47,960 nucleotides of DNA, from the NCBI GenBank assembly GCA_902568875.1, contig CACFSG010000004.1, positions 22,501 to 70,460 on the forward strand, read 5' to 3'. Under the pieces are notes generated by a model that saw nothing but the letters and a program-made list of their open reading frames with translations, was not told the origin of the DNA and did no database searches. Shown here one piece after another: positions 1-47,960 of the stretch (position 1 is its first letter; each line of letters starts with the position of its first letter). The stretch is from an uncultured Pelagibacteraceae bacterium. Lineage in GTDB: Bacteria; Pseudomonadota; Alphaproteobacteria; Pelagibacterales; Pelagibacteraceae. Both the position numbers and the translations under genes were made by a program.

Positions 1-2228
<2,228 letters not shown>

Positions 2229-2384
2229 TATGCACAGAAAAAAATTCTGTGTTGAATCAAATTTTGTTGGAATGTTCATCTATTTGAACATTCATTGATT
2301 GTTCTTCTATTCGAACAATCGGATATAGATATTGATATTAATTATTTTTATTTACTATTTTTATAACTAAGTATTTCTTGATTT
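2229..2384 (-). other. tRNA-Ala to 23S internal transcribed spacer with three stem-loops
   Basis: This is the transcribed spacer between tRNA-Ala and 23S. Three hairpins are visible: CACAGAA/TTCTGTG at 2233-2239 and 2245-2251; GAATGTTCA/TGAACATTC at 2270-2278 and 2285-2293; GATTGTTC/GAACAATC at 2297-2304 and 2313-2320. The last two are tandem copies of a 27-nt unit (2270-2296 and 2297-2323), with a compensatory A-T to T-A change in the stem. Such stems in rRNA spacers usually serve precursor folding or cleavage; that role is inferred here. Confidence 0.6.
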
Positions 2385-2460
2385 TGGTGGAGGATAGCGG
2401 GATCGAACCGCTGACCTCCTGAATGCAAATCAGGCGCTCTCCCAGCTGAGCTAATCCCCC
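2385..2460 (-). tRNA. tRNA-Ala (anticodon TGC)
   Basis: The reverse complement is 76 nt, begins GGGGGATTAGCTCAG and ends with an encoded CCA. The anticodon loop reads TTTGCAT, giving TGC. The acceptor stem pairs over seven positions with one G-U. It sits in the usual place between tRNA-Ile and 23S in an alphaproteobacterial rRNA operon, 12 nt after tRNA-Ile. Confidence 0.97.
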
Positions 2461-2472
2461 TTAATCTTGAAT

Positions 2473-2549
2473 TGGTGGGCCGAGAAAGACTCGAACTTTC
2501 GACCCCACCCTTATCAAGGGTGTGCTCTAACCAACTGAGCTACCGGCCC
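2473..2549 (-). tRNA. tRNA-Ile (anticodon GAT)
   Basis: The reverse complement is 77 nt, begins GGGCCGGTAGCTCAG, has the anticodon loop TTGATAA (GAT) and ends with an encoded CCA. The acceptor stem GGGCCGG pairs with the 3' side. It is the first tRNA after 16S in the operon spacer, in the common 16S-Ile-Ala-23S arrangement. Confidence 0.97.
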
Positions 2550-2569
2550 CCATGCAAGAGAAACACTAA

Positions 2570-2592
2570 TTAAGAAGAGAAATGAGGACGGT
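2570..2592 (-). other. 16S rRNA processing stem, 3' arm
   Basis: This 23-nt stretch after the 16S 3' end is complementary to 4212-4234, upstream of the 16S 5' end. There are 21 Watson-Crick pairs, one G-U and one mismatch. The two arms would bring both ends of pre-16S together in the long duplex that RNase III cuts in bacterial rRNA precursors. The pairing is read directly; cleavage is inferred. Confidence 0.75.
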
Positions 2593-2648
2593 CAACATTA
2601 GCCTATGTATATTATTTAGAATAAAATTTTACTTTTATTCATCCTTAG

Positions 2649-4123
<1,475 letters not shown>

Positions 4124-4211
4124 AAAAACGGCGCACACTAGCTTCTATATAAATTCTAAGAATAAAATTTATATAATGTTGAAGTGTGTACGACAAATTT
4201 TGGTAACCTTA

Positions 4212-4234
4212 ACCGTCCACACTTCTCTTCTTAA
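4212..4234 (-). other. 16S rRNA processing stem, 5' arm
   Basis: Lying about 90 nt upstream of mature 16S, this segment pairs with 2570-2592 (21 of 23 Watson-Crick pairs plus one G-U). Together they form the predicted pre-16S duplex for RNase III-type maturation. Confidence 0.75.
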
Positions 4235-4284
4235 ATTTTTACTTTTTAAATAGCTAATTGAACTTGAAAAGCTCAATAATCCTC

Positions 4285-4314
4285 GCTTAATTTATTGTAT
4301 TACAATAATTTAGC
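4285..4314 (-). other. stem-loop in rRNA leader
   Basis: TTATTGTA (4292-4299) and TACAATAA (4301-4308) form a perfect 8-bp inverted repeat around one base. GCTTAA-type flanks extend the pairing imperfectly to 4285 and 4314. It lies between the predicted rRNA promoter and 16S, so it would be in the leader transcript. A role in antitermination or processing is possible but not shown. The rest of the 336-nt gap 4124-4459 holds the processing arm, the promoter and A/T-rich sequence with no ORF or RNA gene that I recognise. Confidence 0.45.
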
Positions 4315-4329
4315 TGAGAAAGTTCGTTG

Positions 4330-4357
4330 CTTATAGGCTAAAATTATAGGAAATCAA
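4330..4357 (-). promoter_or_regulatory. predicted rRNA operon promoter
   Basis: On the minus strand, TTGATT (4357-4352) and TATAAG (4335-4330) are separated by 16 nt and resemble a sigma-70 -35/-10 pair. Transcription would start near 4323, about 200 nt before 16S. A second TATAAT (4348-4343) overlaps it but has no clear -35. A/T-rich sequence upstream could act as an UP element. Confidence 0.5.
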
Positions 4358-4459
4358 GCTTTTAAGAATGAAAAAGGTAATAAAAACACCTTATTTTAAA
4401 GGGTTTTTTTTGATTTTTCTAACATCCTAAACTAATAATACTCAGTTCAATAATTTTCG

Positions 4460-5752
4460 ATGTTAAAAAAAATAAAAATAAAAATTAAAAAAAATTTAGA
4501 AATTATAGCTCTAAGTTTTCTTATATTGGTAACTATAATTTTTACTTCATATTATAATTATAATAAAAAAAAAATTTTAGATAATTATTCAAATTTATTA
4601 CATAATGTATACTTTAAAAAATCCATAAATTACTTATTAAATAACTTAGAACCTAGATTCAAAAAAATTGAGCATAAAATTAATATTGGAGAAACTTTTG
4701 ATGAAATATTAGAAAAATATTTAGTAGATAAATCAGAAATACTACAAATAAAAGAAGAATTATCAAAAAAAGTTAATATTAATAAACTAAATATAAATCA
4801 AAAATTTCAATTCACCATAGACCAAACAAATTCTTCAGTTAAAGAATTCATATTTCAAATTTCAAATACTGAAAAAATTTACCTTTCAAGAAACGAAACA
4901 AAAGATAAGTTTAGTCAAAAAATTATATTCACTAAATTAAAAAAAAATATAGTTTATAATGAAAGTATTATTTTAGAAAGTCTCTATAAATCAGCTTTAA
5001 ATGAAAATATACCACCAAACATAATTATTGATTTTGCAAGAATTTATGGTTTTGAAGTTGATTTTCAAAGAGATATAAGAAAAAGAGATAGTTTTCAAAT
5101 TATGTATGAAATTTTTTTGAATGATAAAAAAAAAATAATTGAAACTGGAAATATTCTTTATGCCAATCTAAAATTAAGTGGTGAAGACAATTCTTTATAT
5201 TATTTTGACTCAAAAAACAGTGAAGGTCATTATGATAAAAATGGAAAAAGTGTTCAAAAAGCTTTGATGAAAACACCAATTAATGGAGCTAGACTATCTT
5301 CTTCTTTTGGTATGAGAAAACATCCTATTGATGGTTTTAATAAAATGCATCAAGGAACTGATTTTGCAGCACCAATGGGCACACCTATAATGGCATCTGG
5401 AAATGGTAAAATAAAAAAAGCAGGATGGTGCGGTGGTGGTGGAAACTGTATAGTAATAAAACATAACTCTACTTACCAAACTGTTTATGCTCACCTGTCA
5501 AAATTTGCAAAAGGAATAAGAAGTGGAGTTAGAGTGAAACAAGGACAAACAATTGGATATGTTGGTTCAACAGGAAAATCAACGGGTCCACATTTACATT
5601 ACGAGGTTATCGTAAATGGAAAAAGAATAAATTCCCAAACTCTTAAACTTCCTTCTGGTAAAATTTTAAAAGGTGATGAAAGAAAACTTTTTGAGACAAA
5701 AAAAATTAAACTAGATGTACTTAAATCTGAAAAAATTATTGGCTTAAACTAA
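4460..5752 (+). CDS. M23 family metallopeptidase (LytM-like)
   Basis: This is a predicted envelope endopeptidase that cuts peptidoglycan crosslinks, or a LytM-type regulator of cell separation. The 430-residue protein has a basic N-terminus and one membrane segment at about residues 15-30, then a variable region. The C-terminal M23 domain shows the zinc-site pattern: His297 and Asp301 in HQGTDFA, and the HLH triplet at 378-380. These residues argue for an active enzyme rather than a degenerate homologue. The gene is divergent from the rRNA operon, and its stop overlaps the stop of the DUF4167 gene by 4 nt. Its exact substrate cannot be read from sequence. Confidence 0.88.
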   Translation: MLKKIKIKIKKNLEIIALSFLILVTIIFTSYYNYNKKKILDNYSNLLHNVYFKKSINYLLNNLEPRFKKIEHKINIGETFDEILEKYLVDKSEILQIKEELSKKVNINKLNINQKFQFTIDQTNSSVKEFIFQISNTEKIYLSRNETKDKFSQKIIFTKLKKNIVYNESIILESLYKSALNENIPPNIIIDFARIYGFEVDFQRDIRKRDSFQIMYEIFLNDKKKIIETGNILYANLKLSGEDNSLYYFDSKNSEGHYDKNGKSVQKALMKTPINGARLSSSFGMRKHPIDGFNKMHQGTDFAAPMGTPIMASGNGKIKKAGWCGGGGNCIVIKHNSTYQTVYAHLSKFAKGIRSGVRVKQGQTIGYVGSTGKSTGPHLHYEVIVNGKRINSQTLKLPSGKILKGDERKLFETKKIKLDVLKSEKIIGLN

Positions 5753-6165
5753 ATAATTTCTGAATTGGTTTTATCTAAATTATCAATATCTTTTTCAGCT
5801 AAAGTCTCTACTTTTTTTTTGTTATTTTCTGCTGAATTGTTTTCTTCAATTGAATTTTTATTATTATAAGTTGATTTTTTCTGGTTTCCTTTTTCATTTA
5901 AAATTCTCATAAAATGATCAGCATGTTGAAAATAATTTTCAGATAAAATTTTATCTCCACTTGATAAAGCTTCTCTAGCTAAATTATTGTATTTTTCAAT
6001 CAATTTTGGTGCGTTATGATTATTTCTGCTTGGGGCTTTTCTTTGAAAATTTTCATTATTTGAAAAATGATTATTATATTTATTTCTATCACTATTAGAT
6101 TTAAAAATTCTATCATTTCTTCTAAAAGAGTTTCTTCTTCCGTTATTATTTCTAAAGGTAACCAT
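5749..6165 (-). CDS. DUF4167 domain-containing protein
   Basis: The 138-residue protein has an Asn/Arg-rich, low-complexity N-terminus (about residues 1-50), a compact helical core at about 52-92 (KLIEKYNNLAREALSSGD followed by a His-Ala-Asp-His segment) and an acidic Lys/Asn-rich tail. This is the architecture of the alphaproteobacterial DUF4167 family, whose molecular role is not established. The basic N-terminus could bind RNA or DNA, which is inference. It is the last gene of the lysC-ispG-prfA-prmC run, 7 nt after prmC. The link to release-factor methylation suggests a translation-related job, but nothing in the sequence proves it. Confidence 0.75.
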   Translation of the reverse strand: MVTFRNNNGRRNSFRRNDRIFKSNSDRNKYNNHFSNNENFQRKAPSRNNHNAPKLIEKYNNLAREALSSGDKILSENYFQHADHFMRILNEKGNQKKSTYNNKNSIEENNSAENNKKKVETLAEKDIDNLDKTNSEII

Positions 6166-6172
6166 TATTTAA

Positions 6173-7015
6173 TTATATTCTAACACTTATTATACATCGA
6201 TCATTATTTGACAAATCTTTAACAATTTTTTTTATATAAAATTTTTTATTTTGTAATATTCTTTTAACTTTATTTTTTTGATCAAATCCTATTTCTAAAA
6301 TTAACAACCCATTCTTTTTCAACAGTTCAGATGATTTATTAATTACTTTTCTAATTTCTGATAAACCATCTACTCCACCATCTAAAGCCTTTTTAGGTTC
6401 GAAACCAACAATACCCTTTTCCAAATATTTTAAGTCATTTTTTTTAATATAAGGAGGATTAGATATAATTAAATCATATTTGTCATATTGAAAATTGTCA
6501 ATATCTGATTTAAATAATTTTACTCTATTTATAACACCTAATTTATGACCATTAACCCTAGTAATACTTAAACATTTATTACTTATATCAATGCCAGTTC
6601 CATAAAAACTTTTTTTTTCCTTTAAAATTGAAAGAATTAAACAACCAGAACCAACACCTATGTCTAAAAAATTTAATTTATTTTTATTTTTTGTTAATTC
6701 TAAGACTTGTTCAATAATTATTTCAGTATCAGGTCTGGGGATTAAAACATCTTTACTTACTAAAAATTCATATTTCCAAAAATCTTTTTTTTCAACTAAA
6801 TAAGCAATTGGTTTACCATTAGCACGTTGATCAATAAGATTGTAAAAATACTCAAGATTTTTTTTTGAAAGTTTTTTATTAAAATTTAATATAATAAATT
6901 TCTTCTCTTTATTTATAGCTTTAGACATCAAAATCTGAGAATCTAAATCAAATGTTTTAATTTTTTTTTCTTTTAAAAACAATTTACCTTTTTGAATGGC
7001 GGTATGAATATTCAT
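6173..7015 (-). CDS. prmC: peptide chain release factor N5-glutamine methyltransferase PrmC
   Basis: PrmC (HemK) methylates the glutamine of the GGQ motif in release factors, using S-adenosylmethionine. The 280-residue protein has a helical N-terminal substrate domain and a Rossmann methyltransferase domain with the SAM loop DIGVGSGCL and the diagnostic NPPY motif (ISNPPYIKK). It begins 3 nt after prfA, its substrate gene, which supports the call. Length is normal for the family. Confidence 0.93.
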   Translation of the reverse strand: MNIHTAIQKGKLFLKEKKIKTFDLDSQILMSKAINKEKKFIILNFNKKLSKKNLEYFYNLIDQRANGKPIAYLVEKKDFWKYEFLVSKDVLIPRPDTEIIIEQVLELTKNKNKLNFLDIGVGSGCLILSILKEKKSFYGTGIDISNKCLSITRVNGHKLGVINRVKLFKSDIDNFQYDKYDLIISNPPYIKKNDLKYLEKGIVGFEPKKALDGGVDGLSEIRKVINKSSELLKKNGLLILEIGFDQKNKVKRILQNKKFYIKKIVKDLSNNDRCIISVRI

Positions 7016-7018
7016 AAG

Positions 7019-8089
7019 TTAAAGTTTGTTTAAACTCTCTTCTTGTGCTTTTAATGATAAAGATTCAATCATTTCATCAAATACTTCCCCTTCAAGAAAT
7101 TCCTGTAATTTATGTAAAGTCAAATTTATTCGATGATCAGTTACTCTTCCCTGTGGAAAATTATAAGTTCTTATTCTTTCAGATCTATCTCCGGTTCCAA
7201 TTTTACTTTTTCTATCTTGAGATCTTTCTTCATCTATTCTAGATCTCTCTAATTCATAAAGTCTCGATCTTAATATTTTCATTCCTTTTGCTTTATTTTT
7301 ATGTTGAGATTTTTCATCCTGTTGAGAAACAGATAAACCAGTTGGAATATGCGTAATTCTAACGGCACTATCTGTAGTATTTACAGATTGACCACCTGGA
7401 CCACCTGATCGAAAAACATCAATTCTCAAATCACTTTCATTTATTTTTAAATCTACCTCTTCAGCTTCAGGTAATACAGCAACTGTAGCTGCTGAAGTAT
7501 GAACTCTTCCTTGAGTTTCAGTATCTGGAACTCTTTGAACTCTATGAACTCCACTTTCATATTTTAAAGTAGAATAAATATTATTACCTTTAATCAAAGC
7601 AATCACTTCTTTTAACCCGCCTGCTTCACTTCTTGAAATAGAAATTAATTCTAAAGACCATTTTTTTTTATGACTTATTTTTTCATACATCTTAAAAAGA
7701 TCAGCCGCAAATAAACTTGCTTCAAGACCTCCTGTGCCTGCTCTTATTTCAATAATTGCATTTTTTTTATCAGCTTCATCTTTTGGTAATAAAAATAATT
7801 TTAATTTTTTTTCATTTTCCTCATGTTGTAAATTTAGATTATTTAATTCGATTTGAGCCATTTTAATCAATTCTTCGTCTGTATTTTGATCTTTTAAAAT
7901 TTTTTCTAATTCAAACTTATCTTTTTCATATAAAATATATTTTTTCGCATTCTCAACAATCTCATTTAAATCTGAATATTCTTTTGATTTTTCTGCAAAA
8001 AGTTTTTTATCTATTTTTCCAGAGGATAAATCTTTTTCCAACATAGAATGTTTATTAATTAATTCTTCGATTGTTTTTCCCGGTATCAT
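7019..8089 (-). CDS. prfA: peptide chain release factor 1
   Basis: RF1 ends translation at UAA and UAG. The 356-residue protein has the N-terminal helical domain, the class I core, and the peptidyl-transferase motif [13 protein letters not shown], whose glutamine is the PrmC target. Length matches the family. It lies between ispG (2-nt gap) and prmC (3-nt gap) and is probably cotranscribed from lysC. Confidence 0.96.
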
Positions 8090-8091
8090 TT

Positions 8092-9189
8092 TTAATTATT
8101 TTTTAACTCAGAGGCTTTTTTTTCAACTTCATTGACTACTCTATTTATCATATCATCAGTAAAAACTTTTCCTGTCTGAATTCCAGATAGATAAAGCATA
8201 TTACTTCCCTTTTTACCTCCAGTAATACCTACATCTGTCATTGCTGCCTCTCCAGGTCCATTAACAACACATCCTATGATAGATAAAGTAATGGGTGTTT
8301 TAATGTGAGCTAACTTATCCTCTAAAATTTTAACTGTTTCTATTACCTGAAAACCTTGTCTAGCGCATGATGGACAAGAAATAATTCTTACACCTCTATT
8401 ACGTAAATTTAAAGATTTCAATATTTCATTTCCAATTTTTACCTCTTGTACAGGATTATCTGATAATGAGATTCTAATAGTATCACCTATGCCATTAAGA
8501 AGTAATGTTCCCAGTCCTATTGAAGATTTAATACTTCCAGAAATAAAACTTCCCGCTTCTGTAATACCAAGATGAAGTGGATAGTCGGTTACTTTTGAAA
8601 GTTGACGATATGCTTCAATAGATAAAAAGACATCCGAAGATTTAACACTTACTTTTAAATTAAAAAAATCTTCATCCTCTAAAATTTTAATATTTCTAAT
8701 AGCACTTTCAACTAAAGCCTCTGGACAAGGTTCTTTAAATTTTTCTAAAATATCTTTTTCTAAAGATCCTGAATTTACACCAATCCTTATAGAACAATTA
8801 TTATCTTTTGCTGATTTTATAACTTCTTTTATTTTTTTTTTACTACCAATATTTCCTGGGTTTATTCTTAAGCAGCTAGCCCCATTTTCTGCAGCTTCAA
8901 TTGCTCGTTTATAATGAAAGTGAATATCTGCAATTAATGGTATATCAATGTGTCTTATAATTTCTTTCAATGCTTTAGATGATGATTCATCTGGACAAGA
9001 AACTCTCACAAGATCAGCTCCTTCACTATGAATTTCATTAATTTGCTTAATAGTGGCTTTTACATCCGTAGTTAAAGTGTTAGTCATTGATTGAACAGAT
9101 ATGGGGTTATCACCTCCAATTTTTACATCACCTACTGTTATAACTTTTGTTTTTCTTCTTTTTATGTCTCTAAATGGTCTAATACTCAT
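8092..9189 (-). CDS. ispG: 4-hydroxy-3-methylbut-2-en-1-yl diphosphate synthase IspG
   Basis: IspG (GcpE) is the iron-sulfur enzyme that converts methylerythritol cyclodiphosphate to HMBPP in the MEP isoprenoid pathway. The 365-residue protein starts with [25 protein letters not shown], the conserved family opening, shortened here to its key residues. It ends with the [4Fe-4S] ligands in [10 protein letters not shown] and [10 protein letters not shown]. It is the short bacterial form without the plant insertion. It is the second gene of the lysC-led operon, 7 nt after lysC. Confidence 0.95.
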
Positions 9190-9196
9190 TTCTTAT

Positions 9197-10411
9197 TTAT
9201 TTATTTAGTTTAAATTCTTTATGTAAAACTATTAAAGCTTTTTTAGTATCTTTTTTATCAACTAATACTGAAATCTTAATTTCAGATGTAGAAATTACTT
9301 GAATATTAATTTTTTTATTTGCTAAAGCTTGGAACATTCTAAAAGTTACACCAGGTGTGGTAATCATTCCAACACCAATTATTGAAATTTTAGAAACTCT
9401 TTTATCAAATAATAACTTTCTAAATTTAATTCTTTTATTCTCTATAATTATTTTTTTAGTCTTATTTAAATCCTCAGTTTTAATTGTAAAAGTTAAATCA
9501 GTTTCTTTCCCATTTGCTGAAATATTTTGAACCACCATATCAACATTTATTGAATTTGTTGATAAAGGTTTAAAAATAGACGCTGCAACTCCTGGCTTAT
9601 CTTTAACACCAACAAGAGTAACTTTTGAATCATTATAAGTTGAAGTAATTCCAGTAACAATTTTACTATTAATAATATTAGATTTTTTTGTTATTAATGT
9701 TCCTGATTTCTTGATAAACGAAGATTTAACCTCAATATCAATTCTATTTAATCTGGCATCTTGAATTGAAACAGGCTGCATTACTTTAGCACCTAAAGAG
9801 GCCATTTCTAACATTTCTTCATATGAAATCACTTTAATTTTTTTTGCTTTATTAAATTTATTTGGATCTGTTGTATACACACCCTCAACATCTGTATAGA
9901 TTACACATCTTTGAGCTTTAAAAAATTTTGCAAGCATAATAGCACTTGCATCAGAACCGCCTCGTCCAATAGTTGTTATTCTTTGATCATTATTCATTCC
10001 TTGAAAACCTGTTATAATTGGAATTCCACCTTCTTTAAGATAACTAATAATTTTATTTTTATTTATTTGATTAATTCTCGAATTCTTATGTGGCCCTTGT
10101 GTAAGAATTGGTATTTGCCATCCCAACCATGACCTAGATTTAAATCCATTATACTTCAATCTTCCTGCAATTAAAGAACAAGCAACTTGCTCACCTGAAG
10201 ATACTAAAACATCATATTCAGATTCAGAAAAATTTTTACTAATTTGTCTAGATTTTTTTATCAAATCATTTGTCACACCCCTCATTGCTGATGAAACAAC
10301 GATTACTTTGTAATTTTTCTTTCTATAATTACCAATTATGCTAGCAACTTTTTTGATTTTCTCAATTGTGCCTACTGATGTTCCGCCAAATTTAAGTACT
10401 ACAATTTTCAT
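9197..10411 (-). CDS. lysC: aspartate kinase
   Basis: This enzyme phosphorylates aspartate, the first step towards lysine/diaminopimelate, threonine and methionine. The 404-residue protein opens with KFGGTSVG, has the kinase core with GRGGSDASA (about residues 148-156), and carries two ACT-like repeats after about residue 255 that usually bind the feedback amino acid. It is the first gene of the minus-strand operon and lies back-to-back with ubiG across a 68-bp gap that should hold both promoters. The ATG at 10411 gives the full family N-terminus. Confidence 0.94.
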   Translation of the reverse strand: MKIVVLKFGGTSVGTIEKIKKVASIIGNYRKKNYKVIVVSSAMRGVTNDLIKKSRQISKNFSESEYDVLVSSGEQVACSLIAGRLKYNGFKSRSWLGWQIPILTQGPHKNSRINQINKNKIISYLKEGGIPIITGFQGMNNDQRITTIGRGGSDASAIMLAKFFKAQRCVIYTDVEGVYTTDPNKFNKAKKIKVISYEEMLEMASLGAKVMQPVSIQDARLNRIDIEVKSSFIKKSGTLITKKSNIINSKIVTGITSTYNDSKVTLVGVKDKPGVAASIFKPLSTNSINVDMVVQNISANGKETDLTFTIKTEDLNKTKKIIIENKRIKFRKLLFDKRVSKISIIGVGMITTPGVTFRMFQALANKKINIQVISTSEIKISVLVDKKDTKKALIVLHKEFKLNK

Positions 10412-10479
10412 GATAAAATATTCTCTAAAAATTAAAATATATTGATAAAATACATCTTGAATATAAAGTCAACTTACTA

Positions 10480-11208
10480 ATGAAAACTAACACAATTAAT
10501 AAAAAAGAAATAGAAAAATTTTCTAGAATTGCTGAAGAATGGTGGAATCCCAATGGGAAATTTAAACCATTACACAAATTTAACCCTATTAGAATTTCAT
10601 ATATTAAAGATAATATAATTAACACTTTCAAAATTAAAAATGAAAAAAAACCATTAGAAAAAGTTAAAATTTTAGATATCGGTTGTGGTGGAGGTTTACT
10701 ATCAGAACCAATGAATAGACTAGGAGCTGAAATAATAGGCATAGATGCATCAGAAAAAAATATTGAAGTAGCTAAACTGCATGCAAAAAAAAATAATCTA
10801 GATATTAAATATTTATGCACTTCACCAGAAAATTTTAAAACAGATATAAAATTTGATGTAATTTTAAATATGGAAATTGTTGAACATGTTAAGGATATTG
10901 ATTCTTTTTTAAAATCATGTTGTGGTCTGTTAAAAAAAAGAGGTATTATGTTTGTTGCAACAATTAATAAAACTTTAAAATCCTACTTATTTGCAATCAT
11001 AGGTGCTGAATATATTTTGCAATGGCTTCCGATTGGTACTCATGATTGGGAAAAATTTGTAAAACCTAATGATTTAATTAAAATTTTAAAAAAATATAAT
11101 CTTAAAATAGATAATTTAGATGGTATGAAATTTAATTTAATTAAAGATCAATGGTCTATTAGTTCAGATAATTCAATTAATTACATTGCAAAATTTATAA
11201 AAAACTAA
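10480..11208 (+). CDS. ubiG: ubiquinone biosynthesis O-methyltransferase UbiG
   Basis: UbiG carries out both O-methylations in ubiquinone synthesis using SAM. The 242-residue protein begins with the family signature EEWWNPNGKFKPLHKFNPIR and has the SAM-binding loop DIGCGGGLLSEP, then the acidic IGIDAS strand end. Length is normal. It stands alone on the plus strand, divergent from lysC and convergent with the DUF1178 gene, overlapping it by 4 nt. Confidence 0.93.
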   Translation: MKTNTINKKEIEKFSRIAEEWWNPNGKFKPLHKFNPIRISYIKDNIINTFKIKNEKKPLEKVKILDIGCGGGLLSEPMNRLGAEIIGIDASEKNIEVAKLHAKKNNLDIKYLCTSPENFKTDIKFDVILNMEIVEHVKDIDSFLKSCCGLLKKRGIMFVATINKTLKSYLFAIIGAEYILQWLPIGTHDWEKFVKPNDLIKILKKYNLKIDNLDGMKFNLIKDQWSISSDNSINYIAKFIKN

Positions 11209-11633
11209 TTATTTTTATCTTCTATCCATGGTATTAATTCTGCTTCTACACCCTCTTCTATAAGCTCTTTAATTTCATCGTTTGTTGCCGTTCCATAAAT
11301 TCCTTTGTGCTTTTTTTTATTACCATAATGAATGGACCTTGCTTCATATGCAAAATTTTCACCAACATAATCAAAATTATTTTTTATAAATTTTTGATAT
11401 TCCTTAATTTTCTTATTTATTTCTTTAAATTTTAATTTTTTTTGTTCAAAATTTTTTAATTCTGATTTTTTAATTAATTTTGGTGCCATCAAAGTTTTTT
11501 CAACTTTTTTAGAACTACATCTATGACAACCTAAAAAATTTTTTTTTTTAAGTTTTTCATACTCTAAAGATGAAGCAAACCAACTATCAAATGATAGATC
11601 ACAATTTTTACAAACTAATTTATACTTGATCAT
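11205..11633 (-). CDS. DUF1178 family protein
   Basis: The 142-residue protein opens with MIKYKLVCKNCDLSFDSWF and has paired cysteines (CKNC near residues 8-11, CHRC near 36-39), a zinc-ribbon-like arrangement. A C-terminal part contains ARSIHYG and GIYGTA segments, both typical of the proteobacterial DUF1178 family. Function is unknown. It lies between ubiG and argJ on the minus strand, 45 nt after argJ. Confidence 0.8.
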   Translation of the reverse strand: MIKYKLVCKNCDLSFDSWFASSLEYEKLKKKNFLGCHRCSSKKVEKTLMAPKLIKKSELKNFEQKKLKFKEINKKIKEYQKFIKNNFDYVGENFAYEARSIHYGNKKKHKGIYGTATNDEIKELIEEGVEAELIPWIEDKNN

Positions 11634-11678
11634 AATTAATATTTAATATCTCTTAAATAAAATTCAATAAAATATATT

Positions 11679-12980
11679 TTAACTTCTATAATCTGCATTA
11701 ATTTCTATATATTTTTTAGTTAAATCCATTGTGTAAACCTTAAAATTTTTTGATCCACTTAAAATATCAATTGAAATATCAATGCTATAATTTTTCATAT
11801 AATCTAACACCTCATCTTCATTATAGTTATTATAAATTTTTCCATTTTGAATAATATTTAAGTTTCCAAATTTTATTGATAGTTTATCATGATTAAATTG
11901 TACTCCAGCTTTACCAATTGCCATAATAATTCGACCCCAGTTAGGATCTTCACCAGCTATAGCAGTTTTTACAAGTGGAGAATTAGCAACCGAGAAAGCA
12001 ATTTTTTTAGCATCATTTTCATTTTTACAATTTTGAACATTAATTGTAATAAATTTAGATGCACCTTCTCCATCCGCGACTACCCTTTTTGCTAAATTTA
12101 ATAAAACTTTGTTTAATGAATTATCAAAATTTTTTAACTTTTCATCATTTAAATTATTAATTTTTGGGTGTTTTGATTTTGCAGTTGAAAAAATAGAAAT
12201 CATATCGTTTGTACTAGTATCGCTATCACAACTAATTGCATTAAATGTATTTGATATATTTTTTTTAAGTAATTTTTTTAAAATATCATTAGAAATATCA
12301 GCATCTGTAAAAATATATGCTAATGTAGTTGCCATATTAGGCTGTATCATGCCTGAACCTTTTGCAACTCCAAATATTTTAATTTCTGTATTTCCAATAA
12401 AACATTTTTCCATTGCCATCTTAGGTTGAGTATCGGTTGTCATTATACCAAGTGCTGCTTTCATCCATATATATTTATTTTGTGTATATTTAATTTTATT
12501 TACTAATTCAGGAATATTATTTTTTATTTTTTCTTCTGGAAAAATCTCTCCTATAGTACCTGTACATCCAAAAATTATTTCTTTAGGTTTAATTTTTTTT
12601 GGTTGATCATCATCTTCTAATTGTTTTTTTGTCAATTGTTGAGAGATTAACTCAGCAATTTTTTCTAAACTTTTATAACCTTGTTTCCCAGTAAAACAAT
12701 TAGCGTTTCTAGTATTTATTATTAATGAAAATATTTTTTTTGTTTTTTGATTTAAATTCCATCTTATATTTTCTGATATTATTTTTGACTGGGTATATAA
12801 TGATGCATAATTCACTCCATCTCTAAAATAAAACATTACTAAATCATCTCTTGGTTCTTCATACAAATTTGCACTAATTGTTGAAATTGATACTCCATCA
12901 ATATGGTCTAAATCTTGGAATTCTAACATTCTCTTATTTTTTGATTTTGAAGATAAAAAATTGGTAAAATTAATGCCCAT
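11679..12980 (-). CDS. argJ: bifunctional glutamate N-acetyltransferase / N-acetylglutamate synthase ArgJ
   Basis: ArgJ moves the acetyl group from N-acetylornithine to glutamate, recycling it in arginine synthesis; some forms also use acetyl-CoA. The 433-residue precursor contains the autoprocessing site in [14 protein letters not shown], where cleavage before the conserved threonine yields alpha and beta chains. Other conserved blocks are CDSDTSTND and EDPNWGRI. Length is usual. It is divergent from secA across 65 bp. With argD and argF near 25 kb it belongs to the acetylated arginine pathway. Confidence 0.94.
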
Positions 12981-13045
12981 AGTATTTAAAATAATTATTT
13001 AATAATTATATTAAACGTTATAAGTAAATAATAAATCAAATACTA

Positions 13046-15592
13046 ATGCTAAATCCTATTAACTTTATCTCTAAATTCATAAAATCTAGCAATCAACGGG
13101 AGTTAGATAGAATAGCAAAAATTGTTAAAAAAATTAATTCTTTAGAAGAAGCTACAAAAATTTTAGATGATTCAGAGTTTCCAAAAAAAACCCTTGAATT
13201 TAAAGAGAAAATTAAAAATGGAGAAAGTCTTGACCAAATACTTCCTGAAGCTTTTGCATTAGTTAGGGAAGCTTCTAGAAGAAAAAGGAAAGAAAGACAT
13301 TTTGATGTTCAGTTAGTTGGTGGAATAGTTTTGCACGAAGCAAAGATTGCTGAAATGAAAACAGGTGAAGGTAAAACACTAACTATTACTCTTGCTGCTT
13401 ATTTGAACGCTCTCAATGAAAAAGGAGTTCACATTGTTACAGTTAATGATTATTTAGCTAAAAGAGATTCTCAGGAAATGGGTGAGATATACAATTTTTT
13501 AGGACTCACTTCAGGTTTTATTAATAATGATCAGGATGATAATGAAAGAAAGAAAAATTATAATTGTGACATAACATATGCAACCAATAGTGAACTTGGT
13601 TTTGATTATTTAAGAGATAACATGAAATACTCTAGAGAAGAAATGGTTCAAAGAGAACATTTTTTTTCAATTGTAGATGAAATAGACTCATGTTTAATTG
13701 ATGAAGCAAGAACTCCATTAATAATTTCTGGAGCAGCTGAGGATAGAACTGCCCAATATCTTTCAATTGATAAACTAATAAAAAATTTAAAGGAAAAAGA
13801 TTATGAAATTGATGAAAAAGATAAAAATATTCTTTTAACTAACGATGGAATTAATAATGTTGAAAAAATTTTTTCAAATGCTGGAATACTAAAAAATAAT
13901 AATTTTTATGATCCAGAAAACTTAAGTCTAGTTCATCATGTCAATCAAGCTTTAAGAGCAAATCATTTATTTGAAAAAGGGAAAGACTATATTGTTCAAG
14001 ATGATGAATTAAAAATAATTGATGAACTTACAGGCAGAATTCTTGAAGGTAGAAGGTTTGGTGATGGATTACATCAAGCTCTTGAGGCTAAAGAAAGAAT
14101 TCACATTAAAGTTGAAAATCAAACTTTGGCATCAATTACATATCAAAATTATTTTAAGCTTTATAAAAAAATTTCTGGTTGTACTGGTACTGCAGTAACT
14201 GAGGCTCAAGAATTTTTTGAAATATACAATTTATCCGTAGTAGTAATTCCAACAAATAAAAAAATGATAAGAAATGATTTTAATGATCAAATTTTTCGAA
14301 CAGAAAATGAAAAAAATAATGCAATAATATTAAAAATAAAAGAATGCCATACAAAAGGACAGCCTCTGTTAGTTTTTACATCTAGTATAAATAAATCTGA
14401 GATATACTCAGATTTATTGAAAAAAGAAAATATTAAACATCAAGTATTAAATGCTAAAAACCATGAAAATGAAGCTGAAATAATTGCTAATGCTGGTAAA
14501 AAAGACTCTGTCATAATTACAACTAGTATTTCTGGTCGAGGTGTTGACATCCAGTTAGGTGGAAAAAAAGGATCGATGCCAGATGTTCAACTTAAAGAAA
14601 ATAAAGAAAAAATTAAATCTCTTGGTGGTTTATTTGTTATTGGAACAGAAAGGATGGAGTCTCGTAGAGTAGACAATCAAGCTAGAGGAAGGTCTGGACG
14701 TCAGGGTGATGAAGGAAATTCAATTTTTTATGTAAGTCTTGAAGATGATTTAATGAGAATTTTTGGTTCAGAATCTATGAATAATATTTTAGAAAAACTT
14801 GGACTAAAAGATGGAGAAAGTATTGATCACCCTTGGATTAATAAAGCTTTAGAGAGAGCTCAACAGAAAGTTGAAGCAAGAAACTTTGATATTAGAAAAA
14901 CATTGATAAAATTTGATAATGTTCTTAATGATCAAAGATATGTAATCTTTTCACAGAGAAATGATGCAATGAATAGTGACAAAATTTTTCAATATTCTGA
15001 AGATTTTTTAAAAGAAGAAATTGAAAATTTAATTAAATTAAAAATACAAAAAAAATCTAATCCTAAAAACTCTGATTTTGACAATAAACTTAAGTCAATT
15101 TTGGGTAAAAATTTAATAGAATCTGAATTAAAACAACTAAATTCTTCTAATGATAAAGAATTTAGAGAAAAATTAGATAATAAATTTAAAAAAACGAGAG
15201 AAGAAAGAATAAAACTTTTGGGTGAGGATCAATCAAAAGAAATAGAAAAAAGAATTTTTTTACAAACAATTGATTTAAATTGGAAATCACATATTCAATA
15301 TTTAGAACAATTAAGACAAGTAATAGGATTAAGATCATATGGACAAAGAGATCCTTTAATAGAGTATAAAAAAGAAGCTTTTTATTTATTTGAAAATTTA
15401 TTAAATAAATTAAAATTAGATTTTATCACAATTTTAATGAATTTAACTTTTATACAAACTCCTTCAAAAAATAAAGATCAATTAAAAAAAACAAAAATAG
15501 ATCCAAAAAATATTAATAAAAAGATAAGCAGAAATGAACCTTGTCCTTGTGGATCAGGAAAAAAATATAAACGTTGTTGCGGAGCTTTATAA
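13046..15592 (+). CDS. secA: preprotein translocase ATPase SecA
   Basis: SecA drives post-translational export through SecYEG. The 848-residue protein has the Walker A region MKTGEGKTL (about residue 105), the DEID box region, the preprotein-crosslinking domain, the second nucleotide-binding fold with RGSGRQGDEG-type sequence (RGRSGRQGD), and the helical scaffold. The C-terminus ends in the zinc/SecB-binding motif CPCGSGKKYKRCCG. It is somewhat shorter than the roughly 900-residue enterobacterial protein. The 3' end overlaps accA by 6 nt tail-to-tail. Confidence 0.97.
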   Translation: MLNPINFISKFIKSSNQRELDRIAKIVKKINSLEEATKILDDSEFPKKTLEFKEKIKNGESLDQILPEAFALVREASRRKRKERHFDVQLVGGIVLHEAKIAEMKTGEGKTLTITLAAYLNALNEKGVHIVTVNDYLAKRDSQEMGEIYNFLGLTSGFINNDQDDNERKKNYNCDITYATNSELGFDYLRDNMKYSREEMVQREHFFSIVDEIDSCLIDEARTPLIISGAAEDRTAQYLSIDKLIKNLKEKDYEIDEKDKNILLTNDGINNVEKIFSNAGILKNNNFYDPENLSLVHHVNQALRANHLFEKGKDYIVQDDELKIIDELTGRILEGRRFGDGLHQALEAKERIHIKVENQTLASITYQNYFKLYKKISGCTGTAVTEAQEFFEIYNLSVVVIPTNKKMIRNDFNDQIFRTENEKNNAIILKIKECHTKGQPLLVFTSSINKSEIYSDLLKKENIKHQVLNAKNHENEAEIIANAGKKDSVIITTSISGRGVDIQLGGKKGSMPDVQLKENKEKIKSLGGLFVIGTERMESRRVDNQARGRSGRQGDEGNSIFYVSLEDDLMRIFGSESMNNILEKLGLKDGESIDHPWINKALERAQQKVEARNFDIRKTLIKFDNVLNDQRYVIFSQRNDAMNSDKIFQYSEDFLKEEIENLIKLKIQKKSNPKNSDFDNKLKSILGKNLIESELKQLNSSNDKEFREKLDNKFKKTREERIKLLGEDQSKEIEKRIFLQTIDLNWKSHIQYLEQLRQVIGLRSYGQRDPLIEYKKEAFYLFENLLNKLKLDFITILMNLTFIQTPSKNKDQLKKTKIDPKNINKKISRNEPCPCGSGKKYKRCCGAL

Positions 15593-16684
15593 AAAATACA
15601 TTAATATTGCTAGAATTATTAACGCAAATCCAATTCCAAGTATTAAAGTTTTTTTAAATTTAAAAATTTGATAAAAATTACTACTTTTTATTTTAAAAGA
15701 ACTCAAATCATCTAGATTATTAATGAAACCTTTATTTCTTCCAATTCTTAAAAATTTATTTTTTCTATTATTAAATATTTCTTCAGGAGACATTAATTTA
15801 AAGTCATCTAAATTTTTATTTATTGAATTCTTAAGATTTTGTAACATTAAATTTCTATCTCTATGTGCACCACCAAGTGGCTCGGGTATTATTTCGTCAA
15901 TTATTTTAAAATCTAATAAATCTTTTGCTGAAAGTTTCATTGCTTTAGCTGCATCAAGCATTTTTTTTGGATCTCTCCATAAAATTGTTGCACATCCTTC
16001 TGGTGAAATAACAGAATAAATTGCATTTTCTAACATAATAACTTTATTTGAAGATGCCAAAGCAATTGCTCCTCCTGATCCACCTTCGCCTATAATAATT
16101 GCTATAGTAGGAACTTTTAATTTCATGCAACATTCAATTGATTTTGCAATCGCTTCTGCTTGACCTCTCTCTTCTGCTCCTACACCTGGATAAGCTCCTG
16201 GTGTATCAATAAATGATATGACAGGTATATTAAATTTGTCAGCCAATTCCATTAAACGTATGGTTTTTCTATAGCCCTCAGGTCTCATCATACCAAAATT
16301 TCTTTCAATTCTAGAATCTAAATCATCTCCTTTTTCTTGACCTATAACTAAAACTGAATGACTATTAAATTTAGCAAATCCAGTCAAAACTGATTTATCA
16401 TCCCCATAATGCCTGTCTCCAGACAATGGAATAAAATCTTCAAATAAATTATCAATGAAAAATTTTGATTTAGGTCTGTCCTCATGTCTTGCTACCATGG
16501 TAATTTGCCAAGGATCTAAATTTGAATATATAATTTTTAATTTTTCATCTAATTCATTTTGTGTTTCAGAAATTTTTTGCGTGTCTACCTCAGAAAGTCC
16601 AGTTTGATTATAAGGATCTTTAAGTTTTTCTATTTCAGTTTCTATATCTTTTATTTCAGTTTCAAAATTTAGATAATTTTTCAT
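15587..16684 (-). CDS. accA: acetyl-CoA carboxylase carboxyltransferase subunit alpha, with C-terminal membrane segment
   Basis: AccA with AccD (37993-38913 here) transfers the carboxyl group from biotin to acetyl-CoA, the first step of fatty acid synthesis. The core has the family blocks RPKSKFFIDNLFEDF, LSGDRHYGDD, MMRPEGYRK, IDTPGAYPG and GEGGSGGAIALA. The protein is 365 residues against about 320 usually. The extra C-terminus (about 320-365) ends in a clear hydrophobic helix, LILGIGFALIILAILMYFL, after a Lys-rich stretch. The reading frame is continuous. This predicts a membrane-anchored form. Confidence 0.93.
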   Translation of the reverse strand: MKNYLNFETEIKDIETEIEKLKDPYNQTGLSEVDTQKISETQNELDEKLKIIYSNLDPWQITMVARHEDRPKSKFFIDNLFEDFIPLSGDRHYGDDKSVLTGFAKFNSHSVLVIGQEKGDDLDSRIERNFGMMRPEGYRKTIRLMELADKFNIPVISFIDTPGAYPGVGAEERGQAEAIAKSIECCMKLKVPTIAIIIGEGGSGGAIALASSNKVIMLENAIYSVISPEGCATILWRDPKKMLDAAKAMKLSAKDLLDFKIIDEIIPEPLGGAHRDRNLMLQNLKNSINKNLDDFKLMSPEEIFNNRKNKFLRIGRNKGFINNLDDLSSFKIKSSNFYQIFKFKKTLILGIGFALIILAILMYFL

Positions 16685-16705
16685 TTTATATATAAATATT
16701 GTATA

Positions 16706-16733
16706 AGTATGAAAAATGACAATAAAATGTCAA
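16706..16733 (-). promoter_or_regulatory. predicted accA promoter overlapping a palindrome
   Basis: On the minus strand a consensus -35 TTGACA (16733-16728) and a weak -10 CATACT (16711-16706) are 16 nt apart, with accA starting at 16684. The -35 is half of the inverted repeat TGACA-ataaaa-TGTCA (16717-16732), which also lies upstream of divergent glcB. A regulator bound there could affect both genes; that is inference. Confidence 0.35.
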
Positions 16734-16762
16734 TGCTTCTATTAATTATTTGACTTAATTTT

Positions 16763-16787
16763 ATTGGAGTTTTACAAAAGCTCCAAT
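16763..16787 (+). promoter_or_regulatory. hairpin covering the glcB ribosome site and start codon
   Basis: ATTGGAG (16763-16769) is perfectly complementary to CTCCAAT (16781-16787). The second arm includes the first two bases of the glcB ATG at 16786, and the first arm includes the only GGAG in the leader. When folded, the 7-bp stem would hide the start codon, so it could act as a translational switch. No glycine-aptamer consensus is visible in the 101-bp leader. Confidence 0.5.
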
Positions 16788-18945
16788 GAAAAAAAATTAC
16801 CTGATCGTAAATAATTTAAAAGTTTCAAAAGAACTATTATCTTTTGTAAATAATGAATTATTAAAGGATACCAATATTTCACCTGAAAGATTTTGGTCAG
16901 GTTTCGATAAAACAGTTCATGAATTAGCTCCAAAAAACAAAAAATTAATTGAAATAAGAGAAATTTTACAAAAAAAAATTAATAATTGGCATATAAAAAA
17001 TAAAGGAAATGAAATCAAAATTGAAGAATATAAAAAATTTTTAAAAGAAATTGGTTATTTAAAAGATGAAGGACCAGATTTTAAAATTGAAACTACTAAT
17101 GTAGATGATGAGATAGCTAAAATTGCAGGACCACAATTGGTAGTGCCAATAATGAATGCGAGATATACTCTTAATGCAGCAAATGCAAGATGGGTAAGTT
17201 TATATGATAGTTTATATGGAACAAATATAATTGAGTCTGAAGAAGGGGGAAGTGAAAGATATGACCCAAATCGAGGACAAGAAGTAATAAAATACGTAAG
17301 AGAATTTTTTGACAAACACATACCAATTGAAGGAACAAGCTGGAAGAATATAGCAGGTCTAAAAATAGTTAACAAAGAGCTAATTATCCTTAAAGATAAT
17401 TATGAATATAAATTAAAAAATAAAAATAAATTTATAGGACATAGGGGTGATGCTAACAAACCTGCTGCAATTATAATTCAAAATAATAATCTTCATTTTG
17501 AAATAATAATTAATCCAAAGGCATTTAGTGCTGCACATGATATAGCTGGAATTAGTGATGTTATTGCAGAATCCGCTCTTTCAACTATTTGTGATAACGA
17601 AGATAGCGTTGCCGCTGTAGATTCCGAAGATAAAGTTGTTTGTTATAGAAATTGGTTAGGACTTATGAAGGGCGATTTAAAAATTCAATTTGAAAAAAAT
17701 GGAAAAAATTTAGAAAGAAAACTTAATCCAGATAGAAGTTATATTTCAAAAGAAGGCAAAGGTTTAAAATTACATGGAAGAAGTTTACTTTTAATAAGAA
17801 ATGTTGGTCATCTTATGACTAACTCCTCTATTATTTTAAAAGATGGAAGTGAGATACCCGAAGGAATTATGGACGCATTTCTAACAACAGCGGCTGCACT
17901 ACATGATTTAAAAAAAAAAAGAAATTCAAGAAAAGGTTCGATTTACATAGTAAAACCAAAAATGCATGGTCCTGAAGAAAGTGCATTTACAGATTTAATT
18001 TTTTCTAAAGTTGAAGAATTGTTTGGATTAGAAAAGTATACTTGTAAAATTGGGATCATGGATGAAGAAAGAAGAACATCATCTAATCTAAAAGAATGTA
18101 TTCGATCTTTAAAAAATAGAGTTTTTTTTATTAATACTGGTTTTTTAGATAGAACTGGAGATGAAATACATACATCAATGGAAGCTGGACCGATGATTAA
18201 AAAAGGAGATATGAAATCATCAAAATGGATAATGGCGTATGAAAAAAACAATGTTGATATTGGTCTAAAATGTGGTTTTTCTGGTAAAGCACAAATTGGA
18301 AAAGGTATGTGGGCTATGCCAGATAAAATGAAAGAAATGATGAAAGATAAGATTAATCATTTAAAAGCTGGAGCAAACTGTGCGTGGGTGCCTTCTCCTA
18401 CAGCTGCCTCATTACATGCCCTCCACTATCATCAAATAAATATATTTGATGAACAAAAGAAAATTATAGATCGTGAACAAACTAAATTAGATGACCTTTT
18501 AAGTATTCCTATAGCTGATAGACCTAATTGGTCAGTTAATGAAATTAACGCAGAGATATCTAATTCTGCACAGACCTTACTAGGTTATGTTGTAAGATGG
18601 ATCGATCAAGGAGTTGGTTGCTCAAAAGTTCCTGATATTAACAACGTTGGACTTATGGAAGACAGGGCCACTCTAAGAATCTCATCTCAGCACATTGCTA
18701 ATTGGATACACCATGGAGTTACAACAAAAATCCAAGTAATGGAGATTATGAAAGAAATGGCCAAAATTGTTGATAAACAAAATGAGGCAGATCCAGCATA
18801 CAAAAAAATGTCTGATGATTTTAAAAATTCAATTGCATTTAAAACAGCTTGTTCTTTAATATTTGAAGGTACTGATCAACCGTCCGGATATACTGAGCCT
18901 TTATTACATAAAAACAGAATATTAATTAAAGCTAGTCAGAATTAA
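16786..18945 (+). CDS. glcB: malate synthase G
   Basis: This enzyme condenses glyoxylate with acetyl-CoA to malate in the glyoxylate bypass or glycolate use. The 719-residue protein matches the long G isoform: GPQLVVPIMNARYTLNAANARW near residue 113, NWLGLMKGD near 289, LIRNVGHLMTN near 335, MHGPEES and GIMDEERRTS further on, with TGFLDRTGDEIHTSM near 448. It is divergent from accA. Its start codon lies in a hairpin (16763-16787). The 3' end overlaps recR by 14 nt. Confidence 0.96.
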   Translation: MKKNYLIVNNLKVSKELLSFVNNELLKDTNISPERFWSGFDKTVHELAPKNKKLIEIREILQKKINNWHIKNKGNEIKIEEYKKFLKEIGYLKDEGPDFKIETTNVDDEIAKIAGPQLVVPIMNARYTLNAANARWVSLYDSLYGTNIIESEEGGSERYDPNRGQEVIKYVREFFDKHIPIEGTSWKNIAGLKIVNKELIILKDNYEYKLKNKNKFIGHRGDANKPAAIIIQNNNLHFEIIINPKAFSAAHDIAGISDVIAESALSTICDNEDSVAAVDSEDKVVCYRNWLGLMKGDLKIQFEKNGKNLERKLNPDRSYISKEGKGLKLHGRSLLLIRNVGHLMTNSSIILKDGSEIPEGIMDAFLTTAAALHDLKKKRNSRKGSIYIVKPKMHGPEESAFTDLIFSKVEELFGLEKYTCKIGIMDEERRTSSNLKECIRSLKNRVFFINTGFLDRTGDEIHTSMEAGPMIKKGDMKSSKWIMAYEKNNVDIGLKCGFSGKAQIGKGMWAMPDKMKEMMKDKINHLKAGANCAWVPSPTAASLHALHYHQINIFDEQKKIIDREQTKLDDLLSIPIADRPNWSVNEINAEISNSAQTLLGYVVRWIDQGVGCSKVPDINNVGLMEDRATLRISSQHIANWIHHGVTTKIQVMEIMKEMAKIVDKQNEADPAYKKMSDDFKNSIAFKTACSLIFEGTDQPSGYTEPLLHKNRILIKASQN

Positions 18946-19537
18946 TCTTAGATCTATTTTTAAAAGCTGAAAATAAAGTTCCATCATCTAAACTTTCAAT
19001 TTCACCACCAACCGGTAATCCTTGTGCTAACTTTGTAACTTTTGCTTTAGTATTCTTAAGACTATCTTGTATGTAATATGCTGTAGTTTGTCCTTCAACT
19101 GTATTGCTACAAGCAAGTATCACTTCTTCTATATTGCCTCTACCCACTCTTTCTACTAAAGAATTTATTAAAAGATCTTCTTTTCTTTGTCCCACAGATG
19201 AAATAGTTCCACCTAAAATATGAAAATAACCTTGAAAAATATTTGAATTTTCGATTGACCATTGGTCAGCTATATCTTCAACAACACAAATTTTATTAAA
19301 TTTCCCCTTAGTATTTTCACAATTTATACAATCACTTAGATTTGATTTTAATGAACCGCAAGAATTACATCTTGTAACATTTTTATAAACTTGAGCCAAT
19401 GTATTAGCCATAGGCTTAATTAATTCATCCTTATTATTTATCAATTTAAGTACAATTCTTTTAGCTGATTTTGGACCTAACCCAGGAAGTTTAGAAATTA
19501 ACTTAATTAAATCATCAATCTCTTTTATATTTTGCAT
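18932..19537 (-). CDS. recR: recombination mediator protein RecR
   Basis: RecR works with RecF and RecO to load RecA on gapped DNA. The 201-residue protein has the helix-hairpin-helix region LPGLGPKSAKRI (about residues 16-27), a four-cysteine zinc finger (CNSCG and CINC, about 57-75), and a Toprim domain starting CVVEDIADQWSIE. Length is normal. It follows ybaB by 6 nt in the conserved dnaX-ybaB-recR order. Confidence 0.95.
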   Translation of the reverse strand: MQNIKEIDDLIKLISKLPGLGPKSAKRIVLKLINNKDELIKPMANTLAQVYKNVTRCNSCGSLKSNLSDCINCENTKGKFNKICVVEDIADQWSIENSNIFQGYFHILGGTISSVGQRKEDLLINSLVERVGRGNIEEVILACSNTVEGQTTAYYIQDSLKNTKAKVTKLAQGLPVGGEIESLDDGTLFSAFKNRSKINSD

Positions 19538-19543
19538 TATTTT

Positions 19544-19861
19544 TTAAAGTGGCCACTTAAATCCAGGAATTCCAAATCCTCCTGTTGCTTTTGAAATTTC
19601 TTCAGTAGTTTTAGTTTTAAGTTGGCCTTTTGCATTATTGTGCGCTGCAATAATTAAATCTTCAACTATTGATTTATTTTCTTTAAATATTTCATCTGAA
19701 ATTTCTATTTTTTGTATATTGCCCTCACCATCTAATATTACTTTAACTGAGTTTGCACCAGATACACCTTCTACTCTAATTTTTTTTATATTTTCCTGAC
19801 TTTCTTTCATTTTTGCTTCAAGTTCTTTAGCTTTATCTATTATTTTTGTAAAATCGGTCAT
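19544..19861 (-). CDS. YbaB/EbfC family nucleoid-associated protein
   Basis: This small (105 residues) dimeric DNA-binding protein has an N-terminal helix AKELEAKMKESQENIKKIRVEGVSG and a beta-sheet core with VKVILDGEGN, then DLIIAAHNNA, all typical of the family. It starts directly at the dnaX stop and precedes recR, a conserved cluster. The family binds DNA with little specificity; its exact part in recombination or replication is unsettled. Confidence 0.92.
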   Translation of the reverse strand: MTDFTKIIDKAKELEAKMKESQENIKKIRVEGVSGANSVKVILDGEGNIQKIEISDEIFKENKSIVEDLIIAAHNNAKGQLKTKTTEEISKATGGFGIPGFKWPL

Positions 19862-21517
19862 TTAATCCTTTTTTTTAGATGAAGTAACATCAATCAAATT
19901 AGCATCTGGAAATATTTCTATCATGTTTTTATATAATTTTGTTTCTTTTGCATTTTTAATTAGTTCATTTTTTTTATTTTTTTCTTTATCTTTAATTGAT
20001 AATTCACCTTTCATTTTGCTAAATGTTATTATCCATCTTTCGTTTGTCCATTCAAAAAGTTTTAGAGACAAATCTTTTACAAAATTCTTATCTAAATTAT
20101 CATTAAAAGATATTTCTATTCTATTTTTTTCAAAACGTACAAGATTTACATTTTTTTCTAATTCATATTTAAGTTTAATTTCTTTTTTTTCATTACAAAT
20201 ATTTAAAAGTTGATCAAAAGAATTTATTGAAACTTTTCCTTCAGCTTTAATTTCTTTATCAATTTTAGGTTTAATTGTTTTTTCTTGAGTTACATTTTTA
20301 ATTTGATTAATAACTTCACCTTTTAATTCAGATAATATATTTTTTTCTTTTTTATTTTTTTCTATCGATTGAAATAAATTATTATCATCAGATAAATCTT
20401 GTTTAAATTTTAAAGATTTAAGATGCATTAGTCTAATTAAAAACATTTCAATTGATAGATTTTGATTAGAAACTATATCTAACTCCTCAAGTGTTTTTAT
20501 AGTAAATTGCCAAAATAATATTAGTATTTGACTTTCTAAGTTATTAGAAATTTCTTTTATTTTTGAAAATTCATCATCATTTAGAGAAAAGTTTGTACTT
20601 TCTAAATTTAATGAATTAATATTTTTAAAATAATAAAGTAATTCTAAAAAATCATTAATAAAAACTTTGGGCTCAACTCCTTGATCATAAATTTTTCTAT
20701 AAATTGTTATAACTTTTTTTTCATCTCCTTCTAAAATTAATTTAAAAATATCAATCAGTTGAGATTTATCAAAATATCCAAAAATTTTTTGTGCGGCACT
20801 TAAATCAAGTTCTTTATCATAATCTAAACTTAATAATCCTCGATCAAGTAAAGATAGAGCATCTCTTACAGAGCCTTCGGATATTTTAACAATTAATCTT
20901 ATAGCTTCATCAGAAACATTGCCTTTTTCTTTATCTTTGACTTTCTTAATAAAATCAAATAATTCAGATGATTTAATCCGTGATAAATCAAATCTTTGGC
21001 ATCTAGAAACTACAGTAATTGGAATCTTTTTAATTTCAGTTGTTGCAAAAATAAATTTTAAATACTCAGGTGGTTCTTCAAGTGTTTTAAGTAAAGCATT
21101 AAATGCTTGCTTACTCAACATATGAACTTCGTCAATTATAAATATTTTATATTTAGATGAAGTTGGTCCATATCTAGAAAATTCAATTAAATCCCTAACA
21201 TCATCAACACCTGTCTTACTAGCAGCATCCATTTCCAAAACATCTATATGACTTGAGTTAGTAATTGCATCACAGTTTGCGCATAGTTTATCTTTACATA
21301 AATTTTCTATACCATTTAAACAATTCAATGATTTAGCAATTATTCTTGCAATAGTAGTTTTACCAATCCCTCTAATCCCGGTAAAAAGATAAGCATTTGG
21401 AACTTTATTTGCTTTAATTGAATTAACGATAGTTTCTGAAACAACATCTTGACCAATTAATTGATCAAAAGTCTGTGGTCTGTACTTTAACGCTAACACT
21501 TTTGAATTTCTATTCAT
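19862..21517 (-). CDS. dnaX: DNA polymerase III subunit gamma/tau
   Basis: DnaX is the clamp-loader ATPase. The 551-residue protein begins KYRPQTFDQLIGQDVV and has Walker A GIRGIGKTTIAR, the zinc module with four cysteines (about residues 67-85), Walker B IIDEVHMLS and the arginine-finger SRC motif (VVSRCQRFD). The C-terminal half is Lys-rich and poorly conserved, as in tau. A good ribosome site, AAGGA (21528-21524), lies 6 nt before the ATG, immediately after the SRP RNA. No obvious gamma frameshift signal was identified, although A-runs are frequent. Confidence 0.95.
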   Translation of the reverse strand: MNRNSKVLALKYRPQTFDQLIGQDVVSETIVNSIKANKVPNAYLFTGIRGIGKTTIARIIAKSLNCLNGIENLCKDKLCANCDAITNSSHIDVLEMDAASKTGVDDVRDLIEFSRYGPTSSKYKIFIIDEVHMLSKQAFNALLKTLEEPPEYLKFIFATTEIKKIPITVVSRCQRFDLSRIKSSELFDFIKKVKDKEKGNVSDEAIRLIVKISEGSVRDALSLLDRGLLSLDYDKELDLSAAQKIFGYFDKSQLIDIFKLILEGDEKKVITIYRKIYDQGVEPKVFINDFLELLYYFKNINSLNLESTNFSLNDDEFSKIKEISNNLESQILILFWQFTIKTLEELDIVSNQNLSIEMFLIRLMHLKSLKFKQDLSDDNNLFQSIEKNKKEKNILSELKGEVINQIKNVTQEKTIKPKIDKEIKAEGKVSINSFDQLLNICNEKKEIKLKYELEKNVNLVRFEKNRIEISFNDNLDKNFVKDLSLKLFEWTNERWIITFSKMKGELSIKDKEKNKKNELIKNAKETKLYKNMIEIFPDANLIDVTSSKKKD

Positions 21518-21524
21518 TTTTTAT

Positions 21525-21616
21525 CCTTAGGAGACTAGAACCTGAATAACTGTCTCTACGACTGCTTCCGTTAAGATCTGGTCGGGTTCAAGCAGCATCC
21601 ACCTCTAGCCTCCAAA
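21525..21616 (-). ncRNA. ffs: signal recognition particle RNA (4.5S-type)
   Basis: The reverse complement contains the conserved SRP apical loop GACCAGATCTTAACGGAAGCAGTC, here cited by its core GGAAGCAGTC, flanked by matching helix strands. The ends pair: GGAG-CTAG at 21530-21538 with CTAG-CTCC at 21605-21613. Mature length is about 85-90 nt, the small bacterial type. It lies between pheA and dnaX, a common alphaproteobacterial position. No terminator follows, so the RNA is probably cut from a transcript that continues into dnaX. Exact ends are estimates. Confidence 0.92.
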
Positions 21617-21619
21617 ACT

Positions 21620-21649
21620 ATTATAGCAGTAATAATTTCTAATCTACAA
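21620..21649 (-). promoter_or_regulatory. promoter of SRP RNA / dnaX
   Basis: On the minus strand, TTGTAG (21649-21644), an 18-nt spacer and a perfect TATAAT (21625-21620) with an upstream TG (extended -10) form a strong sigma-70 promoter. The seventh base after the -10 is the first G of the SRP terminal helix (21613), which fits a start at the RNA's own 5' end. It begins directly after the pheA stop codon. Confidence 0.75.
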
Positions 21650-21663
21650 GAAAAGATTGAAAT

Positions 21664-22494
21664 TTATTTTTCTCTTATTTTGTCAGCTTCGAAAACACCT
21701 AGGACGTGAAAATCTTCACAATGTAATCCTAATTCTTCTAAAGATTTTTGAACTTTTGGATCTTCTATATGGCCATCGAGATCACATAAAAAAAAGAAAG
21801 AGTCGAATGTATTTTTTTCAGGATAACTTTGTAATTTTGTTAAATTAACTCCATTAATAGCAAATCCACCTAAAGATTGATATAATGCAGCTGGTTTACT
21901 TTTTAACTTAAACAAAAAAGATGTAATATATTTTTTATTACCAAATTCAGGTTGTAAAATATTTTTTCCCATTATCAAAAATCTTGTAAGATTGCCTTTT
22001 TCATTTTCAATATTTTTTTTTATAATTTCTAAACCATAAGTCTCTGCACTCAATGTAGACGCAATCGCAGCATCTTTTTTATCTTTGTTTTTTGAAACCA
22101 TCTCAGCTGAACCAGCTGTATCTGCTCTTACATTCTCAATTAAATTATGTTTTTTAATAAAGTTCGAACACTGTGATAAAGCTTGAGAGTGAGAATACAC
22201 TTTCTTAATATCAGAAATTTTTGTTCCAGGTATTGCTAACAAATTATGTTCAATTTTTTGAAAATATTCTGAATAAATATTCAATCTATATTTAAAAATT
22301 AGATATTCTATTCCAATATTTCCTGTAATTCTATTAGACTCAGGTATTATTATTTTAGAACTTGAATCTTTCAAAGCTTCAGAAAAACATTCATCAAATG
22401 TTTTGCACGGAATAATATCAGCCTTTGGATCTATTGATAAAGCTGCCAAATGTGAATATGCACCAAAAGTACCTTGAAAATAAATTTTACTCAT
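21664..22494 (-). CDS. pheA: prephenate dehydratase
   Basis: This enzyme converts prephenate to phenylpyruvate for phenylalanine synthesis. The 276-residue protein has the catalytic domain with FQGTFGAYSHLAA at the start and the catalytic TRF in NLTRFLIMG (about residue 167), then an ACT domain. The regulatory ESRP motif of enteric enzymes reads QSYP here (LTKLQSYP); related alphaproteobacterial enzymes also depart from ESRP, so feedback control may differ. There is no chorismate mutase domain. It overlaps kdsB by 1 nt. Confidence 0.93.
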   Translation of the reverse strand: MSKIYFQGTFGAYSHLAALSIDPKADIIPCKTFDECFSEALKDSSSKIIIPESNRITGNIGIEYLIFKYRLNIYSEYFQKIEHNLLAIPGTKISDIKKVYSHSQALSQCSNFIKKHNLIENVRADTAGSAEMVSKNKDKKDAAIASTLSAETYGLEIIKKNIENEKGNLTRFLIMGKNILQPEFGNKKYITSFLFKLKSKPAALYQSLGGFAINGVNLTKLQSYPEKNTFDSFFFLCDLDGHIEDPKVQKSLEELGLHCEDFHVLGVFEADKIREK

Positions 22495-23228
22495 CAGGTT
22501 TTATATTCCATTATTTTTTTTATAGCCACAAAATCCTCTTTTGTATCTACTCCTATAGGTGACGATTTTGCTAGAGCAACATTAATCATTATATTGTTAT
22601 CTAAAGCTCTTAGTTGTTCAAGTTTATGTTTTATTTCATTAGAAGATTGATTGTAAGAAACAAAGTTTTTAAGTGTTTCTAATTGATAACAATAAATACC
22701 TAAATGATGATAAATGTTTTTACTTACATTCAAAGTTTTTCTCATAAAATCTAAAGCTTCTGGAAATTCAGAATTATCTAAACTTTCTTTAGTTATAACT
22801 TTAACTACATTTTGATTATTAAACAGTTTATTATCAGAAATACTTGAAGCTAGAGTACCTAATTTAGATTTGGTTTGAATCATTTTATTATTTAAATTTT
22901 TAATATCTTCTATATTCATTAAAGGTTCATCACCTTGAAGATTCATTATGTAATCTATATCTGATCTACCAAGTTTTTGTATAGCTTCATAAATTCTATC
23001 TGTTCCTGTTTTGTGCTTATTGCTAGTTAAAATTGCTTGACCACCATTTTGTTTAACATCTTCAATTATTTCTTGATCTTCGGTAGCTACAAATACTTCG
23101 CCAATATTTGCTTCCTCTGCTTTTCTAAAAACGTGAGAAATAATTGATAAACCATTAATTTTTAACAAAGGTTTACCTGGTAACCTCATTGCCGTTAATC
23201 TAGAAGGAATTATAACTAATGTTTTCAT
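22494..23228 (-). CDS. kdsB: 3-deoxy-manno-octulosonate cytidylyltransferase
   Basis: KdsB activates KDO as CMP-KDO for lipopolysaccharide inner core. The 244-residue protein opens with the nucleotide-binding IIPSRLTAMRLPGKPL, followed by ATEDQEI, and has MNLQGDEPL and HLGIYCYQ blocks of the family. It forms a two-gene unit with pheA. Together with kdsD (28330-29298) and lptB/lptC it shows that this organism makes and exports KDO-containing LPS or a related glycolipid. Confidence 0.95.
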   Translation of the reverse strand: MKTLVIIPSRLTAMRLPGKPLLKINGLSIISHVFRKAEEANIGEVFVATEDQEIIEDVKQNGGQAILTSNKHKTGTDRIYEAIQKLGRSDIDYIMNLQGDEPLMNIEDIKNLNNKMIQTKSKLGTLASSISDNKLFNNQNVVKVITKESLDNSEFPEALDFMRKTLNVSKNIYHHLGIYCYQLETLKNFVSYNQSSNEIKHKLEQLRALDNNIMINVALAKSSPIGVDTKEDFVAIKKIMEYKT

Positions 23229-23335
23229 TGATCTTTTTTATTTCTAATTACAATATAAACAGAGACAAAATTGTGCATAAAATATAAGCAATTTATTATT
23301 TATAATGTTATACGTTCAAAACAAATTTTTATAAA

Positions 23336-23866
23336 ATGGATTCTTTTGAAATAAATAAGATAATTGCTGCAGTATTAATGGTGGTTATTCTTGTAATTGG
23401 TATTGATAAGGTTTCAGATATTATCTTTCACGTAGAAAAACCAAAAACACCTGGTTATGCTGTTGATATAGAACAAACAAGTACTACTAGTACAGAAACA
23501 ACTGAAGAAAAAATTAATATTACTGCTTTTATGACAATGGGAGATGTTGCAACAGGAGAGAAAGTCTTCAAAAAATGTAAAAGTTGCCACAGTATTAAAC
23601 AAGGTGGTGGAAATAAAATTGGACCAGCGTTATGGAACGTTATGTTTAGAAAAGTTGGCTCAATAGCTGATTATAAATATTCTAAAGCTTTAACGTCTTA
23701 CGGAAAAGAATGGAGTTGGGAAGAAATGAATGGTTTTTTAATTAAACCATCAAAATGGATACCTAATAATAAGATGGGTTTTGCTGGAATCAAATCTGAA
23801 AAAGATAGAGCATCCGTAATTTTGTATTTAAATCAAAATAGCGATAATCCCAAACCATTACCTTAA
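23336..23866 (+). CDS. membrane-anchored c-type cytochrome
   Basis: The 176-residue protein has an uncleaved N-terminal membrane helix (about residues 8-27), a Thr/Glu-rich linker, and a class I cytochrome c domain. Haem attachment is CKSCH (about residues 82-86) and the likely axial methionine is in PNNKMGFAGI (about 145). This matches the CycM-type cytochromes that carry electrons from the bc1 complex to terminal oxidase in alphaproteobacteria. It is alone on the plus strand, and its 3' end overlaps argF by 9 nt. The TATAAT at 23301-23306 is a possible -10. Confidence 0.88.
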   Translation: MDSFEINKIIAAVLMVVILVIGIDKVSDIIFHVEKPKTPGYAVDIEQTSTTSTETTEEKINITAFMTMGDVATGEKVFKKCKSCHSIKQGGGNKIGPALWNVMFRKVGSIADYKYSKALTSYGKEWSWEEMNGFLIKPSKWIPNNKMGFAGIKSEKDRASVILYLNQNSDNPKPLP

Positions 23867-24787
23867 TTTGTTAAAAATATATAATAAAATTCCTTTTTGA
23901 ACATGAACTCTATTAAGAGCTTGTTGCCAAACTCTAGATTGTTTTCCTAAAAAAACATCTTCTGAAACTTCATTTCCTCTAGGTAAACAATGCAAGAAAA
24001 TACTTTGTGGTCGAGTAACTTTCATTAAATTTTGATTGATTCTATAGTTTTTAAAATCTTTAATTTTTTTTGCTTTATTACCTTTATCATTGATAGAAAC
24101 TACTTTATCAGAAAATACTACATCGGCATTTTTTACTGCTTTTTTTGGATCATTAAAAATATTAATCTTTCTTTTGTTTTTTTTAACCCAATCCATTACA
24201 AACTTTGGAGGTCTATAATTCTTAGGACAACCAATATTTAAATTAAATTTAAATTTTACTGACGCTGCAATTAATGAATTTAAAACATTATTACAATCAC
24301 CTATCCAGCATATATTTAATTTAGATATTGATTTCTTCTTTATTTCCTCAACAGTAAATATATCCGAGAGTACTTGACAAGGATGAGAGCTTGGACTTAA
24401 TAAGTTTACAATTGGGATAGTTAAATTTTTACTAAAATCCTCAATTTTTTTATCACTATCTGTCCTAAGTAAAAATCCATCACCATAAGTTGATAAAATT
24501 TTTGCGGTGTCTACAAGACTTTCTTCCCCTTTTCCCAAGTGTAATTCACTTGCTTTGATGGTTATTGATCCTGCTCCTAGTTGATTAATTGCAATATGAA
24601 AGCTTAAACGAGTTCTAGAGCTTTGCTTTTCATACATTTGAATAAGAAGTTTTCCTTTTAAAGGTTGATCTTTATCAACTTCAAGAGTACTTAACTTTTT
24701 TCTTTTATTTTTTCTTTTTTTAGCATCGTTTAATATTTTTCTTAAATCAGCTGCGGGTATATCTTTTAAATTTATGAAATTTTTCAT
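23858..24787 (-). CDS. argF: ornithine carbamoyltransferase
   Basis: The enzyme forms citrulline from ornithine and carbamoyl phosphate. The 309-residue protein has the carbamoyl-phosphate motif SSRTR (STRTR in most), HPCQ and the HCLP catalytic motif. The ornithine loop usually reading D-x-W-x-S-M-G appears as SDKVVSIND, keeping Asp and Ser but not Met-Gly, and the segment after HCLP is shortened (HCLPRGNEV). It follows argD with no gap, so it is probably cotranscribed. The arginine context supports ornithine as substrate, but an N-acylornithine variant is not excluded. Confidence 0.88.
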   Translation of the reverse strand: MKNFINLKDIPAADLRKILNDAKKRKNKRKKLSTLEVDKDQPLKGKLLIQMYEKQSSRTRLSFHIAINQLGAGSITIKASELHLGKGEESLVDTAKILSTYGDGFLLRTDSDKKIEDFSKNLTIPIVNLLSPSSHPCQVLSDIFTVEEIKKKSISKLNICWIGDCNNVLNSLIAASVKFKFNLNIGCPKNYRPPKFVMDWVKKNKRKINIFNDPKKAVKNADVVFSDKVVSINDKGNKAKKIKDFKNYRINQNLMKVTRPQSIFLHCLPRGNEVSEDVFLGKQSRVWQQALNRVHVQKGILLYIFNKLR

Positions 24788-25966
24788 TTATTTATATTTT
24801 AAGCAAACTTTACTTATGATCTTGATTGCTTGATCTATTTCATTTTTTTTTACGTTAAGCGGAGGTAAAATTCTAATTACATTCTCGGCTGCTCTAATTG
24901 TTAATAACTTATTTTTCATTAAAGCTTTTATAAAACTTGTTTGATCTTTAAAAAGTTGGATACCAATTAAATAGCCTCTACCTCGTATTTCTTTTATAAT
25001 TTTTGGAAATTTTTTTTTAAGATTATTTAATTGATTATGAAAATATTTCGAATTCTTTTTTACATTATTTAAAAAACTTTTTTTTGAAATTATATCCATT
25101 ACTTTACTTCCTACCTTCATAGCTAATGGATTTCCTCCAAAAGTTGATCCGTGGCTACCTGGTTTCATAGCATTTGCAACTTTATTGGTCATTAAAACTA
25201 CACCAATCGGAAAGCCACCACCAATACCTTTTGCTATAGGCACAATATCTGGTTTTACTTTTGACTGTTCAAATGCGAAAAAATCACCACTACGACCCAC
25301 TCCACTTTGAACTTCATCTAAAATTAACAATATTTTTTTTTCATTACAAATTTTTCGTAAATATTTAAGACATTTATCAGGTATCGGCTTAATACCTCCT
25401 TCACCCAATATAGTCTCTACCATAATCGCAGCAGTAGTTTTCTTTATTCTTTTTCTAATATTTGGAAATCTTGGTTGTGAGTCTTTAAATTCAATATGAT
25501 CAAAACCCGAAATTTTAGGTAAAAAACCCTCAGTCATTTTTTTTGAACCACTAGCGTAAATAGTTGCTAAAGTTCTTCCGTGAAATGAGTTTTTGATACA
25601 TAGTATTCTATTTTTGTAAGGTTTTCCTATTGAGTAGAAATATCTTTTAGCTACTTTAATTGCTGCCTCAGTTGCCTCTACTCCACTATTGCTAAAAATA
25701 ACTTTATCAGCAAATGTCTTTTGAACTAATTTTTTAGCTAATTCTTCACCTTCTGGTATTATAAATGCGTTGGATACGTGCCAAACTTTCTTAGCTTGAT
25801 TATTAAGTGCCTTTATTAATTGAGGATTAGCATGTCCCAAACTTGTTACGGCTATCCCGGAACAAAAATCTAAATATTTAGATCCTTTAGTAGTATAAAG
25901 ATAACTACCCTTTCCACTTTTAAATGAAATTTTTTTTCTATTATAATTTTTTACTAAATAACTCAT
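24788..25966 (-). CDS. argD: acetylornithine aminotransferase
   Basis: This PLP enzyme makes N-acetylornithine from N-acetylglutamate semialdehyde and may also act in lysine synthesis. The 392-residue class III aminotransferase has SGIAVTSLGHANP, FSNSGVEATEAAIK, SFHGRTLA, the Asp of LILDEVQSGVGRSG, and the PLP lysine in PIAKGIGGGFPIG. GSHGSTFGGNPLA follows. Length is normal. It is the first gene of argD-argF and is divergent from gcrA across 180 bp. Confidence 0.95.
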   Translation of the reverse strand: MSYLVKNYNRKKISFKSGKGSYLYTTKGSKYLDFCSGIAVTSLGHANPQLIKALNNQAKKVWHVSNAFIIPEGEELAKKLVQKTFADKVIFSNSGVEATEAAIKVAKRYFYSIGKPYKNRILCIKNSFHGRTLATIYASGSKKMTEGFLPKISGFDHIEFKDSQPRFPNIRKRIKKTTAAIMVETILGEGGIKPIPDKCLKYLRKICNEKKILLILDEVQSGVGRSGDFFAFEQSKVKPDIVPIAKGIGGGFPIGVVLMTNKVANAMKPGSHGSTFGGNPLAMKVGSKVMDIISKKSFLNNVKKNSKYFHNQLNNLKKKFPKIIKEIRGRGYLIGIQLFKDQTSFIKALMKNKLLTIRAAENVIRILPPLNVKKNEIDQAIKIISKVCLKYK

Positions 25967-26257
25967 AATTATTTTATTTCTAAAACTTTGTATAAATTAA
26001 ATTATTAAATACAAGTTAGGATTGAATACATAACTAATTAATTTAACTTAATTAATGTTGATAACTCTAAATAATTGCTTGTTTATTTAAAATTTATATC
26101 AGTATATTGTGTTTCTATAACTTATTAACACATTATATAGTTATTTATGAGCTGGACAGAAGAAAAGGTGACAAAACTTAAAGAGTTGTGGGGCAAAGGA
26201 AACACTGCCTCGCAAATAGCGGAGATTATAGGCGGCATCTCACGTAATGCCGTCATT

Positions 26258-26299
26258 GGGCGCATTTTGCCCCTCTAAATTTTAGAGGGGCACGCGCAA
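26258..26299 (+). repeat. 42-nt in-frame palindromic insertion in gcrA
   Basis: TGCCCCTCTAAA (26268-26279) and TTTAGAGGGGCA (26281-26292) form a perfect 12-bp inverted repeat around one base. An outer GCGC/GCGC pair (26260-26263, 26294-26297) extends it. The insertion is a multiple of three but brings a TAA. No T-run follows on either strand, so it is not an intrinsic terminator. No second copy was found in this window. Confidence 0.7.
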
Positions 26300-26440
26300 G
26301 GAAAAGCTCACAGATTAAACTTATCAGCAAAAATTAAAACAAGGACTGCAGCTTCTAATGAAAATATTAAAAATTCTATAAGTAATAAAAATATTAAACC
26401 AAAAAGAGGACGTAGAAGTAAATTTGTTTTAAATAAATCA

Positions 26441-26710
26441 ATGCTAGATCAGTTAGGTCCTGCAAAACTTTTAAGTCTTGAAGAACTTACAGAAACCACT
26501 TGTAAATACATGATACACGAAGATCAAGGTAAAGAAGGTCACCCAAATGTACCTGGATCTTTCTTTTGTGGAAGAGATACAATTCCAAAATATAGTTACT
26601 GTCTTTATCATATGGGATTAGTATGGCAACCAAAAGGAAAAAAAGAAGATATTGTTAATAAAAGTGATGAGGTTCCAGAATTTATTGAGAAAAAAATTAA
26701 ATCTGCTTAA
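26441..26710 (+). CDS. gcrA: GcrA C-terminal fragment
   Basis: This is the longest ATG-started remnant downstream of the insertion: 89 residues with the conserved GcrA C-terminal region, including CKYMIHEDQGKEG, a Cys in SFFCGRDTIP and SYCLYHMGLVWQP, where Cys/His residues resemble a metal site. It lacks the helix-turn-helix. Whether it is translated on its own is doubtful; no strong ribosome site precedes 26441. Its intact coding sequence suggests the disruption is recent, or that the piece is still made. Confidence 0.55.
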   Translation: MLDQLGPAKLLSLEELTETTCKYMIHEDQGKEGHPNVPGSFFCGRDTIPKYSYCLYHMGLVWQPKGKKEDIVNKSDEVPEFIEKKIKSA

Positions 26711-26731
26711 CTTTAAAATCTAAAAAATTTA

Positions 26732-27700
26732 TTACTTTTTTTCTTTCTTTAAGATATTATGCTTTGAAAATTGGCCACCCTCTCTCCACATATAACAATA
26801 TTTTTCAACTTCCTCTTCAAAAAAACATTTTGATGGACAATTAATATCTAAATTAGTTTTATAGTTTCCAGATATTACATTATCGTATTTTAAAAGCTTT
26901 AGTTGATCTTCAGTCAGCAAAGGTTTTGGAAATATTTGAAAAATTTTTGCAGATAATTTTCCTAGAAATAAAGGAATAGGTATCAAAAGCCTCTTTTTAT
27001 CAATCAAAAAAAGTAATTTTTCTATAATTTCTCTAAATGAAATTGTTTCAGATCCAACACATTCAATAATTTGTGAATAAATATTTTTTGAAATAATATA
27101 GAATATTACCTCAACTAAGTCTGAAGAGTGAATTGGCATAAACTTAGTTCTACCAAAATAATATAATGGAAACATAGGTAATCTATTTAGCAAAGTCATA
27201 AAATTAGTAGTAAAATTATCATCAACAGAATAAATCACTGATGGTCTTAAAATTGTTGATAATGGAAAATTTTTTAATATTTCCTTTTCACCATTTAATT
27301 TACTAATTGCATATTTAGAATCTACAGCTTCGTTTATTCCTAATGCAGATAAATGAATAAAATGTTTTAAATTATATTGTTTACAAAGTTTTGCTAAAAT
27401 TGAAGGAAATAAAGTATGAATATTTTTAAATGTATTACCTTTCTTCTCATATAAAATTCCAACCAAATTTATACAAATATCTGCATTTTCAAAAAGTTTT
27501 CTTATTTTTATTTCATCAAAGATATTTGCTTCTACAATACTAATATAACCTGCATTTCCTTGAGTTTTAATAATATGGCCCTTTTGATGGATATTTCTTG
27601 TGACTACAGTTACTCTATAGTTATTTTTAGTTAACTTTCTAATAAGATGTCGTCCTATTTGTCCACTTCCACCAAAAATTAGACAATTTTTTTCTTTCAT
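26732..27700 (-). CDS. NAD(P)-binding oxidoreductase, NDUFA9-like extended SDR
   Basis: The 322-residue protein begins with a dinucleotide-binding loop GGSGQIGRHLIRKL (about residues 9-22) and has INLVGILYE and FIHLSALG strands typical of atypical short-chain dehydrogenases related to the complex I accessory subunit NDUFA9. The SDR active-site tyrosine appears as YAISKLNGE (about residue 131). Alphaproteobacterial homologues are annotated as complex I NDUFA9 family proteins; substrate is unknown. It is convergent with gcrA and starts only 17 bp from the divergent rnd start codon. Confidence 0.8.
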   Translation of the reverse strand: MKEKNCLIFGGSGQIGRHLIRKLTKNNYRVTVVTRNIHQKGHIIKTQGNAGYISIVEANIFDEIKIRKLFENADICINLVGILYEKKGNTFKNIHTLFPSILAKLCKQYNLKHFIHLSALGINEAVDSKYAISKLNGEKEILKNFPLSTILRPSVIYSVDDNFTTNFMTLLNRLPMFPLYYFGRTKFMPIHSSDLVEVIFYIISKNIYSQIIECVGSETISFREIIEKLLFLIDKKRLLIPIPLFLGKLSAKIFQIFPKPLLTEDQLKLLKYDNVISGNYKTNLDINCPSKCFFEEEVEKYCYMWREGGQFSKHNILKKEKK

Positions 27701-27705
27701 ATATA

Positions 27706-27711
27706 TATGAT
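27706..27711 (+). promoter_or_regulatory. possible -10 element for the rnd operon
   Basis: TATGAT lies 6 nt before the rnd ATG at 27718, in a 17-bp gap to the divergent gene. If used, it would give a leaderless or nearly leaderless transcript. The -35 region would lie inside the neighbouring coding sequence; TAGACA/GACAAT near 27680-27687 is only a weak candidate. Confidence 0.25.
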
Positions 27712-27717
27712 TTAAAA

Positions 27718-28329
27718 ATGAATATTGATATCAAACTTCACAAAAATGATTTACCAGATGATTTGAATTTAGGCAATGTAATAGCTGTTGATGGAGAATT
27801 TATGGGTCTAAATGTCAGACGAGACCCTTTGTGTTTAGTACAAGTTTCATCAGGTAATTCTGATGCTCACATAGTTCAATTTGATAGAAATAATTACAAC
27901 GCAGCTAATTTAATTAGAATTTTAACTGATGAAAGTATTAAAAAGATCTTCCATTTTGCCCGAAGCGACTTAGCACACATTAAATATTATCTAAAAACTG
28001 ACGTCAATAATATTGAATGTACCAAGATACAATCGAAGCTAGGAAGAACTTTTTCAGACAACCATTCTTTGAAAACGCTAATTAAAGAGTTTGCTAATGT
28101 TGATGTTAGTAAACAATTTCAAACATCAGATTTTGGTGGAGAGCTTTCACCCGGTCAACTTAGGTATTGTGCAAATGATGTAATTTATCTTCATAAAATT
28201 CATGAAGAATTAAATAAAATTTTACAAAGAGAAAAAAGAATTGATTTATACAAAGATTGTCTTAAATTTTTAAAAACCAGAGTTGAACTTGATTTAGCAC
28301 TATTTAAAGATGATATTTGGTCTCATTAA
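27718..28329 (+). CDS. RNase D-like 3'-5' exonuclease
   Basis: The 203-residue protein is a single DEDDy exonuclease domain: Asp and Glu in VDGEFMGL (about residues 23-30), Asp in FARSDLAH (about 81) and the Tyr-x3-Asp pair in RYCANDVIYLH. It lacks the HRDC domains of full-length RNase D, as do the short alphaproteobacterial forms. RNase D trims tRNA precursors; the short form may act on structured RNA. It is the first gene of a 14-gene run and abuts kdsD. Confidence 0.88.
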   Translation: MNIDIKLHKNDLPDDLNLGNVIAVDGEFMGLNVRRDPLCLVQVSSGNSDAHIVQFDRNNYNAANLIRILTDESIKKIFHFARSDLAHIKYYLKTDVNNIECTKIQSKLGRTFSDNHSLKTLIKEFANVDVSKQFQTSDFGGELSPGQLRYCANDVIYLHKIHEELNKILQREKRIDLYKDCLKFLKTRVELDLALFKDDIWSH

Positions 28330-29298
28330 ATGAAAAAAAAAAATTTTATAAAAATCGCAAAAGAAGTAATTGATTTAGAAATTAAAGCATTAACTAAACT
28401 AAAAAAAAGTTTTGATAATTCGTTTAATTTGGCAGTTGAACAAATATTAAAATGTAAATCAAAAGTAATTTTATGTGGTGTTGGAAAAAGTGGTTTGATT
28501 GCAAATAAAATAGCAGCAACTTTATCATCAGTTGGTACTCCTTCATTTTATTTATCTGCAAACGACTCATCTCATGGAGATTTAGGAAGTATATCAAAAA
28601 AAGATATTTTAATTTTGATTAGTAATTCAGGTGAAACAAGTGAACTAAAAAATATCATTCAATATGCAAATAGAAATAAAATTTTGCTTATTGGTATCGT
28701 TTCTAAAAAAGACTCTGTTCTTTATAAATCTTCAGATATTAAATTATTAATACCTAAAGTAACAGAAGCAGGTGGTATTATTCCTACATCGAGCACAATA
28801 TCTCAATTATCCTTAGGTGATGCTTTAGCTATTGCTACGATGAAACAAAGAAAGTTTAATAAAAAAGATTTTTCACGCCTACATCCAGCTGGTACGTTGG
28901 GTGCACAATTAAAAACAGTAGAAGATATAATGCTTAAAAACAATGCTATTCCATTTGTAAATGAAAATGTAAAAATGAAAGAAGCATTAAAGACATTGAG
29001 TTCAAAAAAATTAGGTTTTTTACTTGTTAGAGATAAAAAAAAATTAACCAAAGGAATTATTACTGATGGAGAATTAAGAAGATTTACTCAAAAAAAACCA
29101 GATTTACATACTACGTTAGTAAAAGAAATTATGACTAAAAATCCAATAGGAATTGATAAAAATGAGTTGGCTGCTAAAGCACTTTCTTTAATGAACATTA
29201 AAAAAATTACATCTTTATGTGTTTATAACAAAAAAAATAAGCTTAAAACGATAGGTGTTTTACATATTCACAATATATTACAATCTAATATATCATAA
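28330..29298 (+). CDS. kdsD: arabinose-5-phosphate isomerase (KdsD/KpsF type)
   Basis: This enzyme makes D-arabinose 5-phosphate, the precursor of KDO. The 322-residue protein has a SIS sugar isomerase domain (GVGKSGLIANKIAATLSS near residue 51, SNSGET near 97) and two C-terminal CBS domains (about 200-322). HGDLGSI and the conserved LHPAGTLG segment are present. It sits directly after rnd and before lptC, a standard KDO/LPS cluster, and complements kdsB at 22494-23228. Confidence 0.94.
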   Translation: MKKKNFIKIAKEVIDLEIKALTKLKKSFDNSFNLAVEQILKCKSKVILCGVGKSGLIANKIAATLSSVGTPSFYLSANDSSHGDLGSISKKDILILISNSGETSELKNIIQYANRNKILLIGIVSKKDSVLYKSSDIKLLIPKVTEAGGIIPTSSTISQLSLGDALAIATMKQRKFNKKDFSRLHPAGTLGAQLKTVEDIMLKNNAIPFVNENVKMKEALKTLSSKKLGFLLVRDKKKLTKGIITDGELRRFTQKKPDLHTTLVKEIMTKNPIGIDKNELAAKALSLMNIKKITSLCVYNKKNKLKTIGVLHIHNILQSNIS

Positions 29299-29889
29299 AT
29301 GCAAAAAAATTTTGTTTTAAGAATATTTTTAATAACATCTTTTTTAATTTTTTTAATATTAATTTTTTTTAAATTTACCAATAAAGAACAATTAATTAAG
29401 CAAGAAGCTGAGGAAATTCAAGAAGCAGAAAAAATCGAAGAAAAAATTGAAAGTTCTAATTTAATAAAAGATGTTAATTATACATCCAAAGATTCAAAAG
29501 GAAATGTATACAGTTTAAATGCATCTAAAGGGGTAATTGATCAAAATAATAATAATTATATTTATCTCACGTCTGTAAAAGCTAATATAAACTTAGTTAA
29601 TTATAATCTCATAGAGATATCATCAGACTTTGGTAAATATAATATCGATAATTATGATACTATTTTTTCTAAAAATGTAATAATTTCTTATTTAGATAAT
29701 AAAATAAAAGGAGAATATCTTGATTTTTCATTAGAAAAAAATTTATTGATAATTTCAAGAAATGTAATTTTAGAAAACAATGAAAGTTCTCTTAAAGCAG
29801 ATGTAATTGAAATGAATATTGAAACAAAAGATATAAAGATTTTCATGTATGAAGAAGATAAAAAAATTAAATTTAAATCTTTAAAATAA
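29299..29889 (+). CDS. lptC: LPS export protein LptC
   Basis: LptC is the bitopic inner-membrane link that takes lipopolysaccharide from LptBFG to LptA. The 196-residue protein has an N-terminal membrane helix (about residues 7-26), an acidic linker, and a beta-rich periplasmic domain with repeated short strands, as in the LptC/LptA jellyroll. Its place between kdsD and lptB fits. Sequence conservation is low, so the call rests on architecture and context. Confidence 0.8.
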   Translation: MQKNFVLRIFLITSFLIFLILIFFKFTNKEQLIKQEAEEIQEAEKIEEKIESSNLIKDVNYTSKDSKGNVYSLNASKGVIDQNNNNYIYLTSVKANINLVNYNLIEISSDFGKYNIDNYDTIFSKNVIISYLDNKIKGEYLDFSLEKNLLIISRNVILENNESSLKADVIEMNIETKDIKIFMYEEDKKIKFKSLK

Positions 29890-29892
29890 AAA

Positions 29893-30669
29893 ATGGCAAT
29901 AATAAAAAAATTTAGAATAAAATCTTTTAAAAAAAAAAATTCTATTATTGAATTTGAAAATGTTTCTCTTTCATACGGAAACAGACTAATTTTAGACAAT
30001 ATAAGCTTTAAAATTAATGAAGGTCAAATTTTTGGTATGCTTGGTCCAAATGGCGTAGGTAAATCAACAATTTTTAATCTTATTACAGGATTAATCACTC
30101 CAAAATATGGAAAAATAAAAATAAATGGACAAGATGTAACAGGATATCCTATTTATTTAAGGTCTAAAAAATTTAAAGTTGGGTATGTTCCTCAATATGG
30201 TGGTTTTTTTAATGATTTAACACTTCAAGATAATCTAAAAGCTATCAGTGAAATTGTTATAGAAAATAAAAATTTAAGACAAGAAAGAATTGACTATTTA
30301 CTTGCAAAATTTGAACTAGAGAACGTTAAAAATATAAAAGCAAAGTTTTTATCTGGAGGACAAAAAAAGAAACTAGTAATTTCTTTATCTCTTTTAAGCA
30401 ATCCAAAAGTATTACTCTTAGATGAATGTTTTGCAGCTTTAGACGTATTAACAATTAAGATGTTACAAGAAATAATTGTTAATTTACAAGAAGAAAATCA
30501 AATAACTATTTGTATTTGTGATCATCAGGCAAGAGATTTATTAGCTTGTGTAGATGTGGCTATGATTTTAAGTAATTGTAAAGTAATCGCTCAGGATACC
30601 CCTTCAAATCTTGTTAAAGATATTAACGCTAAAAATGCATATTTTGGTAATAGTTTTAAATTTAATTAG
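29893..30669 (+). CDS. lptB: LPS export ABC transporter ATP-binding protein LptB
   Basis: LptB powers extraction of LPS from the inner membrane with LptF and LptG. The 258-residue ATPase has Walker A GPNGVGKST, the Q-loop VPQYGGFF, the signature LSGGQKKK and Walker B VLLLDECFAALD, followed by an H-loop (CDHQARDLL). The GQKKK signature and the Asp-Glu-Cys-Phe Walker B edge are family-like. It starts 3 nt after lptC; no lptA lies between them. Confidence 0.92.
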   Translation: MAIIKKFRIKSFKKKNSIIEFENVSLSYGNRLILDNISFKINEGQIFGMLGPNGVGKSTIFNLITGLITPKYGKIKINGQDVTGYPIYLRSKKFKVGYVPQYGGFFNDLTLQDNLKAISEIVIENKNLRQERIDYLLAKFELENVKNIKAKFLSGGQKKKLVISLSLLSNPKVLLLDECFAALDVLTIKMLQEIIVNLQEENQITICICDHQARDLLACVDVAMILSNCKVIAQDTPSNLVKDINAKNAYFGNSFKFN

Positions 30670-30675
30670 TTGTTA

Positions 30676-31995
30676 ATGCCTAATAAAATTATTTTTAAAA
30701 AAAAAATAGAGAATTTTAATAAAAAAATTTCAATACCTGGAGATAAAAGCCTGAGTATCAGATGGGTACTAATTTCATCTCTTTCAAAGGGTATTTCTAC
30801 CGCACAAAATTTACTAATGTCTAAAGATGTTTTGGCAGCTATACAGACTGTAAAAAAACTTGGAGTAAAAGTTGTTTTTAATAATCAAACTTGTAAAATT
30901 TTTGGAGTTGGCATCAATGGATATAAATATAAAAAAAACATTGTTATAAACGCAAAAAATTCAGGAACACTAGGTAGATTAATTCTTGGGCTTTTAATTG
31001 ATGCCCCAGTACCAATTAAAATGATAGGTGATAAAAGTTTATCAAAACGAGATTTTAAAAGAATCGCTGATCCATTAAGTAAATTTGGAGCGACATTTAA
31101 GCTTAATAAAAATTATGGTTTACCTCTAATAATTAAAGGCTCAAAAAAATTAAAACCAATAAACTTTTATGAAAATAAAGGCTCTGCACAATGCAAAAGT
31201 AGTGTAATTTTGGCTGGGATAAAAACTAATGGAAAAACTATTATAAAAGCAAAAAAATCTAGAAATCATACAGAACTTTTATTTAAACACTTAAAATTAC
31301 CAATAAAAATAAAAAGAAAAAAAAATTTTGATTTAATAGAAGTAAATAAGGTAAAAAAAATAAATCCTATAAATTATAAAATTCCTTCTGACATAAGTTC
31401 AAGTGCTTTTTTTATTGCTCTAACTGTACTTTCTAAAAAATCTCAACTAACAATAAGAGATGTTAATATTAATCCTTCAAGAGTAGGAATGCTTACTATA
31501 CTTAAAAAAATGGGAGTTAAAATTTCTTTTGAAAAAAAAAGAATTTATAATGGAGAACCAATTGCTAATATTATAGTTAAAAGTCCAAAAATACTAAAAT
31601 CTCTAAATTGTCCTTCAAAATTAAATAGTAGTGCTATTGATGAGTTTTTAGTCATTTTCTTAATAGCAGCAAAAGCAAAAGGAGTTTCTTTTTTTAAAAA
31701 TTTAGAAGAACTTAATAAAAAAGAAAGTCCAAGATTAAAATGGGGTGCAAAAATTTTAAAAATGATGGGAATAAAAATAATTACAACAAAAAATTCAATT
31801 AAAATATTTGGAAATCCAAAATTAGAAATTACTAAAAAAATAATAATTAAAAACTATCTAAAAGATCATAGAATTTTTATGACAAGTGTTATTGGAGCAT
31901 TATCTTTTGGAGGTATATGGCATATACATGACAAGGATTCTATTAAAACATCTTTCCCATCATTTTTAAAAACTCTTGATATATTAAAAAAATGA
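30676..31995 (+). CDS. aroA: 3-phosphoshikimate 1-carboxyvinyltransferase (EPSP synthase)
   Basis: AroA joins shikimate 3-phosphate and phosphoenolpyruvate on the way to chorismate, which feeds pheA here. Family blocks are PGDKSLSIRW, NSGTLGRLILG, GDKSLSKR, IPSDISSSAFF, and the catalytic IDEFLV region. KESPRLKWG replaces the usual KESDRL. I prefer the ATG at 30676; the TTG at 30670, immediately after the lptB stop, would add two residues. It overlaps cmk by 4 nt. Confidence 0.93.
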   Translation: MPNKIIFKKKIENFNKKISIPGDKSLSIRWVLISSLSKGISTAQNLLMSKDVLAAIQTVKKLGVKVVFNNQTCKIFGVGINGYKYKKNIVINAKNSGTLGRLILGLLIDAPVPIKMIGDKSLSKRDFKRIADPLSKFGATFKLNKNYGLPLIIKGSKKLKPINFYENKGSAQCKSSVILAGIKTNGKTIIKAKKSRNHTELLFKHLKLPIKIKRKKNFDLIEVNKVKKINPINYKIPSDISSSAFFIALTVLSKKSQLTIRDVNINPSRVGMLTILKKMGVKISFEKKRIYNGEPIANIIVKSPKILKSLNCPSKLNSSAIDEFLVIFLIAAKAKGVSFFKNLEELNKKESPRLKWGAKILKMMGIKIITTKNSIKIFGNPKLEITKKIIIKNYLKDHRIFMTSVIGALSFGGIWHIHDKDSIKTSFPSFLKTLDILKK

Positions 31996-32648
31996 AACAA
32001 AGAAAAAATATTATAAAAATTGCAATTGACTCTCCTGCGGCAGCAGGAGCTGGAACTTTGGGTAAATCAATATCAAAACATTATAATCTTTTATATTTAG
32101 ACACTGGAAAGATTTATAGAATGATAGCCTATATTAAAATAAATAAGAAAAAAAAATATAACAAAAAATTTATTAAAAAAAAAATTAAAAATTTAAATTT
32201 AAAAAAACTTCAAAATAAAAATTTATTATCTGATAAAATTGGCACAGAAGCTTCTCTTTTAGCAAAAAATAAAAATATAAGAAAATTAGTACATTCTTTT
32301 CAAATTAACTTTGCTTATAATCCCCCAAAAAAATTCAATGGCTCTTGTCTTGATGGTCGAGATATTACCTACAAAATTATTCCAGATGCTGATTTTAAGT
32401 TTTTTATAACTGCTAATTTAAAAACTAGAACTTTAAGGAGATATAATGAATTAAAAAAATTAAATAAAAAAATTACTTATAATGAAGTTCTAAAAAGTAT
32501 TAAAAGGCGTGATAAAAGTGACTTTAATCGAAGAATCTCGCCATTAAAAAAAACTAAAGATTCTATATTGATTAACACCTCAAATTTATCTAAAAGAGCG
32601 TGTTTTTTAAAAATAAAAAAAATTATAGATAGAAAACTAAATAATTAA
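31992..32648 (+). CDS. cmk: cytidylate kinase with altered P-loop
   Basis: Cmk phosphorylates CMP and dCMP. The 218-residue protein keeps the family pattern: IAID at the start, YLDTGKIYRM, GRDITYKIIPDAD, LRRYNEL, and RDKSDFNRRISPLK near the end. The P-loop, normally GPAGAGKGT, reads SPAAAGAGT (residues 14-22): the first Gly is Ser14 and the Walker A lysine is Ala20 (codon GCT). Lys24 lies a few residues later. The remaining nucleotide-binding arginines are intact, so activity is uncertain but not excluded. It is placed before rpsA as in many proteobacteria. Confidence 0.9.
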   Translation: MKQRKNIIKIAIDSPAAAGAGTLGKSISKHYNLLYLDTGKIYRMIAYIKINKKKKYNKKFIKKKIKNLNLKKLQNKNLLSDKIGTEASLLAKNKNIRKLVHSFQINFAYNPPKKFNGSCLDGRDITYKIIPDADFKFFITANLKTRTLRRYNELKKLNKKITYNEVLKSIKRRDKSDFNRRISPLKKTKDSILINTSNLSKRACFLKIKKIIDRKLNN

Positions 32649-34375
32649 TGGAAATTTATAAAGATTTATCAAACCCGGCTACAAAAGAATTTGAAAAATT
32701 ATTAAATTCTCAACTATCAAAAATCGAAATTGAAGAAGGGAAAATTATTGAAGGAAAAATAAATAAAATCACAGATAAATTTGTATTTCTTTTTATAGAA
32801 GGTTTAAAAAGTGAACCTGTGCTTGATATTAATGAACTAAAGAGCATGGGACTTGGAGAAAAAATTAAACTAGGAGAAACTATTTCTGTATTATTAGAAA
32901 AAATAGAAGACAAAAATGGTGAAGTGATAGTTTCTGCTAATAAAGCTCAAAAAATCAAAGGTTGGGATAAACTAGTTGAAGCTTATGAAAAAAAAGAACC
33001 TGTAATGGGTAAAATTACATCTAAGTGCAAAGGTGGATGTATTGTAGAACATATAGAAACTGGTTCACTAATGTTTCTACCAGGATCACAAATAAGTGAT
33101 AAACCTTTAAAAGATATAAGTCATTTAATGAACGAACCACAAAAGTTTGCTTTAATTAAATTAGATCGCGTTAGGGGCAACGCTTGCTGTTCTAGAAGAG
33201 AAATTATTTCTTTTTCCAAAAAAGAGGATAAAGCAAAAATTATAGAAAAATATAAAGTCGGCGATATTATAAAAAATGCTGAAGTCAAAGGTTACAGTTC
33301 TTTTGGATGTTTTTTTAATGTAAATGGTGAACTCGATGTTTTAGTACATTTACAAGAAATTTCTTACTCAAGAGTTAATCATCCTGATGAAGTGTTTAAT
33401 ATTGGAGAAAAACATGACCTTAAAGTAATTTCTGTAGATAAAGAAAAATTACAAGTTGGCTGTTCGGTTAAGCAATTATCGCCAGATCCGTTTGAACATA
33501 TAGAAAACTATGAATTAAATAAAGTTTACAAAGTTAAGGTAGTAAAGATTATGGACTTTGGAGCATTCTGCGAATTAGAACCAGGTCTAACGACACTTTT
33601 ACATTCCTCTGAACTAAGTTGGAATAAAAAAAACATTTCTGCTAAAAAAATGTTTAAAGTAAACGATATAATAAATTGTGTTATAACTGAAATAGATAAA
33701 GAAAAAAGAAGAGTTGCAATATCTCATAAATTAACATTAGAAAATCCATTTGAAGTTTTTGAAAAAAAATTCCCTGTTGGCACAGTCGTTCAAGGTGAAG
33801 TAGTTAGTAAAAATGATTATTCATTATTTGTAAAAGTAGAAGATTTAGAAATAGACACTTTTTGTCATTGCAATGATTTGACCTATTCAAATAATGGTGA
33901 GCAAGAATTAAATAAATATAAAAAAGGTGACAAAATAAAAGTTAAAGTTTTAGAAATTAAAGTTTCAGATCAAAAAATAAGAGTTGGTGTACGTCAGACT
34001 CAACCAGATCCTTTTGATTGGTTTAAGGAGAAAAAAGTTAAACAAACAATTACTGTTAAAATTATTTCTACTGATAATAAAGGACTTATTGTAAGACCTG
34101 AAGGATGTGAAATGGACCTACCTATTAAAAAATCTAATATTGCAATAAATACTGCTGACACAAGATCATCAAGATTTACCGGTGGTGAGAGGATTGATTG
34201 TGCTATTGCTGAGCTAGATATAAAAAAAAGGAAAGTGGTTTTAAGTATTAAACTTTTAGAGGAAATAGAAAAAAAAGAAGCTTTAAAAAAATATGGAGCT
34301 GAAGATTCAGGAAAAAATTTACCGTTTTCATCTTTATCAGAAGATTTAAAAAAAAAAGATAAAAAAAAAAAATAA
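32648..34375 (+). CDS. rpsA: 30S ribosomal protein S1
   Basis: S1 binds mRNA and helps initiation, especially on leaders with weak ribosome sites such as those in this window. The 575-residue protein shows six S1/OB repeats with recurrent motifs, such as GKITSKCKGGCIVEH (third-domain region), VKVVKIMDFGAFCELEPG and AISHKLTLENPFE. The C-terminus is Lys-rich. It follows cmk with a 1-nt overlap and precedes ihfB by 12 nt, a conserved order. Confidence 0.96.
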   Translation: MEIYKDLSNPATKEFEKLLNSQLSKIEIEEGKIIEGKINKITDKFVFLFIEGLKSEPVLDINELKSMGLGEKIKLGETISVLLEKIEDKNGEVIVSANKAQKIKGWDKLVEAYEKKEPVMGKITSKCKGGCIVEHIETGSLMFLPGSQISDKPLKDISHLMNEPQKFALIKLDRVRGNACCSRREIISFSKKEDKAKIIEKYKVGDIIKNAEVKGYSSFGCFFNVNGELDVLVHLQEISYSRVNHPDEVFNIGEKHDLKVISVDKEKLQVGCSVKQLSPDPFEHIENYELNKVYKVKVVKIMDFGAFCELEPGLTTLLHSSELSWNKKNISAKKMFKVNDIINCVITEIDKEKRRVAISHKLTLENPFEVFEKKFPVGTVVQGEVVSKNDYSLFVKVEDLEIDTFCHCNDLTYSNNGEQELNKYKKGDKIKVKVLEIKVSDQKIRVGVRQTQPDPFDWFKEKKVKQTITVKIISTDNKGLIVRPEGCEMDLPIKKSNIAINTADTRSSRFTGGERIDCAIAELDIKKRKVVLSIKLLEEIEKKEALKKYGAEDSGKNLPFSSLSEDLKKKDKKKK

Positions 34376-34387
34376 AAAAAAACTAAA

Positions 34388-34681
34388 TTGGCTATTGTAA
34401 AATCAGAGCTTATCAAACAAATAAAAAAATCTTATCCAAATTTTCTTACTCGCGATCTAAGTAAATTAATAGATATAATTCTTAACGAGATTAAAAATAG
34501 TTTAAAAAGAGGTGAGGGTGTTGAATTAAGAGGATTTGGAACATTTCGTACAAATATTCAAAAAGAATCAATAAGGAGAAACCCAAAAACTGGAGCAAAA
34601 GTTAATGTTCCCAAAAAAAGAACAATCAAATGGAAAATGTCTAAAGACTTGTTTAAAAAGTTAAATAATGAAAAAGAATAA
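34388..34681 (+). CDS. ihfB: integration host factor beta subunit / HU-family protein
   Basis: The 97-residue DNA-bending protein has the HU/IHF fold signature: KSELIKQI at the start, GEGVELRGFGTF (about residues 43-54) and RNPKTGAKVNVP with the intercalating proline arm (about 63-74). Position after rpsA identifies it as IHF-beta rather than HU. The start is TTG at 34388; no ATG lies in a suitable place. It overlaps pyrF by 14 nt. Confidence 0.9.
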   Translation: MAIVKSELIKQIKKSYPNFLTRDLSKLIDIILNEIKNSLKRGEGVELRGFGTFRTNIQKESIRRNPKTGAKVNVPKKRTIKWKMSKDLFKKLNNEKE

Positions 34682-35342
34682 AATATTTGTTGCTTGTGAC
34701 AGTACTAAAATCTCTAAAGTAAAACAAATAATCAAACAAACAAAAAATTCTAAAATAAAAGTTGGTTATAAATTTGGATTAGAGTTTTTAAATTCAAAAA
34801 ATGGTAGAAATTTTTTATCTAAATTAAAAAATAAGACAACTTTTGCCGATCTAAAACTTAACGATATACCAAATACATGTGTATCAACAATAAAGGCAAT
34901 AAAAGATTTAAAAGTAAACTATTTAACCATTCATATAAATTCTGGATTAGAGACTTTAAAAGCTTGTAAAAAAGTTTCGGGTAAAACTAAATTAATTGGA
35001 GTAACAGTTTTAACATCTCTAGATAATAAGGCATTAAAAGAAATTGGTTTCAATAAAAATGTAAAAAAATTAGTGTTACATCAAGCTAGATTGGCTAACA
35101 AAGCGAAGTTAGATGCTTTAGTATGTAGTGCACAGGAAGTAAATATAGTTAAAAAAGTATTTAATAAAGAAATAATTACACCAGGAATTAGATTTAATTC
35201 TAAAGTTAATGATCAAAAAAGAGTTTTAACTCCTAAACAAGCTTATAAAAATGGAAGTGACTGGCTTGTTATAGGAAGACCTATAACTAAAGGTAACATC
35301 AAAAAAAATATTCAAACATTAATTGATCATCTAAATCAATGA
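34668..35342 (+). CDS. pyrF: orotidine 5'-phosphate decarboxylase
   Basis: PyrF performs the last step of UMP synthesis. The 224-residue TIM barrel retains the catalytic Lys-Asp set in FADLKLNDIPNT (about residues 54-65), TIHINSG with the conserved His, GVTVLTSL, TPGIRF and the phosphate-binding WLVIGRPIT. It diverges more than usual at its N-terminus (CDSTK in place of ALDV) but active-site residues are complete. It lies between ihfB and trpF with overlaps on both sides. Confidence 0.92.
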   Translation: MKKNKIFVACDSTKISKVKQIIKQTKNSKIKVGYKFGLEFLNSKNGRNFLSKLKNKTTFADLKLNDIPNTCVSTIKAIKDLKVNYLTIHINSGLETLKACKKVSGKTKLIGVTVLTSLDNKALKEIGFNKNVKKLVLHQARLANKAKLDALVCSAQEVNIVKKVFNKEIITPGIRFNSKVNDQKRVLTPKQAYKNGSDWLVIGRPITKGNIKKNIQTLIDHLNQ

Positions 35343-35968
35343 TCCTTAAATCTAAGATCTGTGGAATCTTTGATTCTAAAACCTTAAGTTATTTGGTTAA
35401 TCACAAACACCCTCCACAATTTGTAGGGTTTATTGTAAATTATCCAAAATCAAATAGATATGTTGATAAAAAAAAACTTAAAGAACTATTAAAAATAGAT
35501 AAAAAAAAATCTTTGTATGTCGCAGTTTTAGTAAACCCTGATCAAAATATACTTGAAGAAATTAAAGATTTACCTTTTGACTATTATCAACTTTACAATT
35601 GTGATCCTAATAAAATTCAATCTATAAAAAATAAATATAATAAAAAGATTATAACAGCACTAACTATTGAAAAAACTGAAGATGTTAAAGAATACAAGCT
35701 ATTTAAAAATGTTACTGATATTTATTTATTTGATAGCAAAGGATATGAAAAAAGCGTGTCTTTTAATCATTCATTGATTAAAAATATTAAGTTAGACAAA
35801 GAAGTGATGCTAGCAGGCAATATTCAAATCAATGATAATCTTGAAAATTTTAAAAAAATAGCAGATATTATTGATATATCTGGAGGATTAGAAACTTCTG
35901 GATTAAAAGATATTTCCAAAATAGAAATTTTCTTAAACAAGATTAAAAATTTAAACGATGAAGCTTAA
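35339..35968 (+). CDS. trpF: phosphoribosylanthranilate isomerase-like protein (divergent TrpF)
   Basis: TrpF isomerises phosphoribosylanthranilate in tryptophan synthesis. The 209-residue barrel keeps the general acid/base pair: Cys8 in KICG and Asp132 in YLFDS. It also keeps Arg40 in PKSNRYV. However, the usual QLHG is QLYN (Tyr86 for the substrate-side His) and the phosphate loop GG(S/T)G is replaced by GYEKS (135-139); AGG becomes AGN. The gene overlaps pyrF by 4 nt and trpB by 11 nt. Position says trpF; substrate may have shifted. Confidence 0.75.
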   Translation: MILKSKICGIFDSKTLSYLVNHKHPPQFVGFIVNYPKSNRYVDKKKLKELLKIDKKKSLYVAVLVNPDQNILEEIKDLPFDYYQLYNCDPNKIQSIKNKYNKKIITALTIEKTEDVKEYKLFKNVTDIYLFDSKGYEKSVSFNHSLIKNIKLDKEVMLAGNIQINDNLENFKKIADIIDISGGLETSGLKDISKIEIFLNKIKNLNDEA

Positions 35969-37193
35969 AAAAAATATTCCTTTAATAGATCAACATGACA
36001 AACATGGATTTTGGGGTGGTAAATTTGGTGGATCTTACATACCTGAAACATTGCGGAAACCTATAGATGATTTAACAATAAAATTTGAAAAACTGAGAAA
36101 AGATAAAAAATTTTTAGCTGAAAGGGATTATTATTACAATAATTGGGTTCATAATGGCCCTACTCCTTTTATTAAGTTAAATAATTTAACTAATCATTTA
36201 GGTGGCGCTCAAATATATGCCAAGGTTGTTTCTGCTGCTCGTGGTGGTGCGCATAAAATTTACGGAGCAATCACTGCTGCAATGCTTTGTAAAAAAATGA
36301 ATAAACGATATCTCGTGACCGACACGGGGGCCGGTTATAATGGTAAAATGTTTTCCATTGCTGCTAAACATTTTGGTTTAAAATGCAAAGTATTTATGGG
36401 GTTTCGAGACGTTCAGCGTCAAAAGCCGAATGTGGATGCGATGATAAAAAATGGTGCTGAGGTTGTGCCTGTTTATACGGGTAGTCAGACTTTGGTTGAT
36501 GCTGTCTCTGAGGTGATGAGATATTGGGTAGCCAATCATGAGAAAGTTCATTTAGGAGTCGGATCAACAGTTTCTGCAAAAATTTTCGTCAAGATTTGTG
36601 GTTGGTCTACTGCACAAATTTCTAGAGAATTGAAAAAACAAATGATTGATGAATTTGGTAAAATTCCAAAGAAGGTTAAACTTTTAAATTGTGTTGGAGG
36701 CGGCTCGTCAGCTTATGGCTTATGGAGTGAGTTTATGGATTATGATAAAAGACAGATCAGTTTCGAAGGGATAGAAGCAGGTGGTCCAAAAAATTCAAAA
36801 AAACATGCTGCTCCTTTAAGTAATAATTCTAAAATAGGTGTTCTTCATGGTGCCGCTCAAATGGTTTGCCAAGATAAATTTGGACAAATTTCAGAAACAG
36901 AATCAATAAGTGCTGGTTTAGATTATCCTGGTGTCTCACCTCTCCATTGTTTTTTAAAAGAAACTGGAAGAGCAAATTATGTTTCCCAAACTGATGAGGA
37001 TGCACTCAATGCATATAAATTAATTAGAAAACTAGAGAGCAAAATTAATCCTTCGCTCGAACCTTCGCACGCATTCGCTCGCGCAATTTCAATTGCTCCT
37101 AAACTTAGTAAAGATACTATTATAATAGTGAATAGTTGTGGGGACGCTTTAAAAGACAAACATATAATTAAAAAAAGATTAGGTAAATATTAA
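35958..37193 (+). CDS. trpB: tryptophan synthase beta-like PLP enzyme (divergent TrpB)
   Basis: TrpB joins indole and serine using PLP. The 411-residue protein has the fold and many family blocks (FWGGKFGGSYIPE, SISAGLDYPGVSP, LEPSHAFA) and the PLP lysine Lys100 in GGAHK. The active site differs: KREDLNH before the lysine is KVVSAAR (89-95); the catalytic Glu109 of the Salmonella enzyme is Asp122; GAGQHG is GAGYNG (124-129); GGGSN is GGGSS (247-251); the C-terminal LSGRGDKD is SCGDALKD (393-400). The middle (36290-36560) is about 43% G+C against about 25% nearby. It lies between trpF and trpA; a changed acceptor or substrate is possible. Confidence 0.78.
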   Translation: MKLKKNIPLIDQHDKHGFWGGKFGGSYIPETLRKPIDDLTIKFEKLRKDKKFLAERDYYYNNWVHNGPTPFIKLNNLTNHLGGAQIYAKVVSAARGGAHKIYGAITAAMLCKKMNKRYLVTDTGAGYNGKMFSIAAKHFGLKCKVFMGFRDVQRQKPNVDAMIKNGAEVVPVYTGSQTLVDAVSEVMRYWVANHEKVHLGVGSTVSAKIFVKICGWSTAQISRELKKQMIDEFGKIPKKVKLLNCVGGGSSAYGLWSEFMDYDKRQISFEGIEAGGPKNSKKHAAPLSNNSKIGVLHGAAQMVCQDKFGQISETESISAGLDYPGVSPLHCFLKETGRANYVSQTDEDALNAYKLIRKLESKINPSLEPSHAFARAISIAPKLSKDTIIIVNSCGDALKDKHIIKKRLGKY

Positions 37194-37996
37194 TGACTGC
37201 TTCTTTGATCAGCCAAGCATTTAAAAAATGTAAAAAAGAAGGAAGACCTGCTCTATTAACTTATACTGTCGCTGGGGATCCCACTAAAAAAATATCATTA
37301 GATATATTAAAATCTATATCAAAAAATATAGATATCATAGAGTCTGGTATGGCATTCTCAACTCCCATTGCAGATGGGGGAGATATTCAAACATCAGCTC
37401 ACCGAGCAATCAAAGCTGGAATTAATCTTAATGAAACATTTAAAATCGTAAAAAAATTTAAAAAAATAGAATATTCAAAACCAGTAATTTTAATGGGTTA
37501 TTGGAATTTAATTTTACAATTTAATGAAAATAAATTTATTAAGATGTGTAAAAAAACAGGTGTTTCTGGTTTAATTATTGTAGATCTCCCTCATCCAGAA
37601 AATAAAACTTTTGCAAAAAAATGTAAGAAAAATGGAATTACATTTGTACAACTTTTAAGTCCAACCACATCTAAACAAAGAATGAAACAGATAATCAAAG
37701 ATAGTCATAATATGATCTATTATATTTCTCAAAGTAATACGACTGGTGGAAAATTAAAAGTTTCTCCTAGAAAAATATTAGAGGAATATTCAAAAATAAA
37801 AAAACTGAATAATAGTAAAAATGTGGTTATTGGATTCGGTATTACAGAGAAAACTATAAAATCATTAAAAAAAGCCGATGGATTAGTTGTTGGAAGTGCA
37901 ATTTGTAAGGAAATAACTAATTCTATAAAAAAAAGACAAAATATAGTCACAAATGTTACTAATGTAGTTAAAAGATTAAAAAATAAAATTAGATGA
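37193..37996 (+). CDS. trpA: tryptophan synthase alpha-like protein
   Basis: TrpA splits indole-3-glycerol phosphate and passes indole to TrpB. The 267-residue barrel keeps both catalytic acids, Glu50 (IIESG) and Asp61 (PIADG), and the phosphate site GFGI and VVGSAI. Differences from the usual sequence are FSTP for FSDP (Thr57), ADGG for ADGP, and SQSNTTGG for the S-x-x-G-V-T-G loop. It overlaps trpB by 1 nt and accD by 4 nt. Catalysis looks possible; the altered loops face the TrpB partner, which is itself divergent. Confidence 0.82.
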   Translation: MTASLISQAFKKCKKEGRPALLTYTVAGDPTKKISLDILKSISKNIDIIESGMAFSTPIADGGDIQTSAHRAIKAGINLNETFKIVKKFKKIEYSKPVILMGYWNLILQFNENKFIKMCKKTGVSGLIIVDLPHPENKTFAKKCKKNGITFVQLLSPTTSKQRMKQIIKDSHNMIYYISQSNTTGGKLKVSPRKILEEYSKIKKLNNSKNVVIGFGITEKTIKSLKKADGLVVGSAICKEITNSIKKRQNIVTNVTNVVKRLKNKIR

Positions 37997-38913
37997 ATTG
38001 GCTTACCAAAATAATAAAAGCAGGTGAAAAAATTAAAACTGCTATTCATAAAAGAGCATCAAAAGAAGATATAGCTAATAGTGATTGGACTTCTTGTTGC
38101 AAGGGTCCAATTTTAAAAAAAGATTTAGAGGATAATCTTTGGGTTTGTCCTGATTGCAATAAACACCATCGTATTAAACCAAATCAAAGATTTGATATTC
38201 TATTTGGAAAAAATAATTATGAAATATTTAAAACACCAATTCCAAAAGATGACCCATTAAATTGGACAGATTCAAAATCCTATAAAGATAGATTAAAAAT
38301 TGCTAGAAAAAAAACTGGTATGAATTGTGGAATGATGGTTGTAAGCGGATCAATAAATGATATTAAAATTACTGCTGTCGCCTCTGATTTTGATTTCTTG
38401 GGTGCATCAATGGCAGCTGCCGAAGGTGAAGCTTTTTTATATGGTATTCAACATGCCATAGAAAACCAAACACCTTTTTTATGCTTTAGTTCAGGTGGAG
38501 GAATGAGAATGATGGAAAGTTTAATTTCTTTATCACAAATGACCAGAACAACACTTGCTGTAAATGAACTAAAAAAAAATAATCTTCCTTATCTAGTATG
38601 TATAACAGATCCAACTGCAGGCGGAATAACAGCAAGCTATGCTATGCTCGGAGATATTCATCTTGGAGAACCAAACGCTCTTTTAGCCTTTGCGGGTGCG
38701 AGGGTGATACAAGGAACAGTTAAAGAAGAATTGCCAGAAGGATTTCAACGAGTTGAAAAAAACCGTGCATTTGTAGATTTAATTGTTGAAAGAAAAGATC
38801 TTTCTGAAAAAATTGGAACTTTATTATCGATATTGTTAAAGAAAAATTCTGCTATAAGCACTGAAGAATATGAAACTACAAAAGATAGTCAGTCGCTTTC
38901 TAACATTGCATAA
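37993..38913 (+). CDS. accD: acetyl-CoA carboxylase carboxyltransferase subunit beta
   Basis: AccD pairs with AccA (15587-16684). The 306-residue protein has the crotonase-like core: DFDFLGASMAAAEGE, SSGGGMRMMESLISL, ITDPTAGGITASYAMLGD and AGARVIQGTV. The N-terminal zinc ribbon normally has two C-x2-C pairs; the second is present (CPDC, 52-55) but the first appears as adjacent Cys35-Cys36 with two residues missing, so zinc binding may be altered. It overlaps trpA by 4 nt and folC by 44 nt. Confidence 0.93.
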   Translation: MNWLTKIIKAGEKIKTAIHKRASKEDIANSDWTSCCKGPILKKDLEDNLWVCPDCNKHHRIKPNQRFDILFGKNNYEIFKTPIPKDDPLNWTDSKSYKDRLKIARKKTGMNCGMMVVSGSINDIKITAVASDFDFLGASMAAAEGEAFLYGIQHAIENQTPFLCFSSGGGMRMMESLISLSQMTRTTLAVNELKKNNLPYLVCITDPTAGGITASYAMLGDIHLGEPNALLAFAGARVIQGTVKEELPEGFQRVEKNRAFVDLIVERKDLSEKIGTLLSILLKKNSAISTEEYETTKDSQSLSNIA

Positions 38914-40135
38914 AAAAGAAATTGATCTAAGTCTAGATCGAATTAATCAACTTTGTAAAAAACTTGGAAACCCACAAGATAAGGTAAAAGCGATAAGTGT
39001 TGTTGGTACAAATGGTAAAAACTCAACCATTCAAGCTTGTTTTTCGATTTTAAAAGAAGCAAATATTAAATGTAATGTTTACACTAGTCCTCACATTCAA
39101 AAAATAAATGAAAGATTTGTTTTTAATAATGAACAATTAAAAGATGATGAACTAGCTGATCTTTTCGAGGAAGTTGAAGAAATTAATAATAATCAACCAA
39201 TAACATTTTTCGAAATCCTAACAGCTTGTTATTTTTTTAAAGCAGCTCAATATCCAGATAATATAAACTTATTAGAAAGTGGATTATTTCATCGATTTGA
39301 TGCAACAAATATCCTTAAAAAAAACTTAGCAAGTATAGTCACTTCTATTTCAAAAGATCACCTAGATTGGCTTCCAAAAAATCAACAAACAATAGATAAA
39401 ATTATTTTTGAAAAGACTTCAGCTCTTTTAAATTCAAATATTATTGTAAGCAATCAAAGTAGTAAATCAACAATGGAAAATATTAAAAAAACTATTTCTC
39501 AAAACCAATCTAATAAATATTTTTTTAATGAGGATTTTACCTACTCAATGAGTGAGAATGATTTCTTTTATTATGAAGATAAACATGGTGGATTAAAATT
39601 ACCAAAACCTAATGTTCTTGGTCAATTTCAACTAGAAAATATTTCAACCGCTATAGCTACATTAAGAAATTTAGATTTAGATATTAAAGATGATCATATA
39701 AAAAATGGAATTCAAAAAATTTCAAACATTGCAAGACTTCAAGAAATTAATTCAGGTAAATTAAAAAAATTAGTTAAGGATAATTTATTTTTAATATCAG
39801 GAGATCACAATGAAGATGGTGCAAGAGTACTAAATGAATATCTTAAAAGTCTAGATTGCAAAAAACACATTATAATTGGAATGATGGCAAATAAAGATCA
39901 TGAAAAATATATTAGTTATTTTAAAAATATTTCATCAATAACAACCGTAGATATACCAAATCAACCAAATGCAATTAGTGGTAAAAAATTAAAAGAAAAA
40001 TTTAAAGACGTACCAAATGTCAGATATCAAGAAAGTATTGAGCAAGCTATTAAATCAATACCCTTAAATAATGGAGATTTGTTATTAATTACTGGGTCCT
40101 TATATCTTTGTTCTGAAGTTTTAAATTTAAATTAG
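38870..40135 (+). CDS. folC: folylpolyglutamate synthase / dihydrofolate synthase
   Basis: FolC adds glutamate to dihydropteroate and folates. The 421-residue Mur-ligase-like protein has LDRINQLCKKLGNP, the P-loop GTNGKNST (usual GTNGKGS), YTSPHIQKINERF and ITSISKDHLDWL. The ATG at 38870 lies inside accD (44-nt overlap) and gives the expected N-terminus before FLTLHKKEID. It is the last gene of the 14-gene run and meets trxA tail-to-tail (4-nt overlap). Confidence 0.93.
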   Translation: MKLQKIVSRFLTLHKKEIDLSLDRINQLCKKLGNPQDKVKAISVVGTNGKNSTIQACFSILKEANIKCNVYTSPHIQKINERFVFNNEQLKDDELADLFEEVEEINNNQPITFFEILTACYFFKAAQYPDNINLLESGLFHRFDATNILKKNLASIVTSISKDHLDWLPKNQQTIDKIIFEKTSALLNSNIIVSNQSSKSTMENIKKTISQNQSNKYFFNEDFTYSMSENDFFYYEDKHGGLKLPKPNVLGQFQLENISTAIATLRNLDLDIKDDHIKNGIQKISNIARLQEINSGKLKKLVKDNLFLISGDHNEDGARVLNEYLKSLDCKKHIIIGMMANKDHEKYISYFKNISSITTVDIPNQPNAISGKKLKEKFKDVPNVRYQESIEQAIKSIPLNNGDLLLITGSLYLCSEVLNLN

Positions 40136-40449
40136 ATATTTTTTTCTAAAAATTCTTTCATATGGCTTTCTGGAACACCACCAACTTTTCTATCTACTTC
40201 TACTCCTTTTTTGTAAATAATTACTGTTGGCACACCTCTAATTCCTGCTGCACTTCCGGTATTAATTCCACCATCTTCAATATCTGCATAATAAAAACCT
40301 GCTTTATCTTTATATTCATCAGCTAGTTTATCCATAATCGGTTTAAGAGTTTTGCATGGTCCACACCAAGCTGCACTGAATTGAATTACTGAGACATCTT
40401 CATTCTTAATTTTACTGTCAAAATCTTCGTCTTTAAAATCTATAAGCAT
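40132..40449 (-). CDS. trxA: thioredoxin
   Basis: This is a cytosolic thioredoxin of 105 residues with active site WCGPC (about residues 28-32) and the cis-proline segment GVPTVIIYKKG. Length and motifs are standard. It lies opposite folC, as in many alphaproteobacteria, 34 nt after the ExoI-like gene, and may be the last gene of that minus-strand run. Confidence 0.96.
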   Translation of the reverse strand: MLIDFKDEDFDSKIKNEDVSVIQFSAAWCGPCKTLKPIMDKLADEYKDKAGFYYADIEDGGINTGSAAGIRGVPTVIIYKKGVEVDRKVGGVPESHMKEFLEKNI

Positions 40450-40483
40450 AAAACCTTTCTATTAAGAAGTTTTCTAAAGTCAA

Positions 40484-41941
40484 CTAGGCAATTTCATATT
40501 TTTTTTCGATAGACATAATAAATTCATTAATTTCTTCCAATTTTTTTAATTCTACCTCATCATCTCTATTATCTGCCTGGTTTCTAAGTGTGTCAATTTC
40601 AGTATAAGCCATTCCAACTGTCTGCCATTTCTCTTTATTTTTACTTAATATTCTTCTAGCAATTTCACTTTTAATATTTTTATATAAATCAGGTGGTAAA
40701 ATTTGTGGAGCCTCCTGATAAATTATTTTTTGTCCAAGCCAACTACATCTTTTATCCTGAAATTTATCTAATAATCTTAACTTATCTTCCCATGAAGAAC
40801 TATGCCATGTTTTAAATAATGCTGTATCTTTATTAGGTATAAATTTATCATATAAAGTTTCCTCTGGTAATTTATCTTCCTGTGATTTACTTTGTTCTTT
40901 TTCTTCTTCTTTTTCTCTATAAATTGTTTGAATGTTTTGGCAAAACTTTTCACTTTCTCTAACCATTTTTGCTCTTTTTTGTATTATTTCTAAATCAAGA
41001 TTAGCGTAAGGGTTTTCTTTAGGATATTTAAATTTCAATGCACATTGTTTATCTAAAATTACTGGAGCTTTGTTAATTTTTAATACTCTAATTATTTTAG
41101 GTTTAGTTTGATCTAAAACGGATTTTAATTCATTAATTGATAAATTTAACAAAGGCTCAGGATCTCTTCTCAAATCAAATACAAATCTATCATTTGATTT
41201 TTTTGGATGTAAATGGGAATTATGATTTGGATGCATGTTGCAAATAAGATAAGGATATTCTACTCCTTTTATATTTTCAGTAATTGAGTATATTCCCTCA
41301 TTCTTTAAAAGAGTTTCACAACCAGCTTTTGTTGAAGTTATTAAAAATTTTTCCCAATTTTCTTTATGATTGTTTTTTATAATTCTAAGAATTTTTAAAC
41401 TTGTATAGGCATCATGATAAGCTGTATGTTGTTGAGAAGTATCAAATCCATGCATTGTTGCTAGAGCTGGCAAAGCAAAAGAAGGGTTGCCTTTTTCTGT
41501 TAATCCTGTTTTTAAGGTTTTAGGATCTAAAAATTGAGCAGCTCTTGCTATGTTTATACCGTCATGTTCACTATTTGGTGAAGAGTGGGTAATATAAGGA
41601 TAACGGTTCCCTTTAAAAAAGTTAAAATGAAACATTTTTCGATCAAAGTTAAGATTATTCCAACCTATGAACATACATGGAGCAGCTTTTGAAAAAAAAT
41701 TTTCAACTGCTCCTAAAAAATCATAATGTGAATAATTGCCTTTAGTAAGTAAATCAATGCTTGTTGAATTTACAAGTAATGCCTTAGCACTTGGAACCTC
41801 TCCTTCTGGCATTCTGCCTCTAATATTTAATTTTCCTAATTCATTAAGATTTTTATCAACTACAACTGCTCCCACTTCAATAATAGATCCCCAAATAGTG
41901 CTGTTGGTTGTTTCTGTATCGTAGATTACTATTTTATCCAT
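40484..41941 (-). CDS. sbcB: exodeoxyribonuclease I (DEDDh family)
   Basis: This is a predicted 3'-5' single-strand DNA exonuclease. The 485-residue protein has the three Exo motifs: YDTETT (about residues 8-13), NNLNFDRKMF (about 96-105) and HDAYTSL with the upstream His of the DEDDh type (about 178-186). The remaining SH3-like and helical C-terminal parts give the family length (E. coli 475). It follows the MGME1-like gene by 18 nt. Activity in recombination or mismatch repair is inferred from the family. Confidence 0.9.
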   Translation of the reverse strand: MDKIVIYDTETTNSTIWGSIIEVGAVVVDKNLNELGKLNIRGRMPEGEVPSAKALLVNSTSIDLLTKGNYSHYDFLGAVENFFSKAAPCMFIGWNNLNFDRKMFHFNFFKGNRYPYITHSSPNSEHDGINIARAAQFLDPKTLKTGLTEKGNPSFALPALATMHGFDTSQQHTAYHDAYTSLKILRIIKNNHKENWEKFLITSTKAGCETLLKNEGIYSITENIKGVEYPYLICNMHPNHNSHLHPKKSNDRFVFDLRRDPEPLLNLSINELKSVLDQTKPKIIRVLKINKAPVILDKQCALKFKYPKENPYANLDLEIIQKRAKMVRESEKFCQNIQTIYREKEEEKEQSKSQEDKLPEETLYDKFIPNKDTALFKTWHSSSWEDKLRLLDKFQDKRCSWLGQKIIYQEAPQILPPDLYKNIKSEIARRILSKNKEKWQTVGMAYTEIDTLRNQADNRDDEVELKKLEEINEFIMSIEKKYEIA

Positions 41942-41959
41942 TATTTTCTATATAAGTAC

Positions 41960-42646
41960 TTAATTTAAATTTGAAAGCTCATTAAATTTTTTTAGTCTTC
42001 CTAAAAACAAGTTTTGATAAATAACTAAATCATGACCTTGAATTTTAAATTCTTGGAATAAATTATCTACTGTGCAAACAAGAATTACACAAGAAGTGAT
42101 ATTTGAGTTGTACACAATATTATGAGCTAGTGAATAAGCACTAGTCTGAAGCAACCAAGAGTCTATATATTCTATTTTTTTTGGTTTATTGCTTTGTTTA
42201 AAATCAATTATTGTCTCTTTTCCCTCGTAAACTCCGACACAATCAGCAGTACCTGCATATTTTTCTGGATAGTAAAGAGTACATTCAGTTCCCCATATTT
42301 CTTCTAATCTATTTGTTAATCCTTTATCAATTATCTCTTTGGCCATCTTTTTATATTGCTCATTATCATCAAAAAAACTTAAATTCTCTCTACCTAAAAG
42401 ATAAGACTCCAAATAATTGTGCATTTGTGAACCTCTGCTACTAGCTGCTTTTGTGATTGCTTCAGCTTCTTTTTCACCAGTTCTTTCACGCCAATTTGCA
42501 AGTGCTGCCTTATCTTCCTCAGATTTAGTAGCATCAAGAATTGAGGTAACGCTAGGTAATTTTGTTTCTCCTAATAAATATCTTCTAACTCCATCTACGG
42601 TTGCTCTTGAAGATGTTGGATAATCATATTTTTTATTCCATTTCAT
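41960..42646 (-). CDS. PD-(D/E)XK exonuclease, MGME1/RecB-like
   Basis: The 228-residue protein has an N-terminal segment LPSVTSIL, a helix with RGSQMHNYLE carrying the RecB-type His, then GTADCVGVYEGKETIIDFKQ in which Asp and D-x-K form a PD-(D/E)XK site. The nearest described group is the single-strand exonucleases related to mitochondrial MGME1, common in marine bacteria and phages. It lies between the zinc-finger gene (5-nt gap) and ExoI (18-nt gap), so it probably acts with ExoI on single-strand DNA ends. Confidence 0.78.
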   Translation of the reverse strand: MKWNKKYDYPTSSRATVDGVRRYLLGETKLPSVTSILDATKSEEDKAALANWRERTGEKEAEAITKAASSRGSQMHNYLESYLLGRENLSFFDDNEQYKKMAKEIIDKGLTNRLEEIWGTECTLYYPEKYAGTADCVGVYEGKETIIDFKQSNKPKKIEYIDSWLLQTSAYSLAHNIVYNSNITSCVILVCTVDNLFQEFKIQGHDLVIYQNLFLGRLKKFNELSNLN

Positions 42647-42651
42647 AATTT

Positions 42652-44022
42652 TTATATTAAATGTTGAACTAATCGTCTTATATCTAGATTTGATTGGGTC
42701 AAATCTTTTATTTCAGGTAATTTATAGATTTCTTTACCATAAAATTTTTTTTTTATATTCCATTCAAATAATTTACCATTTTTATTAATCAAGAAAGCAT
42801 GATTAATTTTATTGGTATCATACAGTTGACTTAAATTTTTTAAAATTTTTTCTTTAACATGATTCCATTTGAGGCTTTTATGATCAATTTCTGAATATGA
42901 AAATTCAAGCATAGCAAGTACTTTTTTGCTTTTTTCATTTAATAAAAATGCATCAAAAGAAGTTAGTTTTCCAAGTCCCGTTTCTCTTTCGTCTATTATC
43001 ATCATACCTGCTTTATTCATAAACTTTTTCTGTGCCAGTTCCCACATTTTTGCATGTCTTGCGTACGCTGATCGACATAGATCACTATGAAATTTAGCTC
43101 TTGTAAATTTTTGACTTGTAAAAAATTTTTTACATCGATTATTTAAACATACATTTATTTTTGTTTTAGTTTTTATAAAATGTGCAAAACTTGCCCAAAT
43201 AAAACTTAATAAATCTTTATATCCTGATTTTATATCTATCCATCTTTGATCTCGTGATCTAAACTCACCAGACTCTTCGGTCTCAGTTATATATGTATCT
43301 GTAGTTTGCCTTAATCTTTCATTCAATACTTGGAATAATACTCTTGCAAATAATTGTTCGTATATTTCCTCAACTAAAAAATTTCCTGACGGTGAAATCA
43401 TATCATGAAAGTCAATAAATACTTCAATATTTGATTTTAGATTATTTGTTTCAATGCTTGAATATGTATTATCTCTATAAAAACAATCGCTAAATTCTTT
43501 TTTACTTTGTATAAAAATTTTTTTTAACTCTTCTATATTTTCGTTTTGATAATTGTAATATGTCTTAATCAATGAATTCATTAAAGATATTTCATATCTC
43601 CAAAAACTTAAAGTCTCTAAATGATATTTATCAGCTAATAATTTTTGTTCCATGGGTTGATTAACTAGCAGTCCATATCTATTAATAAAATTGTAAATAT
43701 CGAACGATGAAATTTTACCGTTTTCATCACTTAAATTTAAAAATTTAAAAAAAATATCCTCTGATACTTCTTTTTTAGGTTCATCAATAATTATTTCACC
43801 AGATGGACCAGTTCCTGTTTTAAGTTTAAATACCTCAAATTCACCAACTACTATTTCTTGCTCCTGTTCTTTTAAAGGATCATGTTCTTTAGGATTAGTT
43901 TTTACTTCTTTCCAGGCTTTATAAAATCCTGAAAAATTTTTTGATAAATTACTAGCTCCTTTATTGATCTTTAAAAGTCGATATCGCTGATAGATTTTAT
44001 TTGTAAATTTATTCATTGACAC
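42652..44022 (-). CDS. unrecognised protein with CGNR-like zinc finger
   Basis: I do not recognise this 456-residue protein. Visible parts: a charged N-terminus with EQEQEIVVGEFEVFKL; a central helical region; a zinc-finger-like segment CLNNRCKKFFTSQKFTRAKF followed by a third Cys (SDLC) and SAYARH, resembling the CGNR finger; and a C-terminal alpha/beta part with DAFLL and MLEFSYSEID that could be a weak nuclease-like fold, though no clear D-x-K is present. It is the first gene of the run leading to two exonucleases and trxA, and is divergent from the tandem small genes. DNA binding is a reasonable guess. Confidence 0.7.
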   Translation of the reverse strand: MSMNKFTNKIYQRYRLLKINKGASNLSKNFSGFYKAWKEVKTNPKEHDPLKEQEQEIVVGEFEVFKLKTGTGPSGEIIIDEPKKEVSEDIFFKFLNLSDENGKISSFDIYNFINRYGLLVNQPMEQKLLADKYHLETLSFWRYEISLMNSLIKTYYNYQNENIEELKKIFIQSKKEFSDCFYRDNTYSSIETNNLKSNIEVFIDFHDMISPSGNFLVEEIYEQLFARVLFQVLNERLRQTTDTYITETEESGEFRSRDQRWIDIKSGYKDLLSFIWASFAHFIKTKTKINVCLNNRCKKFFTSQKFTRAKFHSDLCRSAYARHAKMWELAQKKFMNKAGMMIIDERETGLGKLTSFDAFLLNEKSKKVLAMLEFSYSEIDHKSLKWNHVKEKILKNLSQLYDTNKINHAFLINKNGKLFEWNIKKKFYGKEIYKLPEIKDLTQSNLDIRRLVQHLI

Positions 44023-44105
44023 CCTTGAAATAATACGCTATTGTTCTCATATAAAGAATATTGTATTTATAGAGCATTTTATCTAATAAATCAATAGATA
44101 CTATT

Positions 44106-44366
44106 ATGAAGGATAAACTAGTAAAAATGATACAAAAAAATAAAGAAAATCAACGATTTTCTGACTGTTACCTTCAAACAGTAAATCCCTGGGCTATATC
44201 TGAGAAGTTGTTAAAGGACAACCCGGATATGCCTTTAAGGGTAGCTAAAGCAATGACATTTTCCATAATATCTAACGAGTATACTAGACTCGTTATAGAT
44301 GAAGAACACCAGGAACAGCAGCAAAATACTGATGCAATTTTTGATATTAAAGAAATAAGCGGATAA
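44106..44366 (+). CDS. small unknown protein, copy 1 of tandem paralogs
   Basis: The 86-residue protein is predicted mostly helical. Residues 19-67 align without gaps to residues 15-63 of the next gene, with 15 of 49 identical, sharing S-D at the start, V-x-P, N-P, VA-x-A and a closing LV-x-DEE. The C-terminal tail is Gln/Glu rich. I do not recognise the family. It is the first gene of a plus-strand run with its paralog (12-nt gap) and rmuC. Confidence 0.72.
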   Translation: MKDKLVKMIQKNKENQRFSDCYLQTVNPWAISEKLLKDNPDMPLRVAKAMTFSIISNEYTRLVIDEEHQEQQQNTDAIFDIKEISG

Positions 44367-44378
44367 ATGAAATAAATA

Positions 44379-44654
44379 ATGACAAAAATAGTGAAGTTTC
44401 CAAAGGATAAAATTGAGCATTCAGATCGTTTTTTTAGAAAAGTTGATCCAAAAGTAGTTACCCACTGCATCAGGATGTCCAACCCAAAATTATCAGCTAA
44501 AGTTGCCCATGCTATTGCATTAGCATTGGTTTATACAACTTATGTTGAGCTGGTTTTAGATGAGGAAAAAATACCTCAAGATATAATTGATAAAGTAAGA
44601 AATAATGATTTTCAGTCTTTTATTGATAATAGTCATGATAAAAGGTTAAATTAA
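44379..44654 (+). CDS. small unknown protein, copy 2 of tandem paralogs
   Basis: The 91-residue protein is a diverged copy of the previous gene (15 of 49 identical, no gaps, over residues 15-63). The shared core ends in YVELVLDEE; this copy has a different tail (IPQDIIDKVRNNDFQ). Both could form one helical bundle or a heterodimer. The stop is 3 nt before rmuC, so coexpression with rmuC is likely. Function unknown. Confidence 0.72.
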   Translation: MTKIVKFPKDKIEHSDRFFRKVDPKVVTHCIRMSNPKLSAKVAHAIALALVYTTYVELVLDEEKIPQDIIDKVRNNDFQSFIDNSHDKRLN

Positions 44655-44657
44655 ATT

Positions 44658-45845
44658 ATGGAAGCAATTTTAGGAACAATAGTAGGATTTGTAGCATTTG
44701 GAGTAATTTGGTTCTTTTTATTAAAGCCAAAAAATAACCAAGCACCAACTGATGAATTAAAATTAAAAGAAGAAGAGTTAAAAAAATCTCAAATAGATTT
44801 AGCTACAAGAGAGGCAGAGATAAAAGCTGCAGAGGATGCAAAAAAAGACTTAACAAAACAACTTGATGATAAAAAAAAAGAGGTAACTAATCTTTACAAA
44901 AAAGTTGATGGTATTGTTGAAGGAGTGGGTGAATATAAATCAATATCAGAAAAGGCACTTAATAAACACGATGTATTTGGAACAAAAGTTAAAAATTGGT
45001 TTGAAAAGCTTACAACAAATGTAACTTATCAGGGAAAATTTAATCAACAAATATTAGAGAATTTACTAGAAGGAGCAAACCTAGTAAGAAATAGAGATTT
45101 TTTTGCTCAAAAAAAACAAACTACATACGATATTGATGGCAATCAAGATAAGGATGTTATACCCGACATACTCTTAAAGTTTCCAGAAAGAAATTATATA
45201 ATTGATGCAAAAGTATCTTTGGCTGATTGGACAAAATATGTTGAAGCATTAAAATCAAATAAAGAAGAAGATAAAAAAATTGCAGATAAATATCTTAAAG
45301 ATCATATTGACTCTGTAAGAAAACATCTTTTTGGTCCTAAAGGTTTAGATAAAAAGAATTACAATAAACTATATGGAATAAATTCTTTAAAGCATGTTAT
45401 TGTTTTTTTCCCAGCAGACGAATTATATACAATCACTTTAAAAGGAGATGTATCTCTTCAAAATGATGCATTCAAAAAAGGATTTATTTTTTCATCTCCA
45501 AACAATTTAAACAATTTAATTGCTGTTTTTGAACAAATTAAAAGTGAAAAAAAACAAATTGAAAATATCAGCAAGATCATTACTTCTGCAAGTAAGATCT
45601 TTGACAAATATTCAGATGTTAAAACTGCAATTAAACAGGCTCTAGAGTCTTATAGGACTCACGGAAATAAGCTACAAACCATTGTTACAAAATCTTGGGG
45701 TACACAAGGATTAGAAAAACAAATTAAGAAACTTGAGGATGAACATGGTGTAATACCTGGTAAACAAATCCCCGAAATACCACCAGAGCAGGCTAATATT
45801 ACAGATGTTTCAGACCCTGAAGAAGATAAGGACAAATTAAATTAG
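44658..45845 (+). CDS. rmuC: DNA recombination protein RmuC
   Basis: RmuC family proteins limit inversions at short repeats and carry a restriction-endonuclease-like domain. The 395-residue protein has an N-terminal membrane helix (about residues 3-23), a long coiled coil (about 30-85), and the RmuC core with DVIPDILLKFPERNYIIDAKVSL, where D and D-A-K form the nuclease-like site. Length is typical. It follows the tandem small genes and precedes the restriction-like gene by 2 nt. Confidence 0.92.
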   Translation: MEAILGTIVGFVAFGVIWFFLLKPKNNQAPTDELKLKEEELKKSQIDLATREAEIKAAEDAKKDLTKQLDDKKKEVTNLYKKVDGIVEGVGEYKSISEKALNKHDVFGTKVKNWFEKLTTNVTYQGKFNQQILENLLEGANLVRNRDFFAQKKQTTYDIDGNQDKDVIPDILLKFPERNYIIDAKVSLADWTKYVEALKSNKEEDKKIADKYLKDHIDSVRKHLFGPKGLDKKNYNKLYGINSLKHVIVFFPADELYTITLKGDVSLQNDAFKKGFIFSSPNNLNNLIAVFEQIKSEKKQIENISKIITSASKIFDKYSDVKTAIKQALESYRTHGNKLQTIVTKSWGTQGLEKQIKKLEDEHGVIPGKQIPEIPPEQANITDVSDPEEDKDKLN

Positions 45846-45847
45846 TT

Positions 45848-46861
45848 TTGACTGAAATTAATAATCACTTAGATCCACTCAATATTCAAGATCTTGAAAA
45901 AAAATATATGGAAAAAATCTGGTCAGAGATAACTGCAGATGAATTTTCTTATACATTAAAAAAAATTAATGAAAAGATTAATGAAAATTTTATTGAATGG
46001 AAAAAAGACTTTAATATGAAAAATTTTTTTAACATTCCTTTTGAAAGAATTTGTAAATATTATATTCCAAAAAAATTAGCTAAATACCCTTGGACATCGC
46101 CAATTTCAAGCGATTTGGCATTTTACCCAAATGATAATGATTGTATTTTATGTATAGATGCAAAAACAATAAATTCAAATCCGAAAGCTAATATGGGAGA
46201 TGTAAATGATTTAATTGTAGGGCCTAACCAAGTATCTTTGTCTAGTGGTCCGACAGAAGAAGATATCAATATAAATAATAGTAATTTTTCTTTTGGGGGA
46301 ATTCGTTTTGATGGAAAAATACCATCAACTGACAAAAGCTTTGATCAAGATACTATTTTGCCAGTTCTTACATATACTTTAAAGTGTATATATTTTTCAG
46401 ATATAGATGAGAATATATTTAAATTAAAAAGATTATTTTTAACAAATATTCCTAATCCAATTGTTTATGAACATAATTGGAAGGGTGAGAGAAAACTTGA
46501 TAATCTTAAAACATACAAATACATAACTGATTACCCTCAATTTAAAAATAATAGTACCTACAAAAGAATTAAAAAAAATAAATTTTCTACTGACAATAAA
46601 ATAAAATTTACAAGAACCATTAAAGAAGATCAAAAAACTTTCTATTTGGATAAAAATTTAAAAAATCCATTACCAGGTTTAGAAGAATATAATTTAGCTT
46701 GGACAGAAGTTAGAAGAGGAACAGGATCAAAAGCAGACTATGGATATGAAATTCCCATCACAGCAGGATCTGGAAGATTGGTTATTAGACCTCAAAGAAT
46801 TGATAGTGATGGAAATGAATGGAGTGGTTTACTAGAAAAAGATTTAAGCAGCTCTTCTTAA
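45848..46861 (+). CDS. putative type II restriction endonuclease
   Basis: The 337-residue protein has no family that I can name with certainty. Residues 85-107 contain SSDLAFYPNDNDCILCIDAKT, in which Asp89 and Asp104-Ala-Lys106 fit a PD-(D/E)XK nuclease site. Facing it tail-to-tail with an 18-nt overlap is a cytosine-5 methyltransferase, the usual partner of a type II enzyme. The start is TTG at 45848; an ATG at residue 21 is an alternative. Recognition sequence cannot be read. Confidence 0.65.
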   Translation: MTEINNHLDPLNIQDLEKKYMEKIWSEITADEFSYTLKKINEKINENFIEWKKDFNMKNFFNIPFERICKYYIPKKLAKYPWTSPISSDLAFYPNDNDCILCIDAKTINSNPKANMGDVNDLIVGPNQVSLSSGPTEEDININNSNFSFGGIRFDGKIPSTDKSFDQDTILPVLTYTLKCIYFSDIDENIFKLKRLFLTNIPNPIVYEHNWKGERKLDNLKTYKYITDYPQFKNNSTYKRIKKNKFSTDNKIKFTRTIKEDQKTFYLDKNLKNPLPGLEEYNLAWTEVRRGTGSKADYGYEIPITAGSGRLVIRPQRIDSDGNEWSGLLEKDLSSSS

Positions 46862-47960
46862 AGATTTATTAATTAAGATTTTTTTAATTCTTTTTGCAAT
46901 TTTTTCAGCCAATAATACTGGAACAGCATTACCAATTTGTTTATGCATACTTCTAAAAGTAGCACCTTCAAAGACAAAATCATCTGGGAAAGTTTGTAAT
47001 ATTGCACATTCTCTAACAGATAATCTTCTTTTTAAATTTATATGAATTTCAGGACTTGTGGCTGTTAAGGTATCACTGGGTCTATCCCAATTAGTAATTC
47101 TTAAAGATTGTTCGAACTGAATTTTCTTTTTAACTAGTGTAGTTACTTGTTTGTCATATTTATTATCAAATCCTAATAGTTTCTTAAGACCTCTCCAATC
47201 ATCTGGATTTGGAATACTTCCTGAATTATTATCTTTTCTAAACCAATGACCTGCTGTGTGAGCATATCCAAAATGTTCATCAACTTTTTTAGTAGAGATA
47301 CCAGCTTTTTTTCTCCACTTTTTTAAATAATCACAGATATGAAATTGATTTACATAATATTTTCTTCCCCAAAATTCATCGTGAACATTTGTATCCGCCA
47401 CATGATTATGAATAACTCTATTTTTTACATAAATTGTTTTATTAGTGATAGATACCTTTGATAAAAAATTAATAGCTTCTTTTGTCGTTACATAATTTTG
47501 TAAACTAGAGTCAAAAAGAATATCTTTTTTAGAAGATGGTATTTGATGAGTTTGCTGTGGATATGGGTTTTCTAAACCTAGTCTATTACCAATGATAAAC
47601 ACTCTTTTTCGAGCTTGGGGCACACCATAATCAGCTGCGTTAAGAAGTTTATAGTCAACTTTGTAGCCAATACTTTTAAAGTCTTTTAAAATTTTTTGAA
47701 TAACTGCACCTTTACCAAGTGTTAAAATTCCCTCTACATTTTCAGCTACAAAATACTTTGGTTTCTTTGCTCTTATTACCCTTAACATTTGTTTATAAAG
47801 TTTATTTCTACTGTCATCTACACTACGACCCAAATTTGCAATTGAAAAACCTTGGCAAGGAAATCCTCCAATTACTACATCGGGATTGTCTGGCATATGA
47901 TTGCTTCTTATTTTTTCAATATCACCAAGAACTATATGATTTCCAAAATTCCTTTTATAA
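46844..47960 (-). CDS. DNA (cytosine-5-)-methyltransferase, 5' end outside window
   Basis: The enzyme methylates cytosine in DNA. The frame is open through the right edge (TYK-like YKRNFGNHIVLGDIEKI precedes the internal Met at 47896), so the true start and motif I lie beyond 47960. Present are motif IV GGFPCQGFS with the catalytic Cys, motif VI AENVEG, motif VIII ARKRVFIIG, and motifs IX-X (RRLSVRECAILQTFPDDF, KQIGNAVP). The target region holds an HTH-like insert, ISTKKVDEHFGYAH to DDWRGLKKLLGFD. It pairs with the putative endonuclease next door. Confidence 0.92.
   Translation of the reverse strand, partial: YKRNFGNHIVLGDIEKIRSNHMPDNPDVVIGGFPCQGFSIANLGRSVDDSRNKLYKQMLRVIRAKKPKYFVAENVEGILTLGKGAVIQKILKDFKSIGYKVDYKLLNAADYGVPQARKRVFIIGNRLGLENPYPQQTHQIPSSKKDILFDSSLQNYVTTKEAINFLSKVSITNKTIYVKNRVIHNHVADTNVHDEFWGRKYYVNQFHICDYLKKWRKKAGISTKKVDEHFGYAHTAGHWFRKDNNSGSIPNPDDWRGLKKLLGFDNKYDKQVTTLVKKKIQFEQSLRITNWDRPSDTLTATSPEIHINLKRRLSVRECAILQTFPDDFVFEGATFRSMHKQIGNAVPVLLAEKIAKRIKKILINKSLRRAA

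Follow-up and report, generated by a model that had tools for sequence, protein, structure and literature searches.

The probable tryptophan synthase locus of the window

The window, that is the whole stretch of 47,960 nucleotides analysed here, carries three tryptophan genes one after the other on the forward strand:

35339..35968, + strand: trpF, overlapping the start of trpB (PF00697, 79.4 bits, cut-off 22.7)
35958..37193, + strand: trpB, type B1, with a rewritten active site, 411 aa (open reading frame call and translation; TIGR00263, 355.8 bits, cut-off 392.45)
37193..37996, + strand: trpA, rewritten together with trpB (TIGR00262, 204.7 bits, cut-off 102.35)

The trpB open reading frame has 411 codons and no internal stop, and it overlaps the reading frames of both trpF and trpA; the intact frame, the tightly overlapping neighbours and the normal trpB position given in a preliminary description of this DNA are thus confirmed. 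The same description held the gene to be under selection. Pairwise dN/dS of trpB ranges from 0.018 to 0.083 with a median of 0.047 (116 close B1 pairs, which are non-independent), indicating strong purifying selection; median values, also from non-independent pairs, are 0.066 for trpA (42 pairs) and 0.061 for accD (104 pairs). The 15 matching loci that carry names, at 70-95% identity, all belong to Pelagibacteraceae or Pelagibacterales records, which places the window in the marine SAR11 group. In one relative (G276:C9:24142-25291) trpB is present as two overlapping pieces in different frames, owing to a frameshift or to an assembly error.

TrpF of the window is diverged too, because the best NCBIfam TrpF model gives 109.4 of 216 and none reaches its cut-off; the Pfam PRAI cut-off is passed. 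At three loci, L150 (G124), L154 (G311) and L164 (G228), no trpF was detected beside trpB with the window queries, and the gene may be absent or too diverged there. The gene pyrF lies at window 34668-35342; of 64 copies of it, 56 contain the motif DxKxxDIP and 8 lack it.

According to NCBIfam scores, the window protein is a relative of TrpB, as first described, nearest to TrpB proper and far from TrpB2. It obtains 355.8 bits with the TrpB1 model, below the curated cut-off; 96.6 bits with the TrpB2 model TIGR01415, of which it is only a distant homolog (cut-off 518.85); and 366.6 of 819 bits with the bifunctional TrpF-TrpB model. Relatives of the same type sometimes pass the TIGR00263 cut-off, for example G066 at 403.5 bits. 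A scan of the order found a TrpB-family match in 274 of 297 genomes (143 of the 150 high-quality ones), and the TIGR00263 cut-off is passed by 87 of the 297, all types included; the top scores, 633-649 bits, are those of G039, G127 and G134, which have ordinary motifs in all three cases. A resurrected TrpB of the PDB aligns with residues 21-406 at E 1.5e-94. The engineered tyrosine synthase TmTyrS1 (PDB 8egy), likewise a TrpB whose active site is altered, is matched at E 7e-70; it differs in being laboratory-made. An AlphaFold2 model of the window TrpB, built on an alignment of 13 rows, has a mean pLDDT of 50.6.

That the TrpB of SAR11 is an outlier is already in print since 2008: in the part of PMC2395257 available to us, SAR11/Pelagibacter trpB forms a third group of the tree, apart from TrpB1 and TrpB2. 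The window locus has the gene order that this Sargasso Sea paper gives for P. ubique, which has a single trpB copy; however, active-site residues, TrpA and several types exchanged at one site are not discussed in that part of the paper. In the open-access literature, as far as its texts were available, no description of rewritten residues, of a co-change in TrpA or of a type swap was found.

Active-site residues of TrpB and changes in TrpA

TrpB is a textbook example of a conserved enzyme, and its active site is normally near-constant. Translation and alignments show that every motif quoted in the preliminary description is present in the window protein, and that the PLP lysine, Lys100, is retained. 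The positions below were located by alignment; equivalents follow Salmonella numbering.

36222..36242, + strand: KVVSAAR, residues 89-95, replacing a KREDLNH-like motif
36255..36257, + strand: Lys100, the PLP lysine position (Salmonella Lys87), Lys in every readable row
36321..36344, + strand: DTGAGYNG, Asp122-Gly129, replacing ETGAGQHG
36417..36419, + strand: Arg154, equivalent of Arg141, kept
36495..36497, + strand: Val180, equivalent of Lys167, changing jointly with TrpA position 56
36696..36710, + strand: GGGSS, residues 247-251, with Ser251 for Asn236
36921..36923, + strand: Asp322, equivalent of Asp305, kept
37134..37157, + strand: SCGDALKD, residues 393-400, replacing LSGRGDKD, with Asp for Arg379

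The equivalent of Glu109 is Asp122, that of Gln114 is Tyr127 and that of His115 is Asn128, within or next to GAGYNG (residues 124-129). The C-terminal motif had been listed as a whole among the changes, and this stands in part: its unusual features are R379D, G380A and the replacement of D381, but Cys in place of Ser377 is nothing out of the ordinary, being found in 24 of 25 canonical alphaproteobacterial loci.

A canonical set of 29 TrpBs was composed of E. coli, three Pelagibacterales and 25 alphaproteobacterial loci outside the order, the latter being the best matches to the window protein itself and not a survey. Across this set 125 positions are invariant; 63 of them are kept in all 82 B1 rows (some of which are near-copies) and 41 are never kept, and at 19 of these 41 B1 carries one fixed new residue. 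The 25 outside loci have the ordinary TrpB motifs nearly letter for letter, and the rewritten type occurs in none of these best 25 loci outside Pelagibacterales. The rewriting is shared by most of the relatives analysed. Since the replacements are fixed among those of the same type, whose TrpBs mostly show 64-75% identity, and since dN/dS is low, the rewriting is more than chance. In summary, the window protein resembles canonical TrpB1 of E. coli and Salmonella in its full-length alignment, its PLP lysine, the Arg141-Asp305 pair and an operon partner TrpA that has its catalytic residues; it differs in scoring below the family cut-off, in having Asp122 for the catalytic Glu109 and in the 41 invariant positions never kept.

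In the portion of PMC9512447 at our disposal, beta Glu109 activates N1 of indole and is called essential for that, Gln114 contacts Asn145 and Arg148 when the enzyme is closed, and the closing salt bridge is that of Arg141-Asp305. Type B retains the catalytic carboxylate in a shorter form, as Asp, and in altered surroundings. The E109D substitution, in work by Brzovic from 1992, reportedly alters substrate specificity and activity. Given this effect and the role of Glu109, as far as it is covered by that portion of the source, Asp122 should be costly unless it is compensated.

The partner subunit is changed as well. TrpA of the window keeps Glu50, Asp61 and Thr184 (equivalent to Glu49, Asp60 and Thr183), and Thr57 replaces Asp56; across readable rows Glu49 and Thr183 are always present and position 60 is Asp or Glu. 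In Salmonella, alpha Asp56 and beta Lys167 form a salt bridge. These two positions covary, with Lys accompanied by Asp or Glu in 11 of 11 readable pairs and Val or Leu by Thr, Ala or Cys in 89 of 89, the rows representing about four lineages and hence few independent events. To judge from these alignments, TrpA is co-rewritten with TrpB while its catalytic residues are kept, a point absent from the preliminary description.

Tryptophan pathway and function of the enzyme

A second canonical trpB, suggested from the start as a thing to look for, was found neither in the draft genome of the window (66.6% complete) nor in 61 relatives, where the extra matches are all at or below 148 bits. The earlier gene trpC is present in 44 of the 61 relatives and in 16 of the 18 high-quality ones, trpD in 41 of 61 and in 16 of 18, and trpC also in 16 of 16 further chosen genomes. 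One of these, the single-contig genome G190, has trpC as two overlapping pieces in different frames (G190:C1:930231-930997).

A point against a working synthase is that in the draft genome of the window (66.6% complete) neither trpC nor trpD was matched, and the trpE family only weakly; G029 and G047, two of the 18 high-quality genomes, likewise gave no trpC, no trpD and only a weaker trpE-family match, and kept a type-B trpB. According to the part of PMC2395257 available to us, trpE-G-D-C is one unit in P. ubique, so that a single gap in the assembly, covering these linked genes, would explain the missing trpC and trpD; loss of the early pathway would also fit these three genomes.

A TrpB2-like gene is present in 4 of the 61 relatives (G020, G023, G024, G045), and also in G203, G232, G251, G269, G274 and G311. 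These genes obtain about 140-152 bits with TIGR00263, over profile positions 49-380, and mostly accompany a trpB in the ordinary position; in G020 and G024, both incomplete genomes, the TrpB2-like gene stands alone. TrpB2 as the real tryptophan synthase was considered and rejected as a general answer, because of its matches in only 4 of the 61 relatives.

Two genomes of type B1, G066 and G067, are those which we take to be HTCC1062 and HTCC7211, respectively. In the sections of PMC5069961 available to us, HTCC1062 cultures received 10 uM glycine, glycine betaine, pyruvate, DMSP and vitamins, and glycine is the only amino acid named for the medium, the salts table being outside these sections. 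Through the presumed identity of G066, growth of HTCC1062 without added tryptophan supports a working type-B1 synthase, within what these sections give. Moreover, the single trpB copy of HTCC1062 is argued to be functional of necessity in the available part of PMC2395257.

Most likely, the window trpB encodes the beta subunit of the tryptophan synthase of the cell, with a rewritten active site, and its type is among five or more types of trpBA that would replace each other as a pair. A working tryptophan synthase is likely because no second ordinary TrpB was seen in the 61 relatives and trpC is usually present. Support from the sequence includes the full-length TrpB alignment, the PLP lysine, the carboxylate at 109, the Arg141-Asp305 pair and a TrpA with Glu49, Asp60 and Thr183. 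In such an enzyme TrpA would split indole-glycerol phosphate and pass the indole to TrpB, where Lys100-PLP would convert serine into aminoacrylate; Asp122 would substitute for Glu109 in indole activation, and Tyr127, Asn128, Ser251 and the altered C-terminal loop may reshape the pocket around the shorter carboxylate.

The preliminary description had instead suggested a different substrate. In that case the product would be some other amino acid, with a different nucleophile in place of indole or a different beta-leaving amino acid in place of serine; the exchange of Glu109 for Asp, together with a carboxylate loop, indole-side residues and a C-terminal loop that are all changed and fixed, could be read in this way, and the title of the Brzovic work of 1992 on E109D speaks of altered substrate specificity. 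We regard this as improbable, since none of the 61 relatives has a second ordinary TrpB to make tryptophan, TrpB2-like genes occur in only four of them, the TrpA catalytic residues are kept, trpC is usually present and HTCC1062, if it is G066, grows without added tryptophan as far as the available sections on its medium go. The suggestion of a different substrate is thus not supported; a very altered mechanism, the other possibility named in the preliminary description, may still apply. Another alternative is a pseudoenzyme like the plant TSB-like proteins, in which TrpB makes no tryptophan and activates TrpA to release indole. Plant TSB-like proteins are changed at the same Glu109 position in the part of PMC12727527 that was available, and a TrpA with its catalytic residues would suit this role too; they have, however, mostly Ala at 109 and Glu at 305, and are paralogs beside an active TSB, whereas the window TrpB has Asp at both positions and no ordinary TrpB paralog was found beside this type in the 61 relatives, which makes this alternative very improbable.

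Types of trpBA and their apparent exchange at one locus

By their active-site residues, the trpBA pairs of SAR11 fall into at least five deep types (canonical A, B, C, D and E), with differing active-site solutions. Sorting 104 TrpBs by active-site strings gave 88 of type B (77 B1, 9 B2, one B3 and one B4), 5 of type C, 4 of type E, 3 each of canonical A and D, and one untyped fragment; these proteins were chosen partly for high or low score, so that the counts are not frequencies. In the readable rows, position 109 of type B is always Asp, with Arg141 and Asp305 retained; type C retains Glu109, but its position 305 is Gln or Thr and its position 116 Tyr or Phe; in type D, 141 is Leu and 305 is Asn; in type E, 141 is Lys and 114 is Met. 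The differences between types fall at catalytic and interface positions and are constant within a type. In the TrpB tree, a quick tree with long-branch warnings, C, D, E and B2 each form one branch.

An outside origin of the types was considered and rejected. In 385 genomes of the class, the best identities outside the order among the matches listed are 44% for the window protein, 52% for C and 39% for E, the C and E searches having been run with strict E limits and a rare donor being possible. Base composition gives no sign of foreign DNA in trpB, whose mean GC is 33.9 (B1), 35.9 (C), 35.1 (D) and 35.4 (E), while accD in these genomes has 33.5-35.0, and none of 28 pattern matches among viral contigs encodes a relative. 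From the trees, type B would have arisen within Pelagibacterales.

The types are apparently swapped as an alpha-beta pair inside similar flanks, and the trees suggest that this would occur by recombination in the shared flanks. For example, the window and G012 are 81% identical in rpsA, 83% in accD and 71% in folC, but only 36% in TrpB and 28% in TrpA. G017 and G009 share a mean of 91% over the flanks and 78% in trpF, against 27% in TrpB; at the DNA level their identity is 85-93% over pyrF and most of trpF, 43-54% over trpBA and 90-95% over accD. In the pair G251 and G074 the corresponding values are 78-86% for pyrF, already 60-70% for trpF, 48-57% for trpBA and 89-98% for accD. The reverse case is given by G061 and G193, with flanks at 38%, TrpB at 83% and TrpA at 69%. 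Window positions 35958-37996 compared with L166 (G240) show 94% in trpB and 79% in trpA, rpsA, accD and pyrF being at 47-52%; from this comparison, parts of trpB may also be exchanged inside the trpBA pair.

On a flank tree of 63 rows, itself a quick tree with long-branch warnings built from genes that recombine too, the 5 C rows require 5 changes, the 4 E rows 4 and the 5 B2 rows 5, the same as with shuffled labels. B1 is more clustered than shuffled, with 11 changes against a shuffled mean of 17.2, and all labels together require 16 where shuffled labels need 19.6 on average, a value as low being reached in 0 of 200 shuffles. As a control, we took pairs of genomes with at least four other genes at 75% identity or more. 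Both trpB and trpA are two-peaked in these pairs: for each gene 40 of 145 close pairs lie at 20-40% identity, and the 40-60% bin holds no pair for trpB and one for trpA. The genes rpsA, accD, ihfB and folC each have at most 3 pairs under 60%; pyrF ranges from 33% upwards, 155 of its 269 pairs lying under 60%, and trpF is spread out, 77 of its 296 pairs falling below the same value. Replacement of this depth is therefore no peculiarity of trpBA; it is only deepest and sharpest there.

These data bear on whether the types differ in function at all. Their diversity could be a neutral by-product of the genome-wide recombination and fast evolution of SAR11, the types being functionally alike, and to our judgement the chances that this is so are evenly balanced. 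Recombination in SAR11 is genome-wide and its divergent genes are a random sample of functions, according to the available part of PMC12374537; moreover, pyrF is very variable among close relatives and the type labels are clustered on the flank tree. The sharp two-peaked pattern of trpB and trpA, set against the four stable genes of the control, and the constancy within each type of the differences at catalytic and interface positions do not fit this explanation well. More tentatively, and with less likelihood, the types could form a balanced polymorphism, in which deep trpBA types circulate and are swapped as a unit because they are functionally different, type B being a natural Asp109 tryptophan synthase.

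If the types do form a balanced polymorphism, they may differ in escape from inhibitors of tryptophan synthase, or in the donor or indole analogue that they accept, and type B would activate indole in its own way. If the last step of tryptophan synthesis runs with its key Glu as Asp, and with the other solutions found in the other types, the locus would be a clear example of two core enzyme genes exchanged together at a single site, and SAR11 would offer natural co-evolved sets for testing how far an active site can be rebuilt; the same sets would probe the limits of alpha-beta coupling and may provide new starting points for biocatalysis.
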